DNA of 64,000 nucleotides from a virus: the IMG/VR virus record IMGVR_UViG_3300029319_000005, positions 6,402 through 70,401 of that record; one strand, 5' to 3'. Position numbers and translations under genes: made by a program. Below the pieces are notes generated by a model, which saw only the letters and a program-made list of their open reading frames with translations, had not been told where the DNA came from and made no database searches. The stretch's first letter is position 1. Every line of letters begins with the position of its first letter. Below are positions 1 through 64,000 of this stretch, piece by piece.

Positions 1-476
1 GCAGAGCCGATGATGAACGAAGTACCGGCAGTGATTGCTCCTGCGGCAGTAATGTTACGGAAGCCAGAGGCGTCCTTGTCACTATCGACGACAACAGCTT
101 TGGAAGCAGCGACAGTACCGTTGGTAATGTCATCGAGCTTCTCAAGATCAGCCTCATTCATTACTGCGCTACCGACGGTAAGACCGCCAGCAGTAACCAC
201 GCCAGAAGCATCAATGGTAGTTGCACCAGCGATTGCACCAGCACTACTAATGGTAACATTGTCCATGGTGAGCGCGTTTTCAAGGCGAAGATCGCCACGA
301 ATTTGAGAAGCGCCAGAGTTGTAAAAACTGCTCACAGAAGCGCTTGCTAAACTTGTAGAACCAGTGACAGCAAGACCTGCGTTTGCCGTTACGGTTCCTT
401 CTGTTCCGAATTCAAGAACCTTAACAGAACTAAGCCCTGTTCTAATTCCTGATCCAGACATTTGAATACTAGACAT
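1..476 (-). CDS. Tail-fibre-like virion protein, C-terminus cut by window edge
   Basis: An open frame starts at an ATG (474-476) and runs off the left edge, giving 158 codons. The SD-like AGGGGGA lies about 8 bases upstream. The protein is rich in Ala, Gly, Thr and Ser with short repeating beta-type units, for example VTASGG-like and ITAAGAITAG stretches. A segment resembling SKAVVVDSDKDASGFRNIT is common in fibre proteins of marine T4-like phages. It follows the S74-type fibre gene in the direction of transcription, so it is probably a tail fibre or whisker subunit that trimerises. The family is recognised only by composition and repeat style. The adhesion target and full length are unknown. 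Confidence 0.7.
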   Translation of the reverse strand, partial: MSSIQMSGSGIRTGLSSVKVLEFGTEGTVTANAGLAVTGSTSLASASVSSFYNSGASQIRGDLRLENALTMDNVTISSAGAIAGATTIDASGVVTAGGLTVGSAVMNEADLEKLDDITNGTVAASKAVVVDSDKDASGFRNITAAGAITAGTSFIIGS

Positions 477-517
477 AAATAAATCCCCCTATATTTGATT
501 ATTTATTGTTTAAAACA

Positions 518-532
518 CCTGGGAGTGCCAGG
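518..532 (-). other. Short hairpin in leader of fibre gene
   Basis: The inverted repeat CCTGG/CCAGG has a 5-base loop and lies between an ACTATTTA motif (540-547) and the start codon of the fibre gene at 476. If that motif is a promoter, the hairpin falls in the 5' untranslated leader. There is no long U tract, so it is not called a terminator. Confidence 0.35.
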
Positions 533-539
533 CTTAAGG

Positions 540-547
540 TAAATAGT
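540..547 (-). promoter_or_regulatory. ACTATTTA motif, candidate late promoter
   Basis: The minus strand reads GAC-ACTATTTA-CCTT about 64 bases before the fibre gene start at 476. The same octamer recurs before other genes in this window, mostly structural. Assignment as a late promoter is inferred from recurrence and position. Confidence 0.45.
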
Positions 548-613
548 GTCTTTGATGTAATAAAGAAGTCAGTAATGACGTTGCTTGCAGCGGTTTTTTA
601 TAAACCATCGCAA

Positions 614-1747
614 TCATTCAATATCTTTTTTAATCTTTTTTTTCATCCACAAGAACAACTTCTTCCACCAAGGCAATTTATAATATTCAAAATCATCCCT
701 GAGATTGATGATCGCCAGGTCAAGTCCCTTAATCATTTTTTGTTGCTCTTTGACCACTTCTACCAGAAGGGGGCCTACTTTCGAATACTCCATGCTCTCT
801 GCATCGATGCCGTTGCTTTCGTACTCTACTATCTCCGGGATAATTGCACCAACCTCCTCGGCAATAAATCCCATGTCGTTAACATCACCGTTCTTCCACT
901 TAAATGTCACTCCTCTAAGTTTCATAACAGTTTGGATAGGCGTTTGTATTGTTTCTATATCTTTCTTATATCGACGAGAACTGTAGGTTCTCCAACTACC
1001 AGCCTTGCCAGAGCCTGAAACATTTGGAATATTTGGTAGTGTCAACATGTTTGTTACTTCGCTACCAGAAACTCCAACCCCAACAAAACCACCTTGGCCT
1101 TCGCCAGTAAGATGTATTCTTTGTTTATTATTTGTTAAGATGCCAAGAGTATAGTTTGTTATATTTCCAAAAGTCCTGTTCCCAACGTGCTCATCGCCAT
1201 TGTTAGTGAAGTCATCGGTACCATCACCTACTGCCGCCCATTCAAGATTTCCATTACCGTCAACAGTGAGCACTTGGTTAGCGTCACCCGAAGCGCTTGG
1301 CCAAACATAAGTATAGTTGCCGAGTGTTGTAGAACCTGTGATTTTAAGGTAGGAGGCTGTGAGGGAATTTGCACTCAAAGAAAAAGTGCCAGACATATTT
1401 TGGCTACAAAAAATCGATCCAGTAAATTGGTGTGAGTCGGTATAATCATCGCCAAAGACGCTTGCTCCGGAGGAACTAAATTGTGTCTTGTGTTTGATTA
1501 CAGTATTTTGCAAGTACGCAGTGCCAGTGACGTGTATGTCCCCCAGCATACAAAGCGCTCCGGTAATATGGAAATCCCCTCTTTGAGCCGCCTTCCCAGG
1601 CGTTCCCGTCCATATACCCGCATCTCCATCGTAGCGCAAAATGCCACAATCATAACAGTTGAGGACATCAATGTCTTTTATGTCTCCAAACTTAGCAGAT
1701 TTTAGGCCGGACTTAACACCAGCGTTAAACTTACCGAAACTACCCAT
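614..1747 (-). CDS. Tail fibre/spike with S74 intramolecular chaperone domain
   Basis: This 377-aa virion protein has beta-rich repeats in residues 60-240 (ITGAL, VTGTAYL, ITGSTTLG units). Its C-terminus resembles the peptidase S74 chaperone domain, about residues 250-345. In that family the domain trimerises the fibre and then cleaves itself off using a Ser/Lys dyad. Here S256 and K261 in SSRRYKKDI have the expected spacing, followed by FKW, MGFIAEEV and VGPLLVEVVKEQQ segments typical of the family. A basic, aromatic tail (WWKKLFLWMKKK) ends the protein. Start ATG at 1745-1747. It lies upstream of the second fibre gene and downstream of dnaE, with its own candidate late promoter. Receptor specificity cannot be inferred. 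Confidence 0.85.
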   Translation of the reverse strand: MGSFGKFNAGVKSGLKSAKFGDIKDIDVLNCYDCGILRYDGDAGIWTGTPGKAAQRGDFHITGALCMLGDIHVTGTAYLQNTVIKHKTQFSSSGASVFGDDYTDSHQFTGSIFCSQNMSGTFSLSANSLTASYLKITGSTTLGNYTYVWPSASGDANQVLTVDGNGNLEWAAVGDGTDDFTNNGDEHVGNRTFGNITNYTLGILTNNKQRIHLTGEGQGGFVGVGVSGSEVTNMLTLPNIPNVSGSGKAGSWRTYSSRRYKKDIETIQTPIQTVMKLRGVTFKWKNGDVNDMGFIAEEVGAIIPEIVEYESNGIDAESMEYSKVGPLLVEVVKEQQKMIKGLDLAIINLRDDFEYYKLPWWKKLFLWMKKKIKKDIE

Positions 1748-1777
1748 GTATTGCTCTCTTGGTACTCTCTTTCATTT

Positions 1778-1785
1778 TAAATAGT
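1778..1785 (-). promoter_or_regulatory. ACTATTTA motif, candidate late promoter
   Basis: ACTATTTA lies 30 bases before the S74 fibre gene start at 1747, in the gap after dnaE. It is part of a perfect dyad (AATAGTT/AACTATT, 1780-1795). It would let the fibre genes be expressed late and independently of the replication genes upstream. Confidence 0.5.
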
Positions 1786-1803
1786 TACAACTATTATAAA
1801 GCA

Positions 1804-4800
1804 CTATCCAAGGAGTTTAAAGTTGTGTCTAATGGATCTTGTAGAAAAGCCCCATTGCTCATCATAGTCTAGCTTCGCCATATACGGCCTATTTATGTGC
1901 AGTTCATCTTCTTTTCGGATGCCCCAACACTTTATACTAGTGATGGTCGAAGTCGGGTCAATCACACGAACTACCCAATAATCTTTACCATTTTTTGTTT
2001 TTTTCTTAACAATCTCTCTGGGAATAAACCAAGCAACTCCCAAATCGTCATCCCACTCGCCAAGAGGCGGGACACAATATTCTCCCAACTTTCTCTGAAC
2101 ATCTCTGTTAACAACAATATCAAAGGGAAAGACCCCTGTTAGATCTGATATGTGCCGGATCTTTTCCTCATCACTAAAATTCCCTTGACCAGCAAACGCT
2201 TCAATATTGTTTAGAAACTTTTTTCTATTCTTGGGCCTTTCACAAGCCACGGCTCCCCAAAAATGCTTCGTCCCGCTGAACCTGTCATCTATAAGGTTGT
2301 CCAAAGCTCCGCATCTGCAAAGAACATCTAGTGCTTTCTTGTTTAATTTGGAATAAGATATTTCTTCATTAAACAATAGTTCTTCCGCAGTGTGAAAAGG
2401 TCTGTTATCAATAATTTGTTTGATAGCGGCGTCTCCAAGGCCCTTGACAGAATTGAACGGCTGGATAAGGGTGTTACCGTCATCTCCGATTTTCCATTTC
2501 ATGGTAGAGAGATTAATATCAATCGGCTGGATCTCATACCCCATCTTCTTGGCAATATTAATCGCTTGCTCTTTCCTGCCTTCCGGCTCTCTGTCTAGGA
2601 ACGCAGCGACCCACTCAGAAGGATAATAATTCAATAGCCAAGCACATTGATAGCTCAAAACCGAATAGGATACTGCATGGCTCTTATTAAAGCCGTAGCC
2701 AGAGAAGTATTCAAAGTTAGCCCAAAGCTTTTCTGCGCTAGTTCTATCAATTCCCTTTTCTCTACAGCCATCAATAAACTTTTGTTCTATCTCTATCTTT
2801 TGAGAATCTCCCTTGCCTGTTCCTTTCTTGGTCAAAAGTTTTCTAAGGGCGTTCCCTTCGTCAAGAGACACGTTTTTGCCCAGCTTGTGAGCCAACAAGG
2901 CGATTTGTTCCTGGAAGATAAGGAAGCCATACGTCTCCTGCGTCACCTCTTTCAGCAAAGGATGGACGTAGTGTATCGACCCAGGGTTTTCTTTAGCTTC
3001 AACATATGATTTATCAACATTAGCGCCAAGAGGTCCTGGCCTATAAATTGATGTAATCGCTGAAATGTCGATAATATTTTTCGGCCTAGCGCGGACACAA
3101 AACTCCTGCGCGCCTTCCTGTGTAAATTGGAAAATACCAGCAAAGTTGCCTTTGTGAAAAATATTTCTATAAACATTTTGGTCATTCAAATCAATCGTGT
3201 CAGGATGAAGATTTTGGTCATAATATTTCTTAATGTCATCAAATGTTGGATTTTTTATTCCATGATGTCTTTCGAGTATGTGCTCGATAGCAACTTCAAT
3301 CATCCTCAACGTGCTCAGCCCCAAGAAATCAAATTTAATGAATCCGAGGGGCTCCAAATGCCTGACGTTTTGGCCCTCCGACCATGGTGTTTGAGTCACT
3401 CCCTTGTTTGTAATCAAGGGCATATACTTGTCTAGCTGCTCTCCGATCACCACTCCTCCGGCATGTCGGCTAATCGATCTTACAGAACCATAAATCGCCT
3501 CAATATGTGTTTTAATAAATGGATATTTTTGTAAATATTTTTGTAATGTAGAAGAATACTCCATGGTCTCTTCAAAAGTAGGAACATAAACGCCTGACTT
3601 GATTCCATGCTTCTTTTTCGCCGCTGGCGTGGCCTCTTGAATCATTTTGGATGTAACAGGATTAACCTCCGTGAAGGGGATATTGTAAAACTTAGACACA
3701 TCCTTGATTAGAGACCGAAGCTGCAAAGTATTGTAGTTAGAAATGGGCACAACAGTATTTGCGCCCCACTCATCGACCAGCAGATTCGTTAGTTTCATTC
3801 TATCACTTACATCATAGTCAATGTCAGGATAATCTTTGGCATCTCTTCTCATAAATCTAGAAAACAGTAGATCATATTTTATTGGATCTATTTGAGTAAT
3901 GCCCAGGACATACGATAAAAGAGAACCTGCTGCGCTGCCTCTTCCCGGCCCAGAAAGCATCACTTCATTTGCCCTGTCCGCAATTGCCTTCATGGTAAGA
4001 AAATACTTGCTAAACCCCCTCTCGTCAATAATCTTTATTTCTTCCTTAAGTCTCTCAACATAGTCTGGCTTGATGTGTAGATTCATTTTCTTAAGGCCGT
4101 CTATGGCGAGTTTAGTAAGAGCACCAGTCGCAGTATTGTCCGGCGGGACAACAAATTCAGGGAGCCTGACAGTGCTGTCCGGCATAAAATCCTCGATCCT
4201 TTCAAATGCTATCTTGTGAGTGTTAGTAATTGATCTTAATATTAGTTCATCATCATATTCAACATCACACATTGAAGAGTACTTCTTATACTCTTCCCAC
4301 ATCTGGTCACCGTTCTTTGGATACAGTTCCATGCCAAATTCATCTACGTCAACAGGAAGTTCATCTGTCAGCCATTCAGGCTTCTGTGCTCTTCCCAAAA
4401 ATCCAAGACGTTTATAAAGCTCTCTGTCTTTCCATGCGTCAGGATTAGGATAGTGGCTGTCCGCCGTGGAGATAAGCTCCATGCCGTATTCTCCAGCTAC
4501 CTGTATAATAAATTTGTTTAGCTCATGTTGTTCTGGCGCAGAGAACCACTGGAGTTCTCCATACCATCTATCCCCAAAGATAGATTGCATCTTCTCAGTT
4601 GTTTCGCGCATGGATGCTAGAACAGCATCAGGGCCGTCGTCACGATTATCCCAATAGTTGCCTGCATACACGCCACCAAGGCAAGCAGACGAAGCAATAA
4701 TACCGTCATTATATTTCTCCAATAATTTATAGTCTACACGAGGATACCGATATCTATTGTCCCCCTCATAGGATTTAGAAATAAGAGAGAAAATATTGTT

Positions 4801-5232
4801 CAGTCCCTTCTGGTTCTGTGCGAGTAAAATGAGATGGTTCTTTTTCTTTATTATGTTGGCTTTCGCCTTTGAATCCATTTCATTTTCAATGGACATATTG
4901 TCCGAGTTCTTTAACTTCTTGGCCTCTTTCTTATCCTCTTTCGCCTTTTCATAGGCTTCTCTCCAATCATCTATTGATGGTAAGAAATAGGCTTCTACAC
5001 CAAAAATAGGCTTAAAACTCTTTCCTTGTTGCTTCATTTTTCTAGCATGAAGGATTTGGTAGGACATGCCATTGGCGTTTCCATGATCTGTGAGGGCCAG
5101 GGCATCGCAGCCATTCTCATAAGCAAAGTCCATGTGCTCCTGTGGATAGCCAAGAGCATCGAATGGAGATCCGACCACGCTGTGAGCGTGCAATCCTACA
5201 AAAGGAATTGATGATTTGTTTCTTTGTGTCAT
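1804..5232 (-). CDS. dnaE: Family C DNA polymerase (Pol III alpha/DnaE-like) with PHP domain
   Basis: This 1142-aa replicative polymerase catalyses template-directed DNA synthesis. The N-terminal PHP domain (1-270) keeps the metal-binding signature: HAH (15-17), TDH (48-50), GVEAY, NHLILL, SSACLGG and DSH (258-260). The polymerase core has GPGRGSAAGSLLSY (428-441), PDIDYD with the first two catalytic aspartates (D470, D472) and KFDFLGL with the third (D635). SRHAGG, YRPGPL and YGFLIFQEQ follow. The C-terminal region carries the helix-hairpin-helix and OB-like parts expected of DnaE. The PHP site looks intact, unlike that of E. coli DnaE, so built-in proofreading is possible. T4 relatives use a family B gp43 instead, and none is seen here. 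The ATG overlaps the preceding stop as ATGA. Confidence 0.95.
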   Translation of the reverse strand: MTQRNKSSIPFVGLHAHSVVGSPFDALGYPQEHMDFAYENGCDALALTDHGNANGMSYQILHARKMKQQGKSFKPIFGVEAYFLPSIDDWREAYEKAKEDKKEAKKLKNSDNMSIENEMDSKAKANIIKKKNHLILLAQNQKGLNNIFSLISKSYEGDNRYRYPRVDYKLLEKYNDGIIASSACLGGVYAGNYWDNRDDGPDAVLASMRETTEKMQSIFGDRWYGELQWFSAPEQHELNKFIIQVAGEYGMELISTADSHYPNPDAWKDRELYKRLGFLGRAQKPEWLTDELPVDVDEFGMELYPKNGDQMWEEYKKYSSMCDVEYDDELILRSITNTHKIAFERIEDFMPDSTVRLPEFVVPPDNTATGALTKLAIDGLKKMNLHIKPDYVERLKEEIKIIDERGFSKYFLTMKAIADRANEVMLSGPGRGSAAGSLLSYVLGITQIDPIKYDLLFSRFMRRDAKDYPDIDYDVSDRMKLTNLLVDEWGANTVVPISNYNTLQLRSLIKDVSKFYNIPFTEVNPVTSKMIQEATPAAKKKHGIKSGVYVPTFEETMEYSSTLQKYLQKYPFIKTHIEAIYGSVRSISRHAGGVVIGEQLDKYMPLITNKGVTQTPWSEGQNVRHLEPLGFIKFDFLGLSTLRMIEVAIEHILERHHGIKNPTFDDIKKYYDQNLHPDTIDLNDQNVYRNIFHKGNFAGIFQFTQEGAQEFCVRARPKNIIDISAITSIYRPGPLGANVDKSYVEAKENPGSIHYVHPLLKEVTQETYGFLIFQEQIALLAHKLGKNVSLDEGNALRKLLTKKGTGKGDSQKIEIEQKFIDGCREKGIDRTSAEKLWANFEYFSGYGFNKSHAVSYSVLSYQCAWLLNYYPSEWVAAFLDREPEGRKEQAINIAKKMGYEIQPIDINLSTMKWKIGDDGNTLIQPFNSVKGLGDAAIKQIIDNRPFHTAEELLFNEEISYSKLNKKALDVLCRCGALDNLIDDRFSGTKHFWGAVACERPKNRKKFLNNIEAFAGQGNFSDEEKIRHISDLTGVFPFDIVVNRDVQRKLGEYCVPPLGEWDDDLGVAWFIPREIVKKKTKNGKDYWVVRVIDPTSTITSIKCWGIRKEDELHINRPYMAKLDYDEQWGFSTRSIRHNFKLLG

Positions 5233-5717
5233 TGTTTTTTCCTTATAAGTCTGGCCGTTGTGTCTGCTGGCTTTGTGACATCGCTATATTTGAAGCCTTC
5301 CACAAGATCTCCTATGTATACCTTATCTCCGAACAGTCCCTCACATTTATCATTAAAAAGTCTAGCCTTTAATGAAACCGGAGTAGTGCCTTTTAAAAAT
5401 TCGTATCCTAGTCTAGTAGGACGCCAATAACCAGGCTCTCCTCGCTCTACAAGACCCCAGTGTTTTAGCGTAGTCAGCTTCTTTCCATTTAAATGGTTGG
5501 GAACATTGCGAGCAATGTGAACGTAATTACCGCCGCCTATTTCATCGAGCCATTTAAGTCCCATCGCCATGGTCTTGTTCAAAGGCCTATCTTCATACTT
5601 CACTCTCCTGTCACAAGCAGGGCATCGAAATCCTTGGCATTTTCTCTCTTCCGTAAAGAAGTGCTTTTTGACTGTTTCTACGCACATGTCAATCCACCCT
5701 TTTCTTGTGCTCATCAT
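5229..5717 (-). CDS. Zinc-finger protein with possible winged-helix region, unknown function
   Basis: A 162-aa protein not recognised as a named family. CxGFRCPACDRR near residues 28-38 looks like a single zinc knuckle (Cys-x2-Cys with an upstream Cys). The middle, about residues 60-110, reads like a small winged-helix repressor or DNA-binding fold (LTTLKHWGLVERGEPGYWRPTRLGYEFL, in two parts). It ends four bases inside dnaE (ATGA overlap), so the two are translationally coupled. The first of two tandem ATGs (5715-5717) has GGAG 8 bases upstream. A DNA-binding or replication-accessory role is only inferred from the context. Confidence 0.75.
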   Translation of the reverse strand: MMSTRKGWIDMCVETVKKHFFTEERKCQGFRCPACDRRVKYEDRPLNKTMAMGLKWLDEIGGGNYVHIARNVPNHLNGKKLTTLKHWGLVERGEPGYWRPTRLGYEFLKGTTPVSLKARLFNDKCEGLFGDKVYIGDLVEGFKYSDVTKPADTTARLIRKKQ

Positions 5718-5926
5718 GTTTTGCTCTCCTTAATTATTTGTCTAATTCTCACTAGCGAAAGGATTGCCGCCGCGAGTATAAATACCGTATATACTACCAA
5801 AAAAAATGTCGCATACTCATAGGCTGCAAATATAGAAAGTGTCGCCGGTATAAAATGTATTTTGCCGAGCACGAGACAGATAAAAGCAATTTTTGTTAAG
5901 ATGTGTAAACGATTCCACCATTCCAT
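5714..5926 (-). CDS. Small membrane protein, two transmembrane helices
   Basis: A 70-aa protein with hydrophobic segments at about 12-33 and 38-58 and a basic C-terminus (RIRQIIKESKT). The start chosen is the ATG at 5924-5926, which overlaps the upstream cysteine synthase stop as TAATG. A longer frame to 5980 would overlap that gene for no reason. No family is recognised. Its position between cysK and the zinc-finger gene gives no functional clue. Confidence 0.6.
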   Translation of the reverse strand: MEWWNRLHILTKIAFICLVLGKIHFIPATLSIFAAYEYATFFLVVYTVFILAAAILSLVRIRQIIKESKT

Positions 5927-6792
5927 TATAGAACACTCAAATATCTTTCGCCACGGTCGCACAAGAACGTGACCACGCAACCATCATACTCATTCTGCTG
6001 CATCCATCGCTCTGCCGCCAAAACGTTAGCCCCTGCACTAATGCCAACTAAGAGCCCTTGCTCTCTTGCTAGTCTCTTTGCACTTTCGATAGCGTCCTCG
6101 GTTGAAATATTGACTATCTCATCTATCTCATCCCGATTTACTAAGTAATCGCCTCCGTCTCCAATTCCCTGTATCCCATGTACTTTGCCCTCGGCAGGCA
6201 TAACCATTACGAACTTAGGGGGCTCCTGACTAATGAATTTTTCCATGGTCTTCTTTGTGCCCATTATGGTGCCACCAGTCCCAGCGCCGGACACTATCGC
6301 GGCAATTTTTTCCTCTCCTGCCTGTATTAACTGTCTCTTTATTTCAAAGCCTGTCGTCCATTCGTGACACTCGATGTTGTCTTGATTCGAAAATTGATTG
6401 GGAGAGAAATAATCATCTCTCTCTTCCACCATTTTATCTCTTAGCGCAATCGCGCCCTCAAAGTCACTCTCTCCCACCTCTATTATTTCCGCTCCAAACA
6501 ACCTCATCATTTGCTTTCTTTCTTCACTCATATTACAAGGCAATATGATTATGACCTTGTACCCCTTGACGGAGCCTAACATCGAGAAGGAAATTCCGGT
6601 ATTGCCCGAAGAGGCCTCTACAATAGTGTCCCCTGGCTTAATTTCTCCCCGCTCTTCTGCCCTCTCCAATACATAGTTTGCCATCCTGTCCTTTATAGAG
6701 CCCGTTGGATTATATGTCTCTAGCTTTGCGTAGAGATTAGGCGCTAGCTTTATTAAAGGTGTTTCTCCAATATAATTTAAAATATCACTCAC
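5926..6792 (-). CDS. cysK: Cysteine synthase / PLP-dependent beta-synthase (CysK/CysM type)
   Basis: A 288-aa fold-type II PLP enzyme, expected to make cysteine from O-acetylserine and sulfide. The PLP lysine is K34 in NPTGSIKDR. SSGNTG (61-66) is the substrate loop and GAGTGGT (169-175) binds the PLP phosphate. GISAGAN lies near the C-terminus. Length matches bacterial CysK/CysM. The likely start is a GTG at 6790-6792, because AGGAG lies 6 bases upstream; a TTG two codons earlier has worse spacing. It overlaps the preceding gene by 8 bases. This is a metabolic gene not expected in a T4-type core. Cystathionine beta-synthase-like or O-phosphoserine-using activity cannot be excluded by sequence alone. 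Confidence 0.92.
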   Translation of the reverse strand: MSDILNYIGETPLIKLAPNLYAKLETYNPTGSIKDRMANYVLERAEERGEIKPGDTIVEASSGNTGISFSMLGSVKGYKVIIILPCNMSEERKQMMRLFGAEIIEVGESDFEGAIALRDKMVEERDDYFSPNQFSNQDNIECHEWTTGFEIKRQLIQAGEEKIAAIVSGAGTGGTIMGTKKTMEKFISQEPPKFVMVMPAEGKVHGIQGIGDGGDYLVNRDEIDEIVNISTEDAIESAKRLAREQGLLVGISAGANVLAAERWMQQNEYDGCVVTFLCDRGERYLSVL

Positions 6793-7654
6793 TATCAACT
6801 CCTATACCTTTTAATGAACGAGGATTTAACACTCTTTTATCTGGCCTAAGCAGACTTTCGGGTTTATTTGCGATATAGTAACAGTAATCGTCCCAATTGT
6901 CTACATTAAAATAGTATTTAGCCTCTTCTATTTTTTCTAGACTTAGATCCTCAAAAACATCACTCAAGCTAAAGAATCTTGCCGAATATTGTTCCTCCGG
7001 TGGCAACAAGATTTTCTTATCGCCCCACTCTTTATTGAGGTAGCGCGAAGTCCCTTCTTTTCTAACCTTATCAATAAGCCTCAAACAATCATCATAATTA
7101 AAAGTAAAAGGCAAATATTCGCCATTGGCAGCCGTCTTGCCCTGCCAAGAGAGAGAAAAATTTTTCGGACTTGAAATTTCTCTTCTATATTCTCTCAATT
7201 CTTCTGGGTCGTGAACTCCGTAAGGGAAGGAAGCGAAAAATTTATTTGGTACAAGCCAACTGCTGAGCCTTCCCATCATCTCATTCGCCACCTTGGCTCC
7301 GTAGAGCACGCTCCATGCGATACTATCTCTTTTATCCCTATCATGTGGATGAATTGCAACATAATATATCGGTATTCTTATTCTGGACTCGTGAGGAAAA
7401 ACTTCAAAGTTTCTGTACGCATAAACAGGATCCTCTATATAGTCACCGAGCCTTTCCTTTATTAGTGGCATCATATCGTTATGGCAAATTACGAATATTG
7501 TCTCACAACCCGCATAACCACAATCAATCACTGCTCTCTCTACAGCTAAATAATCTTTAGCAATTGGCATTAAGCAGTCATGCCAAGGCATATTAAAGTC
7601 AAGCTTCTGCCCGGCCACGGGCACTATTCCAGCGAGATGATATCCAGGCTCCAT
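6785..7654 (-). CDS. Conserved T4-like phage protein, possible nucleotidyltransferase fold
   Basis: A 289-aa protein. The N-terminus (GYHLAGIVPVAGQ, then PWHDCLMPI, YLAVERAV, AGCETIFVICHNDMMPLI) has the layout of sugar-nucleotide pyrophosphorylases: a strand-loop at the start, a conserved acidic or His site, then helix and strand. I recall similar N-termini in T4-like cyanophage proteins. The C-terminal half has FSLSDVFEDLSLEKIEEAKYYF and a YYIANKPESLL segment. The ATG overlaps the upstream stop as TAATG. It is adjacent to cysK. The nucleotidyltransferase assignment is an inference from motif layout, not from clear catalytic residues. Confidence 0.7.
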   Translation of the reverse strand: MEPGYHLAGIVPVAGQKLDFNMPWHDCLMPIAKDYLAVERAVIDCGYAGCETIFVICHNDMMPLIKERLGDYIEDPVYAYRNFEVFPHESRIRIPIYYVAIHPHDRDKRDSIAWSVLYGAKVANEMMGRLSSWLVPNKFFASFPYGVHDPEELREYRREISSPKNFSLSWQGKTAANGEYLPFTFNYDDCLRLIDKVRKEGTSRYLNKEWGDKKILLPPEEQYSARFFSLSDVFEDLSLEKIEEAKYYFNVDNWDDYCYYIANKPESLLRPDKRVLNPRSLKGIGVDSE

Positions 7655-8460
7655 TATAATTCCTCATTATCAAAAATTATATTTCCATATTTTACAAATT
7701 CTCTGCGCACTTGTGGCAGTACTTCTCTTTTTATAAAGTCTAGTTTAATTGGCCTATATCTCGGCTTATCCGGTTTGTTTCTGTAAAACCCGTTTTTTGG
7801 ACCTCTTAAACCATTTTCTTTCAGAAACTTGTCTACTTTAAACCTAGTCATTGTATCAGAAAAATCAAAATTATTAAGTTCCTCTTCGCTCAGTGTCGAT
7901 TGAGCGATGACCACATTTTGTGGTATTTTTCTAATAATAACCCTATGGGCCAAAGGGCTGCTGCTATCGTAAAGTTCTAAAAAATGTGTTTCTTTATTAA
8001 TGTTCGAGGAAAACCAATCATATACCACATAGGAATTTGTTCTTTTAGACACATGAAAGGGGAGGCCTGTTACCAAGGAGTCATCAAAAATTCTTAAATT
8101 TTTATATTTTATATTTAATTTAACAGCATCTGAAACAAAAACACTCAGCAAGTTGTCTTCCGGCTCAACACGAATAGAATTTACTTTTTGGTTAATCGGA
8201 CATTTGCCTTTCAAAATTAAATCAAAGAGCAGTTGATCCATTAGTGTTTTTTTATTTGCTATCATAGTGGGATAATTTATGCTGCTTAGTACCTCTTTAT
8301 TTGCAAAAAGATCATATTTAAATACATCCTGCACGCCGCTCAAGATAAGCTTAGAATCACTATTGTTTGCATAAACAAATGAGGCCAAATTGTCACCAAT
8401 CACGACCTCATCCCACTTGTAAACATGACTTTCTAGATCAACACCCAAAGATCTCCTCAC
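7654..8460 (-). CDS. Conserved hypothetical phage protein
   Basis: A 268-aa protein of unknown family. It is mostly alternating strands and helices in the first 200 residues, with a basic C-terminus (KPRYRPIKLDFIKREVLPQVRR). No catalytic motif is recognised. The open frame begins at a GTG (8458-8460). A TTG at 8446-8448 has AGGAG 4 bases upstream and is an equally good start. It overlaps the transglycosylase gene by about 20 bases and the next gene by TAATG, so it belongs to the same transcription unit as the two flanking genes. Pairing with the putative nucleotidyltransferase suggests a shared pathway, but this is inference. Confidence 0.7.
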   Translation of the reverse strand: MRRSLGVDLESHVYKWDEVVIGDNLASFVYANNSDSKLILSGVQDVFKYDLFANKEVLSSINYPTMIANKKTLMDQLLFDLILKGKCPINQKVNSIRVEPEDNLLSVFVSDAVKLNIKYKNLRIFDDSLVTGLPFHVSKRTNSYVVYDWFSSNINKETHFLELYDSSSPLAHRVIIRKIPQNVVIAQSTLSEEELNNFDFSDTMTRFKVDKFLKENGLRGPKNGFYRNKPDKPRYRPIKLDFIKREVLPQVRREFVKYGNIIFDNEEL

Positions 8461-9031
8461 AAGCTATCTTTACGGCCTTTCTGTGCCATCTATTTAAAAG
8501 CCTCAAATGTTTTGGCCTTTCTCGGCACCTGCCTCCTTTTTTTGGATATCTGATCCCAGTTACCCAAGCAGCGACCCATCTTCTTTTCGTAGTTTTATAT
8601 TTACACTGTCTATCGACTTTTTTTAGCTTGCTGACAATGTGCTTTAACCAAGAATCAGCACAGGAAATTGGATCGGCTCTGTCTGTGCCATAGACTCTTT
8701 CATAGAACGGCCATTGCTGTAAAATACCCGCTGCCATGGGCCTTTTGCCGCTTTTACTAAATCTTCTATCGCCCCTTGCGTCACGATTATATCCCGATTC
8801 CATGCATGCTGCCGCCAATACCATTCCTCTTAGCTCAGGAGGCACTCCATATTTCTTTTCAACCTCAACCAGATCCCAAAGCAAATCAAAATCTATATTT
8901 TCTTGCTTCGCATATTTACAGTCTGTGGCTGCCAAAAAAACTATATCTTCATATGTAGGGCGCTTCTCTTTGCAGGCGTCTCTATCATAAGGCATCGTAG
9001 CAATAGCTAAAGTTAAAATTAAATGAATCAT
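8438..9031 (-). CDS. Secreted lytic transglycosylase-like (SLT) protein
   Basis: A 197-aa protein with a short hydrophobic N-terminus (MIHLILTLAIATM) that looks like an export signal. The catalytic region reads AAACMESGYN, with the SLT-type catalytic glutamate at E78. MAAGILQQ (99-106) follows, matching the GLMQ-type motif of goose-lysozyme/SLT enzymes. The C-terminal part is rich in Lys, Arg and Cys. It probably cleaves peptidoglycan glycan strands, either as the phage endolysin or a virion-associated muralytic enzyme. It sits among replication and metabolic genes, not beside the holin-like gene. SD AGGTAG precedes the ATG. Confidence 0.75.
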   Translation of the reverse strand: MIHLILTLAIATMPYDRDACKEKRPTYEDIVFLAATDCKYAKQENIDFDLLWDLVEVEKKYGVPPELRGMVLAAACMESGYNRDARGDRRFSKSGKRPMAAGILQQWPFYERVYGTDRADPISCADSWLKHIVSKLKKVDRQCKYKTTKRRWVAAWVTGIRYPKKGGRCRERPKHLRLLNRWHRKAVKIACEEIFGC

Positions 9032-9040
9032 TCTACCTGC

Positions 9041-9325
9041 TTAGTCAGCTTTCTCGCGAACATTAGTAATTGCCAAGACATAATTTTCTAAAAGAAGATT
9101 GATCTCCTCTTCTCCTAGATTTACGGTCTGCAACATAGAGTTTTCAAATATTATTTCATCGCCTACGGAAAAGTCGCCCTTACAATCAGAAGCCGTTTCC
9201 ACAATCTTTGCAAATCCATACTGTTCTGGGGGCTTATACCCCTCCGGCAGTAGAACTGTTGCTTCTTCTTCTTGCGCCTTTTCTACTTCTAACATTATCA
9301 TTCTATTAACAGGCTTATAGCTCAT
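9041..9325 (-). CDS. GroES-like co-chaperonin (gp31 analogue)
   Basis: A 94-aa protein with the Cpn10 layout: an N-terminal strand VNRMIMLEVEKA, a short mobile-loop region (EEATVLLPEGYKPPEQY), then FAKIVETAS, FSVGDEIIFENSM and a final strand LLLENYVLAI. These match the GroES barrel (GxxVVAVG, GDxVLF, YLVLDEDDILAI in the family). It would cap the host GroEL to fold phage proteins, as gp31 does for the T4 capsid protein. It follows nrdJ with a small gap, and SD AGGACAAT precedes the ATG. The mobile loop is unlike bacterial GroES, so adaptation to particular GroEL clients is plausible. Confidence 0.8.
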   Translation of the reverse strand: MSYKPVNRMIMLEVEKAQEEEATVLLPEGYKPPEQYGFAKIVETASDCKGDFSVGDEIIFENSMLQTVNLGEEEINLLLENYVLAITNVREKAD

Positions 9326-9334
9326 ATTGTCCTC

Positions 9335-11752
9335 CTATCCACACTTAGCATAGCCGCAGGATGTACATGTGATGCACCCCTCGATATAAACAAGCCCTTC
9401 AGAGCCGCATTCTGTGCAGGTTTTATCAGATGCTTTAGCCCCATCCTCAATATATTTCTTTAGCACTCTCGCCGTAACTTTAGAAAAGCTGAACATATCG
9501 CTGTCTCTATCCTTATTTAACTGTTCTACTACAAATTGTACACCAGACCCATGTCGTAATGCAAGGGAAATCATTCTTGTAAAAACAGAGTGATTAGGAT
9601 TATCAAAAACTTTTACGATATCCTTGATAATAACTTCATCCCCATTGTCACCAAACTTAAGATCATATATACTATTAGTGCTTTTTCTAGTATGCTTGAT
9701 AATGGTGCCGTGAGTATACTTTTTAGGAATTTCGACGAAAGTTGATAGGCCGCCCATAATCTCATATGGTTTATCATCCATCAATCCTACTAAAATAGTC
9801 CACTCTTCCCCCTTGATAGTCGGCCTGTGTATTTCGCATGATAGCTCTAGAGGCCTCTTAGGGGCATTGTTTTGCGGAAATAGAAGGTCTAGTTGTTCTT
9901 CCTGATCGTCGGTAATGAGAACTCCAGTTCTGGAGCCATCAACATACACTGTAACCCCTTTAAGGCCCTTTCTCCATGCATCAAAATATAACTCAGCAAC
10001 CACTTCCGGTGAAGTTCCCTTTGGTAAGTTTATCGTTGAACTAATAGAGTGATCGATATGCCTTTGAATGAATGACTGTATGTCGATTCTTTTAGTCCAA
10101 TCAATTTCATGACTTTCCGTAAAAAACGAAGGTACCTTCGCCGCGCCGGTCTTGTCCATATATTCTTGTAGATTGTGGTGATAGACTTTGAACTCTTTCC
10201 ACCTATCTCCCAAATCATCAATAAAATCAGCGACCACATTTTCGCTATGATCTAGCTTTCTTCTTCTGGTGTAGGAATTCCTAAACACAGGTTCCAACCC
10301 CGAACTTGTCTGGCTCATAATCGAAACAGACCCCGTTGGTGCGTTTGTCAGAATAGATATGTTTCTTCTACCATGTTTTTCAATCTTTTTTTTCAAAGAA
10401 GCGGGTAGCGATTCTATGAAAGCGTTATTCTTTTCTGTTTCCCATGAAAAAACGGGGAAAGCGCCTCTCTCAATGGCCAATTCAACGCTCTCTTCATAGG
10501 CAGAAACTTTCAAAGTTTCATATATCTTATCAATAATTTTTAAACCATCATCAGAATCGTATGCGAGATTTAGACACGCTAATGCATCAGCCAAGCCGTG
10601 TGTCCCGAGCCCCGTTCTGCGTCCATTAGAGCAGGTATCGTAGAGCTTTTGCCACAAAGCCTTTTCATCAGCCATATCAGCCACTGTTCTAATGTTTTCA
10701 AGCTTTTCAAGCTCTAATTCAACAAGATCATCCGAGAGTCTCATTGCAGAGGATACAATGCGTGAAAATTTAGCAAAATCGAATGCAGCCTCATCCGTAA
10801 AAGGTCTTTTTACAAAGTTTTTTAGATTAATAGAGATTAATCTACAACTATCATAAGCCGATAGAGGTAATTCAGCACAAGGGTTTACACATTCTGTCTT
10901 AAACTGCTCATATTCGTTCGCAGGCAGATATTTTAGTATATTGTCCCACATGAGCAGCCCAGGTTCTGCTGTCGCTGTGGCAGACTCGACCACTAGTTGC
11001 CACAACTGCGAGGCATCAATATCTTTTGTTATAGTAGGTTCATCAGAGTCTACAGGAAACCTCAAAGTAAACGATTCGTTATTCTCTACTGCCTTCATGA
11101 ACTCATCGCTTATCTTTACTGACACGTTGGCACCAGTAACTTTTGTCAAGTCCTGCTTCATTGTAATAAACTTTTCAATATCAGGGTGCCTGATGTCCAT
11201 GCTAAGCATCAGGGCTCCCCGGCGTCCGTTCTGCCCAATCATGCGACAAACATAAGAATAAAAGTCCGCGAAACTCCAAGCACCACTAGTGGTACCGGCA
11301 GAATTGTTGACAGCCGCATTTTCTGGTCGCAGATAAGACAGGTCTAGTCCGACTCCGCACCTACGCTTGAATAGGTTGGCAAGATCTTTGCCCGCATCGA
11401 CGATAGAAGATATGTTATCTTGAGGCGGCCCTACAACAACGCAATTAGACAAAGAGACGTTTACATGATTGTTGCCTATACCCATCATTGGCGACCCTTG
11501 GGGCACAATGTAATCAAAATTCTTGAGTACCTCAAACACCTGTTCTTCAGACATGGCTCGCAGGCCATTAAATTTATTCTCTACTCTTGCAAATTCTTTT
11601 GCCAGTCTTCTGTGCATATCAGCAGGAGTCTTTTCCAGTAAATTGCCTGCTTTATCTTTTAAACAATATTTTGTAATCCAGACATTTGTAGCCAATTCGT
11701 CGCCGTTAAAATATTCTAGAGTTGCCTCTTGTACCTCTTGCTTATCAAACAT
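9335..11752 (-). CDS. nrdJ: Class II (adenosylcobalamin-dependent) ribonucleotide reductase
   Basis: An 805-aa single-chain reductase making deoxynucleotides from ribonucleotides. NPCAE (290-294) holds the thiyl-radical cysteine C292 with N290 and E294. C104 (LSNC) and C303 (DSCRLISINL) form the expected redox pair. RRCGVGLDLSYLRP, GRRGALM and APTGSVS-type segments are typical. The C-terminal zinc-ribbon-like region (CTECG, then CxxC, then CGYAKCG; about 779-805) is characteristic of NrdJ. There is no NrdB neighbour. Class II enzymes use B12 and work with or without oxygen. The ATG overlaps the helicase stop as TAATG, so both share the sigma70 promoter upstream of the helicase. Confidence 0.93.
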   Translation of the reverse strand: MFDKQEVQEATLEYFNGDELATNVWITKYCLKDKAGNLLEKTPADMHRRLAKEFARVENKFNGLRAMSEEQVFEVLKNFDYIVPQGSPMMGIGNNHVNVSLSNCVVVGPPQDNISSIVDAGKDLANLFKRRCGVGLDLSYLRPENAAVNNSAGTTSGAWSFADFYSYVCRMIGQNGRRGALMLSMDIRHPDIEKFITMKQDLTKVTGANVSVKISDEFMKAVENNESFTLRFPVDSDEPTITKDIDASQLWQLVVESATATAEPGLLMWDNILKYLPANEYEQFKTECVNPCAELPLSAYDSCRLISINLKNFVKRPFTDEAAFDFAKFSRIVSSAMRLSDDLVELELEKLENIRTVADMADEKALWQKLYDTCSNGRRTGLGTHGLADALACLNLAYDSDDGLKIIDKIYETLKVSAYEESVELAIERGAFPVFSWETEKNNAFIESLPASLKKKIEKHGRRNISILTNAPTGSVSIMSQTSSGLEPVFRNSYTRRRKLDHSENVVADFIDDLGDRWKEFKVYHHNLQEYMDKTGAAKVPSFFTESHEIDWTKRIDIQSFIQRHIDHSISSTINLPKGTSPEVVAELYFDAWRKGLKGVTVYVDGSRTGVLITDDQEEQLDLLFPQNNAPKRPLELSCEIHRPTIKGEEWTILVGLMDDKPYEIMGGLSTFVEIPKKYTHGTIIKHTRKSTNSIYDLKFGDNGDEVIIKDIVKVFDNPNHSVFTRMISLALRHGSGVQFVVEQLNKDRDSDMFSFSKVTARVLKKYIEDGAKASDKTCTECGSEGLVYIEGCITCTSCGYAKCG

Positions 11753-13107
11753 TATCTTTTATTCTCCTCCCATTGTTTGTATACTTTTTTCATCTCTTTT
11801 TGTTGTCTTTTGACTTCATTAACTTCTATTTCTTCGATAGTTTCATCAGTTGGCTCCAGAACTTCAATTTTTACATTTGATGTGTCAAAAAGCAAAGGAA
11901 AAACGATGCCATCCGGACCATTGCGATTTTTTGCAACATACATTTTACCAGTATTGGCCACCTTGTCTTCTTTGGTTCTCGAAACTGTGCATATAAAGTC
12001 AGCGACGAAGCACTTGTTAAAGGCTTCTGATATCGCTTCCATCGTAATTACCGCTTGATTCAAACCAGTCCTATTCGTTTGAGATGCTGTCCAAACCGGA
12101 CATTCATATTCTTTCGCGATCGCTCGCAATTCTTCATAAATAGACTCTAGTTGGTTCCTTTTCTCTTTAAAATTTGTTGTTGCTTTCAAGATATCAGCGT
12201 AGTCTATTATGATTAGATCAACTTTCTTGTCTCTTTTCAATAACTTATCTAGTGATGCTCTTATCGTGTTTACGGTTGCAGACTTCGTAGGATATTCTTT
12301 GATAAATAAATCACCCTTTACATCCAAACATGTTTCTTTGATCTTGTCCTTAAAAGCATTTAGTCCAGAAAGTGGGTATCTAGTTATGCAACTGTCGTAT
12401 CTTTGTCCGACCACCTCTTCTGAAAGCTCTAGGGTGTAATGCGCAACGGTTTTTCCCGATATAAGCGCACTAGCCCCTAAATGTACAAGTGCGTGAGATT
12501 TTCCAGCGCCAGTCGGAGCAACAACAACTCCCAGTTCGCCCTTGCCTATACCTCCTTTGGTTATTTTATCGATCCTGCCCCATCCAGTGCTGATCGGGTT
12601 ACGGGCTTTGAATACATAACGAAGTTCAAAATCCTTTTTATAGTCATGGCCGTGGTCATTATCTACGCCAAGCTTTACAGCTTCGTCTATAACTTTTTTA
12701 ATCTCTTCAAACGAAGAACTGTCCAGAAGTCCGACTGAAACCATCATCGCTTCTTTTAGCTTTTGCTTTTTACAAAAGTCCAATGAGGTTTCTTTAACAT
12801 AGTCAGAATCTTCGATATCTTTAGTTCTTACTCTCGTGAAGAAATCACGAACTTGCTTTTTTACCAGATCAGCATGTTCCTCTAATTCGGTTCTAAGTAT
12901 AGAGTCTAAAATTTCACTGCTAGGGTGTACTTTATATTTCTCTCTATACTCGAAAACCAAACTTGTGAAAACCTGTAAATATTTGGATTCAAAAAACTTA
13001 ACATCCAAAACTTCTTGAATTTGCTCCGAGAAGATCCGGTCTTCTAAGATTAGTTGTACAAGTTTTTCTTGAAAGTTTTTTCCATATAAAGAAAAGTCTT
13101 CTTGCAC
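11752..13107 (-). CDS. DnaB-type replicative DNA helicase (gp41 analogue)
   Basis: A 451-aa RecA-fold helicase that unwinds the fork. The N-terminal helical domain covers about 1-140. Walker A APTGAGKS is at 197-204, and Walker B LIIIDYAD is near 300. An arginine-finger-type region, TASQTNRTGLNQ, follows. The length matches T4 gp41 and DnaB. The C-terminus is charged and probably coiled (EIEVNEVKRQQKEMKK). The start is a GTG (13105-13107) with AGGAGGGG just upstream. A near-perfect sigma70 promoter lies 23-51 bases upstream, so this is the first gene of an operon that includes nrdJ and groES-like. The primase partner is at 51392. Confidence 0.92.
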   Translation of the reverse strand: MQEDFSLYGKNFQEKLVQLILEDRIFSEQIQEVLDVKFFESKYLQVFTSLVFEYREKYKVHPSSEILDSILRTELEEHADLVKKQVRDFFTRVRTKDIEDSDYVKETSLDFCKKQKLKEAMMVSVGLLDSSSFEEIKKVIDEAVKLGVDNDHGHDYKKDFELRYVFKARNPISTGWGRIDKITKGGIGKGELGVVVAPTGAGKSHALVHLGASALISGKTVAHYTLELSEEVVGQRYDSCITRYPLSGLNAFKDKIKETCLDVKGDLFIKEYPTKSATVNTIRASLDKLLKRDKKVDLIIIDYADILKATTNFKEKRNQLESIYEELRAIAKEYECPVWTASQTNRTGLNQAVITMEAISEAFNKCFVADFICTVSRTKEDKVANTGKMYVAKNRNGPDGIVFPLLFDTSNVKIEVLEPTDETIEEIEVNEVKRQQKEMKKVYKQWEENKR

Positions 13108-13129
13108 CTTCCCCTCCTAGTTCTGTGCT

Positions 13130-13158
13130 AATATACAAAAAACGAAGCTATTTGTCAA
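13130..13158 (-). promoter_or_regulatory. Sigma70-type promoter for helicase-nrdJ operon
   Basis: The minus strand has TTGACA (13153-13158), a 17-base spacer and TATATT (13130-13135). The -35 box lies at the very end of the exonuclease gene. The GTG start of the helicase is 22 bases past the -10. Both boxes match or nearly match the bacterial housekeeping consensus, so early transcription by host RNA polymerase is expected. Confidence 0.75.
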
Positions 13159-14125
13159 TGAGTATTTTATTAAATCGCTGGAAAAGATCCGCCCAGCTAC
13201 TCTCGCCAAATCCATCAAGCGTCATCATCTTGATCACTTCTGTCTTATTAAGGATTAAATCATCTTTATCAATAATAGATCGTATTTTCATTTTTGTGCT
13301 CGCGCTAATATTTGGCGAATCTAATTGCATCAATTTATAGTTCTCTCGGATTAGTGATTCTTGGCCTAAAATAGAAGGGAACGCCTTGACTGTGTCGATA
13401 TTGCCCCGGCAGTGCTCTAATATCGCTGCTATAGAGCACTCTGCTTCTTCTCTCATAAAGGGAAATCTTTTTTTGACAGTCGCTAATCCCACGCCCTTAA
13501 CGCCGGGTAAATTATCATTTTTATCGCCTGCTATGGCTCTTGCCAGTGCAAAATTATTTGGATGGATTCCATATTCTTCAACAACACGATTGACATTCAA
13601 AACTTGATCTTGTGTCGGCCTATACAATACTGTCTCTTTATCCAACACCTGTATAAAGTCTTTGTCGCTAGAAACTATAACCTTTTGCCAACCAGAATAG
13701 TTTTGCAATCTACAAGAGAATGCTATCAAATCATCTGCCTCTATGTTCTCAAACATTAACTGCGTAACTGGCATGTAGCTTAGGTACTCAACAAGGCGTG
13801 TTTGTTGCCAAATTTTATTTTGCAACTCTTGGTTTTCTGTTAGGTTCCTTATCGTTCTATTCAGACGAATTGGATTGCGACCCTCTTTATAGTTCTTATT
13901 GACACTTTTTCTACGTCTTGAGCCGCCTGCTCCGTCCCAACAAACCACTATCCTATCTGGCTTTATATCTCGGCAGAGCTTCTGTAATATCTTAAGAAAG
14001 CCCTTTAGTCCACCAATTGGTTGTCCGTTAGTGGATAAAGAAGGGTCAACTATATACGCTCGATAATAAGAATTTAAAGCGTCTACAAATAGAACTCTCT
14101 TAGTCTTTGCCTTGGATCTTATCAA
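13148..14125 (-). CDS. 5'-3' exonuclease / flap endonuclease (T4 RNase H type)
   Basis: A 325-aa FEN1/PolA-N-terminal family nuclease that removes RNA primers and 5' flaps. The metal-binding acidic residues are in LFVDALNSYYRAY (D15), VCWDGAGGSRRRK, NIEADDLIA and SSDKDFIQVL. The helix-hairpin-helix AIAGDKNDNLPGVKGVG follows. No polymerase domain is attached. The open frame starts at a TTG (14123-14125), and the domain begins about 10 residues later with no in-frame ATG before it, so a non-ATG start is likely. The gene starts inside the end of the upstream 110-aa gene and is probably coupled to it. Confidence 0.9.
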   Translation of the reverse strand: MIRSKAKTKRVLFVDALNSYYRAYIVDPSLSTNGQPIGGLKGFLKILQKLCRDIKPDRIVVCWDGAGGSRRRKSVNKNYKEGRNPIRLNRTIRNLTENQELQNKIWQQTRLVEYLSYMPVTQLMFENIEADDLIAFSCRLQNYSGWQKVIVSSDKDFIQVLDKETVLYRPTQDQVLNVNRVVEEYGIHPNNFALARAIAGDKNDNLPGVKGVGLATVKKRFPFMREEAECSIAAILEHCRGNIDTVKAFPSILGQESLIRENYKLMQLDSPNISASTKMKIRSIIDKDDLILNKTEVIKMMTLDGFGESSWADLFQRFNKILIDK

Positions 14126-14432
14126 CTTTTAACACCCTGAACGCTAAAACGCCGTTTATCTTCTTCGCTGCCAACGCTAGTTTGTTCAAGTGAAGTTTCA
14201 AACTTGGGTTTGTTAAAAAGAATTTTATTGTACATACTGTCAACTCCGATTTTTCACTCAAGCTCTTAGATGGGAATGAGTTAACAATTGTAACACCACA
14301 CAGCGCCCTCATTTCATCAAGAATTTCAGTAATATTAGTTTCTTTATCAGATTTTACAGATACTTCTGCTTTATAAACATCGTGTTGTAGTGCTTCTAAA
14401 ATAACTTCTTTGATTTTGTCTTTTAAAACCAT
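14100..14432 (-). CDS. Small conserved protein between exonuclease and RecA genes
   Basis: A 110-aa protein of unknown family with a helix-strand-helix look: MVLKDKIKEVILEAL, then AEVSVKSDKET and VTIVNSFPSKS, ending LAFRVLKVDKIQG. The start chosen is the ATG at 14430-14432, which has AGAGGA 7 bases upstream and an ACTATTTA motif before that. A longer frame starts at 14480, overlapping the recA stop as TAATG, and would add 16 residues. Its place between recombinase and flap nuclease suggests a replication or recombination role, as inference. Confidence 0.6.
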   Translation of the reverse strand: MVLKDKIKEVILEALQHDVYKAEVSVKSDKETNITEILDEMRALCGVTIVNSFPSKSLSEKSELTVCTIKFFLTNPSLKLHLNKLALAAKKINGVLAFRVLKVDKIQGKD

Positions 14433-14450
14433 GTATTTATCCTCTGTGTA

Positions 14451-14458
14451 TAAATAGT
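14451..14458 (-). promoter_or_regulatory. ACTATTTA motif before small replication-cluster gene
   Basis: ACTATTTA lies 18 bases before the ATG at 14432. The same 18-base spacing is seen at the copies before the genes at 26676 and 54183. It is one of the few copies outside the structural clusters and may allow late expression of this gene and the exonuclease. Confidence 0.35.
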
Positions 14459-14479
14459 TCGAAGTTATTTTAGAACCCA

Positions 14480-15604
14480 TTACTCCGCATCTACATCATA
14501 AAAATCTGCTGCGTCTCCTGTTCTATTGTGGAACTTAAATATGATCTCTTCTTCCATGATCTCTAAAATACGATCTTTGAACTTTTCGTCTTTTAGCTTT
14601 TCGCTCCAACTAGAACCTTGAAACTTTTCTTCAGTTCCATCTTTATAGGAAATAGCATACCAGGGGCCTCTTGAAGTAAAGTGCTCAGAAGACTTTATCG
14701 CTTCCAGCCAGCTTTCCTCATCTTGGACTCTGACATCGTCACCCCACAAAATCTTGAAGGTGCACTCCCTGGCCTGTGTTCCAAACTTGGACTTTTCTAA
14801 CTTTGCTTTGACTTCCGAACCAATTCTAAAGCCATTTTCGTCTTTAACAAACGAAGCCTTAGACTTACGTCCAGTAAGCCAAATGCGCAAATCATATGCG
14901 TAATGCATCGCCTTTCCACCGGGCGTAAAATAAGGCGTTGTCATCGCCTCCGCAACATTGGACGTAATATTGGTCTTTAGCTGGTTAAGAACAAGCAAGG
15001 TTGCCTCTGCATTGGCCAGAGGAATAGTCAACTTTGCCATGCCCTTGGATAAAATTCTGGGCTTGACAGCCATTGAAGAGAGAGGGTTAAAATCTCCCTC
15101 AATATCGGTGATCGCTGGGGTTAAGGCCAAGCTGTCCCAAACAAAGAGCATTTTATTTTGATTACTGCCAAGTAATTCTTCAATGGTCTCAAGAACAAAC
15201 TCTACACTCTCCGCTTGGATGTATAGAACACGATCCAAGTCACACCCCGCCTTGGCAAGAAAGTCGGGATCAATCGCAGACTCTGAGTCGAAGTAAATAA
15301 CATCAATATCCTGTTTTTGAGCATTCGCAGCAATTTGTGCCGCGAGATAAGACTTTCCTGTAGATTCAAGGCCAGCGATCTCTGTTATTTTTCCGATCGG
15401 AATCCCTGCAAGTTTTCCTTTGCAGATGATAGAATCCAGCCATCGCGAGCCAGTAGGAATCCATCCTCTCACCTCAGTGGGGTTGTCTTCCGTCAAGTTA
15501 TAGGCCAAATCATAGCCTGCTTTGCGATTAATAATTTTTCGCATCTCGTCCATACTTAGCCGACCTAAATTGTTTGTAGATGCTTTTTTACTGCTTCTTG
15601 CCAT
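14480..15604 (-). CDS. recA: RecA/UvsX recombinase
   Basis: A 374-aa ATP-dependent strand-exchange protein that forms filaments on single-stranded DNA. Walker A is GLESTGKS (78-85), preceded by GIPIGKITEIAG. The catalytic and sensor regions read VIYFDSESA, MLFVWDSLALTP, and LLVLNQLK with the loop-2 region (TTPYFTPGGKAMHYAYDLRIWL). The N-terminal helix-linker and C-terminal domain are present. The family is between bacterial RecA and T4 UvsX in length. The ATG is preceded by AGGA. It follows gp32 across an 87-base gap that holds a long hairpin. Confidence 0.93.
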   Translation of the reverse strand: MARSSKKASTNNLGRLSMDEMRKIINRKAGYDLAYNLTEDNPTEVRGWIPTGSRWLDSIICKGKLAGIPIGKITEIAGLESTGKSYLAAQIAANAQKQDIDVIYFDSESAIDPDFLAKAGCDLDRVLYIQAESVEFVLETIEELLGSNQNKMLFVWDSLALTPAITDIEGDFNPLSSMAVKPRILSKGMAKLTIPLANAEATLLVLNQLKTNITSNVAEAMTTPYFTPGGKAMHYAYDLRIWLTGRKSKASFVKDENGFRIGSEVKAKLEKSKFGTQARECTFKILWGDDVRVQDEESWLEAIKSSEHFTSRGPWYAISYKDGTEEKFQGSSWSEKLKDEKFKDRILEIMEEEIIFKFHNRTGDAADFYDVDAE

Positions 15605-15632
15605 TATAAAATCCTAATTATAGTGTTAAAGG

Positions 15633-15682
15633 GCGACGCGAGGTGTAAAGTGGAGGGGGGCCAACTAAACACCCCGCGTCGC
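15633..15682 (-). promoter_or_regulatory. Long GC-rich stem-loop between gp32 and recA
   Basis: Arms 15633-15646 and 15669-15682 pair over 14 positions, with one G-U wobble in the minus-strand RNA (GCGACGCGGGGTGT with ACACCTCGCGTCGC). The 22-base loop is pyrimidine-rich and contains CCCCCCTCC. The stem starts 10 bases after the gp32 stop and is followed only by a weak U run (CCCTTTAAC). It could protect or process the 3' end of gp32 mRNA, act as a leaky terminator, or affect recA translation through the anti-SD-like loop. Confidence 0.65.
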
Positions 15683-15691
15683 GGGTAGTGC

Positions 15692-16444
15692 CTAAGAGTT
15701 CATCAACTCGTTAAAGGCACTGTCGACAGAGTTGTCTTCGCTTGTTAAATTAGCTTGGGACGTGCTATCGCCGCCCGCATCCGACACCTCTTCATCGATA
15801 CTAGTCATATAGTCATGTAGCATCTTTCCAACATCTTCCGGGCTTGGACGCTCAAAGAGCGAGTCTACATCCGGAATAGAATCAAGTAGCTTCCCTGCCT
15901 CGTCACTGTCCTCCACCATAGGAGACGTGTGTCTACGTGGAGTGATTGTGGTCTGCGGGAACTGAGCGCCTGCGGGCTTGCCATAAGTGATGACAAGATC
16001 TGTCCCGCTATCAACATCAGTAATATCCCCGTAATCCGGGTTTAGAACAAGGTTTAGAAGCTCTTGGTAGGCAGTGCGGCCAAATCCCCACATCCTTACC
16101 CCCTGGTCCTCTTCTCCTCGCACAATTACTGGTGCAAAAAAGCGTTGGCGGGCGCTTAGGCTCTTTGCCATCTTGACACTGTCAGGATCCCCCTGCTTGT
16201 AGAGAGTTCTTACAAAGTCATCAAGAGGACACTCATCTCCAAAGTTCTTTTTTGGGCTTAGGAATGGTGTATTGTTGCCAAGATTGTAATGGAACCAAAA
16301 TTCCTTAAACGGGTCGCCATCGGCAGTAGGCACAATGCGAATAGTCTGTTCTCCGTCCTTTGGTCGCCAAAAATTGTTTTTTTCGCTGCCTTTGCGATTC
16401 AAAGACGCCAACTTCTCTTTCATTTTAGTCATATCAATACCCAT
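15692..16444 (-). CDS. gp32: Single-stranded DNA-binding protein, gp32-like
   Basis: A 250-aa helix-destabilising protein for replication and recombination. The N-terminal MGIDMTKMKEKLASLNRK is basic and gp32-like. NFWRPKDGEQTIRIVP and FWFHYN lead the OB-fold, with the zinc-region-like FGDECPLDDFVRTLY and RQRFFAPVIVRG. GVRMWGFGRTAYQELL and ITPRRHTSP follow. The C-terminus is strongly acidic (EEVSDAGG, ending SAFNELMNS), matching the partner-binding tail. AAGGAG lies 6 bases before the ATG. It has its own sigma70-type promoter and a leader hairpin, as expected for a protein needed in large amounts and possibly autoregulated. Confidence 0.9.
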   Translation of the reverse strand: MGIDMTKMKEKLASLNRKGSEKNNFWRPKDGEQTIRIVPTADGDPFKEFWFHYNLGNNTPFLSPKKNFGDECPLDDFVRTLYKQGDPDSVKMAKSLSARQRFFAPVIVRGEEDQGVRMWGFGRTAYQELLNLVLNPDYGDITDVDSGTDLVITYGKPAGAQFPQTTITPRRHTSPMVEDSDEAGKLLDSIPDVDSLFERPSPEDVGKMLHDYMTSIDEEVSDAGGDSTSQANLTSEDNSVDSAFNELMNS

Positions 16445-16471
16445 AATAAACTCCTTTTAATTAATGGGATA

Positions 16472-16502
16472 GAGTATGGTTGGCAAATTTCCCAACCATC
16501 TC
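16472..16502 (-). promoter_or_regulatory. Leader hairpin upstream of gp32
   Basis: Arms ATGGTTGG/CCAACCAT (16476-16483 and 16492-16499) extend by GAG/CTC across a one-base bulge, with an 8-base loop. The hairpin lies between the promoter and the SD of gp32. T4 gp32 represses its own translation by binding a structured leader, so a translational operator is plausible here. Confidence 0.5.
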
Positions 16503-16514
16503 ATTTGTGTCGCA

Positions 16515-16543
16515 ACTATACCTGACTCAAGAACACTTGTAAA
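16515..16543 (-). promoter_or_regulatory. Sigma70-type promoter for gp32
   Basis: TTTACA (16538-16543), a 17-base spacer and TATAGT (16515-16520) lie just after the stop of the tubulin-like gene. Transcription would start near 16508 and give a leader of about 60 bases that contains the hairpin at 16472-16502. Confidence 0.65.
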
Positions 16544-16544
16544 G

Positions 16545-17390
16545 CTAAAAATCAAATTTTTGTTCTTGAATGAGTGACGAATGCATAACACAGTAAGCAT
16601 AATCTCTTTCATATTCAGTAGGATAGATGCCAAAAGACGCTCTGGTTTTTTCTTCGTTCTTTTCTTTGACCGAAGCGGTTATTTTTCGTAATAACGAGCC
16701 ATCCGTCTCTAGTTTTTCTTTATTAATCGCGTAATAAAGGCGAATTTCACGAGGATGACTTAGGTCGTAGAAAATGTTTGTCTCGCCCGTATCCGAATCC
16801 ACTATACCGAATGTAGTTATCCTGCAAACATCTAAAGGATCCGAAAAGGTGTTTATAACTGGGTCTGTATTATAGCAAACGTTGAGCATGTGCATTGTAG
16901 AAACAAGCGTATGATTTATTTTGTCGTGATATCCAATAACAGGCACCTCGCCAAGAGCGGCTTCGATCTTAGAATTTTCTACAATATACATTCTTTCTAG
17001 AAGCGCCGATCTTGCGTACTGCTGCAAAACATTGAAAACAACCTTATGCTGCTTATGCTTTATATCAGACAGAAGGCTTTCATCCGGCTTAATATAAAGA
17101 ACATAAAGCGGATGTTGCTTTAGTTTTTCTAGAACCCTAAGTGAAGCCCCCGAAATATCTCCCGATCCTCCTAAAATTAGCAAAACTGGGCCTGAAATTT
17201 TTTCAAAAAAGGCTTTTCTCAACCTAGTCTTGCTCTCATAATCTTCGTGAGACTTTTGCGGAGTTATGTACAAGTAATTGGGTTCTTTTTTCTTCTCAGA
17301 ATTTATTTTATAAACTTCATATTGTGGGTACGACTTAAAACAGTCGGCAACAGCACACCCTGCATCCCCTAGCCCGATAATAGTTTCCAT
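16545..17390 (-). CDS. Divergent FtsZ/tubulin-like GTPase candidate
   Basis: A 281-aa protein that follows the FtsZ layout in order. N-terminal METIIGLGDAGCAVADCF corresponds to the first nucleotide loop. LLILGGSGDISGASLRVLEKL (about 70-90) corresponds to the Gly-rich G-box and helix. LYVLYIKPDESLL matches the VAVVTKP strand. RMYIVENSKIEAALG matches the VDSLIVIPNDKLL strand-helix. INTFSDPLDV (179-188) resembles the T7-loop NxDFxDV. REIRLYYAINKE and RASFGIYPTEYERDYAYCVM match the C-terminal domain strands. The G-box is altered (GGSGDIS for GGGTGTG), so GTPase activity is uncertain. It is shorter than FtsZ and has no long tail. The start is TAATG-coupled to the family A polymerase. A filament for DNA or capsid positioning is inference. 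Confidence 0.6.
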   Translation of the reverse strand: METIIGLGDAGCAVADCFKSYPQYEVYKINSEKKKEPNYLYITPQKSHEDYESKTRLRKAFFEKISGPVLLILGGSGDISGASLRVLEKLKQHPLYVLYIKPDESLLSDIKHKQHKVVFNVLQQYARSALLERMYIVENSKIEAALGEVPVIGYHDKINHTLVSTMHMLNVCYNTDPVINTFSDPLDVCRITTFGIVDSDTGETNIFYDLSHPREIRLYYAINKEKLETDGSLLRKITASVKEKNEEKTRASFGIYPTEYERDYAYCVMHSSLIQEQKFDF

Positions 17391-18574
17391 TATAACCTCT
17401 TTGTTTTCATTGAGCCATAATCCTTGCCTATGCTCATGTTTACCTTAAATTTAGCTAACTCAGTCTCAGAAAAAACACTTACCATCTCGCTGAGTAGGTC
17501 TTTATCTTCCATATCAAAATCAACCACCAACGAGTCATGTACTGAAAACGCCACGTATGACTTTCTGTTTTTTAGCAAGCTAAAGACTTTTATCATCGAA
17601 CGCAAAAACATGTCGCTGGTTGTGCTTTGTACGATGTAATTGAAAGCGCGCCGGTCGTCTACTTCTATTGTTCTTCCAAAAGGTGTCTTGACTTCTTCAC
17701 CATTGAAGTATTTTTTCGTGATGTCTCCTCTCTTAAAAACAGACTCTAATTTATCATTCTTCGCCAATGGATTATATAGCCATGCAAAAACCTTCTTTTT
17801 TATTTCCTCTCTATTGTCCGTGGATGCAAAAATATTGTTGCCTATCCACTCATGTATATCTTTATCAGGCTGTTCTACTCCAGAAAGTGCTAAAACTGTT
17901 CTCAGTTCCGCAGCGTTGAAGTCCAATTCAATAAAAAGATCATTATTTGGTTTAATAACTGCTCTAAAGTCCTTGTCCAAAGTCAGGATTGGGAAAGATC
18001 CTTTCTTAGTCGTAAGCCGTCCGGTTCTTGTACCGGCGATATCGTAAGATATGTATGGACTAAAAGAATTAATCTTCTTAAGGAAGTTCCTGGTTTTGGG
18101 CTTTGCAAATATGTCTCTAATTCCACCCACGTCTATGTTTAGCTTCCTATATTTTACGTCATGTATTATAGAAGAGAGTTCAACCAAAAAATCATAATTG
18201 TCTGGCTTATGGTGCGTATTTAAAACGTGCTCCGTTATCTGATTCTTCATATCGCAATACTCTAGTAAAAACCGCTCTTGAACTAGGTCAAAAAAACACA
18301 GTTCATTCATATCAACTTTCGCAGTCCGAAAAGACCTTTGGAAGGCCTTAAGTTTTCTGTTTATCTTGGCCCACTCTTCTTTCAAATGAGCGGGACACAC
18401 ATCAGCCAAAGAAGACCCGATGCAATATAGACTTGCATACTCTATCTCACCGGGAACGTAAGGAACATACCCCCAGGTTTTAGTCATCCCCTTCGGGATG
18501 CCATTAAAGTCAAGCTCGCCGTTTGTGTACACAGCAACACACTGGTTTTTGTCATCAAGCGTTTGAAATAGCAT
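17390..18574 (-). CDS. Compact family A DNA polymerase (palm and fingers)
   Basis: A 394-aa PolA-type polymerase without a recognisable 3'-5' exonuclease. TGRLTTKKGSFPILTL leads into motif A IELDFNAAELR, with catalytic D218. The O-helix has R255, K259, F263 and Y267 in the exact spacing of E. coli Pol I (REEIKKKVFAWLYNP). IVQSTTSDMF corresponds to the Q-helix region. Motif C reads VAFSVHDSLVV, with D347 kept but Ser where Pol I has Glu. It is therefore probably active, perhaps slower or specialised for gap filling. The phage also carries a separate flap exonuclease (13148), which would complete a split Pol I function. It is TAATG-coupled on both sides. Confidence 0.85.
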   Translation of the reverse strand: MLFQTLDDKNQCVAVYTNGELDFNGIPKGMTKTWGYVPYVPGEIEYASLYCIGSSLADVCPAHLKEEWAKINRKLKAFQRSFRTAKVDMNELCFFDLVQERFLLEYCDMKNQITEHVLNTHHKPDNYDFLVELSSIIHDVKYRKLNIDVGGIRDIFAKPKTRNFLKKINSFSPYISYDIAGTRTGRLTTKKGSFPILTLDKDFRAVIKPNNDLFIELDFNAAELRTVLALSGVEQPDKDIHEWIGNNIFASTDNREEIKKKVFAWLYNPLAKNDKLESVFKRGDITKKYFNGEEVKTPFGRTIEVDDRRAFNYIVQSTTSDMFLRSMIKVFSLLKNRKSYVAFSVHDSLVVDFDMEDKDLLSEMVSVFSETELAKFKVNMSIGKDYGSMKTKRL

Positions 18575-19776
18575 TATATCTCTATATTGATTCGTCTTTT
18601 AATCTCTATATCACTATAGATGGAAGCTAAAGACAAGTCAATAGAATTATTTTTTTTGCTCCTTGCAAACACTGACTTTAACAGGGAGTTTGTTTTGGCC
18701 TCTGTCATGCTAATTTTCTCTTCCGCCAGTCTCAATTTAAAATAAAGTTTAATCCAATTCTTAGCGCCATATTGATTAATCGCATTGATGCCGTCAATAG
18801 AGCCTCTTTCAGATGTTCTTATTTTAACTCTCGTTTTATTACATTTTTCATCAAAGACTATTTCCGGATTTATTGACCGTGGTTGTCTAGAAACATATGT
18901 GTTATAGAAAGTTGTAGCATGCTTTATCAATAAACTCATATCTAGTAGCGACGTTCTTACATATTGTTCTTCAAAAAGATTATCTCTGCTTAATTTATAC
19001 TGCTCCATAAAAAGCTTCATTCTTGGCGAAGAAACGTTAGCTATAAGTCTCCACGGCACATCTCTATCTATTACAAAGCCAAAATGTATAGCTATTTTAG
19101 AAAAAGAATCAAAATTTGGATTTTCATAAAAATCTTGGACCTTGCTAGACTCATTAGATTTGCTAATATTTTCCAATTCTATTGCAAGACCTCCGTTTAA
19201 TACATTCGAATATAAACTTCTAGTAAAGCCAGTCCGTGTTAGCGGAGCTTCTTGTGCTGTTTGGTGAAGAAAATCTTCAAAATGAACCATAAAACTTTTA
19301 AAGTTTGTCATTTTTTCGATCAGACCTCTAGAAATCATAAAAGAATTAAATGCTTCAAAGTAAGTCTGCATATAGGATTCATGAGTATTTTTTATGCTTT
19401 GGTAGCCTTTTCGTATGTTTAAGTTTACAAGAGTGGCCGGTGTGGCGTTTATTATATTATTATTCTTTGCAATATTATAATATGTGGTCATTGCTTCAAA
19501 AGCGTCATGAACGAACTTTGTTACAAAAATAGGATTAGTTTCGCTGTTTATCAAAGATAAATAACCCCTGTCAACACCATCTTGGTAGCTGCCCGCAACG
19601 TTTACGGTATTGAAGGCTGTGTCTACCAAGCCATAAAACCTATATAAGCCTCTAGTAGAAGCTACATTTTCTATATTTCTTTCTAAAAGATACTCTATTT
19701 CTTCATTTTGTCTAGAAAAAAAAGCAGTTCCGGCTTTCATGCCGCTCTTATAAAGTTTTGATGTTGTATCTACCAT
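18574..19776 (-). CDS. Predicted virion protein next to baseplate genes
   Basis: A 400-aa protein, largely helical in residues 1-200, with no recognised domain. It lies at the downstream end of the baseplate cluster, 3 bases after the 1125-aa protein, and overlaps the family A polymerase gene as TAATG. AGGAG lies upstream of the ATG. A structural role is inferred from its neighbours. It may be the last gene of the late baseplate operon, which would place the polymerase and tubulin-like genes in late transcripts. Confidence 0.7.
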   Translation of the reverse strand: MVDTTSKLYKSGMKAGTAFFSRQNEEIEYLLERNIENVASTRGLYRFYGLVDTAFNTVNVAGSYQDGVDRGYLSLINSETNPIFVTKFVHDAFEAMTTYYNIAKNNNIINATPATLVNLNIRKGYQSIKNTHESYMQTYFEAFNSFMISRGLIEKMTNFKSFMVHFEDFLHQTAQEAPLTRTGFTRSLYSNVLNGGLAIELENISKSNESSKVQDFYENPNFDSFSKIAIHFGFVIDRDVPWRLIANVSSPRMKLFMEQYKLSRDNLFEEQYVRTSLLDMSLLIKHATTFYNTYVSRQPRSINPEIVFDEKCNKTRVKIRTSERGSIDGINAINQYGAKNWIKLYFKLRLAEEKISMTEAKTNSLLKSVFARSKKNNSIDLSLASIYSDIEIKRRINIEI

Positions 19777-19779
19777 ATT

Positions 19780-22700
19780 TTAAACTCCTGCCTCGTAATC
19801 AGCGTCCAACGTAGTCTGAAAGCCGCCGGAAGGGTCTATACTGCTCCTAACTTTTGTCACTACGTAGTATCCGCCAATACCAAGAGTAGAGGCGATTATT
19901 TTAGGCGTTACAATTCCACCAGTTGGATTACCAAAAGGTTTCCGTATTCCAGGAAAATTTGGTTTGATCAGGACAACCATCCCAGGATAGAATATTGTGT
20001 TTCCAAATAAATCAATCTCAGCGCTATGGAACTTCAACATTCTTCTAACCTTGCTATCTCCGCTTTTATCATTTAATGTTGCATCGGCGGCTTCTTGGAA
20101 ATATGGTATATCATTTCCCTTAAATTTAATACTTTTAGTAAGACCCTTATTATATCCTGTTCCGAGTACCATAATCCGACCGGCCTCTTCCTCTGACTTA
20201 TACTTTTCACTTCCTTTTAGCGCAGTTCTAGAGTCCATGAAAATATAATAATAGGAATTAGTGTTTTTCAACGTGTAGGCTCCTGATCCGGATTTGGTCT
20301 CTATGCTATCCGCGTTAACGCGGTCTCCTCTTTTTAAAGCGACTCCCGTTTCTTTGTTTTTTATTTCCGCCGCTGTGTTGTAAACTTGGCCTTTAATAGT
20401 ATAAAGATCGGAAACTTCAGCACTCTCTTGGCAATCCGCTCCCAGCGCCGGTAATATCAATTTATCAAGCATGTTCTCTATGAATCTTCCTATATCATAA
20501 GTAACAATCCCCTTTTCCATAACCTCTGTTAAGTACCAGTAAGTGAATAAATCCATGGAGACCGGGATATCTGCTATTGATATGTCTTCTCTTCCAAAAG
20601 GGCCGGTTTCTGTATTTGCAGATCCAACAATTAGATTAAATTTCTCTAGAAATCGGCTCTTCGTTGTGCTCCTGCCGCTATAAACTCTCTTCATTACTAC
20701 GTCTAAAATGGAACCAAGAGTTACAAAATAAATTGTATAGCCCCCATCAAACCTGCCTTCAGGACCGCCAGCCGCAGGAAAATCTCTGTCATTATTTTGA
20801 CGTTTAGCTCTGTTCCTGAACGCTTTATTAGTTTGTGATATTAAATTATCAGCAAGACGATTTTTTCGACCAATGTCTATGGACTCAACGCTAAACTCCG
20901 TAACATTTTTGTCTTTTATTTTAGGAACGCCTCTTGAGGAAACAGATAATTTTCTGTTAACATTTTTCCTCTGGTAATGCGCTACCGACTCTGGTGGTAT
21001 AACAGCCTTATATACCCAGTTTTCTTTAAAAACTTCTTCAAGCAGGCCATCGTGATTTATCAACATACCCTCTTGCTTAATTTCATTAACTTTTCTAGAG
21101 GCTTCGTCTACAAGTTTTTGTCTAAAATCTTTTTTGGTTTGTTCATTAGAGCTTTGCGCTGTGTCGAACCTATTAATATATTCAATGAAGCCAATGTCTT
21201 CTTGGTTGTCAATTTGTCCAAAAACGGCTTCTTCTTTAACTTTGTCATTACCCGCATTTCGTATAATTTGTAAAAGGTATTCTTTAAAAATAACTGTATT
21301 GTCCACCAAAGAAACGTTCACGTCTAAATCTAGTCCGGTTGCTACCGTTCCGTCTTGTAAATTAAACATTTGTTTTAAAGTTTGCTTGCCTTTTTCTGCT
21401 CTGTTGGCTAAACAGTCTACCAAGTATTCGGCAATTTTTATTTTATGTTCTTGGTATCCGTCATCAGTATCAGGATTGAGAAAAATATCAAATTTTAATC
21501 CCGATAACAGGTCGTTTATCCATCCTCTATATTCTGCAAATACTTTTAACGATCCGTCTTCATTAACTTCATAATTGAAGCTAGTAATTGTCAAAAAAAT
21601 AGAGAGTTTCGCTGACTTGGCTGCTTTTGAGATTTCTTTTGCTCGAATGTCTCCCACGATGCTAGTCAGATCGTCTGGAGTCTGCCATCCCACCTCCGCT
21701 TTAATAGCAAAAGGTTCATTTCCTGCCGGATATGCCGCTAAGTCTGAATAGCTGAGTTTTTTATTTGAAATATTAAATTCCGCAATAAAATCGGACATGG
21801 ATTTAAAAAAATATGTTGCATTGCAAACTAATATCTTTTCAGCAGTAGCATAGTCTTGCCCTTCAAAAGAAAAAGAAAAAGATTCTATTCCAGCATCATC
21901 ACCACGCTCTCTTTTGCCCATTGTGAGCATCGAAGGATCCTTAAAATCGCTATGTGTCCCGAACTTAAAAGGTATTGTTTTTAATTCGCTCAACTGGCCA
22001 TATATATCGTAAAACACCTTAGATAATTTTATTCTAGGCAAGAGCATGGACATCTCTAGAGAGGTCAAATCTGCAAATGCTCTTTGTCCTTTGTGAAAAG
22101 TCAAGTTATTTGTCGCTATAAAAGGTTCCCCCTGGACTGAAACGAAGTTCGAATACGAAGTTTTGCCTATATCAGTGCTATTAAAAATCTTATCAAAATT
22201 ATTTGTCAAAAAGCACTGGTCTTGAAAGCGCCTTTCTCTTTCTATTTCTTCTGTCGATGGTTCTGTATCGACCTCCGCTGGCTCTAACTCCTCTGGGTCT
22301 GTGCCTTTAGATATCCCTGCTACATCTTTTATCCTATCTTTAACATTTTTTCTCTCAATTAATCTACCTTCTACCCATTTTACATATTTTTGCAGAGTGC
22401 CAGTTGAATCGATTACTTCTTTTCTAAAAAGTCGAAGATATTCTATGTTTTCTATGTCTGCCTTAGTAAATTTATCGCCTATATTAAAAAGTCTTTCAGT
22501 ATGGAATATAAATTCATAAATCCCTCCACCAGGAGAAGGAGCATTTGATGAGTCATAAGATTCGTCAGGCCCCTGCGGAAAAGCCCAGGCCAAATTAGCA
22601 GGCAATCTTTCAAGGGATTGCGTAAATTCCTTCGCCCGAGTGATCTGTGCCCCTGCGGAAAATGTGGTTAGGTTATAAATGTCTTTTATGTTGTAGAAAT

Positions 22701-23157
22701 CTGGGTTAAGAAAAGAGAGTAGTGCCGCTTTATCGCCGTCGAAGTCTCGTTCGTTTATCCCTGCCCTCTTTAACATATCGAGGTATTGGAGGGCCTGCAC
22801 ACGATCATCCGCGTTTAGGTATTTTTGTATATTTCCATTATTATAATGCTCTATTAAAGATTTTATTTTTTTATAGGCATCTAATCTCGCTTCAGTTAGG
22901 CCAAAAAGTTGTACAGATTTATATTCATTAGAGAGAGATCTTATGGCCTCTTTCTTTTGTTCATCGAGGTTAGCAATAACTACATCTTGATTTTCTATTT
23001 TCGCCAGAGCCAAGCCCGCCCTCAATTGAACAGTCGGGTCGTTCGGGTCGGGTGCTGTTTTGGAGTTTTGTGCCTCTAAAAAGTATTCTTCAAATTCAGC
23101 GAGTTCTTCCGCTAAAATATCGTCCAAGTTTGTTGAATAAGGTGAACTCTTCGCCAT
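19780..23157 (-). CDS. Large baseplate/hub-like virion protein
   Basis: A 1125-aa protein. The first 130 residues are acidic and coiled-coil-like (LAEELAEFEEYFLEAQ, EIDL-type repeats). The middle is mixed alpha/beta. The C-terminus (about 1040-1125) has AEIDLFGNTIFYPGMVVLIKP and GYYVVTKVRSSIDPSGGFQTT, a pattern seen at the end of hub proteins of the gp27/gpD type, where the last beta domain sits at the needle interface. It lies between the LysM/gp53-like gene and the 400-aa gene. A hub role is an inference from this C-terminus and position. Confidence 0.65.
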   Translation of the reverse strand: MAKSSPYSTNLDDILAEELAEFEEYFLEAQNSKTAPDPNDPTVQLRAGLALAKIENQDVVIANLDEQKKEAIRSLSNEYKSVQLFGLTEARLDAYKKIKSLIEHYNNGNIQKYLNADDRVQALQYLDMLKRAGINERDFDGDKAALLSFLNPDFYNIKDIYNLTTFSAGAQITRAKEFTQSLERLPANLAWAFPQGPDESYDSSNAPSPGGGIYEFIFHTERLFNIGDKFTKADIENIEYLRLFRKEVIDSTGTLQKYVKWVEGRLIERKNVKDRIKDVAGISKGTDPEELEPAEVDTEPSTEEIERERRFQDQCFLTNNFDKIFNSTDIGKTSYSNFVSVQGEPFIATNNLTFHKGQRAFADLTSLEMSMLLPRIKLSKVFYDIYGQLSELKTIPFKFGTHSDFKDPSMLTMGKRERGDDAGIESFSFSFEGQDYATAEKILVCNATYFFKSMSDFIAEFNISNKKLSYSDLAAYPAGNEPFAIKAEVGWQTPDDLTSIVGDIRAKEISKAAKSAKLSIFLTITSFNYEVNEDGSLKVFAEYRGWINDLLSGLKFDIFLNPDTDDGYQEHKIKIAEYLVDCLANRAEKGKQTLKQMFNLQDGTVATGLDLDVNVSLVDNTVIFKEYLLQIIRNAGNDKVKEEAVFGQIDNQEDIGFIEYINRFDTAQSSNEQTKKDFRQKLVDEASRKVNEIKQEGMLINHDGLLEEVFKENWVYKAVIPPESVAHYQRKNVNRKLSVSSRGVPKIKDKNVTEFSVESIDIGRKNRLADNLISQTNKAFRNRAKRQNNDRDFPAAGGPEGRFDGGYTIYFVTLGSILDVVMKRVYSGRSTTKSRFLEKFNLIVGSANTETGPFGREDISIADIPVSMDLFTYWYLTEVMEKGIVTYDIGRFIENMLDKLILPALGADCQESAEVSDLYTIKGQVYNTAAEIKNKETGVALKRGDRVNADSIETKSGSGAYTLKNTNSYYYIFMDSRTALKGSEKYKSEEEAGRIMVLGTGYNKGLTKSIKFKGNDIPYFQEAADATLNDKSGDSKVRRMLKFHSAEIDLFGNTIFYPGMVVLIKPNFPGIRKPFGNPTGGIVTPKIIASTLGIGGYYVVTKVRSSIDPSGGFQTTLDADYEAGV

Positions 23158-23159
23158 CT

Positions 23160-23498
23160 TTAGACTCCTAATATTTCTAACATCAAATCAAGATTTAATG
23201 GCACAAGAACAACATCTCCAAGGCTTAAATGTGCTTCAGTCGGCTTTTGATTAAAAAAAGCTATCACCCACCAAAGCTCTTGATCCCCGTAGTATTTGTA
23301 TGCCAATTTATAGTATCTATCCCCAGTTGACCAAACGTGTCTAGTAATGTCCAATCTGCTGGCCTCTGCTGCTGTAGGATAATCAAGAATAGGCGTTTTA
23401 TAAATCATTAATTGAGACAAGTTTCTTTTTTTTAAAAGACTTTTATAGTAGTTTTTTAAAACTTGAATCGTCTCTCTATTTTCGTATCTTATGCCCAT
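23160..23498 (-). CDS. gp53: Baseplate wedge protein, gp53/LysM-like
   Basis: A 112-aa protein. Residues 55-105 (VWSTGDRYYKLAYKYYGD, then WWVIAFFNQKPTEAHLSLGDVVLVP) match the LysM-type fold that T4 gp53 and phage tail protein X share: a GD-turn, an aromatic helix, WxxIAxxN and a G-D-x-V-x-VP ending. It lies between the tube-initiator-like protein and the hub. It probably fastens the wedges around the hub. GAGGAATAATAA precedes the ATG. Confidence 0.75.
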   Translation of the reverse strand: MGIRYENRETIQVLKNYYKSLLKKRNLSQLMIYKTPILDYPTAAEASRLDITRHVWSTGDRYYKLAYKYYGDQELWWVIAFFNQKPTEAHLSLGDVVLVPLNLDLMLEILGV

Positions 23499-23501
23499 TT
23501 A

Positions 23502-24338
23502 TTATTCCTCGTCAGTTTTTGGAAAAGCTCTCGGCGCTGGGGGTAAAAACGGTTGCCCTGCCGCTTGTTCGGCCAAAACTCTGCTGACTCCTGGCTCTGC
23601 CGAGCTTCTTCTTAGCGATTTAGGGAGCGACGAAACATAAGTACCATTCTCATCTATCGTTAACTCTGCGCCGACAATAGTAGTTCCTAGATCTCTTCTT
23701 ATGTCATTAGCCGCATAAGGAAAGTTTTCTTCTTCAAATTCGCCGTCCCCCATCCAGCCAAGGTTATGCGTGTGCAGTACATGTATAGAACATTGTAGTT
23801 GAAAGTTTTTGGGGAACAAGCCCCCTCCTAGAGCAAAATATCCACTCTCTACAACCGGAGCGTGTCTAAATCCATCAATAGTACAAACAAGGCCGCCCGT
23901 TTCGGCATCTGAAGAGGCTCCGGAAGTGGAGGCATCGGTTATTAAATTCATAAACTTTACTTTAAAAATTGGAGCAGTCTTTATTCTCTTACCATCAGTC
24001 TCCGATCCTTCATATGAAGGATAGAGCATTTGGACTAGCGTTGATATCCGCTGCTGGTTTTCTACGGCCTCTTCAATCGAGCCAGCCAAGACATCCCAGC
24101 CTAGATTTATCGTTCTTTGTGTATGTTGAAATGTATGAATCGGATCCATCTTACCAAAGACTGGGGTTCTCTTCCAGGTGCTATTAAAATTATCTTCATA
24201 TTGCGTCAAAAACGCCTTGAAGCGAACTGCCTTCATACTAGGCACCTGATAAAATTCAATGAATTGCCCCTTGTTGGCTAAATTATCACTGGCGTCTGCG
24301 CCTAAATCAAACCACTGTAATTCATCTTTTTTAGCCAC
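23502..24338 (-). CDS. Baseplate tube-initiator-like protein (gp48/gp54-type)
   Basis: A 278-aa protein. WKRTPVFGKMDPIHTFQHTQ and RTINLGWDVLAGSIEEA, then LVQMLYP, form a core I associate with tail-tube-fold baseplate proteins. In T4, gp48 and gp54 share the tube fold and start tube growth. The C-terminal 60 residues are Pro- and Ser-rich and probably flexible. The start is a GTG with AGGGGG 7 bases upstream. It follows the tape measure gene, as expected. Which of gp48 or gp54 it replaces is unclear. Confidence 0.6.
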   Translation of the reverse strand: MAKKDELQWFDLGADASDNLANKGQFIEFYQVPSMKAVRFKAFLTQYEDNFNSTWKRTPVFGKMDPIHTFQHTQRTINLGWDVLAGSIEEAVENQQRISTLVQMLYPSYEGSETDGKRIKTAPIFKVKFMNLITDASTSGASSDAETGGLVCTIDGFRHAPVVESGYFALGGGLFPKNFQLQCSIHVLHTHNLGWMGDGEFEEENFPYAANDIRRDLGTTIVGAELTIDENGTYVSSLPKSLRRSSAEPGVSRVLAEQAAGQPFLPPAPRAFPKTDEE

Positions 24339-24349
24339 AATTTAACCCC

Positions 24350-26344
24350 CTAAGCCATTCCGTTGGCTTTTAACCCAACATTAGTAAGTGTTTTAGATAT
24401 TTTCACAGTTTCTTCGGCACTAAAGGTAAGATTTAAAGTTGCATTATCTATCACGAATTCACTCTGGGCTGTCCGCTGTGATTGTGTTGCTCCCGGTGTT
24501 GCTCTATCATTACCTTCAAACAATTTATAGCCCGCATAGCCAAGCGCCGCCACTCCAGCAAGGACTGCTAAGACTTTACCAGCAACCAGCAAGCCACCCG
24601 CTCCAGCAACAGCAGCGCCACTAGCAGCGGCTGTTGTGCCAGCCCCAGCAGCAACTCCGCTACCGGCAGCCAAGACTCCAGCGGCCCCGGCTATGCCCTT
24701 GAGCGCAGGAGTTATTGCCAAAGCGGCGGCCCCTACTTTAAAAATCATAGTAGCAAGAAGTCCAACCGCCGCAGTTATTGACCCGATAACGGTTATAACT
24801 ACTAAACCCCACGGCTCCACCCAACTGCCCGATTCCTTCCATTCTAGGAAACTTCTAGCTATGTCCAGGGTGCCTTTTAATATGTCTTCTATAACTTCGC
24901 CGTATTCGGCAACAAATTTTGCAACAGCAAGTTGTAATTTTTCAATTACTGGCGTGGCTTCGTCGACTGCTTTTTTGAGCGCGTTTTGTGACGCCTGTGC
25001 CGCATCTGTTTGCTGTTTATACGCTTCATACTCTGCGGCGGACATACCAAACAATTTGTTTGCTTCCGCCATATCCGTGATACCAACGGCAGTGGCGATT
25101 GCCTTTTGTCTAAACCTGTCCATGTCTTTAAACGCAATTCCTTGCGCTTGAACTGTTTTAATTATTGTTTCTAGTCTTTCTTCCTCACTCATTCTTAATA
25201 ACTCTGTGGAGTTGAGGAACGCTCCTCCCAAAATACTGTTCAATGACGCGGCTGCTTGCGCCGACTGCTGGAAAGTATCAAATTTAGCTGCAACGCTCAG
25301 TAAGGTTTGCATTGATGCACCAGATGCCCTTGCTTGCGCGGACATGGCCTTAAACACCTCCATCATTTCGTCACCATGAGCGGCTAATGTTGGCATTGCG
25401 GAGTTTAGTTGTTCAAAGGACTCCCCTAGATCCATGGTCAAGCCTTTGGATAGCTTAAACATTTCGAGCGCAGTTTTTTTAGTTTGTGCTTCATTCTGTT
25501 TTAAGCCTCTCTGAAAGAAGGAAAGGGCTTTCGTTGTTTGTCCCGCATCTGCTCCAAGTCTGCTCATAAACCCTACCGTGTTTATTAGCTCATCGCTAAA
25601 GCTTTTATTTCTATCAGTAGCCAAATCTAAGTTTTTGGCCAAAGCTATTGCTGCTTCGCCTGCTACTTCCGCAGTAATCCCATAGTCAATATTTTGCAGG
25701 GCGGATTGCCTAGCTATTTCTACATATTTCTCTCCGCTTAGAACGCTCTTATTCACAGAAGCAGACATCTCATCAAAAGCAATTGCAACATCTTTTAAAC
25801 GCTTAAATAAGAACATTGCGGCATCTTGCACAGCGGTTAATATAAACCCTGTGGCTGCCATCAAGATATTGGCCTTGCTAAAAGTGCCCTCAAAGCCTTT
25901 TTTAAAGCCTTCCATCGCTTTTTGACCTTCCTCTGTTTTGCTGTTCATCATACCCAGCTTTATAATAGAGCCAGCAAGCCCCTTTTCAAAATTCTTAGGT
26001 ATTCCGAAAGCTCTTCCGAGGTCTTTTATATTATCCGCAGCAGTTTTGCCGACATCTTGTAGTTCTTTTATTTTATTAGTGACTTCCTGATATTTCTCGC
26101 TGGCCTTATCAAGCTCCGCGCGGATCTTTTTCATGGCCTCTGTATTATCTTTTCTTAACTGTAAAAGTCTTTTTAGAGTCGCTTCTTCTTCTGGACCGAG
26201 TTCTGCCTTTTTCTGGAGTTCTACTATCTCCTTGGTGTACTCAAGCCGCTCCTCTCGTTTCACTTCGAGAAGAGCCTTCCGAGCCTCTGTTTCTTCTTTG
26301 ATCCTACTTATATTTTCAATTTTTATCTCATCTTCTTCTGCCAC
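24350..26344 (-). CDS. Tail tape measure protein
   Basis: A 664-aa protein. The first 110 residues are a charged coiled coil (EARKALLEVKREERLEYTKE). A helical middle with repeated Ala and Phe heptads follows. A strongly hydrophobic region, about 510-610, is rich in Ala and Gly (VVITVIGSITAAVGLLATMIF and AAGSGVAAGAG). This is the usual make-up of tape measure proteins, which set tail length and may help DNA entry. At about 1.5 angstrom per residue it suggests a tail near 100 nm. The start is a GTG with AGGAGG 7 bases upstream. Confidence 0.85.
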   Translation of the reverse strand: MAEEDEIKIENISRIKEETEARKALLEVKREERLEYTKEIVELQKKAELGPEEEATLKRLLQLRKDNTEAMKKIRAELDKASEKYQEVTNKIKELQDVGKTAADNIKDLGRAFGIPKNFEKGLAGSIIKLGMMNSKTEEGQKAMEGFKKGFEGTFSKANILMAATGFILTAVQDAAMFLFKRLKDVAIAFDEMSASVNKSVLSGEKYVEIARQSALQNIDYGITAEVAGEAAIALAKNLDLATDRNKSFSDELINTVGFMSRLGADAGQTTKALSFFQRGLKQNEAQTKKTALEMFKLSKGLTMDLGESFEQLNSAMPTLAAHGDEMMEVFKAMSAQARASGASMQTLLSVAAKFDTFQQSAQAAASLNSILGGAFLNSTELLRMSEEERLETIIKTVQAQGIAFKDMDRFRQKAIATAVGITDMAEANKLFGMSAAEYEAYKQQTDAAQASQNALKKAVDEATPVIEKLQLAVAKFVAEYGEVIEDILKGTLDIARSFLEWKESGSWVEPWGLVVITVIGSITAAVGLLATMIFKVGAAALAITPALKGIAGAAGVLAAGSGVAAGAGTTAAASGAAVAGAGGLLVAGKVLAVLAGVAALGYAGYKLFEGNDRATPGATQSQRTAQSEFVIDNATLNLTFSAEETVKISKTLTNVGLKANGMA

Positions 26345-26355
26345 GAGCTAGCCTC

Positions 26356-26676
26356 CTATTTAAAAGGCCACTTCAGGCCGGTGGCTTTCTGGAATTTAGC
26401 CACCGCTTTATCAAGAAGAGTCTTATTATTTAATGTTCTAGAATCAGTAAGGCCATGCTTTTTGTAGGCCTCCATATATTTCTTTTCGCTGTTTAGAGCG
26501 TTGCTAAAAGCTTTAATTTCCGAAGGGGTGCCCTTTACTTTTAAAGGTATACCAAGATCGTATCCGAATAGTCTTTTTAGACCCATTTCAGCAAAATAGC
26601 CAAAAGTCTCCAAGAAGCCTTCATTTAGCTCCGAAGTTCTTTTTGCTGCGCCTAGATCGAATACCTTTTCTTCCAT
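26356..26676 (-). CDS. Small protein upstream of the tape measure gene
   Basis: A 106-aa protein with no recognised family. The N-terminus is acidic (MEEKVFDLGAAKRTSELNEG), followed by amphipathic helices and KKYMEAYKKHGL, KFQKATGLKWPFK at the end. It has its own ACTATTTA motif 18 bases before the ATG. The position between the gp26 cluster and the tape measure suggests a baseplate hub or assembly role, as inference. Confidence 0.6.
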   Translation of the reverse strand: MEEKVFDLGAAKRTSELNEGFLETFGYFAEMGLKRLFGYDLGIPLKVKGTPSEIKAFSNALNSEKKYMEAYKKHGLTDSRTLNNKTLLDKAVAKFQKATGLKWPFK

Positions 26677-26694
26677 TACAAAGCTCCTTCTAAG

Positions 26695-26702
26695 TAAATA
26701 GT
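26695..26702 (-). promoter_or_regulatory. ACTATTTA motif, candidate late promoter
   Basis: AAACTATTTACTT lies 18 bases before the ATG at 26676, with the SD GGAGC between. It would drive the gene at 26356 and the tape measure gene. Confidence 0.5.
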
Positions 26703-26712
26703 TTATAACAGA

Positions 26713-26940
26713 TTATTTACCCTTTGTAGCTTTTTCCATCGCTTTGTTCTCTTTATCTATCTGCTGCGATAGCCTGTGCAAAAACCAAGCGCGGATCTTG
26801 ATGGGGAGGTTATATGCCTCCATAAAAGACCAATTGCCATGGTATTTTAAGAAAAATATCTGCTCATATACGTTTTCTATATATATGTTATCGAGGCCAA
26901 AAGAAGTCCGCTGTGAGCGGCACCTCCATAATTTGCTCAT
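26713..26940 (-). CDS. Tail assembly chaperone-like ORF overlapping gp26 in +1 frame
   Basis: A 75-aa frame whose last 55 residues (VYEQIFFLKYHGNWSF, EAYNLPIKIRAWFLHRL) look like a conserved small baseplate or tape-measure chaperone of T4-like phages. The first 18 codons overlap the end of the gp26-like gene in another frame. The ATG at 26938-26940 has no clear SD. The conserved part begins just after the overlap, so the protein could be made from the ATG or as a +1 frameshift extension of gp26 at the TTTT at 26899-26902. Function is inferred from position before the tape measure. Confidence 0.6.
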   Translation of the reverse strand: MSKLWRCRSQRTSFGLDNIYIENVYEQIFFLKYHGNWSFMEAYNLPIKIRAWFLHRLSQQIDKENKAMEKATKGK

Positions 26941-27730
26941 GGCCACAATCAGAGCAAGTAAATTCCTGTTGCATGTCAATATCAGGAACAATTTTCGTGT
27001 AAGCACCTCTTAAGTGTCTAGAATCAAAAGCAGGCATACTATCAACGAATTTATTAATAGTTGCAGAATCTGCGTCGCCGTTGATCGCTACTATCATTCG
27101 CTTTAGCTGCGTAGTTAAAGCATTATCTGCTAGCTTATTCTTCTTTCTTCTTTCCGCCTGTTGAGCGATAAATCTTTCATCTGCGCCAGTCATAGGGCGA
27201 ACCTCAACGGTGGCTCCCGTCTTTGGCAATTGTATACTAAAAGTATTCGCGCCCGTAAAGCTGATCCCTAGATCGTCGTCTGAAAAGATCTCTTTTACTT
27301 CAACTTCGTCAAGATCAAAAGAATACTCGACAGTAGAGCCACAAGAAGGACAAGGTACTTTCGTCTCATACTCATTGCCATAGCCGCTCGCCCTAGCAGC
27401 AATTACTAAAGCGTTCTTGTCTCCTACCAAGAGAGTATCAAGTGTGATTCTTTTATCGATCAAAAGACTCTGTAGAAGCCTATCGATAACAATACCTTTT
27501 TTGATTAACGCCTGGGAGGTTAGGATATCTTCTTCCTTCGCCGTCATGAAGCGCATCTCCACCGTCTCAACATTATGCAGCGGGTGACCCTCTGGGTAAA
27601 ATTTACCTTTAGATGGGATCTCCACTAACTCGGTAGGAACAGCAAAAGAGAGGGGATCTCCTTGCTGAATCTGAGGCTGTGGGACGTCCTCTGGGACTCC
27701 CATGCGGGCCTCGTTCCTGCTTGAACTCAT
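26888..27730 (-). CDS. gp26: Baseplate hub subunit, gp26-like
   Basis: A 280-aa member of the T4 baseplate protein family (as in PF12322). VEIPSKGKFYPEGHPL, VEMRFMTAKEEDILTS and LLVGDKNALVIAAR are family-typical. Two zinc-type pairs are visible, CPSC at 127-130 and CSDC at 259-262. Acidic and beta-rich segments lie between. It would form part of the central hub below the tape measure. The ATG has GAGGT upstream. Its 3' end overlaps a second frame that may extend it. Confidence 0.8.
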   Translation of the reverse strand: MSSSRNEARMGVPEDVPQPQIQQGDPLSFAVPTELVEIPSKGKFYPEGHPLHNVETVEMRFMTAKEEDILTSQALIKKGIVIDRLLQSLLIDKRITLDTLLVGDKNALVIAARASGYGNEYETKVPCPSCGSTVEYSFDLDEVEVKEIFSDDDLGISFTGANTFSIQLPKTGATVEVRPMTGADERFIAQQAERRKKNKLADNALTTQLKRMIVAINGDADSATINKFVDSMPAFDSRHLRGAYTKIVPDIDMQQEFTCSDCGHEQIMEVPLTADFFWPR

Positions 27731-27756
27731 ATTTACCTCACTATGTTATTAGTTCT

Positions 27757-28296
27757 TTAAATACCGCTTGAAGGGGTACTTGTTGTCTCGTATGTAGCGA
27801 AATCATATCTTAATCCGAGAACGATGTCAACAAGACTGTCGTCTTCGTAGCTCAAATCACCCCAATTAACTCTAGAAACAAATGCGTTGTTTAGTGTCCA
27901 TGTATCTAGAATATCATCTAAGCCACCCGGTCCAAGATGAGAAATAGTCACATTGTTCATGGCAGCGGTAGAGTTCTTCTTAGAAACTGTTCCCGACTCT
28001 GCTTCCGCTTGGCTTGTTGGCGGAATATATCCAGAGGAAATAAGAACTTGGTACATGGTCGCAGTTGAATCAGGTCTTAGCGGATCAACAAGCGTAACTT
28101 CAATCTCATTCCAGGTAACTGTTCCGGGGTAGTAGAACTTATGATTAAGATAAGTATGCTCCGTTACATTGATGTCGAAGCTGGGCTTTGCGCCTGACTT
28201 TACAATCCAATGCTCGATTCCCCCTAGTGATAAAATAAATCTTGATTTTCTCTTTGGCTCAATACTTTGATCAGACCAGAATGAAGTTGACCCCAT
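27757..28296 (-). CDS. gp19: Tail tube protein, gp19-like
   Basis: A 179-aa protein. SRFILSLGGIEHWIVKSGAK is followed by HKFYYPGTVTWNEIEVTLVDP, the signature of T4 gp19 tube monomers. LDDILDTWTLNNAFVSRVNWGDLSYEDD and IVLGLRYDFA complete the beta-sandwich. It stacks as hexameric rings inside the sheath. It directly follows the sheath gene and has its own candidate late promoter, in keeping with its high copy number. Confidence 0.88.
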   Translation of the reverse strand: MGSTSFWSDQSIEPKRKSRFILSLGGIEHWIVKSGAKPSFDINVTEHTYLNHKFYYPGTVTWNEIEVTLVDPLRPDSTATMYQVLISSGYIPPTSQAEAESGTVSKKNSTAAMNNVTISHLGPGGLDDILDTWTLNNAFVSRVNWGDLSYEDDSLVDIVLGLRYDFATYETTSTPSSGI

Positions 28297-28319
28297 GTTT
28301 TTAGTTCTCCTCTATAATT

Positions 28320-28326
28320 TAAATAG
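28320..28326 (-). promoter_or_regulatory. CTATTTA motif before tube gene
   Basis: ATCTATTTAAATTATAGAGGAG lies 23 bases before the gp19 start; this copy has T for the first A of the octamer. It precedes a strong SD (GAGGAG). Confidence 0.45.
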
Positions 28327-28341
28327 ATATTTGTTTTATTT

Positions 28342-31300
28342 TTAGTCCTCGAAAGACGCTCCACTATTAGTAATTGTGAAGTCAATAGCGATGTATTCTA
28401 CAGCCTTTGTTGGCTTTAAGAAGATCTTCGCATAAATAATGTTTCTATCAACTAGGTCTGGTGTAGTCGTCGTATTATCGAGGACAACCTTGAAATCATC
28501 TAGACCAAATCTAGCCTTAATGCTCGCTAGGAACGGATTAACCTTTCCTGTGAACCTATTCCACGTTGTGACTGTATTCTGGTCGAACAGGACCTGATTA
28601 GCCATCTGGGAAATACTCTTCTTAACAAAGATCATCAATCTTCTAACATTCACTCTATCAAGAGCCGAAGGTGTTACTTGAAGAGTCTTCTGTCCGAAGA
28701 TAACGATACCTTCATTTGGGAAAGAAGCGATAGGATTAATGTTTGCATCATAAAGTTTATCGCGGTCTTCAGCAGCGAGTCTTTCAGACACGCCCACTAC
28801 CGGAATTCCTGCGTCTCCCTTGGAGAGGCCGCCTCTGTTGAAGCCAGCAGGAGCAAACCAAAGGTCTTGCTTTCTTTCGCTGTTAGACATAGCACCCAGC
28901 GCAGCAATAGACGGAGGCACCCAAACTGTAGCGTTATTCAGAGTGTCTCTAATCTGCACCCAGGGGTAATACGCGCATCCGTAGCTAGAATTAATGCCCC
29001 GATTATTTAGACTATCAATTGTTGCCTTGACGCTACCCAGTCTTCCTGACTGTGCTGTCGTGTTTTCTGAGCTAGGCACGTAGCCTCCTGCTAGATCTAC
29101 AACTGCTAGCGCGTCACCACGATCCTCGCAAATATTGATTAGATGATCAGTCAAGCCGCTAGTCGTAATACCAGGAGCAACGGCGAGGTTGTAGTCAACA
29201 ACTTCCGGATCTTTTGCAGAATCAATAGCTCTCTTAACAGAGTTATAAGCATAATTCGTTAATTCTGTTCCATCAGCAGTAAATGTATTTCTAAACGGAT
29301 CTGATTCATCAATTCTAAGCCCATCAAAGCCGCCATAAAAAACAGTCGTAAACTTATTAAATCCTGCGCTTAAGATATCTTGCCATGAACCAGAACCTGC
29401 GGTTATTGAACGCCCCGCCGCACGACTACCTGAATCATAGTTTACTGTCAGGCCAGAAGAAGAGCTTAGATCGTCTAGCGAGAAAACCCAAGACCATTCA
29501 AGTTCATTAGCGACAGTGTCGCTATCTTTATGGCTATCAGGGAGCGCCCTAAGAATATCTCTTGTTGATTTTTCAAAATCAAGATAGAAAATTCCGCCTT
29601 CTTTTCTAAGCACATCTGCACCGAAGTATGCTTGTCTTGGGCTTTGTATGTTCCCATCTAAGGATCCAGACCTTAGAGGAATAGCCGGGAAATCAAAAGG
29701 AGCGTGTGCTCCTGCTCGTGCAGCGTTAACAGACGCTGATGGCGCAACACTAATCCAAGTTCTTTGACCATCAGCAATTGGATCATACTGGCCTCCTGGA
29801 ATGAACGAAGTCACTCCGCCTACAAACGAAGAGACGTAAGTATTAACGTAACTTGTTGACCCCGAAGTTGCAGAACCGCTAACAACATGCGGACCAAGAG
29901 TTCCAGAAATAAATCTCCACGATGCGAACTTCGGGTGTCCATAAACTCCGAATGGTAAATATGAAGCGTCCGTTGTTCCATCATCAACGTCGAGATTCAT
30001 CTCAACTCTAATAAATTGTGAGTTGTTATCATAAGACCCGTACTCTATGTAGCGCTTTGTGTCTTCGTCCCATTCAATATACTTGTCACCAATCTTTTTA
30101 GCCACATAGTTTTCAGAGTTAGGATTGAGATTACAATTATCATATAATTCAACAGTTTTCAAAGCACCATCATTGTCTTCTATTTTTCTAATTCTTACAC
30201 TAAAGTGCCCATAAGGATCTGAATTATTGGTTGGAGCCGTTACATTTTCAATTGAAACTTTGAGATTGTTTTGGCTCCATTCTCCCCATCCAAGAGAATG
30301 AACTCTAAATAACTTCTGCATGCTCTCGGGACTATAAACAGGAGATAGAACATTATCGCTGATGTCGCCGGACCCCGAGGTTGTTCTTATATCCTGTGAA
30401 ATGAACCAGCCAGTTTTGGCCCTTCTCATTCCATAGTTATGCTCTTGCCATTGGTTAGTAGCTGTGCCAAACTGAGCCATAGGGAGAATAACTCCCCATT
30501 GTGCAGAGCCAGTGCACTTATTGTAAACTTCTCTTTCGAAAGTCTCTCCGAGCCAAAAATGTTTTGTGTTTGTTGTCACAGCGGTGTTTGTTAATACCGG
30601 ATTTGTATTCAATACTTTTCTAATGTACTTGCTTGAATTTCTATCAAAATTAAATGTAACGGTTTCAGTAGCCGCAGCCCCCGCATCCGCAGATCCATCC
30701 ATCATAACAAGCTTAAAGGTCTTATCGTTTGTAGACTTGACCCAGATTGAGGAACCCGTCACGTCAGGTATACCACCAGCCGGAGCTACATCGTATCCAG
30801 CGGTCGACCCGCTTAGCTGCGGACATCCAGTATTGGTATAAAAAATCGCTCCTAGTGTTCCAGTAGCGCTCGCGGCGAACATCCATGGTGAACTCCCAAT
30901 TGCACTGCCGCCCGCGTCGGATCCACTGTCAATAAGCCAAAGGCCATAAGCGCCGCCGCCTGCAATAACATCCGATGCTCCAGCAGCCTTGATTTCATTT
31001 GTCGTATTCCAGCCTGCGCCTGCGGCTCCGGTTCCAGTGCCTTTGGAGTTCTCATCGCCTAGAAGTCTCACTATTGTCACGGGGGAATTATTTGTCAACC
31101 AAGCTTGTGCCGCATATGCAGCGTATGTCGGAGCACCGTAATTGCCATCTCTCCAGCTATCTGTGTTTGTTTTGCCAGAGATTGGATTGCCGAATACAGT
31201 TACAAACTCTGCAAAAGAATTTACTTGATACGGTACCATCGCAGGGCCTCTTTCGGTCCTACCAATGATAAGAGGGCCTCTTCCTGTTGGCTCATTTGGC

Positions 31301-31368
31301 CTTTGGGAGTTGTCAATTTCATTAATGAAAACTCCAGGTGAAACAAATTTAAACTTCTTAACCGACAT
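28342..31368 (-). CDS. gp18: Tail sheath protein, gp18-like, enlarged
   Basis: A 1008-aa contractile sheath subunit. The N-terminus has FVSPGVFINEIDNSQRP and TGRGPLIIGRTERGPAM, and the C-terminus has FTGKVNPFLASIKARFGLDDF, NIIYAKIFLKPTKAVEYIAI, both typical of phage sheaths (as in PF04984). T4 gp18 has 659 residues, so about 350 extra residues lie in the middle, probably as surface domains on the sheath. The middle region is rich in Gly, Ser and Asn. SD GGGAGAAC precedes the ATG. Confidence 0.9.
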   Translation of the reverse strand: MSVKKFKFVSPGVFINEIDNSQRPNEPTGRGPLIIGRTERGPAMVPYQVNSFAEFVTVFGNPISGKTNTDSWRDGNYGAPTYAAYAAQAWLTNNSPVTIVRLLGDENSKGTGTGAAGAGWNTTNEIKAAGASDVIAGGGAYGLWLIDSGSDAGGSAIGSSPWMFAASATGTLGAIFYTNTGCPQLSGSTAGYDVAPAGGIPDVTGSSIWVKSTNDKTFKLVMMDGSADAGAAATETVTFNFDRNSSKYIRKVLNTNPVLTNTAVTTNTKHFWLGETFEREVYNKCTGSAQWGVILPMAQFGTATNQWQEHNYGMRRAKTGWFISQDIRTTSGSGDISDNVLSPVYSPESMQKLFRVHSLGWGEWSQNNLKVSIENVTAPTNNSDPYGHFSVRIRKIEDNDGALKTVELYDNCNLNPNSENYVAKKIGDKYIEWDEDTKRYIEYGSYDNNSQFIRVEMNLDVDDGTTDASYLPFGVYGHPKFASWRFISGTLGPHVVSGSATSGSTSYVNTYVSSFVGGVTSFIPGGQYDPIADGQRTWISVAPSASVNAARAGAHAPFDFPAIPLRSGSLDGNIQSPRQAYFGADVLRKEGGIFYLDFEKSTRDILRALPDSHKDSDTVANELEWSWVFSLDDLSSSSGLTVNYDSGSRAAGRSITAGSGSWQDILSAGFNKFTTVFYGGFDGLRIDESDPFRNTFTADGTELTNYAYNSVKRAIDSAKDPEVVDYNLAVAPGITTSGLTDHLINICEDRGDALAVVDLAGGYVPSSENTTAQSGRLGSVKATIDSLNNRGINSSYGCAYYPWVQIRDTLNNATVWVPPSIAALGAMSNSERKQDLWFAPAGFNRGGLSKGDAGIPVVGVSERLAAEDRDKLYDANINPIASFPNEGIVIFGQKTLQVTPSALDRVNVRRLMIFVKKSISQMANQVLFDQNTVTTWNRFTGKVNPFLASIKARFGLDDFKVVLDNTTTTPDLVDRNIIYAKIFLKPTKAVEYIAIDFTITNSGASFED

Positions 31369-31407
31369 GTTAATGTTCTCCCATGAAATAAAATGGTTAT
31401 TCTCTAT

Positions 31408-31415
31408 TAAATAGT
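31408..31415 (-). promoter_or_regulatory. ACTATTTA motif, candidate late promoter for sheath
   Basis: TTTACTATTTAATAGAG lies 39 bases before the sheath ATG at 31368, in the 78-base gap after the gp15-like gene. Confidence 0.5.
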
Positions 31416-31446
31416 AAATGGAGCAGCGAAAAGAATAAAATTGGAG

Positions 31447-32349
31447 CTATTTCGTTTTTAAGGATTGCTCCCTATAGAACGCCTTGCTCCTCGTTTCTGG
31501 AATGTCGCCCATAATAACATGCTCTTTTGGCAAACGGACTTCAACGGCGTTTTGCGTTTTAACAAGTTTAGGAGGAGCTTGGTTTTTATCATCTCCCACG
31601 AGATAACCCCTTACTTTCAGATTTATAGTTGTTAAAAATGTCTTTTCTTGATCAGAAACATCAAGAGCGTTTGTTTCAAAGCTATGAGTAGGGTCTATAA
31701 AGCCCTCAAACCTATGCCCGTTTGATCCTAAGCTAAAGTAATTCAAGCCTCTGCCTACATTTAGAAACGGTGTTGTTATTTCGTTCATCTGCTGCTGGTA
31801 TTCAGTTCTAACGTAAATTGAGTATTCGACATCAACATAGACCGGCAATGGCATCGTTATTGTTTCATAAACTACTTTGGTATTTTTTCTTTTAAAAGTA
31901 CTTTGATTGTGCAATCTTTTAGCATCTGCGTTGGCAAAATTTGAAGTCTTGTCTTGCTTAATTCTTCTTGCTATCGTTATAGTCCCGCCTTCTTTATTCT
32001 GGGGTAACGCATTCGCGTATATACCTCCACGGTTTGCAGGATCTTTAGTTATGTTGCCTCTAACTATTGATATTACAGGCAAAATTATATTTCCATTCAA
32101 GTCGTGTAGGTCCGGAGACTCTTTAATGTGGAACGCTCTTTCCGCCGAAGTCCAAATGACCGGAACTTTTTTAAAACCCTGGTTTGTTGTCGCGAAGATG
32201 TCTAACTCGTTAACAAAATCGTATAGAGACTCATCTATGGTCTCCAAAGTTGAAGGCTCTAAAATCTTTTCTTGTACCTTCGACGTATCCTCTAGACCTG
32301 TGAAACTGTAATCAAGCTTGCTTTTATGTTCATTTTTCGGATCAGACAT
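31447..32349 (-). CDS. gp15: Tail completion / sheath stabiliser protein, gp15-like
   Basis: A 300-aa protein. Residues around 55-110 (KVPVIWTSAERAFHIKESP, NGNIILPVISIVRGNI) and the later MPLPVYVDVEYSIYVRTEY resemble T4 gp15 in layout, which caps the sheath and tube at the neck. The true start is the ATG at 32347-32349 with GAGAGGGG just upstream. The longer frame to 32415 would extend into the upstream neck gene. Gene order (neck, gp15, gp18, gp19) is as in T4-like phages. Confidence 0.65.
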   Translation of the reverse strand: MSDPKNEHKSKLDYSFTGLEDTSKVQEKILEPSTLETIDESLYDFVNELDIFATTNQGFKKVPVIWTSAERAFHIKESPDLHDLNGNIILPVISIVRGNITKDPANRGGIYANALPQNKEGGTITIARRIKQDKTSNFANADAKRLHNQSTFKRKNTKVVYETITMPLPVYVDVEYSIYVRTEYQQQMNEITTPFLNVGRGLNYFSLGSNGHRFEGFIDPTHSFETNALDVSDQEKTFLTTINLKVRGYLVGDDKNQAPPKLVKTQNAVEVRLPKEHVIMGDIPETRSKAFYREQSLKTK

Positions 32350-32821
32350 TAAACAACCCCTCTCTAGCTCTCGTGCAGCTAGCAATAATCTCAAATCTAT
32401 GATCAATTTGACCAAACAACTGTCTTTGCCAAGTTATCATTGTGATCTCATAGTATTGTTCACCATATAACACAAAGTCTCCCTCTCTTACATACAAATC
32501 TTGGTCTTCTAAAAGTCTTCTTTTGTGGAATGAAACAGTTATTGTAGAGGTTTTATCTATTCCGAAAACATCTGAATTGCTTTGATTCCCCCCATATTCT
32601 ACTAGCGCATAGACTCTTACTGGAGGTAAGAAAGATTTTTTTATTGCCTCTCCATAAACAGGATGAAAATCTGTTTTTTCTAAACTAATTGGATAATAAA
32701 CTATCTGTTGTCCTATGACTCTTTCAATTAACTCATCATTGACCTGTTTTACAAGATCTCGCTCTTTTTTCCCAGCGAATAACGGAGGCGGCGGGCTGTC
32801 TGGCTGTTTCCACTTAGACAT
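32342..32821 (-). CDS. Neck protein, gp14-like candidate
   Basis: A 159-aa protein. It begins MSKWKQPDSPPPPLFAGKKE and then has beta-rich segments (VYYPISLEKTDFHPVYGEA, TITVSFHKRRLL, VLYGEQYYEITMITW). It lies between the gp13-like and gp15-like genes, the place of the neck gp14 gene in T4-like order. It overlaps the gp15-like start by 8 bases. Similarity to gp14 itself is weak, so the identity rests mostly on order. Confidence 0.6.
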   Translation of the reverse strand: MSKWKQPDSPPPPLFAGKKERDLVKQVNDELIERVIGQQIVYYPISLEKTDFHPVYGEAIKKSFLPPVRVYALVEYGGNQSNSDVFGIDKTSTITVSFHKRRLLEDQDLYVREGDFVLYGEQYYEITMITWQRQLFGQIDHRFEIIASCTRAREGLFNV

Positions 32822-32832
32822 CTAACTACCCC

Positions 32833-34164
32833 CTACCCTGTATAAATGCCAGATGGCACCACCTTCATAGTGTTATTTACATTCCCTTGTATCGTCGCAT
32901 CTCTCTCAGATAGCTTTGCATAGGTTAGTTCATCGAGAACAGTTTTGAGTTCTTCTCTTAATGCCTGTTGCTCATCTTTTGCTTGCGACAGAAGTTCATT
33001 TGCATTTAAGTTAACATTATCGCCTGGTATTGGAATAGTATTACCAAACTTGCCTCTTACTTGCGCCAGCATTTCTTTTGCAGTTGCCAGTGCGAATCTT
33101 CTAATCCACTGCTTGCCGATGCTGTTGATGCTCGTATATGGTATGTTTGCAAAGGGCAGTGTGTTCATATTATTGACACCATCCGCTCCGCTTTCTTTAT
33201 CAGAGTCTTCTACCCAAGCATCTGTTTTTATTGAGAATTGAACCCAAAACTTAGTAGGAGATAGACCAGTTGGAGATGGGAACAATCTTAAGTTATTATT
33301 TTTAATTTCATAAGAATAGTGAGAATTTCTAGTATAAATCGCATCTTCATAAGCCATAGCTTGAGCTTTATTTTGCCATGCGGGAATCACTTCAAATGTA
33401 GAATCATCCGAATACATGCCATATGTCGACATATTACCCACCGCATTTAAGCCGCCATAATAGCCATAGAATCTCCACATAGCATGAGGAGTCTTGTAAA
33501 ACACTTTTTTAATTGTAACTTTATTATTACCGACAGATCCAGTAAACAATCTGCCCTCAGCAGAACCGTCCACAGAAGCCGAATAAATTATTGACTGTAA
33601 GTCATAATCTTGCTTGTTTGCCACTGTATCAAAAGATGCCGAATATTCCGGCAAAGAACCGCCTATGCCAATAGCTTCAGAAACTCCGTCGGCGGCTCTT
33701 CTAGAATACTCAAAAGTAAACCTTGGCATTTTTAGTTCTACCCTATCTCCTCCAAGGCTCGAAGAAAGCTCTCCTGCTTTCATTTCTCCATCTTGATCAA
33801 AAGAGCCCGTCTTGTTCCCCATCAAGTCACCCAAAACGTTTTTAGCTTGATGTATGTTTACAATATATGAATATTCTAAAACAGCTTCTTCATAGGCAGT
33901 GTACACATTGCCTACTGTTAGTTCAATATCTAATACATCGCCTCCAAGTTTCTTATAGGTGTAAGCTACTTGATCTGATGCTCCCGAAATGAAGTCTGTG
34001 TTGGTCGCGCCGTACTGATTAGCTAGATAGATCCCAAATGCATAGTTTGCAGAGTTGCCAGCAGAGTTAGCCCATTCGTTTTCATTTGACTCTGCTGTTG
34101 AGCCAGTAGATGTTAAAACTACAGGACTTGGATTTTGTTTTGGTGATAGTGTCGGCATTGCCAT
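32833..34164 (-). CDS. Neck/head-completion protein, gp13-like candidate
   Basis: A 443-aa protein. TAYEEAVLEYSYIVNIHQAKN and WIRRFALATAKEMLAQVRGKFG with IPIPGDNVNLNANELL resemble neck gp13 type proteins of T4-like phages. Residues 160-330 are beta-rich with many Tyr and Ser. The C-terminus has a helical EQQALREELKTVLDEL segment. The start is the ATG at 34162-34164, with AGGAGA 8 bases upstream. A longer frame to 34227 runs through the promoter motif and is rejected. Confidence 0.7.
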   Translation of the reverse strand: MAMPTLSPKQNPSPVVLTSTGSTAESNENEWANSAGNSANYAFGIYLANQYGATNTDFISGASDQVAYTYKKLGGDVLDIELTVGNVYTAYEEAVLEYSYIVNIHQAKNVLGDLMGNKTGSFDQDGEMKAGELSSSLGGDRVELKMPRFTFEYSRRAADGVSEAIGIGGSLPEYSASFDTVANKQDYDLQSIIYSASVDGSAEGRLFTGSVGNNKVTIKKVFYKTPHAMWRFYGYYGGLNAVGNMSTYGMYSDDSTFEVIPAWQNKAQAMAYEDAIYTRNSHYSYEIKNNNLRLFPSPTGLSPTKFWVQFSIKTDAWVEDSDKESGADGVNNMNTLPFANIPYTSINSIGKQWIRRFALATAKEMLAQVRGKFGNTIPIPGDNVNLNANELLSQAKDEQQALREELKTVLDELTYAKLSERDATIQGNVNNTMKVVPSGIYTG

Positions 34165-34188
34165 GCATGTTGTCTCCTGCGCTATGAG

Positions 34189-34196
34189 TAAATAGT
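34189..34196 (-). promoter_or_regulatory. ACTATTTA motif, candidate late promoter for neck gene
   Basis: GGACACTATTTACTCATAG lies 24 bases before the neck gene ATG (34164) and just past the capsid terminator, so the neck-tail genes would have separate transcription from the capsid gene. Confidence 0.55.
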
Positions 34197-34225
34197 GTCC
34201 ATAAGCACATTTCGAACTTAGAAAC

Positions 34226-34255
34226 AAAAAAGGCCCCCACTTTCGTGAGGACCTT
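34226..34255 (-). terminator. Intrinsic terminator after major capsid gene
   Basis: An 11-position stem (arms 34230-34240 and 34245-34255) with a GAAA loop pairs AAGGTCCTCAC with GTGGGGGCCTT, including G-U pairs, and is followed by a T run in the minus strand. It sits 26 bases after the capsid stop codon. T4 also terminates after gene 23. Confidence 0.85.
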
Positions 34256-34280
34256 TTTCTAAGCTATAGTAGCTCTAAAA

Positions 34281-36074
34281 TTACCCGAGTAGGTCTTCTA
34301 CAACGACAAGACCGTACATATCAGGACGTACCATCTTCTTGGCGTAACGGGTCATGACACCCTTACGTGGTACGAAATCTTCCGTACCAAAGATGGTCGG
34401 CGTGACCTGTAGCGGTACATACGGGGCATATACATAGCCACTCTCAAGGAAGCTTGATCCCTTGCGACCTACTAGAACCACGTTACGTGGGAAGTAAGGA
34501 TCGACATAAACATCAAACTTCTTGCTAAGGCTACCTACTCTTACAGCACCTGCGGTTCCTCTGTCATCATCATGCGTGACAGAAGCGCGGAATCCAGAAG
34601 TGAACTCCATGAGGTTAGCAACTTCAGGTGATACCACCACGAAGTTAGCGCCACCACGGAGAGTCTTTCTGTGGATTCTAGCGGAGACATCATTGATTGT
34701 CTCAATGAGCGTCTCGTACCACTCAGACACTGTACCCGTGAAGTCTGCACCAAGAAGTGCCTCGTTCTCGGTCGCGCCACCTGCGATGCCCGCACCAGTC
34801 TCGCGATCAACGAACTTACCAGGACGACGTGACCAGTATAGTGTACCAGCCGTCGAGCCCTTAACAAGATCTTCAAGAATCTCACGATCGATCTCTAGAG
34901 CGATGTGCTCAGAGAGAACCGAAGTAAGTTCAACCTCTGCATCAAGATTGTGATAAGCGTTGAGGTCCTGACCTAGCTCTGGAGTCCACTTGGCCTTGAG
35001 CTTCTTGGTCATCGCCGTGACACTTACGGAATCAACCTTGATGTCGATCTCAGGAATATCAACCTGATCTTCTAGTTGCCAGATTGTAGTAGCAGCAACC
35101 GCTCCAAGAGCGAGCCCATCAGCAGCAGGTGTACCACCGAAGTTGTCGGTAATCGGGAACGAAACAGCGTCAGCCGTAGAGCCTGTCACATCTCCGAGTA
35201 GGTTGCCAGCGCCGCCACCATTATCTAGGACCTGCGAGCCGGTTGCCTCAACAAGGAACGTCGCCTTCCATCCTGCATTGCCCGGTGCATAATCCCCGAC
35301 AGAACCCGAAGAAAGCTTGGTTGTGCGTCGAACCAATTGTCCGCCACCCGGTGTGATGTTCAAAGCAATTAGGTTTTCTACGTTAAGCTGGCTTAGCGCA
35401 GTGGCTCCAGTGACCTCACAAACAACAACCACAGAACCACTAAGGTCTGGGTCATGGTTTGCCATCTTGTCCAGCGTAGCCTGATCTGCGGCACTAAGTG
35501 GGTGCGGAGTGGTACCAGCGGTATTTCCAACAGTACCAGACGCAACTACAACGTAGCCTGCTCCTGCAAACGAGGTGGAACCTGTTGGAGAAGAGAAGCC
35601 GTTATTCAAGTTGTAAAAACTATCTTCGCCACTCTCACCAGTGAGGTTAACACCGCCAGTCAACGCCTGGCCGACAACGCCACCGCCATAAATGGAGTCA
35701 CCCCGCTCATAGGAAAGCCTCTGCGTCGCATTGTCATCAGAATAGGTGAAGTCCATGAAGAAAATGAGTCCCGAAGGAAGGCTCATTGGCTGAACCGATA
35801 CGAGATCATTAGCAATAAGTCCACCGAATACACGACGAACGATTGGGAATGCTACAGCAGCAAAACCCTCGACATCGCCTGCGCTCATTGCAGACGATTC
35901 TTTTAGTAATTGAGCAGCCTGGTTTTCAAGCAGACGTGCCATGTTGTTACGGGCGAGATCATTATCGATACCCTCTAGAAGACCGGTGTTTGACCACTTA
36001 TCAAGTAGTGCAGCACCTTCCTTCTGGACGTCACGATTAACGATGCCCTCAGTTAATGTTTCTAAAACAGACAT
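34281..36074 (-). CDS. gp23: Major capsid protein, gp23-like
   Basis: A 597-aa protein forming the head shell. The N-terminus (LLDKWSNTGLLEGI, ARLLENQAAQLLKE) matches the gp23 scaffold-binding segment. LKE at 57-59 fits the gp21 cleavage rule (L/I-x-E), close to the T4 site. IANDLVSVQPMSLPSGLIFFMDF (in two parts) is highly typical of gp23. An enlarged Gly- and Ser-rich region lies near 130-330. The C-terminus has YVYAPYVPLQVTPTIFG and a VLVGRKGSS segment, also family-typical. SD AGGAT precedes the ATG. Downstream lies a strong terminator. Confidence 0.95.
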   Translation of the reverse strand: MSVLETLTEGIVNRDVQKEGAALLDKWSNTGLLEGIDNDLARNNMARLLENQAAQLLKESSAMSAGDVEGFAAVAFPIVRRVFGGLIANDLVSVQPMSLPSGLIFFMDFTYSDDNATQRLSYERGDSIYGGGVVGQALTGGVNLTGESGEDSFYNLNNGFSSPTGSTSFAGAGYVVVASGTVGNTAGTTPHPLSAADQATLDKMANHDPDLSGSVVVVCEVTGATALSQLNVENLIALNITPGGGQLVRRTTKLSSGSVGDYAPGNAGWKATFLVEATGSQVLDNGGGAGNLLGDVTGSTADAVSFPITDNFGGTPAADGLALGAVAATTIWQLEDQVDIPEIDIKVDSVSVTAMTKKLKAKWTPELGQDLNAYHNLDAEVELTSVLSEHIALEIDREILEDLVKGSTAGTLYWSRRPGKFVDRETGAGIAGGATENEALLGADFTGTVSEWYETLIETINDVSARIHRKTLRGGANFVVVSPEVANLMEFTSGFRASVTHDDDRGTAGAVRVGSLSKKFDVYVDPYFPRNVVLVGRKGSSFLESGYVYAPYVPLQVTPTIFGTEDFVPRKGVMTRYAKKMVRPDMYGLVVVEDLLG

Positions 36075-36093
36075 TTTGTAAAATCCTCCAATA

Positions 36094-37320
36094 TTATTTT
36101 TGTTTTAGTCCTGCTAATAGTTGCCAGCGTGTTACGGCTGGATCTACTTTGCTGTTTTGTCTTTTTGTTGCATTTCTGCTAGACATAACGTGAGTAGAAG
36201 ATCTATCAACGGCTTCGCTCAGTGATTTTGGCTGTTTCTTATCGGTGCTGCCCACTGCGCTCTGAAGTGTCTCAAAGATTACCTTTGCTTCTTCTACAGT
36301 ATTCGCATTTGAAATAGCTTCGACAATTCTATTCTTTTGTCGCTCATTCAAGGAGTCGCTAGTTAAAACGCGATTAGTGTAAAGGAGTTTGGCATTAGCT
36401 GCGTTCACTTCCTCTACATGTTCTTTTAAGGCTGCCACTGCTGTGGTCAGCTTTGTATTATGTTCCGTAAGACCTAAAATTGTCTCTTCAAGCTCTTTCT
36501 TGGCTTCCATCAATTCATCAAGCTCTTTGACTGCGTCTTTTGAAAGCTCTTCTTGCTCTTTTACTTCATCATCTTGCATACGAGCAAGAATTTTTTCGGC
36601 AGCAAACTTTTGATCCGATTGCGGGCGACCTGCCCAGCCACTCAGTACATCATCGACGTCAACAGTAAGCTTTTCTTCTAGAGCGTCAACAATCTCCTCT
36701 AGCTGTTCCTCTGACAAATCTACCTCTTCGTCAAGATCGTCTTGGTCATCATCGTCATCTGCCTCTTCTTCAAGCTTTTCTTTTGCGTCTTCGGCGGCGT
36801 CCTTCATGGGCTCTTCTTTGTCTCCGTCCTTATCGAGATCTAAAAAGTCAGGCTTTTCGCTAGCCTCATCTATACCAAGAATGCTGTTTATACTCTCTTG
36901 GAGATCTACGTCATCAAGATCTATCTCTCCTTCATCGTCTAAAAGCTCTTCTGCTGTGTCTTCAGCGTCAATCATCTCTCCAGGGTCCACCTGCTCATCA
37001 TCCATTTGCTTTGCTAGGTCATCAAAATCCAAGACAATTACTTCTTCCTCGTCCGGGCATGGGCACATGTCCTCGCCATCCGTTGCGGCGAGAGGCACAC
37101 TATCAACAACAGAGTCTTCCTCTGCTTCCATATCATCCATTCCGGTCAGATCAGTGTCTAAATCATCTAAGTCCATCTCATCTTCTTGCTCTAGTAGAGA
37201 TTTCATGGCTTCTTTTATTTCAGCCGAATACTTTTCAACTACAGCAGCTTCAGCATTTTTTAACGCTACCTCTTTTAAAGCAGCAGCATCAATAACTGCC
37301 TGTTCCAACATAGATGACAT
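36094..37320 (-). CDS. gp22: Prohead scaffold/core protein, gp22-like
   Basis: A 408-aa very acidic protein (long Glu- and Asp-rich runs, about 40-230), followed by a coiled-coil region (about 250-330) and a basic C-terminus with RNATKRQNSK and TRWQLLAGLKQK. This is the form of T4 gp22, which builds the prohead core and is later chopped by gp21. It lies directly upstream of gp23. The start chosen is the ATG at 37318-37320 with AGGAG 8 bases upstream. A GTG three codons earlier is less likely. Confidence 0.85.
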   Translation of the reverse strand: MSSMLEQAVIDAAALKEVALKNAEAAVVEKYSAEIKEAMKSLLEQEDEMDLDDLDTDLTGMDDMEAEEDSVVDSVPLAATDGEDMCPCPDEEEVIVLDFDDLAKQMDDEQVDPGEMIDAEDTAEELLDDEGEIDLDDVDLQESINSILGIDEASEKPDFLDLDKDGDKEEPMKDAAEDAKEKLEEEADDDDDQDDLDEEVDLSEEQLEEIVDALEEKLTVDVDDVLSGWAGRPQSDQKFAAEKILARMQDDEVKEQEELSKDAVKELDELMEAKKELEETILGLTEHNTKLTTAVAALKEHVEEVNAANAKLLYTNRVLTSDSLNERQKNRIVEAISNANTVEEAKVIFETLQSAVGSTDKKQPKSLSEAVDRSSTHVMSSRNATKRQNSKVDPAVTRWQLLAGLKQK

Positions 37321-37353
37321 ATTAAACACTCCTAAAATATTTTAAGTCACAAA

Positions 37354-37361
37354 TAAATAGT
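37354..37361 (-). promoter_or_regulatory. ACTATTTA motif, candidate late promoter for gp22-gp23
   Basis: GCACTATTTATTTG lies 33 bases before the gp22 ATG. No copy is seen directly before gp23, so this one probably serves both scaffold and capsid genes up to the terminator at 34226. Confidence 0.55.
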
Positions 37362-37399
37362 GCTTTTTTACGTAAAGTGACGTTTTTAATAGTTTTCTA

Positions 37400-37930
37400 T
37401 TAAGAGCTACCTGTCAACTCGCTAATTCCGGAACCAGTTAACTCGTACATTTCTCCTGGTTCGATAAGGGTTAATTCTGCTAATAATTGAAAACTAGCGC
37501 TATTATTTAAAGCACCATTGGCTATGTGTAACTTTCTAGTTTTAATGTCTAAAGTAATAGAATCATTCGTGTTTGGTAGCGTAATATAATGGTTTTGCCG
37601 GATTGCTCCATTTTGATTAGAGGGCGTTATGTGCGCCTCCGCGCCATCTCCAAAGTATACGTGGAGAACTCCATCACCCAATGTCGAGTTGTATTGACTG
37701 CCGGTATAATAATTCGTATTGATGATAGTTATGGTCTTAGTTACTTTTGGAAATTCAATTGTTTCAAAAGTTCCAATTGCCTGATCAGAAGCCATGCCGG
37801 AGCCCTTTATAGAGCCGTGCGACGCGGGAAGAAAAACTCCGCCGGTAAGGTACGGGTGACCGCTTACCTGGAAAGATCCAACATTCTGGATGCCCGCTTG
37901 GTAGCGCTTGAACATGTTATCATAAGCCAT
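37400..37930 (-). CDS. Unknown virion-cluster protein, beta-rich
   Basis: A 176-aa protein of unknown family, mostly beta-strand in prediction by eye: VSGHPYLTGGVFLPASHG, TKTITIINTNYYTGSQ, VLHVYFGDGAEAHI, SITLDIKTRKLHI and FQLLAELTLIEPGEMYEL. This looks like a single jelly-roll or Ig-like domain, perhaps a head decoration protein, given its place upstream of gp22 and gp23. AGGAGC precedes the ATG. The decoration role is inference only. Confidence 0.65.
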   Translation of the reverse strand: MAYDNMFKRYQAGIQNVGSFQVSGHPYLTGGVFLPASHGSIKGSGMASDQAIGTFETIEFPKVTKTITIINTNYYTGSQYNSTLGDGVLHVYFGDGAEAHITPSNQNGAIRQNHYITLPNTNDSITLDIKTRKLHIANGALNNSASFQLLAELTLIEPGEMYELTGSGISELTGSS

Positions 37931-37952
37931 TTTTTGCTCCTATCAATAGTAT

Positions 37953-38168
37953 TTAGTTCTTTCGTTTCTTTTCTGCTTTTCTAGCGTTATCTTTTTTGCG
38001 CTTCTTAGCGAGCCTTCTTTTCTTAGATGGTTTTGTAAAATACATTCTTTCTTTGTATTCTTCAACAACTCGCATTTTTTTTGCTTTCTTTATAAACTTT
38101 TTAATCATTCTAGTCACGTTGCCTTTGACTTCTTCTAGCGTGACCTCTACATGTATGGGACTCCCCAT
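37953..38168 (-). CDS. rpsU: Ribosomal protein bS21 homologue
   Basis: A 71-aa very basic protein. VEVTLEEVKGNVTRMIKKF, then IKKAKKMRVVEEYKERMYF and TKPSKKRRLAKKRKK, follows the bS21 layout: a short N-terminal strand, a basic first helix, an E-Y/L-K/R-R-E-x-Y/F-x-K-P turn and a Lys/Arg-rich second helix. In bacteria bS21 sits on the 30S subunit near the mRNA exit and anti-SD helix, and helps initiation. A phage copy could replace host bS21 and favour phage messages. It lies inside the head gene cluster with a strong SD (AGGAG, 6 bases). Such genes have been reported in a few phages; the placement in the head operon is unusual. Confidence 0.8.
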   Translation of the reverse strand: MGSPIHVEVTLEEVKGNVTRMIKKFIKKAKKMRVVEEYKERMYFTKPSKKRRLAKKRKKDNARKAEKKRKN

Positions 38169-38177
38169 TGTTAACTC

Positions 38178-38579
38178 CTAGATTAAATGCTTCCACTTGC
38201 CCTTGGCAAGCCCGACTATTCCATTGATATCCACGCCCTTGTCTCCTGGACTTACGCCAGCCAAAGGACCTTGTCCGTTAGACTCAGGAGCGGCAGGCTT
38301 GGTCCCTTCGAAGATATCAACACCAAACTGCTGTGAAGCGCTTTCATTTAGCCTTTTTATTCTTTCTTGTCTTTGTCTTTCATACTCTTCTTCAGCCATC
38401 TTTTGTTTCAAATCCTGCGCTTCTGGCTGGCTGCGGCTAGACTCTGTAATCGTATTAGCTGCTAATCCTTGAGCAACTTCCTTAATAATCCCAGAAAGAA
38501 CACCCTCTTCAAAAAGGCATTCTTTAATGCACTCTTTCACTAATGGTTTTAAAATTTGTTTTAGTTCACTTTTTTTCAT
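38178..38579 (-). CDS. Small head-cluster protein with amphipathic N-terminus
   Basis: A 133-aa protein beginning MKKSELKQILKPLVKECIKE, an amphipathic helix, with LFE just after it. The middle is charged (EEEYERQRQERIKRLNES) and the C-terminus is Pro- and Gly-rich (GQGPLAGVSPGDKG) then GIVGLAKGKWKHLI. Its ATG overlaps the upstream stop as TAATG. The N-terminal helix resembles those of two other small proteins here and the capsid-targeting peptides of T4 internal proteins. Function is inferred from position and this resemblance. Confidence 0.65.
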   Translation of the reverse strand: MKKSELKQILKPLVKECIKECLFEEGVLSGIIKEVAQGLAANTITESSRSQPEAQDLKQKMAEEEYERQRQERIKRLNESASQQFGVDIFEGTKPAAPESNGQGPLAGVSPGDKGVDINGIVGLAKGKWKHLI

Positions 38580-38821
38580 TATCGATCCATGTGTCTAAAT
38601 TGGAGCGCCAGTTCTTTTACTATCTGACTAGCGGTTTGTTGCAAGAGATCCGGGTCTCCCAATGCATCTTTTAGTCGGTTATGAATGCTAGCAAGATCAT
38701 CATGTCGGACCTTCATAGCGCGGTCATACCCTGCCGCGTCGGCTTTTTTCTTACCGAACATATCAATCTCCTCTAGCTGGTTTATCTCTTCGCTTATTAT
38801 TTCATTAATAGATTCTTTCAT
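38579..38821 (-). CDS. Small protein after prohead protease
   Basis: An 80-aa protein with an acidic, helical N-terminus (MKESINEIISEEINQLEEID) and a helical C-terminus ending QIVKELALQFRHMDR. TAATG overlaps join it to gp21 upstream and to the 133-aa gene downstream, so it is part of a tight head operon. It may be a core or internal head protein, like T4 gp67/gp68, but no sequence similarity is clear. Confidence 0.55.
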   Translation of the reverse strand: MKESINEIISEEINQLEEIDMFGKKKADAAGYDRAMKVRHDDLASIHNRLKDALGDPDLLQQTASQIVKELALQFRHMDR

Positions 38822-39462
38822 TATATGTTGTCTCCCAAGATATCATCTAGAGTTTCGTTGATTATATCTTTTTTAGATTTATCTTTTTGTTCGTTTATAT
38901 ATAAGTTCAAATCGGCCACTTTGGGATCGCTCATAGTGGGATTTAGGTAAGCACCGGGGGTAGAAGGTTCCGAAACAATATCGAAACAGATAAGCTGGAA
39001 ATCATCCTCCACCATCGTCACTCCGTTGGATTCGCTTACAGAGCCGAGGCCTCTAGAAGAGATCCCCAGTTTTACGCCGGAATTTAATAGCGCTTTTAAA
39101 ACGTTACCAGACGGGGTATCGAGAACTTCAATCTTGCCCATAACATCATCACCTTTCCACCACATTTTTGTCACTAAATGTGATGCATTTTTTAAATTGA
39201 TAACACTGTCGTCGGGGTGATCAAGCTCGCCCAATGCTCGTTTCTCACGGATCGCCTTTTGGTAAGCATCTATTTCTCTTTGCAAAGTTTCTTTTTTATA
39301 AATTCTTCCATTGCCATTTTTTGTGCCTGCTTTCTGGCACACACCTACCAAGTACACAGATCCGTTATCCATGTTTTTAATTTCAGTTTCAGTCAATGTT
39401 TCTACGGCGCAAAGACCATCGGGACATAGCTGAAAATACTCTTGTAAAAGTTTTTTTGCCAT
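38821..39462 (-). CDS. gp21: Prohead core protease, gp21-like
   Basis: A 213-aa maturation protease that cleaves capsid and core proteins at L/I-x-E sites. GELDHP holds catalytic H82, and KLGISSRGLGS (131-141) holds the nucleophile serine (S135/S136). QKAGTKNGNGRIYKKETL matches the NGRxY motif of the family, and FDIVSEPSTPGAYL matches the end of the core. The C-terminal 40 residues are charged and probably removed. The length is as for T4 gp21. Confidence 0.93.
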   Translation of the reverse strand: MAKKLLQEYFQLCPDGLCAVETLTETEIKNMDNGSVYLVGVCQKAGTKNGNGRIYKKETLQREIDAYQKAIREKRALGELDHPDDSVINLKNASHLVTKMWWKGDDVMGKIEVLDTPSGNVLKALLNSGVKLGISSRGLGSVSESNGVTMVEDDFQLICFDIVSEPSTPGAYLNPTMSDPKVADLNLYINEQKDKSKKDIINETLDDILGDNI

Positions 39463-39511
39463 AGCTATGATCCTTTACAACATCGCCTTACGTCCGGAAT
39501 ATTCCTTCTTC

Positions 39512-39817
39512 TCATGGCTGCTCCTTCATTCTTTTAGTAATTTCGGCGTGTATTCTAGCGCCAGGGCCTTGCCCAAAAACTTTTCTAAATGCCTCTAGTC
39601 TAACTTGAGGACTTACTTTGTCAGAAGCCAGTATCGCACTCAGTGCTTCAATGTAATCTTCCACTGGCATTCTTCCGCCGGTAGACGCTCCTCTTTTTAT
39701 CTGCTTTAATTGTGAGCTATCTGGCTTCTCTTCCTCGCCCTCTGCTGCCTCCGGGTCTAGGAGATTTTGTACCTGTTCCAAAATAAATTTTTTAAGATTT
39801 TCTTCTGTTAATTTCAT
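39512..39817 (-). CDS. Small head-cluster protein, unknown
   Basis: A 101-aa protein. It begins MKLTEENLKKFILEQVQNLL, another amphipathic helix with an I-x-E site (ILE), followed by an acidic linker (AAEGEEEKPDSSQ). The C-terminal half (VEDYIEALSAILASD, VRLEAFRKVFGQGPG) is helical and compact. The ATG overlaps the upstream stop as ATGA. It might be an internal head or core protein. No family is recognised. Confidence 0.6.
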   Translation of the reverse strand: MKLTEENLKKFILEQVQNLLDPEAAEGEEEKPDSSQLKQIKRGASTGGRMPVEDYIEALSAILASDKVSPQVRLEAFRKVFGQGPGARIHAEITKRMKEQP

Positions 39818-40116
39818 CGTAGTCTATTTTCCAATTTTAAACCACTGTCTCCAAAAACCATATTAAGGATGTAAGAAGTTCCAGAACTCAAGCATCCAAG
39901 CAGCAGTATATTCACAAAATTATATTCAAAACTAAATAGTTCCGTATACTTGTTAATACCGAAAAGAAAAGCGCCAACCCAAAACCCCATACACATGGGA
40001 CATTTAAATAGTTCTCCCATTTTTCCATTTTGTGGCCTTATTAAATTAAATATACTTCCGTAGACAAGTATTTGTGTCATGCCATAGGCACAAAGAATGA
40101 AAATTAGAATATCCAT
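39814..40116 (-). CDS. Membrane protein with CPMCMGFW motif, DUF1360-like
   Basis: A 100-aa protein. Hydrophobic segments lie at about 2-20, 40-60 and 65-85. FKCPMCMGFWVGAFLFG matches the C-P-x-C-x-G-F-W core I associate with the DUF1360 family of small membrane proteins. The start chosen is the ATG at 40114-40116 with GGAG upstream; a longer frame to 40212 overlaps the previous gene. A membrane protein among head genes could mark a membrane site of prohead assembly, which is inference. Confidence 0.6.
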   Translation of the reverse strand: MDILIFILCAYGMTQILVYGSIFNLIRPQNGKMGELFKCPMCMGFWVGAFLFGINKYTELFSFEYNFVNILLLGCLSSGTSYILNMVFGDSGLKLENRLR

Positions 40117-40126
40117 AAAACTCCGC

Positions 40127-40696
40127 CTAATATACGTAATTGGTATACAGACCGTATGGGCGTAGCTCTGGCCGTACCGAACCCTTCTTAGTTGAGTGGC
40201 GTCTTGGGTCAAACTCGCTCGACTCCTCTGGTGTCGGGTCTGTCATTCTCTCTTCGTAGGCTTCCTCTATGTCGTCCTCAAATTCTAGGTAAGGGCGCTC
40301 TTCTTCTATAAAATTTGCAATTGTAAAAAGAGCAAGCTGCGTAGTATTGTAATCTTTTGTTTCTTCAAGCTTTGCTTCTAAAGAGGAATAAACATTTCCC
40401 CCTTGGACAGAATCTCTTTGCACGATTCCTTTGTCAGTCAGATACTTGAACAATCTGTCTGCGGAATGATAAGACTCGTCTGTATACGACTCCTTGGCAA
40501 AAGACACAACCTTGTTTTTGTCAGGCATTACTACAATGTCAATGTCTCGGTGATCAAAAATAATTAAATCTCCACCAAGAGTCTTTCTTACTTTTAACTC
40601 TCTAGTCGCAACAACAGGCTTCTTTTCCTGTTGCACCGGCATCTCCGGAGAAGCCAAAAGGCCCACATCTCTGTTTATAGTAATATTAATTGACAT
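40127..40696 (-). CDS. Conserved head-cluster protein, unknown function
   Basis: A 189-aa protein. Residues 30-120 are mixed alpha/beta (VRKTLGGDLIIFDHRDIDIVVMPD), with a helical SADRLFKYLTDKGIVQ. The tail is acidic then Pro- and Arg-rich (TPEESSEFDPRRHSTKKGSVRP). It overlaps its upstream neighbour by 11 bases. It is a cluster member between portal and protease, not identified further. Confidence 0.6.
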   Translation of the reverse strand: MSINITINRDVGLLASPEMPVQQEKKPVVATRELKVRKTLGGDLIIFDHRDIDIVVMPDKNKVVSFAKESYTDESYHSADRLFKYLTDKGIVQRDSVQGGNVYSSLEAKLEETKDYNTTQLALFTIANFIEEERPYLEFEDDIEEAYEERMTDPTPEESSEFDPRRHSTKKGSVRPELRPYGLYTNYVY

Positions 40697-41516
40697 CTTT
40701 CTGTAGCTCTCTAACCAATTTTTGTATTTTTAATATCTTTTCTACCGATTTCTCATCGATCTTTTTTTCTCTAAAAGACTCAACAAATTCTAGCACACGC
40801 TCTGTCTTATCTAGCATCTCAGGGCTAGTCTCTATTTCTTCTAGGTCCCTAGCGTTCTTTATTTCTTCCTTTAGTCTACCAAGCTCTTCATTTAAAAATA
40901 TTTTAAATTCAATCCCATTGTCAACGAACGAAGTAATGTAATTACTTAATAAACTCCGCTGCTCCTCAAAGAGCTTTTCAGAGTACTCAGAATTAAATTT
41001 ATTAATAAAGTTTTTAAGAACTAAAGTGTCCGAAGGTAGTTTATTTGTAACTGTCTTCGCTCTATCCACTATTCCTTCTAGCAGACTGTTTTCCAACAAG
41101 ACTCTGTTTTTTGGAGACATCTCTTGATTAAAGATCTGGTATGCAGAGGCAAGGCTTTTATAATTTGGAACAAAATTAGAAAACACATCCTTTGACAATA
41201 TTTTATTAATCTTGTTTATAACCCTACTCTGTTCTTTAAATATTTCTTCTTTATCCAAAAAGCTATACTGTCTTTTTGTTTCTTGCAATACCTTTTCAGC
41301 GGTTCCCATAGAGTCAAAAGAATCTTCTTCAACTAATGACTGGTATAGCTTTAATTCCCTTCCTAAGACAGAATCAGACTTAAAATGTTCTTTTATAATA
41401 GCAGCAATTTTCTTTTTCTTGCCAGTGTTCTTCTTCATCACGCTCTTAGTCATCTCTTTTACTAAAGCTTCAAAAATAAATGCAGTATTTCTTTTCTTAT
41501 TATGTCTCAATTTCAT
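40686..41516 (-). CDS. Helical head-cluster protein downstream of portal
   Basis: A 276-aa protein. The start MKLRHNKKRNTAFIFEALVKE recalls conserved proteins of marine T4-like phages. The remainder is mostly long helices with coiled-coil character (SLLEGIVDRAKTVTNKL, EERLKEEIKNARDLEEI-type, ETSPEMLDKTERVLEFVE, KSVEKILKIQKLVREL). The ATG overlaps the portal stop as ATGA. A prohead core or assembly role is inferred from the position between gp20 and gp21. Confidence 0.6.
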   Translation of the reverse strand: MKLRHNKKRNTAFIFEALVKEMTKSVMKKNTGKKKKIAAIIKEHFKSDSVLGRELKLYQSLVEEDSFDSMGTAEKVLQETKRQYSFLDKEEIFKEQSRVINKINKILSKDVFSNFVPNYKSLASAYQIFNQEMSPKNRVLLENSLLEGIVDRAKTVTNKLPSDTLVLKNFINKFNSEYSEKLFEEQRSLLSNYITSFVDNGIEFKIFLNEELGRLKEEIKNARDLEEIETSPEMLDKTERVLEFVESFREKKIDEKSVEKILKIQKLVRELQKDVN

Positions 41517-43486
41517 TGTATTTCCGATTCCTTTTTAGACGAAAGCCCTTCTAGAAGCTGCTTTATATCTTCAGTAGTCTCAAATATTTTATTCTCTTCC
41601 TTAATATAAGTAGCTTCTAAACCTTCGGAAAGTCTTGTCATTCCTAACAAGTCACTATGCCCTTTAAAAAGATTAGACTTCGAAGAGCTAGCTAGCCGAC
41701 TCCCTCCAGATGACTTCCATGTGTTAGAGCGACCAGCCATACTCCTTTGGTTTACTTGTCCGCTACCCTTTTGTCCTCTTCTAATATATACTTTACCTTT
41801 AGAAGAGATAGTCTCTTCATCATCTCTTTTTGCTGGTGGCTCATCGGCTGGCGGTTCTGCGAGGAGGGTGCCTGCGTCTGCCTCTTCTGCTGGTGCCTCT
41901 GCCTCACCTTCTATGCCCTCTTCCTCTCCGCCCAGAAGATCGCCCAATTCATCTCCTGCGCCACCGAAGGCTCCACCCAGATCTCCACCAGCGTCTCCTA
42001 GTCCTTCTAGGCCTCCGCCCTGCTCTGCCACTTCTTGTGAAGCTACTTCAAGAGATGCTTCAAACTTCTTATCAAAGAACATCTCTCTCTGCATTCTGGT
42101 TAATTCTTCTTCCGCCAGTCCAAATAGATGTTCTGAAATCCATCTTTTACTAAAGTATCCATCAGTTGCGCCATTTGCGACGTCAAATTTTGTTCTCCAT
42201 TGCTCAAGCTCTTGTAGTTCTGCTATCTTAGAGGGATTATTTAACTGTAGTTCGAAAGATATCAAATCCGACCCTCTATAACCAAGTGTGTACAGATGAA
42301 TAATTCCTAATTTTTCTAATTCAGAAATGACAGATCTTTGTAGCCTTTGAATAGTCCTAGCAAACCGAATATCCTTTTGCGCCAATGTGGTCTTGTCTTC
42401 CCCCGAGCCTTCATCAGAATTAGATAGATAAGAAGCGGGTATCTTTAGAGCAGAAAAAAGCTTATCTCTTAAATATTTTACATCATCAATGTCCCCAGTG
42501 TAGGTTCCACCCGGCAATGTCTCAATTTTAGAAGAGGTATCTCCTCTTACTGGAATAAAGTAGTCTTCTTCTGTGCTGAGCGGGTTATACCTAAGATCCA
42601 CACGCCCACTGCCAGAGTCAACAAGTTGATTTCTCTTCATTTGAGTCATTACTTTTTGCATGTACTGCTCGATATCTTGGGGTGCAATGCTACCAACGTC
42701 AATATAGAACACTCTTCTCTCAGGAGATCTAACAATTCTATAAGCCATCATAGCATCTTCTAACAACATTAGCTGTCGCCAGATTCTTCTCGCAGGATCC
42801 AACACACTAGTTCCGTATGGTGTAAACTTATCATTCCCTAAAATTCTAAAATGACAAATTTGCCAATTTTCAAAAGTCATGCCTCCGGAGTTCCATTGGT
42901 ATTGAATATAATTCGGATTCGTCTTATCTTCGCCTTCTAATCTCTCGATCTCGCCAACGGGCAACGCTATAGTATTTTTAATTCCGACCTTCTCATCAAG
43001 ATCTAAGTAAAGAAAGAAGTCGCCATATTTGCACATGGTTCTGCACCATCCAAAAAGACTAAACTCTATATTCAACACATCATTGTACAAAGTGCTCAAG
43101 ATGCCTTTGATTTCTTCATTATGTGTCTTAATCCTTAACATTGGATGAAAAGTATTAGATGTAGTCATCTCATCGGCGTATATGTCTAATGCCGACGCAA
43201 TTTCTGGTGTGTATTCCATTTGATCAAAGTCTACGTATCTATCAAGCCTACTTTGTGTTGACATGAAGTCAAGCTGTAAGGACTCATAAGGGTTTACGTT
43301 TGATTTCTTAAATTGCTGCCCTGACGCTGAGGTGAACTTATACTTGTCTAGTTGCCTTCTTTTATTTCTTCTCGGAGCTTGTCTTCTCCTATCTACGACT
43401 GGGCCGGATAAAAGTCGGGTAAGTCTCTTAAACAACTCACTGGCTGTGTTTCTTGGGTTGTTGCTTTTTGTATTCTTTGTAACCAT
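41513..43486 (-). CDS. gp20: Portal protein, gp20-like
   Basis: A 657-aa head vertex portal. DRYVDFDQMEYTPEIASALDIYADE and YGDFFLYLDLDEKVGIKNTIALP are typical of gp20. FRILGNDKFTPYGTSVLDPAR, RIVRSPERRVFYIDVGS and NPLSTEEDYFIPVRG follow, matching the wing and stem of the family. The C-terminal 140 residues add a Gly/Glu/Ala-rich linker (about 495-570) and a basic, Ser-rich region not seen in T4 gp20 (524 aa), ending in KQLLEGLSSK. SD AAAGGAT precedes the ATG. Confidence 0.93.
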   Translation of the reverse strand: MVTKNTKSNNPRNTASELFKRLTRLLSGPVVDRRRQAPRRNKRRQLDKYKFTSASGQQFKKSNVNPYESLQLDFMSTQSRLDRYVDFDQMEYTPEIASALDIYADEMTTSNTFHPMLRIKTHNEEIKGILSTLYNDVLNIEFSLFGWCRTMCKYGDFFLYLDLDEKVGIKNTIALPVGEIERLEGEDKTNPNYIQYQWNSGGMTFENWQICHFRILGNDKFTPYGTSVLDPARRIWRQLMLLEDAMMAYRIVRSPERRVFYIDVGSIAPQDIEQYMQKVMTQMKRNQLVDSGSGRVDLRYNPLSTEEDYFIPVRGDTSSKIETLPGGTYTGDIDDVKYLRDKLFSALKIPASYLSNSDEGSGEDKTTLAQKDIRFARTIQRLQRSVISELEKLGIIHLYTLGYRGSDLISFELQLNNPSKIAELQELEQWRTKFDVANGATDGYFSKRWISEHLFGLAEEELTRMQREMFFDKKFEASLEVASQEVAEQGGGLEGLGDAGGDLGGAFGGAGDELGDLLGGEEEGIEGEAEAPAEEADAGTLLAEPPADEPPAKRDDEETISSKGKVYIRRGQKGSGQVNQRSMAGRSNTWKSSGGSRLASSSKSNLFKGHSDLLGMTRLSEGLEATYIKEENKIFETTEDIKQLLEGLSSKKESEIQ

Positions 43487-43489
43487 TTT

Positions 43490-45064
43490 TTATCCTTTCA
43501 AGATCCATCCAAAGTTTTGATACTGCTCTTTTGCTGCTTGATCTTTTATCGGCTTGTGACCGATCATGCCAGGAATTGTTGTATTCATTTTAGTATCTGC
43601 CCTAGACATCGCGCTTAAAAACGCCTTTTGATATTCGCCCTCTCTAACATTTGTAATAAAAACAGAATCTCTTATCCAGCAGCCGATCGCACAAGCCATA
43701 ATCAAATCGTCATTAAATCCCTTCATTGCCTGGGCTCTTCCATTCTGCCACACAAACGTCTTCATTTCATTATACAACCTATTGGAGTTTATTTTAATTA
43801 GTTTATTCCTTATGAATTCCTCAAACTTAGCTATAACAAGCGGCCTTGTTGTTCTAGACATTGTAAAACCACCAATTGTATTCCTGGAAGACTCAGCAAC
43901 AGTCGCGTCAACAAATTCGTGACTAGTCTTTTTTGCATAATAAAGATTGGGATAAGCCATTTCTTGAAGCTTAGTGATAACGGTCCAACCTACGGAGTTG
44001 TTCTCTACTGCCAGCAAGCAATTGCCATATTCTTTACCAATATTAAAAAGAACATTAGCAAAGACATCAGGCGTAGGCTTGCCTCGATATTCTGCAACTA
44101 TCTCCATCGTATCAACTTTAAAAATATGAAAAGCAGAATGATCTTTTCCGTCTCCCCTTGCTACGTCTGCCGACAACAGGTACTGCTGGGATTCATCGAA
44201 CTCTTCCCATATCCAGATATTCCTATCAAATCCTGTTCTATATTTTGGCTCACAAACTCTGTCATGTATTAAAGCCATGTCTTGTGCATCAAAAACTGTT
44301 TCTCCCGACATGTTGAAGTTACACATTAGCTCTTGAGCAATCTGCCGTGGGGACATGTTTTTAGTTTCTTCTCGGAACCAATTATCGTTTCTGTCAGGAT
44401 GCACGTCCCAAGGCAAAGTCACAGAATGGAATTTGTTTTTCTTTTCCTCTGCCTCTATAAAGGTCTGATGGAACCAATTTCCAACCCCGTTCGGTGTTGA
44501 CAGAGCTATGCATCGACCACCAGTTGAAAGAGTGGGATATAGGCCAGTCCAAAGCTCTTCCAAGCCCTCGACGTGCGCAGCCTCATCAATGACTAAAAGA
44601 GACAGTGCTTCCGATCGACCAGCATCACTACTTGTAGACGACGCTTTAATTTGCGATCCATTAGATAATTCAAAAGATGTTCTGTTATCTACCGCAATAT
44701 CAGTGATCATTATCCAAGGCGGGAGGTTCTTGATCATATGCTTTACTTTCTTAACTAAGTTAGCTGCCGTGCCAAATTTAGTTGCAATGACAAGAATGTT
44801 CTTATCTTTATGAAACATCATTAGCCATACAATATAGGCCGCTGTAATCGTTGAAATGCCTAACTGCCTAGCCTTTAAGATCACATTGAATCTGTAATCA
44901 TTAAAATCTCTAAGCAAGTCTTCTTGATAGTCAAAAACTTTAAACGGAATAAGACCCTTCATTGGATGAGAGATCTTTGCATAATTATTAATAAAGTATA
45001 TCGGGTCTTTGCCTGCTTTGACTATTTCAGCAACTACCTGTTTCTTCGTTAACTCGTGTGACAT
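43490..45064 (-). CDS. gp17: Large terminase subunit, gp17-like
   Basis: A 524-aa packaging motor ATPase and nuclease. The Walker A-type ARQLGIST is at 65-72, and Walker B LLVIDEAAH is at 156-164. The coupling motif STPNG is at 189-193. The RNase H-like nuclease has the acidic residues D300 (SADVARGDG) and E354 (AVENN) and a later FNDDLIMACAIGCW. The Walker A is atypical in having I-S-T for K-T/S, as in some terminases where the lysine lies elsewhere (here K64). It directly precedes the portal gene, as usual. Confidence 0.93.
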   Translation of the reverse strand: MSHELTKKQVVAEIVKAGKDPIYFINNYAKISHPMKGLIPFKVFDYQEDLLRDFNDYRFNVILKARQLGISTITAAYIVWLMMFHKDKNILVIATKFGTAANLVKKVKHMIKNLPPWIMITDIAVDNRTSFELSNGSQIKASSTSSDAGRSEALSLLVIDEAAHVEGLEELWTGLYPTLSTGGRCIALSTPNGVGNWFHQTFIEAEEKKNKFHSVTLPWDVHPDRNDNWFREETKNMSPRQIAQELMCNFNMSGETVFDAQDMALIHDRVCEPKYRTGFDRNIWIWEEFDESQQYLLSADVARGDGKDHSAFHIFKVDTMEIVAEYRGKPTPDVFANVLFNIGKEYGNCLLAVENNSVGWTVITKLQEMAYPNLYYAKKTSHEFVDATVAESSRNTIGGFTMSRTTRPLVIAKFEEFIRNKLIKINSNRLYNEMKTFVWQNGRAQAMKGFNDDLIMACAIGCWIRDSVFITNVREGEYQKAFLSAMSRADTKMNTTIPGMIGHKPIKDQAAKEQYQNFGWILKG

Positions 45065-45072
45065 TCTGGCTC

Positions 45073-45603
45073 TTAGTTAGTAACGTTTTTAGCGTTTCTT
45101 GAACCTAGCCCACCTTGATTTAAAAAGTCCTTAAAGCCCTTTTGAACTAGATCCTCACTTGGCTCCAGCTTGTCTTCAACCCCTTCAAGGCCGCCAACTT
45201 TAAACTTTTTAGTGGCGTTCACGAACACTCTTACTTTCGACGTGCTTTGAACAATTGCGTCCACTTCTCCTACTGGGGTTAAAGATAGCGCGTTTCCGGT
45301 AACCTTCTTATACTCTTTCTTAAGCCAGCTAGCGATGTCAGCAACAGTCTGCTCTAGTTCGTCCTCGAACTTGGTGTTGTGAACATCCTTAAGCTTTATT
45401 TCCGCTTGATAATTAACCATCAAGTGATTGCCACTCATCTTAACCTTAAACCCGTCCATGTCTCTGGAGCTTAGAACTGGGTGTCCTTCTTCTCTGTTTA
45501 GTCCAACCGAGATAGGATCTCCATTTGAATCGAAGGCCCCGTCATAAGCGTTAGCTGCTGCTTGGGCAATTCCTCTAACTATCTCTAATGATTTCTGTGA
45601 CAT
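45073..45603 (-). CDS. Unknown protein upstream of terminase
   Basis: A 176-aa protein of unknown family with helix-strand content: EIVRGIAQAAANAYDGAFDS, FKVKMSGNHLMVNYQAEIKL, VADIASWLKKEYKKVTG and SKVRVFVNATKKFKVGG. Acidic linkers lie between. AGGAG precedes the ATG. Its location in front of the large terminase would suit a packaging accessory, but there is no typical small-terminase helix-turn-helix, so this is inference only. Confidence 0.6.
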   Translation of the reverse strand: MSQKSLEIVRGIAQAAANAYDGAFDSNGDPISVGLNREEGHPVLSSRDMDGFKVKMSGNHLMVNYQAEIKLKDVHNTKFEDELEQTVADIASWLKKEYKKVTGNALSLTPVGEVDAIVQSTSKVRVFVNATKKFKVGGLEGVEDKLEPSEDLVQKGFKDFLNQGGLGSRNAKNVTN

Positions 45604-45606
45604 CTG

Positions 45607-45996
45607 CTATTCTCCTTGGATTTTTTCGGGTCGCCAGCCTGTTTCCCATCTCTCTTCTCTTCCCTCTATATATTGAATAAAACAATCATAGCAAGAATCA
45701 TACTTAGCCATGTAAACATCGTCTTTTACTTTAAATGAGTATTTTTTACAAACCGGACAATTTCTTTGTACGTCTCTAATAAGTAGTTTTTTAGGTACGA
45801 AAAACCCGTCAAGTTCAACCTTATCTTTATTTTCTTGTATTTTATTCTCTTTGTTAGTCGCAACCTTAAGTTGCTGTAAATACTCTTTTTCTTTTTCTTG
45901 ACTCCAATCAGACTTTGGATTTTTAATAGCAGTTTCTCCGTATTTTAGTTTTATCGCCTTTTCTAATCTTACGATATAGTCTAGATCGTCGCTCAT
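45607..45996 (-). CDS. Zinc-ribbon protein, small-terminase-position candidate
   Basis: A 129-aa protein. The N-terminal half is a charged helix (DYIVRLEKAIKLKYGE, EKEYLQQLKVATNKENK). The C-terminal half has CPVCKKYSFKVKD and SCYDCFIQYIEGREERW, a CxxC-x19-CxxC zinc ribbon. It lies two genes upstream of the terminase. A role in DNA recognition for packaging is possible but not shown. The ATGA overlap couples it to the membrane protein gene upstream. Confidence 0.6.
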   Translation of the reverse strand: MSDDLDYIVRLEKAIKLKYGETAIKNPKSDWSQEKEKEYLQQLKVATNKENKIQENKDKVELDGFFVPKKLLIRDVQRNCPVCKKYSFKVKDDVYMAKYDSCYDCFIQYIEGREERWETGWRPEKIQGE

Positions 45997-46457
45997 TTTT
46001 GGACCTCAACAGCAGCATAAAAAATAACAATAGAAGTAATAATACCAACAGCAACTCCTCCTCCAAACCACCAATTTGCATTGTCATTTGGATTTTTTAA
46101 AGCAAGAGCATGTAACCTCTTTATCTCTTGTTCTTTAATGTCAACAAACGAGCTATGCTGCGCCCTAAGTGAGTCAAGCGTAGCTTGAACGTTTGCCATT
46201 TCCAAAGCATGTTTTGCTTCCATCTTCTCAAGCTCAAATTTAATTTTAAGATTACATTCAATTTTTTTGTGCTCCTCTTCGGCTATTAACCTAGCCGCGA
46301 ACGTCTCGTCAAACAATACCCCGCTGTAAGGTGCCGGTTGACCTTCTTTTAAACTAGCGACCCTGCCAGTCTCGTTTGCCATTACGCTGCATGGTGTCAG
46401 CAAAATAAGCAGACTCGCAAACAACGAAATTATTTTTATTTTTAAACTATGGTACAT
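45993..46457 (-). CDS. Membrane protein: signal peptide, coiled coil, C-terminal TM
   Basis: A 154-aa protein. An export signal lies at the start (KIKIISLFASLLILLTPCSVMA), followed by a coiled coil (about 60-120; LKIKFELEKMEAKHALEM, SSFVDIKEQEIKRLHAL) and a transmembrane segment near 130-150 (WWFGGGVAVGIITSIVIFYAA). This topology puts the coiled coil in the periplasm. It pairs with the previous gene, also TM plus coiled coil, and could be a spanin-like lysis pair. The ATG chosen (46455-46457) is inside the previous gene's end. Confidence 0.55.
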   Translation of the reverse strand: MYHSLKIKIISLFASLLILLTPCSVMANETGRVASLKEGQPAPYSGVLFDETFAARLIAEEEHKKIECNLKIKFELEKMEAKHALEMANVQATLDSLRAQHSSFVDIKEQEIKRLHALALKNPNDNANWWFGGGVAVGIITSIVIFYAAVEVQK

Positions 46458-46860
46458 AGGTGGCCCCAAATTTTTTACTTATTTCTTTGGCAAGACCGTC
46501 TGTGTCATCATGATATTTTTCGACAATCTTTTTTAAAGCTCTTTTTTTAGACTCACTTAGCTTCTTTTCTTCTTCAGCGTATCTACTCTCTATATCATTC
46601 AAGACTTCATGATATTTTTTAAGTGCTTCATCTCTTTTGCTTAGTTCTTCCGCGTGTGCCTTTTTTAAAGCACTCATTTGCTTTTCATAGCTTTCAACAG
46701 TTGTTGACAAAATTTTTACCGCCGCGTCGCTTTTTTTTCTAAATACAAAAAATAACACAACAGTATACAACAAGACAGCAGGGATGTACCAATAATTTTT
46801 CGTCCATATCCATATTTTTTTAATTACTAAAATTGTATTAAGAGGCATTAGTTTTTTCAT
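46447..46860 (-). CDS. Membrane protein: N-terminal TM and periplasmic coiled coil
   Basis: A 137-aa protein. One transmembrane helix is near 22-42 (YWYIPAVLLYTVVLFFVF), followed by a long charged coiled coil (about 50-120; YEKQMSALKKAHAEELSKRD, LSESKKRALKKIVEKY). The topology resembles an inner-membrane spanin (Rz). The start chosen is the ATG at 46858-46860; a TTG at 46875 has no SD. It follows the holin-like gene, which supports a lysis role, though this is inference. Confidence 0.55.
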   Translation of the reverse strand: MKKLMPLNTILVIKKIWIWTKNYWYIPAVLLYTVVLFFVFRKKSDAAVKILSTTVESYEKQMSALKKAHAEELSKRDEALKKYHEVLNDIESRYAEEEKKLSESKKRALKKIVEKYHDDTDGLAKEISKKFGATYVP

Positions 46861-46878
46861 ATCCTTGTACAACAAAGC

Positions 46879-46897
46879 AGTGCTCTACTAAAGCACT
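46879..46897 (-). terminator. Weak hairpin after holin-like gene
   Basis: AGTGCT/AGCACT with a 7-base loop overlaps the stop codon of the 65-aa gene and is followed by GCTTTGTTG in the minus strand. The U run is weak, so termination may be partial. Confidence 0.3.
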
Positions 46898-47094
46898 CAC
46901 TTGCCATGTCTCCAGGTTGATGCTATGTCAACTAGCGCCTCAGATCCAATATAAACAAGCGCAACAGCAACCCAATCTTCCGATGCAAGATTACCCGTCA
47001 ATGCAAGACCAGTAGCGGTTAGCCAGACCAGTAGTTTTCTACTAGTTACTTTAGCTAGCATTCTATCTAGTATTTCTTTAGTTTGTTCACTCAT
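46897..47094 (-). CDS. Holin-like small membrane protein
   Basis: A 65-aa protein. A charged N-terminus (MSEQTKEILDRMLAKVTSRK) precedes two hydrophobic segments, LLVWLTATGLALTG and WVAVALVYIGSEALVDIA, and a short charged end. This is the size and layout of small phage holins. The ATG at 47092-47094 has GGAGGG 8 bases upstream; a TTG two codons earlier is rejected. It lies next to coiled-coil membrane proteins and a cysteine-protease-like gene. The endolysin-type enzyme is elsewhere (8438). Confidence 0.55.
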   Translation of the reverse strand: MSEQTKEILDRMLAKVTSRKLLVWLTATGLALTGNLASEDWVAVALVYIGSEALVDIASTWRHGK

Positions 47095-47114
47095 AATCAA
47101 ACCCTCCTCTTTAA

Positions 47115-47765
47115 TTAGTTGACACTTCCGCTTGGTATCTCTTTTCCAGTTTTCAAAATTTTCAAGTTTTTATCAAGAATCGCCCAACCAATCGCCTCCC
47201 TGGCCTTAGCTCGATAAAGAATATCTAATGACATCTCACGAAGATCAGAAAAGGGATCAGACGTTCCCCAATTGCCGATATGAAATATTCTTCCGTCCGA
47301 CATTCTACAAAGACACATAGCGTGGCCAATAATCTTTCCATCTCCAGTTAGCCATGAAAAAAGAAAAATTCTGGGGTGGTAATTTTTATCTATGGCATTT
47401 GCGGCCCACACTGAAAACTCATCGCAATCAAGAGGCAAATCAAGTTGTCCACTTTTTACCTTTATTCTAGGTCCAAACTTGTAAATATTTTCTCTACTTT
47501 CATTTATGATGTGTTGTACATAATTAGGGGTGCCACAAACATCGAATAATTCTCTCCACCTGTCCGGCTTCCACTCTAGCATATCTAAAGCGTCTTGCAC
47601 TTTAGTTAGCGTTTGGTTTTCTTCTACCACTACATTACTGTACTTTGAGTGCCACAAGATGCGATACAGCTTGCTCCAAGTTACCCAATAGTAAATGGCG
47701 GGCTTATAAAATAATTTCGCTATTCTTTTTTTTATTTGCTGCCACGCAGCGATAAACAATTTCAT
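47115..47765 (-). CDS. Papain/transglutaminase-like cysteine protease candidate
   Basis: A 216-aa protein. LPLDCDEFSVWAANAI holds a possible catalytic C114 at a helix start, GHAMCLCRMSDGR holds H148, and FHIGNWG holds N165. This Cys-His-Asn order and the spacing of the last two suit the transglutaminase-like or C93-type papain fold. The N-terminus is hydrophobic and aromatic (FIAAWQQIKKRI, FYKPAIYYWVTW), possibly membrane-associated. SD GGAG lies just before the ATG. It follows the Mre11-Rad50 fusion gene and precedes the holin-like gene. The substrate could be peptidoglycan cross-links or a phage or host protein; this is unresolved. Confidence 0.55.
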   Translation of the reverse strand: MKLFIAAWQQIKKRIAKLFYKPAIYYWVTWSKLYRILWHSKYSNVVVEENQTLTKVQDALDMLEWKPDRWRELFDVCGTPNYVQHIINESRENIYKFGPRIKVKSGQLDLPLDCDEFSVWAANAIDKNYHPRIFLFSWLTGDGKIIGHAMCLCRMSDGRIFHIGNWGTSDPFSDLREMSLDILYRAKAREAIGWAILDKNLKILKTGKEIPSGSVN

Positions 47766-47774
47766 TAGTAACTC

Positions 47775-50700
47775 CTAAAAACTTGTGTGGGCATAACCAT
47801 CGTGATCTTTTTCAATAATTATTTGTTTATCAACAACATCTTTCAAAGTGTCAAGATGGGAGATTAATAAGACTGTCTTGAATTCAGATTTTATCATTTC
47901 TAGTAATCTAACAAACCCTTCCATGTGTTCTTCGTCTAGCGCAGTTGCTGGCTCATCCAGAATAAATACATCGCCAACAGGTAAAGTGCTAATTTTTATC
48001 AAGGCTAGTCTTATTGCCATAGAGGCAATTGTCTTCTCTGCCCCCGAACCCATTTCAATGGGCCGAGGTTCAAATTTTGGATGCTTAATCATAATGTCTA
48101 GTTTTCTTCCGTCCTCTTCAAAGAACACTTCAAAATTAACTATATTTGCTAAAATCTTCGAAACTTCTTCGTTAATAATAGGCAGTCTCTTTTTAATAAT
48201 ATCATAAGAGATTCCGTTGCTATGCATGCACTTTAAATACAGTTCATAAGAAGTATATTCTTTTTGTAGTGCATCAAGCTCTTCTTGTCTGTCCTCTAAG
48301 TTTTTTACTTTTTGTTCTAAGGAGCCATGGTTTTTAAACAGAAGAAGCAACTCCTCTTGCGCTGCGGCGAGATCTTCTTCGTTTAGGCTGATATCTTCCT
48401 GGACCTTGTCTTTTGTTTGGACAATCGTTTCAAGTTGTTTTATTGATTCCTCATTGTCTTCATATTTCTTTTTCTTTTCTTGTAAATCGTTATGAGACCT
48501 CATCGCGTCTAAAAGAGATGATTTGTTTTTTTCTAGCAAAATTTTACTTTCTCCAGAGCGCTCAGTAACTTCTTTCCTCTTCTTGATCAAATCATTGTAC
48601 TTTTTTAAATATGTTTTAACCGCGTCAGGCTCCAAGCTATCCACTTCTTCACTTATAACAGTTTTAGAAATGGTTAGATCTTTAGCTTGGACTCGGATTG
48701 CTCCAAGGCTTTCCTTTGCCTGGTAAGCGTCTTTGATAAATTTGCAATGAGAAAATTCAGATCCACAGGGAACCTCTGACAAAAGCTTTACTTTGTTTGC
48801 TTCTGTCGTCTCCTTTTGCTCTAGCAACTCTATTTCTTTTTCAAGAGAGGACAGTTCTCTAAGTTTGACATCTATTTCTTGCAGCTTCTCTTCGTATGAA
48901 TCAATGTCAATCTTTTGTAAATGTTCCTCTATCTTAACAAGAACCTGTTCGTCGTTCTGTACCGACTCCTCTAAGTCATAGTTTGATTTTTTTATAGAAC
49001 TTATCTTAGATTCCACCAATTGCAAGTCTCTAGTTATATCTTTTATGCTGAGCAGTTCTTGTTGCGAAGAGTCCAGCTTACCACTTATCTCTTCCATAGT
49101 TTCCTTAAGAGATTTAGCGCGATCTTTTAAATTTTCTACTTGCTGCTTTTTTCTATCTAATTCTATTTCACTGTAAGTTAAATGACTTTTTGCTTCGGCC
49201 AGTTCTCCAATGAAATCATGATCTTTTAATTTGTTTAATGCTCCCTTGATATCAGCAGAGTCTTCTTTGGCTAGCTTAAACTTTTTATCAAATATATCCA
49301 AGTCCAGAAACTTAGCCAGGATCTCTTTTCTTTTTGTAGACCCCTCACCAATAAAAGATAGTGACCCCAACTGCGATGCCAGCGAAGTAAGTAAAAACTC
49401 ATCTATATCCCCGAATGCTCGGCGGATATTTTTATCGGTCTCGTTTCTATCGATACCATTCATCTCGATTACTTCACGAGTCGTCTTGTTCTTTTTACTA
49501 AAAGATACATCGGTCTTTGCTTCGACTGTTTCTTTACCTCGAAGCTTTTTCCTATACTTCTCCGATTCTCTTACAATAGTATAGGTATCTTTTCCGATAT
49601 CTATTTCTACTTTGCCATAACAAGAATCCTCATTTTGATTTATAACATTAAGATTTTTTCTGTTGTTTTTTGACGTAGTGTTAAAGACCGTGTAAAGAAG
49701 GCCGTCAACGATACTAGACTTGCCGGAATAGTTTTTACCGAATATTCCCACAAGTCCTCTAAGTCTTGTAAAGTTTATCTCGTTTTTGGCTCCGTAATTA
49801 AAAAGGTTGTCCCACTTAAACTTTTTTAATTTCCACTTAACATTTCTAACCACCTCTTCTGTCTGCTCTGCTGCGACATTATATCTTTTATTTAAACTAA
49901 AGACCTCCTTCAAAGTCTCTGGTTCTGTTTGATAGTCTTTTAAGAACTCTTCAATGATTTCTTCTTGTACTGATATATCTCTCAGATCCTCGTGAATAAT
50001 ATGATCTGTTATTTCTTCAGCAGAGGGTTCAACATCACCCTTATTTACAAAAGTGACAGACTCAGGTTTAAACCTAGTTTTGCAAACATCAATAGCGCGG
50101 CGCATCTTTTCTAATGTCAAGCTATAGCTAGCTATTAGTCTAATCCTAGCATCCGGCGGAATTTGTAAATCGTTTGAAATTTTGCCCTTGCTATCTAGTT
50201 CAATTGTAACAAATGGCTTAGGGTTTTTGAATGCGTAATGCTTAACTTTGAAGTTTTCTTTACTATCAATATCCCAAATCAAAAAGCCCTTATCGTCAGA
50301 CTCTGCAAAGTTTTGCTGAACCGTGCTGCCGCAATATCTTACTCTGCCTTCTGTGTCTAAGATTTGATTGGTCCGATGGATGTCTCCAAGAAACGCAAAG
50401 TCAAACCCTTCAAAGATATCTATCGGATGGTCTCCATGATCTAACAAAAAGTTAATATCGGTCATCGCCCCTTTGATACAGCCATGATAGAGAGCTATAT
50501 TCACTCTATCTAAGTCACTAGGCTCTACCCAATTGTCCTCATCGAAAATAGAAAGGGCGTTCAAAGCGAACTGTTCGTTAAGAACTACCTCTTGCGCCTC
50601 CCTCAGCAAGTGTAAGTTTGCATGATCTAGGGACTCAACAATAGGACTAATAGAATCTAGTCTACTACTATTTTTAAGATTGCCATCGTGATTGCCTAAT

Positions 50701-50927
50701 ATAATATATGTTGGGGCAATGTCTGCTAGATTCTTGAAGAAGTCCGAGCACATCTGTACAAACTCAGGAGATATTTGTGTCTTTGTGTGTGCGATATCTC
50801 CACAATGCACAATTGCGTCAGGCTTTAGCCTTCTAAGCTTTTTGTACATTTGTTCAAATACCACACGATATTCTTTGTGGTATTTCAAATTTCTAATATG
50901 GGTATCTCCAAAATGAGCAAACCTCAT
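47775..50927 (-). CDS. Fused Mre11-Rad50 (SbcD-SbcC, gp47-gp46) recombination nuclease
   Basis: A 1050-aa fusion of the nuclease and ATPase that T4 encodes as gp47 and gp46. The Mre11 part (1-340) has metal ligands D8, H10, D44, N79, H80, H148, D182 and H184. The Rad50 part begins near 365 with Walker A FGKNYSGKSS (396-405). A long coiled coil follows (about 550-930). The hook lies at PCGSEFSHCKF (720-730), with C721 and C728 in place of the usual CxxC. The signature GSGAEKTIASMA and Walker B VFILDEPATALDEE follow. It would resect DNA ends for recombination-dependent replication. It has its own sigma70 promoter and SD GGAGG. Confidence 0.93.
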   Translation of the reverse strand: MRFAHFGDTHIRNLKYHKEYRVVFEQMYKKLRRLKPDAIVHCGDIAHTKTQISPEFVQMCSDFFKNLADIAPTYIILGNHDGNLKNSSRLDSISPIVESLDHANLHLLREAQEVVLNEQFALNALSIFDEDNWVEPSDLDRVNIALYHGCIKGAMTDINFLLDHGDHPIDIFEGFDFAFLGDIHRTNQILDTEGRVRYCGSTVQQNFAESDDKGFLIWDIDSKENFKVKHYAFKNPKPFVTIELDSKGKISNDLQIPPDARIRLIASYSLTLEKMRRAIDVCKTRFKPESVTFVNKGDVEPSAEEITDHIIHEDLRDISVQEEIIEEFLKDYQTEPETLKEVFSLNKRYNVAAEQTEEVVRNVKWKLKKFKWDNLFNYGAKNEINFTRLRGLVGIFGKNYSGKSSIVDGLLYTVFNTTSKNNRKNLNVINQNEDSCYGKVEIDIGKDTYTIVRESEKYRKKLRGKETVEAKTDVSFSKKNKTTREVIEMNGIDRNETDKNIRRAFGDIDEFLLTSLASQLGSLSFIGEGSTKRKEILAKFLDLDIFDKKFKLAKEDSADIKGALNKLKDHDFIGELAEAKSHLTYSEIELDRKKQQVENLKDRAKSLKETMEEISGKLDSSQQELLSIKDITRDLQLVESKISSIKKSNYDLEESVQNDEQVLVKIEEHLQKIDIDSYEEKLQEIDVKLRELSSLEKEIELLEQKETTEANKVKLLSEVPCGSEFSHCKFIKDAYQAKESLGAIRVQAKDLTISKTVISEEVDSLEPDAVKTYLKKYNDLIKKRKEVTERSGESKILLEKNKSSLLDAMRSHNDLQEKKKKYEDNEESIKQLETIVQTKDKVQEDISLNEEDLAAAQEELLLLFKNHGSLEQKVKNLEDRQEELDALQKEYTSYELYLKCMHSNGISYDIIKKRLPIINEEVSKILANIVNFEVFFEEDGRKLDIMIKHPKFEPRPIEMGSGAEKTIASMAIRLALIKISTLPVGDVFILDEPATALDEEHMEGFVRLLEMIKSEFKTVLLISHLDTLKDVVDKQIIIEKDHDGYAHTSF

Positions 50928-50942
50928 ACAACCTCCATGATT

Positions 50943-50965
50943 GTGCTGGGTAGACTATACAGCAC
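50943..50965 (-). promoter_or_regulatory. Inverted repeat over -10 of the Mre11-Rad50 promoter
   Basis: GTGCTG (50943-50948) and CAGCAC (50960-50965) flank the -10 hexamer (50954-50959) with an 11-base spacer. As DNA it could be an operator for a repressor or activator; only half of it would be in the RNA if transcription starts near 50947. Confidence 0.4.
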
Positions 50966-50982
50966 CTAAGACGTTATGTCAA
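50954..50982 (-). promoter_or_regulatory. Sigma70-type promoter for Mre11-Rad50 gene
   Basis: TTGACA (50977-50982), a 17-base spacer and TATAGT (50954-50959) lie in the 60-base gap before the ATG at 50927. The leader would be about 20 bases. Confidence 0.75.
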
Positions 50983-50987
50983 GAAAA

Positions 50988-51380
50988 CTAATTCCGAGCC
51001 TTTTGTAGGGCTGCTTTGCGCATGGCGGCAAATTGCATAGAGCCCTGTCCCATATGGCCTAGTGTCTTTTGGATCAAATCCGCAGCAGCCGAAGCATCTT
51101 TAAGGGCTCTTCTGGCAGCGGGGCTCTCTTCACTTTGTAGAACTTTCTCAACATTTCCAAGTAAATATAGAGCATCATTTACAGCATCAATGTCTTCAGG
51201 CATTGCAGTGCCGGTGTAAAGAGATTCATTGATCTCCTCTTCATCACCTTGCTCGCCAAATATAGCACTGTCCGATATTGGACGAGGGCTCTTAAAAGAA
51301 AAGCCTATTTTGCTTCCAAATACCACTTCTTCTATTTCCTCTTTAATGATTTGTTTAAGTTTTGATTTTGTTATCTTCAT
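50988..51380 (-). CDS. Small protein with capsid-targeting-like N-terminus
   Basis: A 130-aa protein. It begins MKITKSKLKQIIKEEIEEVV, a basic then acidic amphipathic helix with an I-x-E site (IKE). The same kind of start recurs in many marine phage proteins and resembles the targeting peptide of T4 internal head proteins. The C-terminal 70 residues are helical and Ala-rich (VNDALYLLGNVEKVLQS, ARRALKDASAAADLIQK). An ACTATTTA motif lies 35 bases upstream and AGGAGA before the ATG, so it is probably late although among replication genes. Confidence 0.6.
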   Translation of the reverse strand: MKITKSKLKQIIKEEIEEVVFGSKIGFSFKSPRPISDSAIFGEQGDEEEINESLYTGTAMPEDIDAVNDALYLLGNVEKVLQSEESPAARRALKDASAAADLIQKTLGHMGQGSMQFAAMRKAALQKARN

Positions 51381-51391
51381 TGAGAGGTCTC

Positions 51392-52333
51392 CTACGCATT
51401 TTGGATCTTCCTCAATAAATAGTTGGAGGGGTTAATAAACTCCGCGCTTTTCTTACGAGTGTATAACTCTTCCTTTGGCATGTCTCCAATATCTTGGTAT
51501 GGATAAACATCCATTTTTCTAACTTCTATACCATAATCTAGTAGATCTTTAATTAGTCTCATAGCTTTTTTTTCTGCGTCCGGGTCCAAAGCTACCAGTA
51601 CCGGTGTGTCGTTTTCTACAATTTTTGTAAAAAGCTTAGAGTCTTGTCTTAGCGTCGACCCTAAAATAGGCACCGAATTCTTGCCCGCTTTTATAGCATC
51701 AAAAACTCCTTCAACAATCATCAGTTCCTCATCCCATTCGAGATAAAGCTCATTAAAAATAATGTCTTTGCTCACAGGGGGATTTTTATATTTCATGTAA
51801 TCTTGCGTGTACGTTCTTGCAATAAAGTAGTTACAATATCCGTCTTCATCGAAAGAAGGCAAAATAATTCTATTTTTGTAGTCCCCTTCACTACAATAGC
51901 CTATCTTCCAATGAAGAATATCTTCCTGTCCTATCTCCCTGCTATTTAGATACGCTCGGGCTGGGCTGCATGCATAGGACCTTTTAGAGGAAGTTAAAGT
52001 TTTAAAAGGTGTCGGCAAATCTATTCTTTGCGGAATACTTAGCGACCTCTCTTCATTGAACAAGTCCTTTGAAAAATCACTTACGTCAACAAAGTCGCCA
52101 AAAGACCTCCATTCGCTCTTTTGAGGATATGTGCCATATTTTCTAACTATTCTATATATGCTCAGGCCAGACCAGTCACATATCCAGCATTTAAAAGCAT
52201 CTTTGCCTATGTTTACCGATAGCTTCCTCTTGTGATGTTCACAGGCTGGGCAGTGAAATAAAAGCTCGCTACCCGACCGATAGAATGAACCCAGTATATT
52301 GCCGAGTATTTTTAGCTTTTTCCTGTCTGACAT
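51392..52333 (-). CDS. DnaG-type DNA primase (gp61 analogue)
   Basis: A 313-aa primase making RNA primers for the lagging strand. The zinc-binding site has C28, C31, then C49 and C52, with a nearby His, in the CHC2 style. The Toprim domain has ELMIVEGVFDAIKAG with the conserved Glu and VALDPDAEKKA with the metal-binding Asp-x-Asp. There is no helicase domain; the DnaB-type helicase is separate (11752). The N-terminus overlaps the RuvC-like gene's end by 22 bases, suggesting coupling. Confidence 0.88.
   Translation of the reverse strand: MSDRKKLKILGNILGSFYRSGSELLFHCPACEHHKRKLSVNIGKDAFKCWICDWSGLSIYRIVRKYGTYPQKSEWRSFGDFVDVSDFSKDLFNEERSLSIPQRIDLPTPFKTLTSSKRSYACSPARAYLNSREIGQEDILHWKIGYCSEGDYKNRIILPSFDEDGYCNYFIARTYTQDYMKYKNPPVSKDIIFNELYLEWDEELMIVEGVFDAIKAGKNSVPILGSTLRQDSKLFTKIVENDTPVLVALDPDAEKKAMRLIKDLLDYGIEVRKMDVYPYQDIGDMPKEELYTRKKSAEFINPSNYLLRKIQNA
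51416..51423 (-). promoter_or_regulatory. ACTATTTA motif inside primase end, before 130-aa gene
   Basis: AACTATTTATTGAGG lies within the last codons of the primase gene, 35 bases before the ATG at 51380. Confidence 0.45.
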
Positions 52334-52845
52334 AGAATATAACCCGCTTTTGCAATCACCAAAGCGTCAGCACGATCAAAAGCTTCAGGCCTGGGATTGC
52401 CGTGACGAGTGTATTCTACCGGGAAGCTTGGTTCTGTGTCAAGGAGAAACTCCATAACGCAATCCTTGCCCTTTTTTCCTCTCGGAACCTTGATACCACA
52501 CGCTTTTCTAGCCGAAGTGACTCCAATAAATTCAGGCGTGACTCCGAAAACTTCATATATCAGCCATGATATCATTCCGTTAAATTTCGCTAGCTTTGTG
52601 ATGGTGCCAGCAGAAGACATCCCAGAACTAAGAAACATTAAAGATTGTTCTATAAAAATCTTCTCTATCTTAGTTTGGCCCAATTCAGCTTTTAATTCAA
52701 GAGCCAGGTTATGTATAATCTTTGCCTTTTCAAAAAGATCCTTAGATTTTTTTGTATTCCAAGAAAGTGTTGAAAAGTAAGTCCCGTCTTCTCTTAGCAG
52801 AGCAACACCCGTAATGCTAGTTGATATATCCAAGCCAAGTATCAT
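52312..52845 (-). CDS. RuvC-like Holliday junction resolvase candidate
   Basis: A 177-aa RNase H-fold nuclease. Four acidic residues fit the RuvC active site: D6 (LGLDIST), E66 (FIEQSLMF), D157 and D160 (FDRADALVIAK). GVTSARKACGIKVPRGKKGKD lies between, as in RuvC and phage relatives. It probably resolves branched DNA before packaging, the job of T4 gp49, which has an unrelated fold. The ATG at 52843-52845 is chosen because the domain starts there. No strong SD is seen. Confidence 0.8.
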   Translation of the reverse strand: MILGLDISTSITGVALLREDGTYFSTLSWNTKKSKDLFEKAKIIHNLALELKAELGQTKIEKIFIEQSLMFLSSGMSSAGTITKLAKFNGMISWLIYEVFGVTPEFIGVTSARKACGIKVPRGKKGKDCVMEFLLDTEPSFPVEYTRHGNPRPEAFDRADALVIAKAGYILCQTGKS

Positions 52846-52863
52846 TAAAAAAGAATACCACAA

Positions 52864-54183
52864 TTAGACATCTAGTTTAAGCCTAAATGTTAATTCGTCC
52901 TTTTCTCTCTTGCGAACAGGTGTTGCCAGTTTAGCCACTCCAATTAGATTGTCGAAATCATCGTATATTCCGATTTTAGATATATAAGTTGTACCTTCAT
53001 AAGAAGCAGAATGGCTCGAAAAAGAACTGCTATTTATAGCCGTCGATTCAATATTTGGATTCTGTATAAAGGTCGCGCTTCCGGTAGTCACTCCAGAACC
53101 AGAATTGAAACTGCCAGATGTAAAATTATACTTAACAAATGTAGGATTGTTAGAGTGATTCAATTCTCCTTTAGGAGCCAGTGCCTCCATTGTAATTGTG
53201 GGGATGTAATTAATTCCCTCAAACTCCATGTGATAGCTAGCTGTTGCTGCGGAAGATCCCGTTGGGCCTAAAAGGCCAAAATATTTCCATGCCGGGGCTC
53301 TCCACTCGGCAGATGGGCCAAGAAAAGACCCAATGACGGCTGTGTTGGTTGGATCCCAACTACCGGTTAAAGTAATAATTCCTTCATTGTATAAAACAAC
53401 GCCAGCAACACTACCAGAGCCGCCGCTTCCATCAGGGCCAACTTGAACAAGTTCTCCATTTTGCCTTTCATCTTTCAGTTCTCCTATAAGAGTACCAGTA
53501 ATATAAAATCTTAGTCTTACACTGCCCTTGTTTATCGATGATCCATAAAATATAGAAGGTATATTAATAAAAGACATAGCTTGCTTGTCTTTTTCCCAGC
53601 CTGTGTCATTTCCATTGCTACTAGAGAACTGGTAATGTTGGCTAAGTATCGTATAATTATTAAACGTGTTTCGTAGTGCTTCTATGTATCTTGTTGTGCT
53701 CGGAGACGCCAATTCTTTGTATCCCCTTGTATCGTTTCCGTTGGCGACCGATGAAGTTGCGTTGTTGTCCGCGACGGCGAATCCATTACTAGCCGAAAGA
53801 AAATCAATTGAAATACTAGCGCTCAACGGGTATTGCGCAGAAAAGATTGTGCCATAATCTGATTGGTTAAAAGAACTAGTTGTAACGGTTTTAAACGACT
53901 CAAGCTCTCCACTCTTAATTATTGACGCTGTTACGGTACTAAGAAAGGGCCTATCAACATTCATTTCGTACAGACTAATAGAGCCGCTACTTAAATCGGC
54001 ACTATTACCCAAATGAAGAACTATACCATCGGCACTTCCTGCACCTCCAGGATATAGCTCTCCTTTAAATCTCTGCTCGTTATTTAAGAAGATGTTGCTT
54101 GCAGTTATCCAAAATTCGTTTTTAGGAAACGTTTTTAGTCTTGAATAAAACAGATCATCTTTTCCAAACCTATAATAAGACAC
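52864..54183 (-). CDS. Large virion protein A of paralogous pair
   Basis: A 439-aa protein rich in Ser, Gly, Thr and Asn, largely beta. Its C-terminus (ISKIGIYDDFDNLIGVAKLATPVRK, then ELTFRLKLDV) is similar to that of the next gene (54223). The start is a GTG (54181-54183) with AAGGA 5 bases upstream and an ACTATTTA motif 18 bases away. It probably forms part of the tail, baseplate or fibre base. Confidence 0.65.
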   Translation of the reverse strand: MSYYRFGKDDLFYSRLKTFPKNEFWITASNIFLNNEQRFKGELYPGGAGSADGIVLHLGNSADLSSGSISLYEMNVDRPFLSTVTASIIKSGELESFKTVTTSSFNQSDYGTIFSAQYPLSASISIDFLSASNGFAVADNNATSSVANGNDTRGYKELASPSTTRYIEALRNTFNNYTILSQHYQFSSSNGNDTGWEKDKQAMSFINIPSIFYGSSINKGSVRLRFYITGTLIGELKDERQNGELVQVGPDGSGGSGSVAGVVLYNEGIITLTGSWDPTNTAVIGSFLGPSAEWRAPAWKYFGLLGPTGSSAATASYHMEFEGINYIPTITMEALAPKGELNHSNNPTFVKYNFTSGSFNSGSGVTTGSATFIQNPNIESTAINSSSFSSHSASYEGTTYISKIGIYDDFDNLIGVAKLATPVRKREKDELTFRLKLDV

Positions 54184-54201
54184 ACCAGAATCCTTTTAAT
54201 A

Positions 54202-54209
54202 TAAATAGT
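54202..54209 (-). promoter_or_regulatory. ACTATTTA motif, candidate late promoter
   Basis: AATACTATTTATATTAAAAGG lies 18 bases before the GTG start at 54183. The plus strand of this copy also contains TATAAATA, the T4 late core, which raises the question of orientation. Confidence 0.5.
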
Positions 54210-54222
54210 ATTCGTGTCTAAT

Positions 54223-55314
54223 TTAGTAATCTAAGCGGACTTTTAACGTCATCTCGTTATTTGGGGTCTTCTTAAGAGGCTCGGACAGTTTAGCGACAGC
54301 CATCAATTCGTTGTCAGCCGAATACAAACCAACAGTGGTAGCGTAAGCAACAGGTACATCCAAATTATTTTCTTTAACAAATACCTTACTAGCACTTAAA
54401 TAAGTTGGATTAGAGCTATAATTAAACTCATTATGATTTGCTCTACAGAAATAAATTGTAGAATTCAATTCAGTTGTATTATTAAAAGATATATTATGCA
54501 CTCTATGCCTTAAGCAGTCCGCTGCTTGTCTAATTGTAGAGCCGGTAAGCACACCTGTTATATGAAGTATTGTCTGATTGTTGTTAGAATCTTCATTGGC
54601 CACGGATCCGGTAAAGTCCGAAGATGCCGAAAAGTTACTAAAGACTGAGGAAGTCAACACTGCAATTCCTGCTTGATAATAAATCAGGCCTTTTGGATTA
54701 GTGGTGTACTGTTGATACAAGATGCCATATTCTCCTGCTGGAGAATTAATACGATAGTCTGTGCTAGCACTAGCATCCACAAGAGTCATCAAAGAACTGG
54801 CCAAAGATCCAATGGGAGTCGCGCCGCCAGTTAAAAATTGCAGGCTTGTCTCTCCCTTCTTGATCTCATCTTTCGTAAGAAGTCTAGAAAAATTGAGGAA
54901 AACACAACTTGTTAGCTTTGTTCCTCCGCCAGTGATATCTCCATCCTCGTCAAAAAGCTGGATAGCTCCGGTCACATCATTACCCATAAGCACTTGTGCC
55001 ATTTGGTTATAAATATTTCTCTTCTTTTCGTGCTGAGTATTCGTAGAGGCCGCTATCGCTGAGCCAGACGAATATCCAACCGTAATATCAAAAATGTGGT
55101 TTGCAGAAGAACTTAAATATGGATAGTCATAGACCGACTGGAACATGCCATGAGAATAGTTCTTAATATTTTCCTCATTTGGAAAAGCTGTTGCTGTTCC
55201 ATTTACCCCGTAGGTTCCAGATACTAGCGTACCTGTAAGAGGTATATTTTCGTGCAATAGCGTTCTTGTAGTGGTTACGTCATCTGCTGTAATGTTTTTA
55301 AAAGATGTTCCCAT
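54223..55314 (-). CDS. Large virion protein B of paralogous pair
   Basis: A 363-aa protein, Ser/Thr/Asn-rich. The C-terminal 60 residues (ATTVGLYSADNELMAVAKLSEPLKK, then EMTLKVRLDY) align with those of the 439-aa protein, and SNPTY / NNPTF in front also match. This suggests gene duplication with a shared attachment domain. SD AGGAAAC precedes the ATG. Confidence 0.65.
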   Translation of the reverse strand: MGTSFKNITADDVTTTRTLLHENIPLTGTLVSGTYGVNGTATAFPNEENIKNYSHGMFQSVYDYPYLSSSANHIFDITVGYSSGSAIAASTNTQHEKKRNIYNQMAQVLMGNDVTGAIQLFDEDGDITGGGTKLTSCVFLNFSRLLTKDEIKKGETSLQFLTGGATPIGSLASSLMTLVDASASTDYRINSPAGEYGILYQQYTTNPKGLIYYQAGIAVLTSSVFSNFSASSDFTGSVANEDSNNNQTILHITGVLTGSTIRQAADCLRHRVHNISFNNTTELNSTIYFCRANHNEFNYSSNPTYLSASKVFVKENNLDVPVAYATTVGLYSADNELMAVAKLSEPLKKTPNNEMTLKVRLDY

Positions 55315-55335
55315 AGTTGTTTCCTACTTTATTGT

Positions 55336-56277
55336 TTATGCCTTTTTCAAAAGCTTGATTGGAATGTCAATTCTATAGCCCGTTGCCACTCCGATTACTC
55401 TAACTGTGGTGTCAATCACTCTGTATTCTTGGCCTCCGACTGACAGGTTAGTAGCGTTGCCAATCAAGTCATAGAGGTACGTTGATGTATTAAGATTGAT
55501 TGAGGATTTCAATGAAAATCTTAATATCGTACCCCTGGGTCCTGATATTCCAAAATCATTAGTTGTGCCGGAGTCTGTAGCTTTTGGACTAGCTATAGTA
55601 ACATACGAAGCATCAGTCCCTGATGACAGATAATAATTAGCAATACTATCGTCATCTATAAAAGACGGAGTAGCGACTAAGCTACCGTCTGGGCTTATTA
55701 GTTGCATCAGCCTGTTATCTAGTTGGATTTGATATTGATCCTCTCTTAAATCAATATCAAGCGCCGTTGTCGCCGGTAACTCAGTAGTGTCAAGGCCTTG
55801 ATCTAGCCTGATGAACTTGGCCCCATCTGGTGTCGCGCCTTTTAAAACACCCTCCAAGGTACTGAACTTGGCTGCTATAGAATCTTGTGTATCAACATCG
55901 ACGCCAACAATAAATCCCTGTGAGTCCATATAGGCAGCATTAGGTATGTTTGGTTGCACCACAGTATTCAAGCGTACCACCGGCAAATAAAACAAATCGT
56001 TCGATTGATAAGACGTTAGCTTAGAGTGCATCAAGGACGTGTTGTTGGTAAAGGATTCAAGAACCGGTGTTTGCATAATCTGTAAATCATAGTATGCACT
56101 CCCACTTGGATGTGCGCCATCAGGATGATTTGAGTTCCTGTAAAGCTGATAATTGATCTCATCGTCGCCTAAAGCAAATTTAGTAATTTTAAAACCGCCC
56201 CTTGCGATTCTAAATCTTCCTGTGTCGGTTAAGACAGCATCGAGTATGATATCTCCTGAATTGTCTAAGAATCCCAT
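55336..56277 (-). CDS. Conserved virion protein (MGFLDNSGDIILDAVLT type)
   Basis: A 313-aa protein whose start (GFLDNSGDIILDAVLTDTGR, then ITKFALGDDEINYQLY) recalls a set of conserved structural proteins in marine T4-like phages. The C-terminus is beta-rich (VRVIGVATGYRIDIPIKLLKKA). AAGGAG precedes the ATG. A tail or baseplate role is likely from neighbours, but its exact place is unknown. Confidence 0.65.
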   Translation of the reverse strand: MGFLDNSGDIILDAVLTDTGRFRIARGGFKITKFALGDDEINYQLYRNSNHPDGAHPSGSAYYDLQIMQTPVLESFTNNTSLMHSKLTSYQSNDLFYLPVVRLNTVVQPNIPNAAYMDSQGFIVGVDVDTQDSIAAKFSTLEGVLKGATPDGAKFIRLDQGLDTTELPATTALDIDLREDQYQIQLDNRLMQLISPDGSLVATPSFIDDDSIANYYLSSGTDASYVTIASPKATDSGTTNDFGISGPRGTILRFSLKSSINLNTSTYLYDLIGNATNLSVGGQEYRVIDTTVRVIGVATGYRIDIPIKLLKKA

Positions 56278-56347
56278 CTATTGTCTCCTTGCATAATAAT
56301 TAGCATTTAAATTTAATTTATACCCTATGTATCCGAAAATAAAGTTC

Positions 56348-59300
56348 TTATCCTCTATAAGGATCGTTGGCGGAGCCTCCTTGTTGAGGAAGAGGTAGTG
56401 ACTTTGGTTCCATGGTGGGCGGATTCGGCGTGCTCGGCATGGCGTCTGTATTGGTCTCTGCTCCCGCGTCTCCTAGAGAGATCGGAACAATACTAGGCGG
56501 AATTTCAATCACTGGCTTGTTCTCTGCAACAACTCCTGTCTCTGCTGTGTCTGGAAAATCCCATTTGCTTGTATCAAAAGCAAGAGCTAGATCGAAGTTG
56601 GGCTCAAGAGAGCCGGAATAAAATTGATAATTGTTAAATGCATATTTCGGTAAAAACTCTTTTTGAGAGATATTAATTTTATCCAAATCTTTCTTGTTTT
56701 CATTTACTTGATTAAATCGTACATTAAAGTCTATCATCTTATTAGTTTTTCTAGATGTCAGTCTAACCTTAAACCTTTTATCAAACACTGATTTGTTATT
56801 TACTCCTAGTGTTGGGTTTTCTGGGTCTGCATTGGATGATATTTTTATTTGGTTTCTCGCCGGTTCTATGTATAGTGCCTTTCTTCCCGATTTAGTTCTA
56901 GTTCTGTTACTTTTCATATTCATCGGATATTCTTCTATCAATGGATATATAAGTCCCTTTTCGTCAACTAGTTCTACGGAAAAAACAGGACATGGATTTG
57001 AATATCTGCCATGAGCATCTATAGACTTAGCAGTATAATAATATCGCACATTTGGCGAAATATTGTCTTTTATGCTAGACCCCAGCGCCGCGTTTACATC
57101 AAAAACTATAGCATCATTAAAATCAGAGTATTTTTTAGGAGCCACATCTAATCTATAAATTCTGTACCCACTGATACTATCGTCAGAGGAAAACCTCAAC
57201 ATCCCTGATGGCGTATTATTAAAGTAAATATCCGAAGGGTCATATTCATACGATTCTTGTTCGTCATCTCTAATTGAAATTGGGAATTGAAAAACGTCTC
57301 CTGCGCTCGCCTGCATATTGATTAAAACTTGATTATTAACGTTTTGGTATGGTCTTATCTCCATATATGGAGCAGTTGGTGGATTATTTTTTATCAATGT
57401 AGGCAAAAATACCCCACCTTTGTCTTCCCAATCTATTCCGTGAAACGGCACTTTAAATATTTTATATGATGGTCTGGACTGGTAGGTTATGTCAAAAGCA
57501 TCCACTATTGTATCTTGTGTTTCATCTAGCTGTTCTATAGCTTTATCTTTTACACTAGTTTCTTCAATTTTAGAACACCTATACTCCGTTCCATATACCA
57601 AAACATATGCAAAAATTTGATAAACATATCTTTTACCGAATTTTACTTGAGTATCTACATATCGAACGTACTCGTCTGTGCTCTCTTGTCCCGCTAGTGG
57701 TGGAGGGGTCAAAAAGAACCTTTGGACTATATTGCTTCGGTTAATCGGAATTCTTCTTCCTCGATCATCTTTTTGAACTTCATATTTTTCAATCCCAAAA
57801 AACAATGTCTCTACAAAACATTTCTTACCCTCTATGATATCTCTAAAGTCCCTTCTAACAATTTTTAAATTCGGAGTTTCATAAAGCTCCTTGTGAGTTT
57901 TAATTGTCATTGGAAAATCAATAGTTACTTCTTCTCCTCTAGGTAAGAAAAAATCTTCGTCTGTATCGGAAAAAAAAGTTTTCGATGTTCTTTTCATAAT
58001 CCCAGTGTAGTTATCAACAATTGTACCAGAAGAATTAACACTGTCTGCATTGAGAACTAATTGAACAACGTCCTCTAAATTTACAGAGTGAAGCTTTGTA
58101 TGGTTCGTTCTGTGTCCGTATTGTTCTTTTTGTAAAATACTCGCTTGCCTAACAAAATTAGGTGTTTTGGCACTAGGAGATATAACCGTTGGGTCGTTTT
58201 CTTGTTCATTTATTGGCGTTGGACCGCCGCTAATAATATCAATTGCGTCCACCGTGGCTCTCATAAACGGATCTGCAAAGTTCATTGACATTATTTTTTG
58301 CATTAGGCCCGCCTGGGTATTAGACCCAACGCTTTTGGAAGATAGCAGCGATTCAAGAGAATTCCCATTTTGTGCCAATGGATGAAATGCTGTCTCTACC
58401 GGATACCTAAATTTAATTTCCACGCTCATCGGAAATGCAGCGCCAGGATTTGATAGTTTAGTATTTTTCTGTCCAATATTCAAAGAATTTCTAAGTGTAA
58501 AGTCCATATCTCCAAAGTATTGTTCAATTTCAGAGTTGTTAAAAGAAAAATAATCAAACACGGCATTGTTTAAAAGCGAGTTAAGTGCGTCTGGAGAAAG
58601 GGTACTGGCTTTTTGTTTGTGCAATGCATTATCTAGTTCGGACTGTATGTGTCCACTTTCGGCCAAAAATCTATTCCTATTTTTAGCGACTTGGCTTAAA
58701 ACTTCATAGCCACTAGCCTCATCTACAGTATTATTTTTTTCCTCTTGTAGCGCCTGCTGTTGATACGCTGATGCCGCTTTTGACCACTCCCTCAAATAAT
58801 CAATTACAGATCCATCTCTTATCAAAGAAAAAGAAATCTTGCCGCCTAAACTAGTGTAGTCTACATAATCTGCTCCATACAGCTTTTCAAACACTTGAAT
58901 AGAATTTATGACATTTTTTGTGGTATCAAGTATGGGCGTGATTTTTTCACTCCCACCACCGGCAGTCACATTTGAGTAAAAGTCATTATCAAGAACAAAG
59001 TTTGCATATTCATAATCGTAAGGGCTCGGCAAGATGTGTTCTACTCTGTCTCCGGAAGTCTTTAAAGCAAGACTAAGGCCATTTACGCTAGATATGCTAG
59101 TGCTTGAATCACTCAAGCCGATAACAGCGTCTTCGTATTCTTTCAAATAATAATGGTAGCGAAACTTGACATCAGCGTCTAGCGCTTGCGTTGTTATATT
59201 TGCGGCAGCAAGGCCATCTTTTGAATATGGTGTAGAATATTCAAAAGAGTGATCTTCAATAAATGGCGCGTCTTCTTTAATAGTTGCAGAGAAACCAAAG

Positions 59301-59926
59301 GTTTCTGCACTTCCCTCCGAATTAGCAAGCTCTATAATATCTTCTAAAGTAACCAGGCCTTGCGTTGCTTTTTCTGGATCGGCCTGTCCGTTTATATTTC
59401 CTATATTCATATTATAGCCACCCTGCGTGACCGTTGCTAAATCATAGGGAAGCTTGTACTTGTTCTGGTCTTCTATTAAAGAGCTAGCTAAAACTTTGCC
59501 TTCACTATCCAGTTCATAAGAAAGCCATTTTTGTCTCAAAGATAAAGTAAATTTTTCTTCTAAATTAGATATTAATCCATTATTAAAATTAAAAAATTGA
59601 TCGGAAACTACGTTTACATCGCTACCATAGCTATAAAATCTCCAGTAGTCAGACTGTATTTCTGAAAGACTCTGTGCGCTATACACTGCCTCATCAAGAG
59701 AAAAGTTTTTATACACAAGCTTTTCCATGTATTCACCAACAATGCTCGAACCTTCAAGACCATTGTTTAGCGGTGGTAAATCAATTTCTTCGATCTGCTG
59801 GAGTCCGAAAGGACTAGGATCATAATAATACGATCTAAATTCTATCCTTAGCGGTTCTCTAACAATTCCTCCGCAAGCGTCTATGTTGTAGTAGCAATTT
59901 TTTTTAGAAAATTTTATTGAACTCAT
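56348..59926 (-). CDS. Giant virion protein with fibronectin-III-like segments
   Basis: A 1192-aa protein. The C-terminal 400 residues have repeats that look like fibronectin III: RYVYQIFAYVLVYGTEYRCSK and RYYYTAKSIDAHGRYSNPCP both fit the Y-x-Y-x-V-x-A-x-D pattern. The final 100 residues are Pro-rich. The N-terminus has YNIDACGGIVREPLRIEFRS. It may be a tail or adsorption-apparatus component. No SD is obvious. It is followed closely by other structural genes. Confidence 0.6.
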   Translation of the reverse strand: MSSIKFSKKNCYYNIDACGGIVREPLRIEFRSYYYDPSPFGLQQIEEIDLPPLNNGLEGSSIVGEYMEKLVYKNFSLDEAVYSAQSLSEIQSDYWRFYSYGSDVNVVSDQFFNFNNGLISNLEEKFTLSLRQKWLSYELDSEGKVLASSLIEDQNKYKLPYDLATVTQGGYNMNIGNINGQADPEKATQGLVTLEDIIELANSEGSAETFGFSATIKEDAPFIEDHSFEYSTPYSKDGLAAANITTQALDADVKFRYHYYLKEYEDAVIGLSDSSTSISSVNGLSLALKTSGDRVEHILPSPYDYEYANFVLDNDFYSNVTAGGGSEKITPILDTTKNVINSIQVFEKLYGADYVDYTSLGGKISFSLIRDGSVIDYLREWSKAASAYQQQALQEEKNNTVDEASGYEVLSQVAKNRNRFLAESGHIQSELDNALHKQKASTLSPDALNSLLNNAVFDYFSFNNSEIEQYFGDMDFTLRNSLNIGQKNTKLSNPGAAFPMSVEIKFRYPVETAFHPLAQNGNSLESLLSSKSVGSNTQAGLMQKIMSMNFADPFMRATVDAIDIISGGPTPINEQENDPTVISPSAKTPNFVRQASILQKEQYGHRTNHTKLHSVNLEDVVQLVLNADSVNSSGTIVDNYTGIMKRTSKTFFSDTDEDFFLPRGEEVTIDFPMTIKTHKELYETPNLKIVRRDFRDIIEGKKCFVETLFFGIEKYEVQKDDRGRRIPINRSNIVQRFFLTPPPLAGQESTDEYVRYVDTQVKFGKRYVYQIFAYVLVYGTEYRCSKIEETSVKDKAIEQLDETQDTIVDAFDITYQSRPSYKIFKVPFHGIDWEDKGGVFLPTLIKNNPPTAPYMEIRPYQNVNNQVLINMQASAGDVFQFPISIRDDEQESYEYDPSDIYFNNTPSGMLRFSSDDSISGYRIYRLDVAPKKYSDFNDAIVFDVNAALGSSIKDNISPNVRYYYTAKSIDAHGRYSNPCPVFSVELVDEKGLIYPLIEEYPMNMKSNRTRTKSGRKALYIEPARNQIKISSNADPENPTLGVNNKSVFDKRFKVRLTSRKTNKMIDFNVRFNQVNENKKDLDKINISQKEFLPKYAFNNYQFYSGSLEPNFDLALAFDTSKWDFPDTAETGVVAENKPVIEIPPSIVPISLGDAGAETNTDAMPSTPNPPTMEPKSLPLPQQGGSANDPYRG

Positions 59927-59936
59927 TTATTTTGCT

Positions 59937-62900
59937 TTAAACAGTGAAAGTATCTTCTGGCATGATTTTAATTCCGCCGCCCATCAAATCGCTGTCGTCT
60001 CCATTTATTGTGCTGTTTATAGTACTCAACATTTCGTCCTGCTTTGAAAAGGCACTTTGAAGTGATTGCACTTGTGCTTGATTAAAGTTTTCATTTGTAA
60101 TTTTAAAATACTCATCATAAATAGGCAGTTGTAACAAATTGATTTTTTTGATATTGAACTCCGGCAATTCATAGCTTCTAATTCTACATAGAGTGTTTTC
60201 AATTGCGTTGGAGGAGACCCTAGTCAAATCTAGCGGTGCCCACAACTCTTTGCTGACATTGGGGGTGCCGGACTCGTCAAGCTCGTATCCAGAAAGATAC
60301 TCAATTATAACTAAATTTTTATACAATAATGCATAAGCGCCAAAGTTTTTAGCACTATTCAGCGCCGTGTCATTGTTGCCTAGATTATTTTTTTTCACTA
60401 AATTAGAATTGACCATGTTAAACATCAAAGATTTAACTTGATTTGGTAACAATCTAGTGGATTTTGCTACCTGATCTTTTGAGCTATCCACAGAAAATCC
60501 TGGCTTTGCTATAGCAGAATCGGAACTGTTAATATCATAATAAGACATACTATCTTCACTATAGTCTAGATCAGAATTTGCAGCAACAGAGAACATAAAT
60601 AAAGATTCTTTTGATTTTTTTATTTTTAACTCATCTTTTTTAATATTTGAAAAAGATTTTTTAGTTTTAGAATCATTAGTAAAAATTTTAAATTCTTTCT
60701 TTTTTTCTAAGCTTGTTGCCGTAACAACAACACTACCATCAGAAAAAAGATCTTTTATATAAGCATCTATTGATTTCTTTTCATCATTGATTTTATTTAA
60801 AGATATTTTGTTTGTTTTATTATATTTTATAATTTTAGATACGACTTCATTGTATTGGTCCAAATTTATTTTTGCGACATTAACATTTAAATTATCAAAC
60901 AATGGCTTGTCATCATAAGAATTAAAAATTATAGATTGTGTTTTCTTCTCCCCTCCGGGTGTTTGTTTTTGTTTTATTTTTACTTGAGACATTTTTATCA
61001 GTGCAGGTGTCAAAAAAGTATATTTAGTTCTTTCTATAGAGTCATTAGGATTTATTGTTTCTCCCGAATCTTGTGGAATTAGCGTGTTTGAGAACGCCCC
61101 ATCATCATCGGCTGAGTCTTGGACAAAGTACTTTTCGGTCTCTAAGTTGATTCTTTCTAAAAATTCTTGCTTGCTTAGATTTCTACTCGGACCATAATTT
61201 ATTCCTACCTCTGCTGCTTTCCCGGCTACGGTTGATAGTTTTTGTGCAGATGATAAATATTCGTATCCGTAATATGTTGAATCGGCACCTATTATATCTT
61301 TAAAAAAATGAGAAAATTTAATTTCTTTAGTGCTCTTTAAAGACTTGTTGTTGGATTTTTGTGGTGTACCAGTTGAGTTCCCAGGCTTTTTTGATAGATA
61401 AGAATTAGAATATGATTGTAATTTACTTGTAGTCGTGTCAATAATATTGATTAATTTTTCTATTCCATCGGGATTTCCAGAGATGGGTAAAGAAATATTT
61501 TTAAGAAAACTAACTACATTCTGTATGTCAAGAGACTTGTTGCCAATAGACAAGACAACCATTAGATCCATAATCGAATCTTTAATAATTTTACTATTAG
61601 ATTCAGTATTTATAAATTCAGGACTATAACATAATGACGAATAATTATACTCTTTTTCTGCATTTGATTTGAGAGCAAGTAAGTCCTTTACTCTTTTAGA
61701 TAGCTGCTTCAATAGTACTTTTATTTTTGAACTAGTTAGATCTATAATAGTTCCTTCGACTCCATACTGATACTTTGCACCTTCGGCTTGTTCTAGCTCA
61801 TCATGAAAATCAAAAGTTTTTACAAAATTGTTTAGCTTTACATCATTGAACATGGTTGTCACTGTAGAGAACTTATTGTCTGTGTTCCCTGTCCCGAAGG
61901 CTTTATTAGGGTTTTTATATTCTCTAACAACTTCTGTTGGGGATACTACAACAACTTCTCCATCATTTATTTCAACTTTTCTTCTGGTTATCTTTAATGA
62001 GGCCAAAGAAGCAAAGTCTTTAAGATCTAGCATGGAGTCGTCGAAATGATTTGAAAAAGATATGTAACTTTTTAATAAATTATTAGTATTCATAGAAAAG
62101 TAACCAGTCGTAGAATCGTAGTATGTTCTCGAAAAGTAACCTCTAGAGAATATAGATTTTTTAAAAGTGTCTCCAGCAAAATTAATTTTATTATACGAAA
62201 CAGAATTTATTTCATTTAAAAGTCTAAAATCTTTTATTTTTGTATTTGGAATCCCAGTAGCACTCAAATATTGACTATTGCTAGAGTGCGATATGCCAGT
62301 CATCGGTCTATTCATATTTGCGCCCATAAAGTGGACTGCTCCCGACCAAACAACCCCGGATGCCTTTCCGGGTTGGTTCAAAATATACGCCGTAGCAGTT
62401 CTGCTGACTTGTCCTCCGTTGATCACAACTTCTCTTTTTATCAAAGAATTTCGCTTATCAAGTTTTGAAAACAATGTATTTGTAGAAGAAGCTTGATAAA
62501 GTTTACCAGTAATTTTTGGAATAAAGAAATATTCAAGAGTTTCAGGCTCTGCGCTATCAACGATAAACTCAAATTCCATCGGTATCTCGTATAAATTAGC
62601 TCCATTGTCTTTTCTTACAAAAAACTTCTGTAGCTGGGTCATATTAAACTTAAGCCCCATTGCGGCTAGGGACGTTTTAATATTTATAAGATGTTCTTTT
62701 TTATTTTTTTGATTAAATGTTTTTAATTCTTGGGAAGATACAATGGTTTTTTCAGTTAAGACCTCTGGAATTAACTCACTGTCTGTAATTTGCACTACTT
62801 TTAAATATAAATTTTGAGTTGTAGATTTCGTAAACCATTTAGCAAACTTATTTCCTCTATCTTTCAACACTACTTTAATATTTACTTTTGTTTGCTGTCC

Positions 62901-62975
62901 AAGATTAAATAAGCTAATCTCCTTGACGCCAAACTCCGGGAACGGTCCATTTCCTGCCGATGTCATTATAGCCAT
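59937..62975 (-). CDS. Giant virion protein, unknown
   Basis: A 1012-aa protein with high Asn, Lys and Ser. EFGVKEISLFNLGQQTKVNI begins it, and the middle is helical and Lys-rich (LSKRVKDLLALKSNAEKEYNY, EKKKEFKIFTNDSKTKKSFS). The ATG at 62973-62975 overlaps the upstream stop as TAATG and has AGGGAG 9 bases upstream; an earlier TTG is rejected. Function is unknown, structural by position. Confidence 0.6.
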   Translation of the reverse strand: MAIMTSAGNGPFPEFGVKEISLFNLGQQTKVNIKVVLKDRGNKFAKWFTKSTTQNLYLKVVQITDSELIPEVLTEKTIVSSQELKTFNQKNKKEHLINIKTSLAAMGLKFNMTQLQKFFVRKDNGANLYEIPMEFEFIVDSAEPETLEYFFIPKITGKLYQASSTNTLFSKLDKRNSLIKREVVINGGQVSRTATAYILNQPGKASGVVWSGAVHFMGANMNRPMTGISHSSNSQYLSATGIPNTKIKDFRLLNEINSVSYNKINFAGDTFKKSIFSRGYFSRTYYDSTTGYFSMNTNNLLKSYISFSNHFDDSMLDLKDFASLASLKITRRKVEINDGEVVVVSPTEVVREYKNPNKAFGTGNTDNKFSTVTTMFNDVKLNNFVKTFDFHDELEQAEGAKYQYGVEGTIIDLTSSKIKVLLKQLSKRVKDLLALKSNAEKEYNYSSLCYSPEFINTESNSKIIKDSIMDLMVVLSIGNKSLDIQNVVSFLKNISLPISGNPDGIEKLINIIDTTTSKLQSYSNSYLSKKPGNSTGTPQKSNNKSLKSTKEIKFSHFFKDIIGADSTYYGYEYLSSAQKLSTVAGKAAEVGINYGPSRNLSKQEFLERINLETEKYFVQDSADDDGAFSNTLIPQDSGETINPNDSIERTKYTFLTPALIKMSQVKIKQKQTPGGEKKTQSIIFNSYDDKPLFDNLNVNVAKINLDQYNEVVSKIIKYNKTNKISLNKINDEKKSIDAYIKDLFSDGSVVVTATSLEKKKEFKIFTNDSKTKKSFSNIKKDELKIKKSKESLFMFSVAANSDLDYSEDSMSYYDINSSDSAIAKPGFSVDSSKDQVAKSTRLLPNQVKSLMFNMVNSNLVKKNNLGNNDTALNSAKNFGAYALLYKNLVIIEYLSGYELDESGTPNVSKELWAPLDLTRVSSNAIENTLCRIRSYELPEFNIKKINLLQLPIYDEYFKITNENFNQAQVQSLQSAFSKQDEMLSTINSTINGDDSDLMGGGIKIMPEDTFTV

Positions 62976-63973
62976 TAACAAATACTCCCTGGATCTTCCG
63001 TGTCATTTCCATATATATTTATTCTGTTAGGTGCAGGTGTAGCATCAGGCTTCAAAAGCTTATCGACACGAATATTTTTAAGCCTATCTTTATACTTTGC
63101 AAACAATCGACTGTCTATTTCTTCATCAACAAAAATATTCATAAAATATTCTACGTTATTTTCGCCTACCGGTTTAGAAGATATTTCTTCTTCTTCGGGC
63201 ACATATAAGAATCCTGATTCTTTTTCGGCATCGCTTTGAGAAAAATATAGTCTCCTAAGCGTTTTTGACGCTGGGTCCTCGTCCCAATTAACAAGCGATG
63301 TTAATACACCAGCAGTAAATAATGTTCCTTGTACAGCGTGATCTTTTGTATAGACTTCAGTAAACCCAGTTTGATCTAATATGAACTGGTAATTGCTTGT
63401 AGCACCTATCTGTTTAAATGTGGCTACAATACCGCCCGAAACTGTATATTGCGTCTGGTTAAAGGATTGGATGCTTTTAGCAATTGATTCAGCCAAATCC
63501 GCGTTTGTAGTAACATCGCTAGTGCCTATTATGTTTGCAGTTGAATCAGCCTTCGCTACCGAAGTATCTATAGTGGCGCTGTATAGAACGCCATCGTATG
63601 TGGTAAATTTAAGGGTTTGTCCATTAGAAAGACTACCAACTCCACTAACTATGAACGTTGCGCTCGCTGGCTTTTCATTATTCTCCATTTCAAAAACTTC
63701 AATATCAAAATTTTCATTTTCGAAATAAGTATTTTTTTCATCTATTATTAAAAGTAAATAATCGTTTTTGATTCTCAACTTAAGACCATCTATCAATTGT
63801 TGCGTCTGTACAATATCTTCTTCAAGTAAATTTATAGTCTTTTTATCATCTAGGATTGCTCTAACATTAATATCTGCTGTAATTTGTGGTATCGACAAGT
63901 CTCCGTATGTGTAATATTTTGTATTGAAAGAGTCTAGCTCTTTGTTGCCTGGTGTAAAAGCAACTAAATTCAT
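62975..63973 (-). CDS. Virion protein, unknown, first in this cluster portion
   Basis: A 332-aa protein. The first 80 residues contain a helix of the form INLLEEDIVQTQQLIDGLK, then beta-rich segments (ATFIVSGVGSLSNGQTLKF, LYSATIDTSVAKADS, YTVSGGIVATFKQIG) like an Ig or fibre-type domain. The C-terminus ends PNRINIYGNDTEDPGSIC. It is TAATG-coupled to the giant protein downstream. The last 27 bases of the window lie upstream of its ATG and show a weak AGG SD; nothing else is seen there. Confidence 0.6.
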   Translation of the reverse strand: MNLVAFTPGNKELDSFNTKYYTYGDLSIPQITADINVRAILDDKKTINLLEEDIVQTQQLIDGLKLRIKNDYLLLIIDEKNTYFENENFDIEVFEMENNEKPASATFIVSGVGSLSNGQTLKFTTYDGVLYSATIDTSVAKADSTANIIGTSDVTTNADLAESIAKSIQSFNQTQYTVSGGIVATFKQIGATSNYQFILDQTGFTEVYTKDHAVQGTLFTAGVLTSLVNWDEDPASKTLRRLYFSQSDAEKESGFLYVPEEEEISSKPVGENNVEYFMNIFVDEEIDSRLFAKYKDRLKNIRVDKLLKPDATPAPNRINIYGNDTEDPGSIC

Positions 63974-64000
63974 CGTTAGCGACCTAGTGTTTATTTCTTT

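Follow-up and report, generated by a model that had tools for sequence, protein, structure and literature searches.

A ribosomal protein bS21 gene held in a fixed, co-oriented slot of a T4-like phage head gene cluster, and its association with Shine-Dalgarno use

In this study, we report that the window (the whole stretch of DNA analysed here, 64,000 nucleotides of a 147,376-base virus record) carries a homologue of ribosomal protein bS21 within a T4-like head gene cluster, and that throughout its clade this gene keeps the same slot and the same strand. It evolves under purifying selection, and the phages that carry it place Shine-Dalgarno (SD) motifs ahead of their genes. The fixed co-oriented slot and the association with SD use are what is new here. 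No other ribosomal protein is as common in viruses as bS21, which is known from 1,310 genomes and contigs (PMC6375957).

The window protein, the single bS21 match in the record, is strongly basic, with 19 Lys and 8 Arg (27/71 residues) and a pI of 10.7. A sequence-only reading had taken it for bS21, an identification that is now well supported by profiles, family comparison, PDB matches and shuffles. Taken singly, the protein stays under the curated cut-offs of the HMMs (20.9 bits and E=2.9e-4 against PF01165, whose cut-off is 27 bits; 18.5 bits and E=1.3e-3 against TIGR00030, whose cut-off is 28.95), and it matches PHROG 21469 ‘ribosomal protein S21’ with E=4.5e-3. Its family, however, gives a significant result: PF01165 is matched by all 36 members (best 2.5e-16), several of which pass the cut-off, and a profile of these 36 members retrieved 39 sequences from the PDB, each of them a bacterial, plastid or mitochondrial bS21 (best 3.5e-14). 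As a Lys/Arg-rich sequence can mislead, composition was tested by shuffling: against a profile of relatives, from which the window protein and its nearest relatives had been left out, the protein scored 74.5 bits and the best of 20,000 shuffles 13.3. This profile being built of phage relatives, the test shows membership of the phage family; that this family is related to bS21 follows from the matches above.

The conserved positions of the family are those of bS21 (F25, K28, K30 and KPS 46-48). In bacteria, bS21 (rpsU; E. coli, F. johnsoniae) probably has the same fold, and it shares the conserved K/R-F...KP(S/T) core, at 26-36% identity to the window protein over the aligned part. The AlphaFold2 model is all-helical (helices 18-32, 34-42 and 47-70; pLDDT 84, pTM 0.55), and its four Foldseek matches in the PDB, although weak (best probability 0.60, E=0.37), are all bS21 chains. 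A tblastn search of phage records with the window bS21 gave no match. Among close relatives, differences are almost all synonymous (dN/dS 0.025-0.05, rough ratios given that dS is near saturation), which indicates strong purifying selection. Judged by its sequence, the window protein is a diverged bS21.

A basic protein derived from bS21 could instead have become part of the virion or of the scaffold core, where it would bind DNA inside the head and play no part in the ribosome, and the position in a head cluster, the high Lys/Arg content and the length of 71 aa would all suit such a protein. Yet composition alone cannot give the match, as the shuffles show, and opposite-strand copies in other phages lie outside the head transcript. 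A packaged protein is very improbable because the positions that are conserved are of the bS21 type and because the gene has been lost in close sister phages that have the same head genes.

The genes of the head cluster are listed in Table 1. The prohead protease gene lies upstream of bS21 (at higher coordinates), the scaffold-like and capsid genes lie downstream, and several small genes are found between portal and protease. The place of bS21 in a head operon, proposed from the sequence, is well supported; the acidic protein is probably a scaffold, judging by its position and composition. Gaps of 9 and 22 nt separate bS21 from its same-strand neighbours. bS21 is one of a series of closely packed head genes, so it should be transcribed together with them and, by gene order and by analogy, probably late. 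In related phages, head-linked bS21 genes were found to be highly transcribed together with the capsid gene (Chen 2022, PMC9723584). The T4 late promoter TATAAATA occurs 7 times in the window, with 5.3 expected, and not once in the head cluster; scans for sigma-70 promoters and terminators stayed at chance level. The 133-aa gene precedes bS21 in almost all relatives of the window clade, usually directly, and its product is a possible partner.

Table 1. Head cluster features around the bS21 gene (window coordinates)
Feature	Position	Strand	Basis
Large terminase (gp17-like)	43490..45064	minus	45% identity over 97% to Flavobacterium phage immuto terminase
Portal protein (gp20-like)	41513..43486	minus	in synteny with the immuto gene annotated as Gp20-like
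Prohead core serine protease (gp21 type)	38821..39462	minus	PF03420 4.7e-32, PHROG 207 1e-59
80-aa gene without assigned function	38579..38821	minus	ORF
133-aa gene directly upstream of bS21	38178..38579	minus	no Pfam match
Shine-Dalgarno AGGAG	38175..38179	minus	6 nt ahead of bS21 ATG; overlaps stop codon of upstream gene
Phage bS21 gene (71 aa)	37953..38168	minus	PF01165, TIGR00030 and PHROG 21469 matches, family profile, shuffles, dN/dS
176-aa gene directly downstream of bS21	37400..37930	minus	ORF; comparison with relatives
Scaffold-like acidic protein	36094..37329	minus	no Pfam match; precedes capsid gene in relatives too
Major capsid protein (gp23 type)	34281..36074	minus	PF07068 1.1e-74, PHROG 138 1.3e-70

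Relatives were fetched by capsid similarity, regardless of bS21, and counted only if their contig spans protease to capsid. Co-oriented bS21 was found in 24/24 relatives of the window phage. Among those of Microcystis phage Mel-JY01, 37 of 49 have it, and among those of Flavobacterium phage immuto, 4 of 56. Every one of the 73 co-oriented copies is located between the protease and capsid genes. In two further contigs (L027, L046), bS21 is on the same strand and further upstream, at positions derived from contig ranges. The gene does not appear to have moved elsewhere in phages that lack it: PF01165 found no match anywhere in 18 viral records of the bS21-less group (including records of 162, 183 and 297 kb) or in the complete immuto genome (160 kb), a search that diverged copies could escape.

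A second arrangement was retrieved with F. johnsoniae bS21 as query. Here bS21 lies between portal and protease, with the head genes on the other strand, in agreement with the description given by Chen et al. 2022 (PMC9723584), and these loci have nearly no SD motifs; the window phage, in contrast, has its copy in the protease-capsid slot and is SD-rich. At the position of F. johnsoniae Tyr54, the opposite-strand proteins mostly have Tyr and the window protein Asp, in a C-terminal helix whose alignment is only moderately certain. An aromatic residue at this position was considered as a predictor of SD use and rejected, many co-oriented phages of the Tyr/Phe type being SD-rich. The opposite-strand genes (L269-L291) have no SD ahead of them. 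In this they are unlike rpsU of many Flavobacteriales, where an extended SD is used for autoregulation (PMC9976891), and so may escape that control. An extended SD of the Flavobacteriales rpsU kind was also seen before the bS21 gene of one locus (L313).

The start of the window bS21 gene had been noted for its strong SD. The AGGAG is there, with a 6-nt spacing, and is also kept in close relatives (L002-L006), but it is nothing special for this phage, in which 35 of the 55 window genes have an SD-type motif against a background of 8%; the idea of a distinctive signal was dropped. SD motifs (GGAG, AGGA or GAGG) were counted upstream of ATG-started ORFs of at least 80 codons, with a per-locus background of 4-11% in the loci examined; starts were called crudely, as the first ATG, which lowers all counts. 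Pooled loci with co-oriented bS21 have such motifs ahead of 582/1039 genes (56%), loci without bS21 ahead of 94/839 (11%) and loci with opposite-strand bS21 ahead of 4/109 (4%).

A Mann-Whitney comparison of bS21 and SD use across loci gives p=2.5e-22, a value that overstates the case because the loci are related. On the capsid tree (141 rows), the bS21 state changes about 4 times and SD use about 6 times. Independent pairs, 2 on well-supported branches and 4 in all, are concordant in direction, with rare exceptions among random pairings, and are too few for significance in a sign test. Individual exceptions are found on both sides: L126 and L008 carry bS21 and have almost no SD motifs, and L296, conversely, lacks bS21 and has SD motifs. 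Two further loci without bS21 (L195, L249) have intermediate SD counts on few genes. The association agrees with an action of bS21 at the anti-SD end of the 16S rRNA, as far as few independent changes allow.

With only about 4 such changes behind it, the association may also be explained by host lineage. In that case, bS21 would be ancestral in the slot, of general benefit to translation and lost on moves to SD-blind, Bacteroidota-like hosts, its link to SDs being indirect. The few tree changes and the sharing of both states by whole clades speak for this, and the two isolates fit: bS21-less immuto, with SD motifs ahead of 0/21 genes, infects Flavobacterium, whose ribosomes are blind to SDs (PMC9976891), and bS21-carrying Mel-JY01 infects Microcystis. 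However, other phages of SD-blind hosts retain bS21, of the opposite-strand type, and the host labels are mixed, one Flavobacteriales MAG (NAT55) holding phage contigs of both types; MAG labels are unreliable here. We regard this host-lineage reading as improbable. For the window phage itself, SD-richness argues against an SD-blind Bacteroidota host. Its nearest host-labelled relative, a contig in an Acidiferrobacteraceae MAG, has bS21 in the slot and SDs ahead of 11/15 genes, and the labels of the 17 MAG loci found by a capsid-alignment genome scan are too mixed for naming a host.

Bacterial bS21 is important for initiation and lies on the 30S platform, close to the anti-SD end of the 16S rRNA (PMC9723584, PMC9976891). 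We propose that the phage protein, made late, would bind the host 30S platform beside the 16S rRNA 3′ end, where it would replace or supplement host bS21, which is loosely bound, and might favour SD-dependent initiation on SD-bearing late phage messages at peak capsid output. The part of this proposal that concerns the choice of start sites on late messages, also put forward in the sequence-only reading, is an inference drawn from studies of bS21 in other phages (PMC9723584; PMC6375957). That late-made bS21 enters the host 30S and supports SD-led initiation on late phage messages is, in our judgement, evenly balanced between right and wrong. In its favour we count the bS21 homology, the 9- and 22-nt gaps, the fixed slot, the SD association, the bS21-less relatives without a copy elsewhere, and the data on Pelagibacter phage HTVC008M and of Chen et al.; against it, the few tree changes, the three exceptional loci L126, L008 and L296, the low activity of HTVC008M bS21 ribosomes and the lack of a T4-type late promoter in the cluster.

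The strongest rival is non-selective. Once host genes are shut off, phage bS21 might do no more than keep the host's ribosomes complete, without favouring the messages of the phage. bS21 is loosely bound and exchangeable (Mizuno 2019, PMC6375957), demand for it would peak during head-gene expression, and the bS21-less sister phages indicate that the gene is dispensable in some hosts. Replenishment alone would not lead one to expect the association with SD use, unless host lineage explains the latter, and we judge replenishment to be a serious but unlikely account.

Alternatively, phage bS21 could inactivate host ribosomes or stop the reading of host messages. HTVC008M bS21 enters E. coli ribosomes, and those ribosomes are nearly inactive in extracts, at about 5% (Mizuno 2019, PMC6375957). 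According to the same authors, however, this loss of activity may reflect a species mismatch. Furthermore, the window gene is grouped with late genes, whose products the phage has to get translated, and a shut-off function is in our view highly unlikely.

A more general form of the preferred reading, in which late-made bS21 supports SD-led initiation, can be proposed tentatively, although we lean against it: co-oriented head-slot bS21 would be a core late gene tied to SD initiation, kept together with SDs and otherwise lost or replaced by an opposite-strand copy of the Tyr54 type, because the phage protein would set the anti-SD use of the infected ribosome. The clade with a fixed head-operon bS21 and its close sisters without the gene and without SDs offer a natural comparison for anti-SD reprogramming, framed by two isolates, Mel-JY01 on Microcystis (with bS21) and immuto on Flavobacterium (without). 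In huge phages, SD use was related to a phage ribosomal protein S1, and not to S21 (PMC7162821).

The head operon context, which the sequence-only reading had singled out, is real and only partly new. Viral bS21 genes are already known, as is their clustering with head genes since 2022: the freshwater Bacteroidetes phages of Chen et al. 2022 (PMC9723584), for which a part in translation late in infection was proposed, have bS21 in the neighbourhood of TerL, portal, protease and capsid genes as the window does. Their bS21, however, is on the strand opposite to the structural genes, whereas the window and the 73 loci of its type are co-oriented. The co-oriented slot is itself present in the GenBank record of Mel-JY01 (PP395634; RpsU, WWT39311), an SD-using phage in which bS21 lies, as in the window, between the prohead protease and the scaffold/capsid genes of a T4-like cluster, on the same strand. 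Its host, in contrast, is cyanobacterial and its bS21 only about 34% identical to that of the window; no publication on Mel-JY01 was found in the literature searched. Pelagibacter phage HTVC008M and the pelagimyophages are also myoviruses with a phage bS21 (PMC6375957; PMC7029224), and the pelagimyophage S21 was reported outside any cluster (PMC7029224). The fixed co-oriented slot across this clade, with its SD association, was not found in the literature searched, which consisted of open-access journal articles, and Figure 3 of Mizuno et al. may show some of these contigs.

Other translation genes accompany bS21 in the phage record. No tRNA gene was found within the window, and the record holds a single tRNA-Thr (tgt; L107:11714-11787, minus strand). 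A one-piece tmRNA (RF00023, 125.9 bits) lies outside the window on the minus strand (G000:C1:132028-132337; L108:3129-3438), so that the clade brings two parts of the translation machinery, bS21 and tmRNA. The window phage tmRNA encodes the tag ANDNVAFDYALAA, and those of two relatives ANDNVTFDYALAA and ANDNVEVDYALAA. The tags of MAG chromosomes (ANDDNYALAA) differ from that of the phage, and no host can be derived from them. Finally, three other phages of the group (L321, L322, L323) have tmRNAs whose tags, for instance DEMSTMTFEDLMSFVGADYALAA, are unusually long at 23-25 residues.
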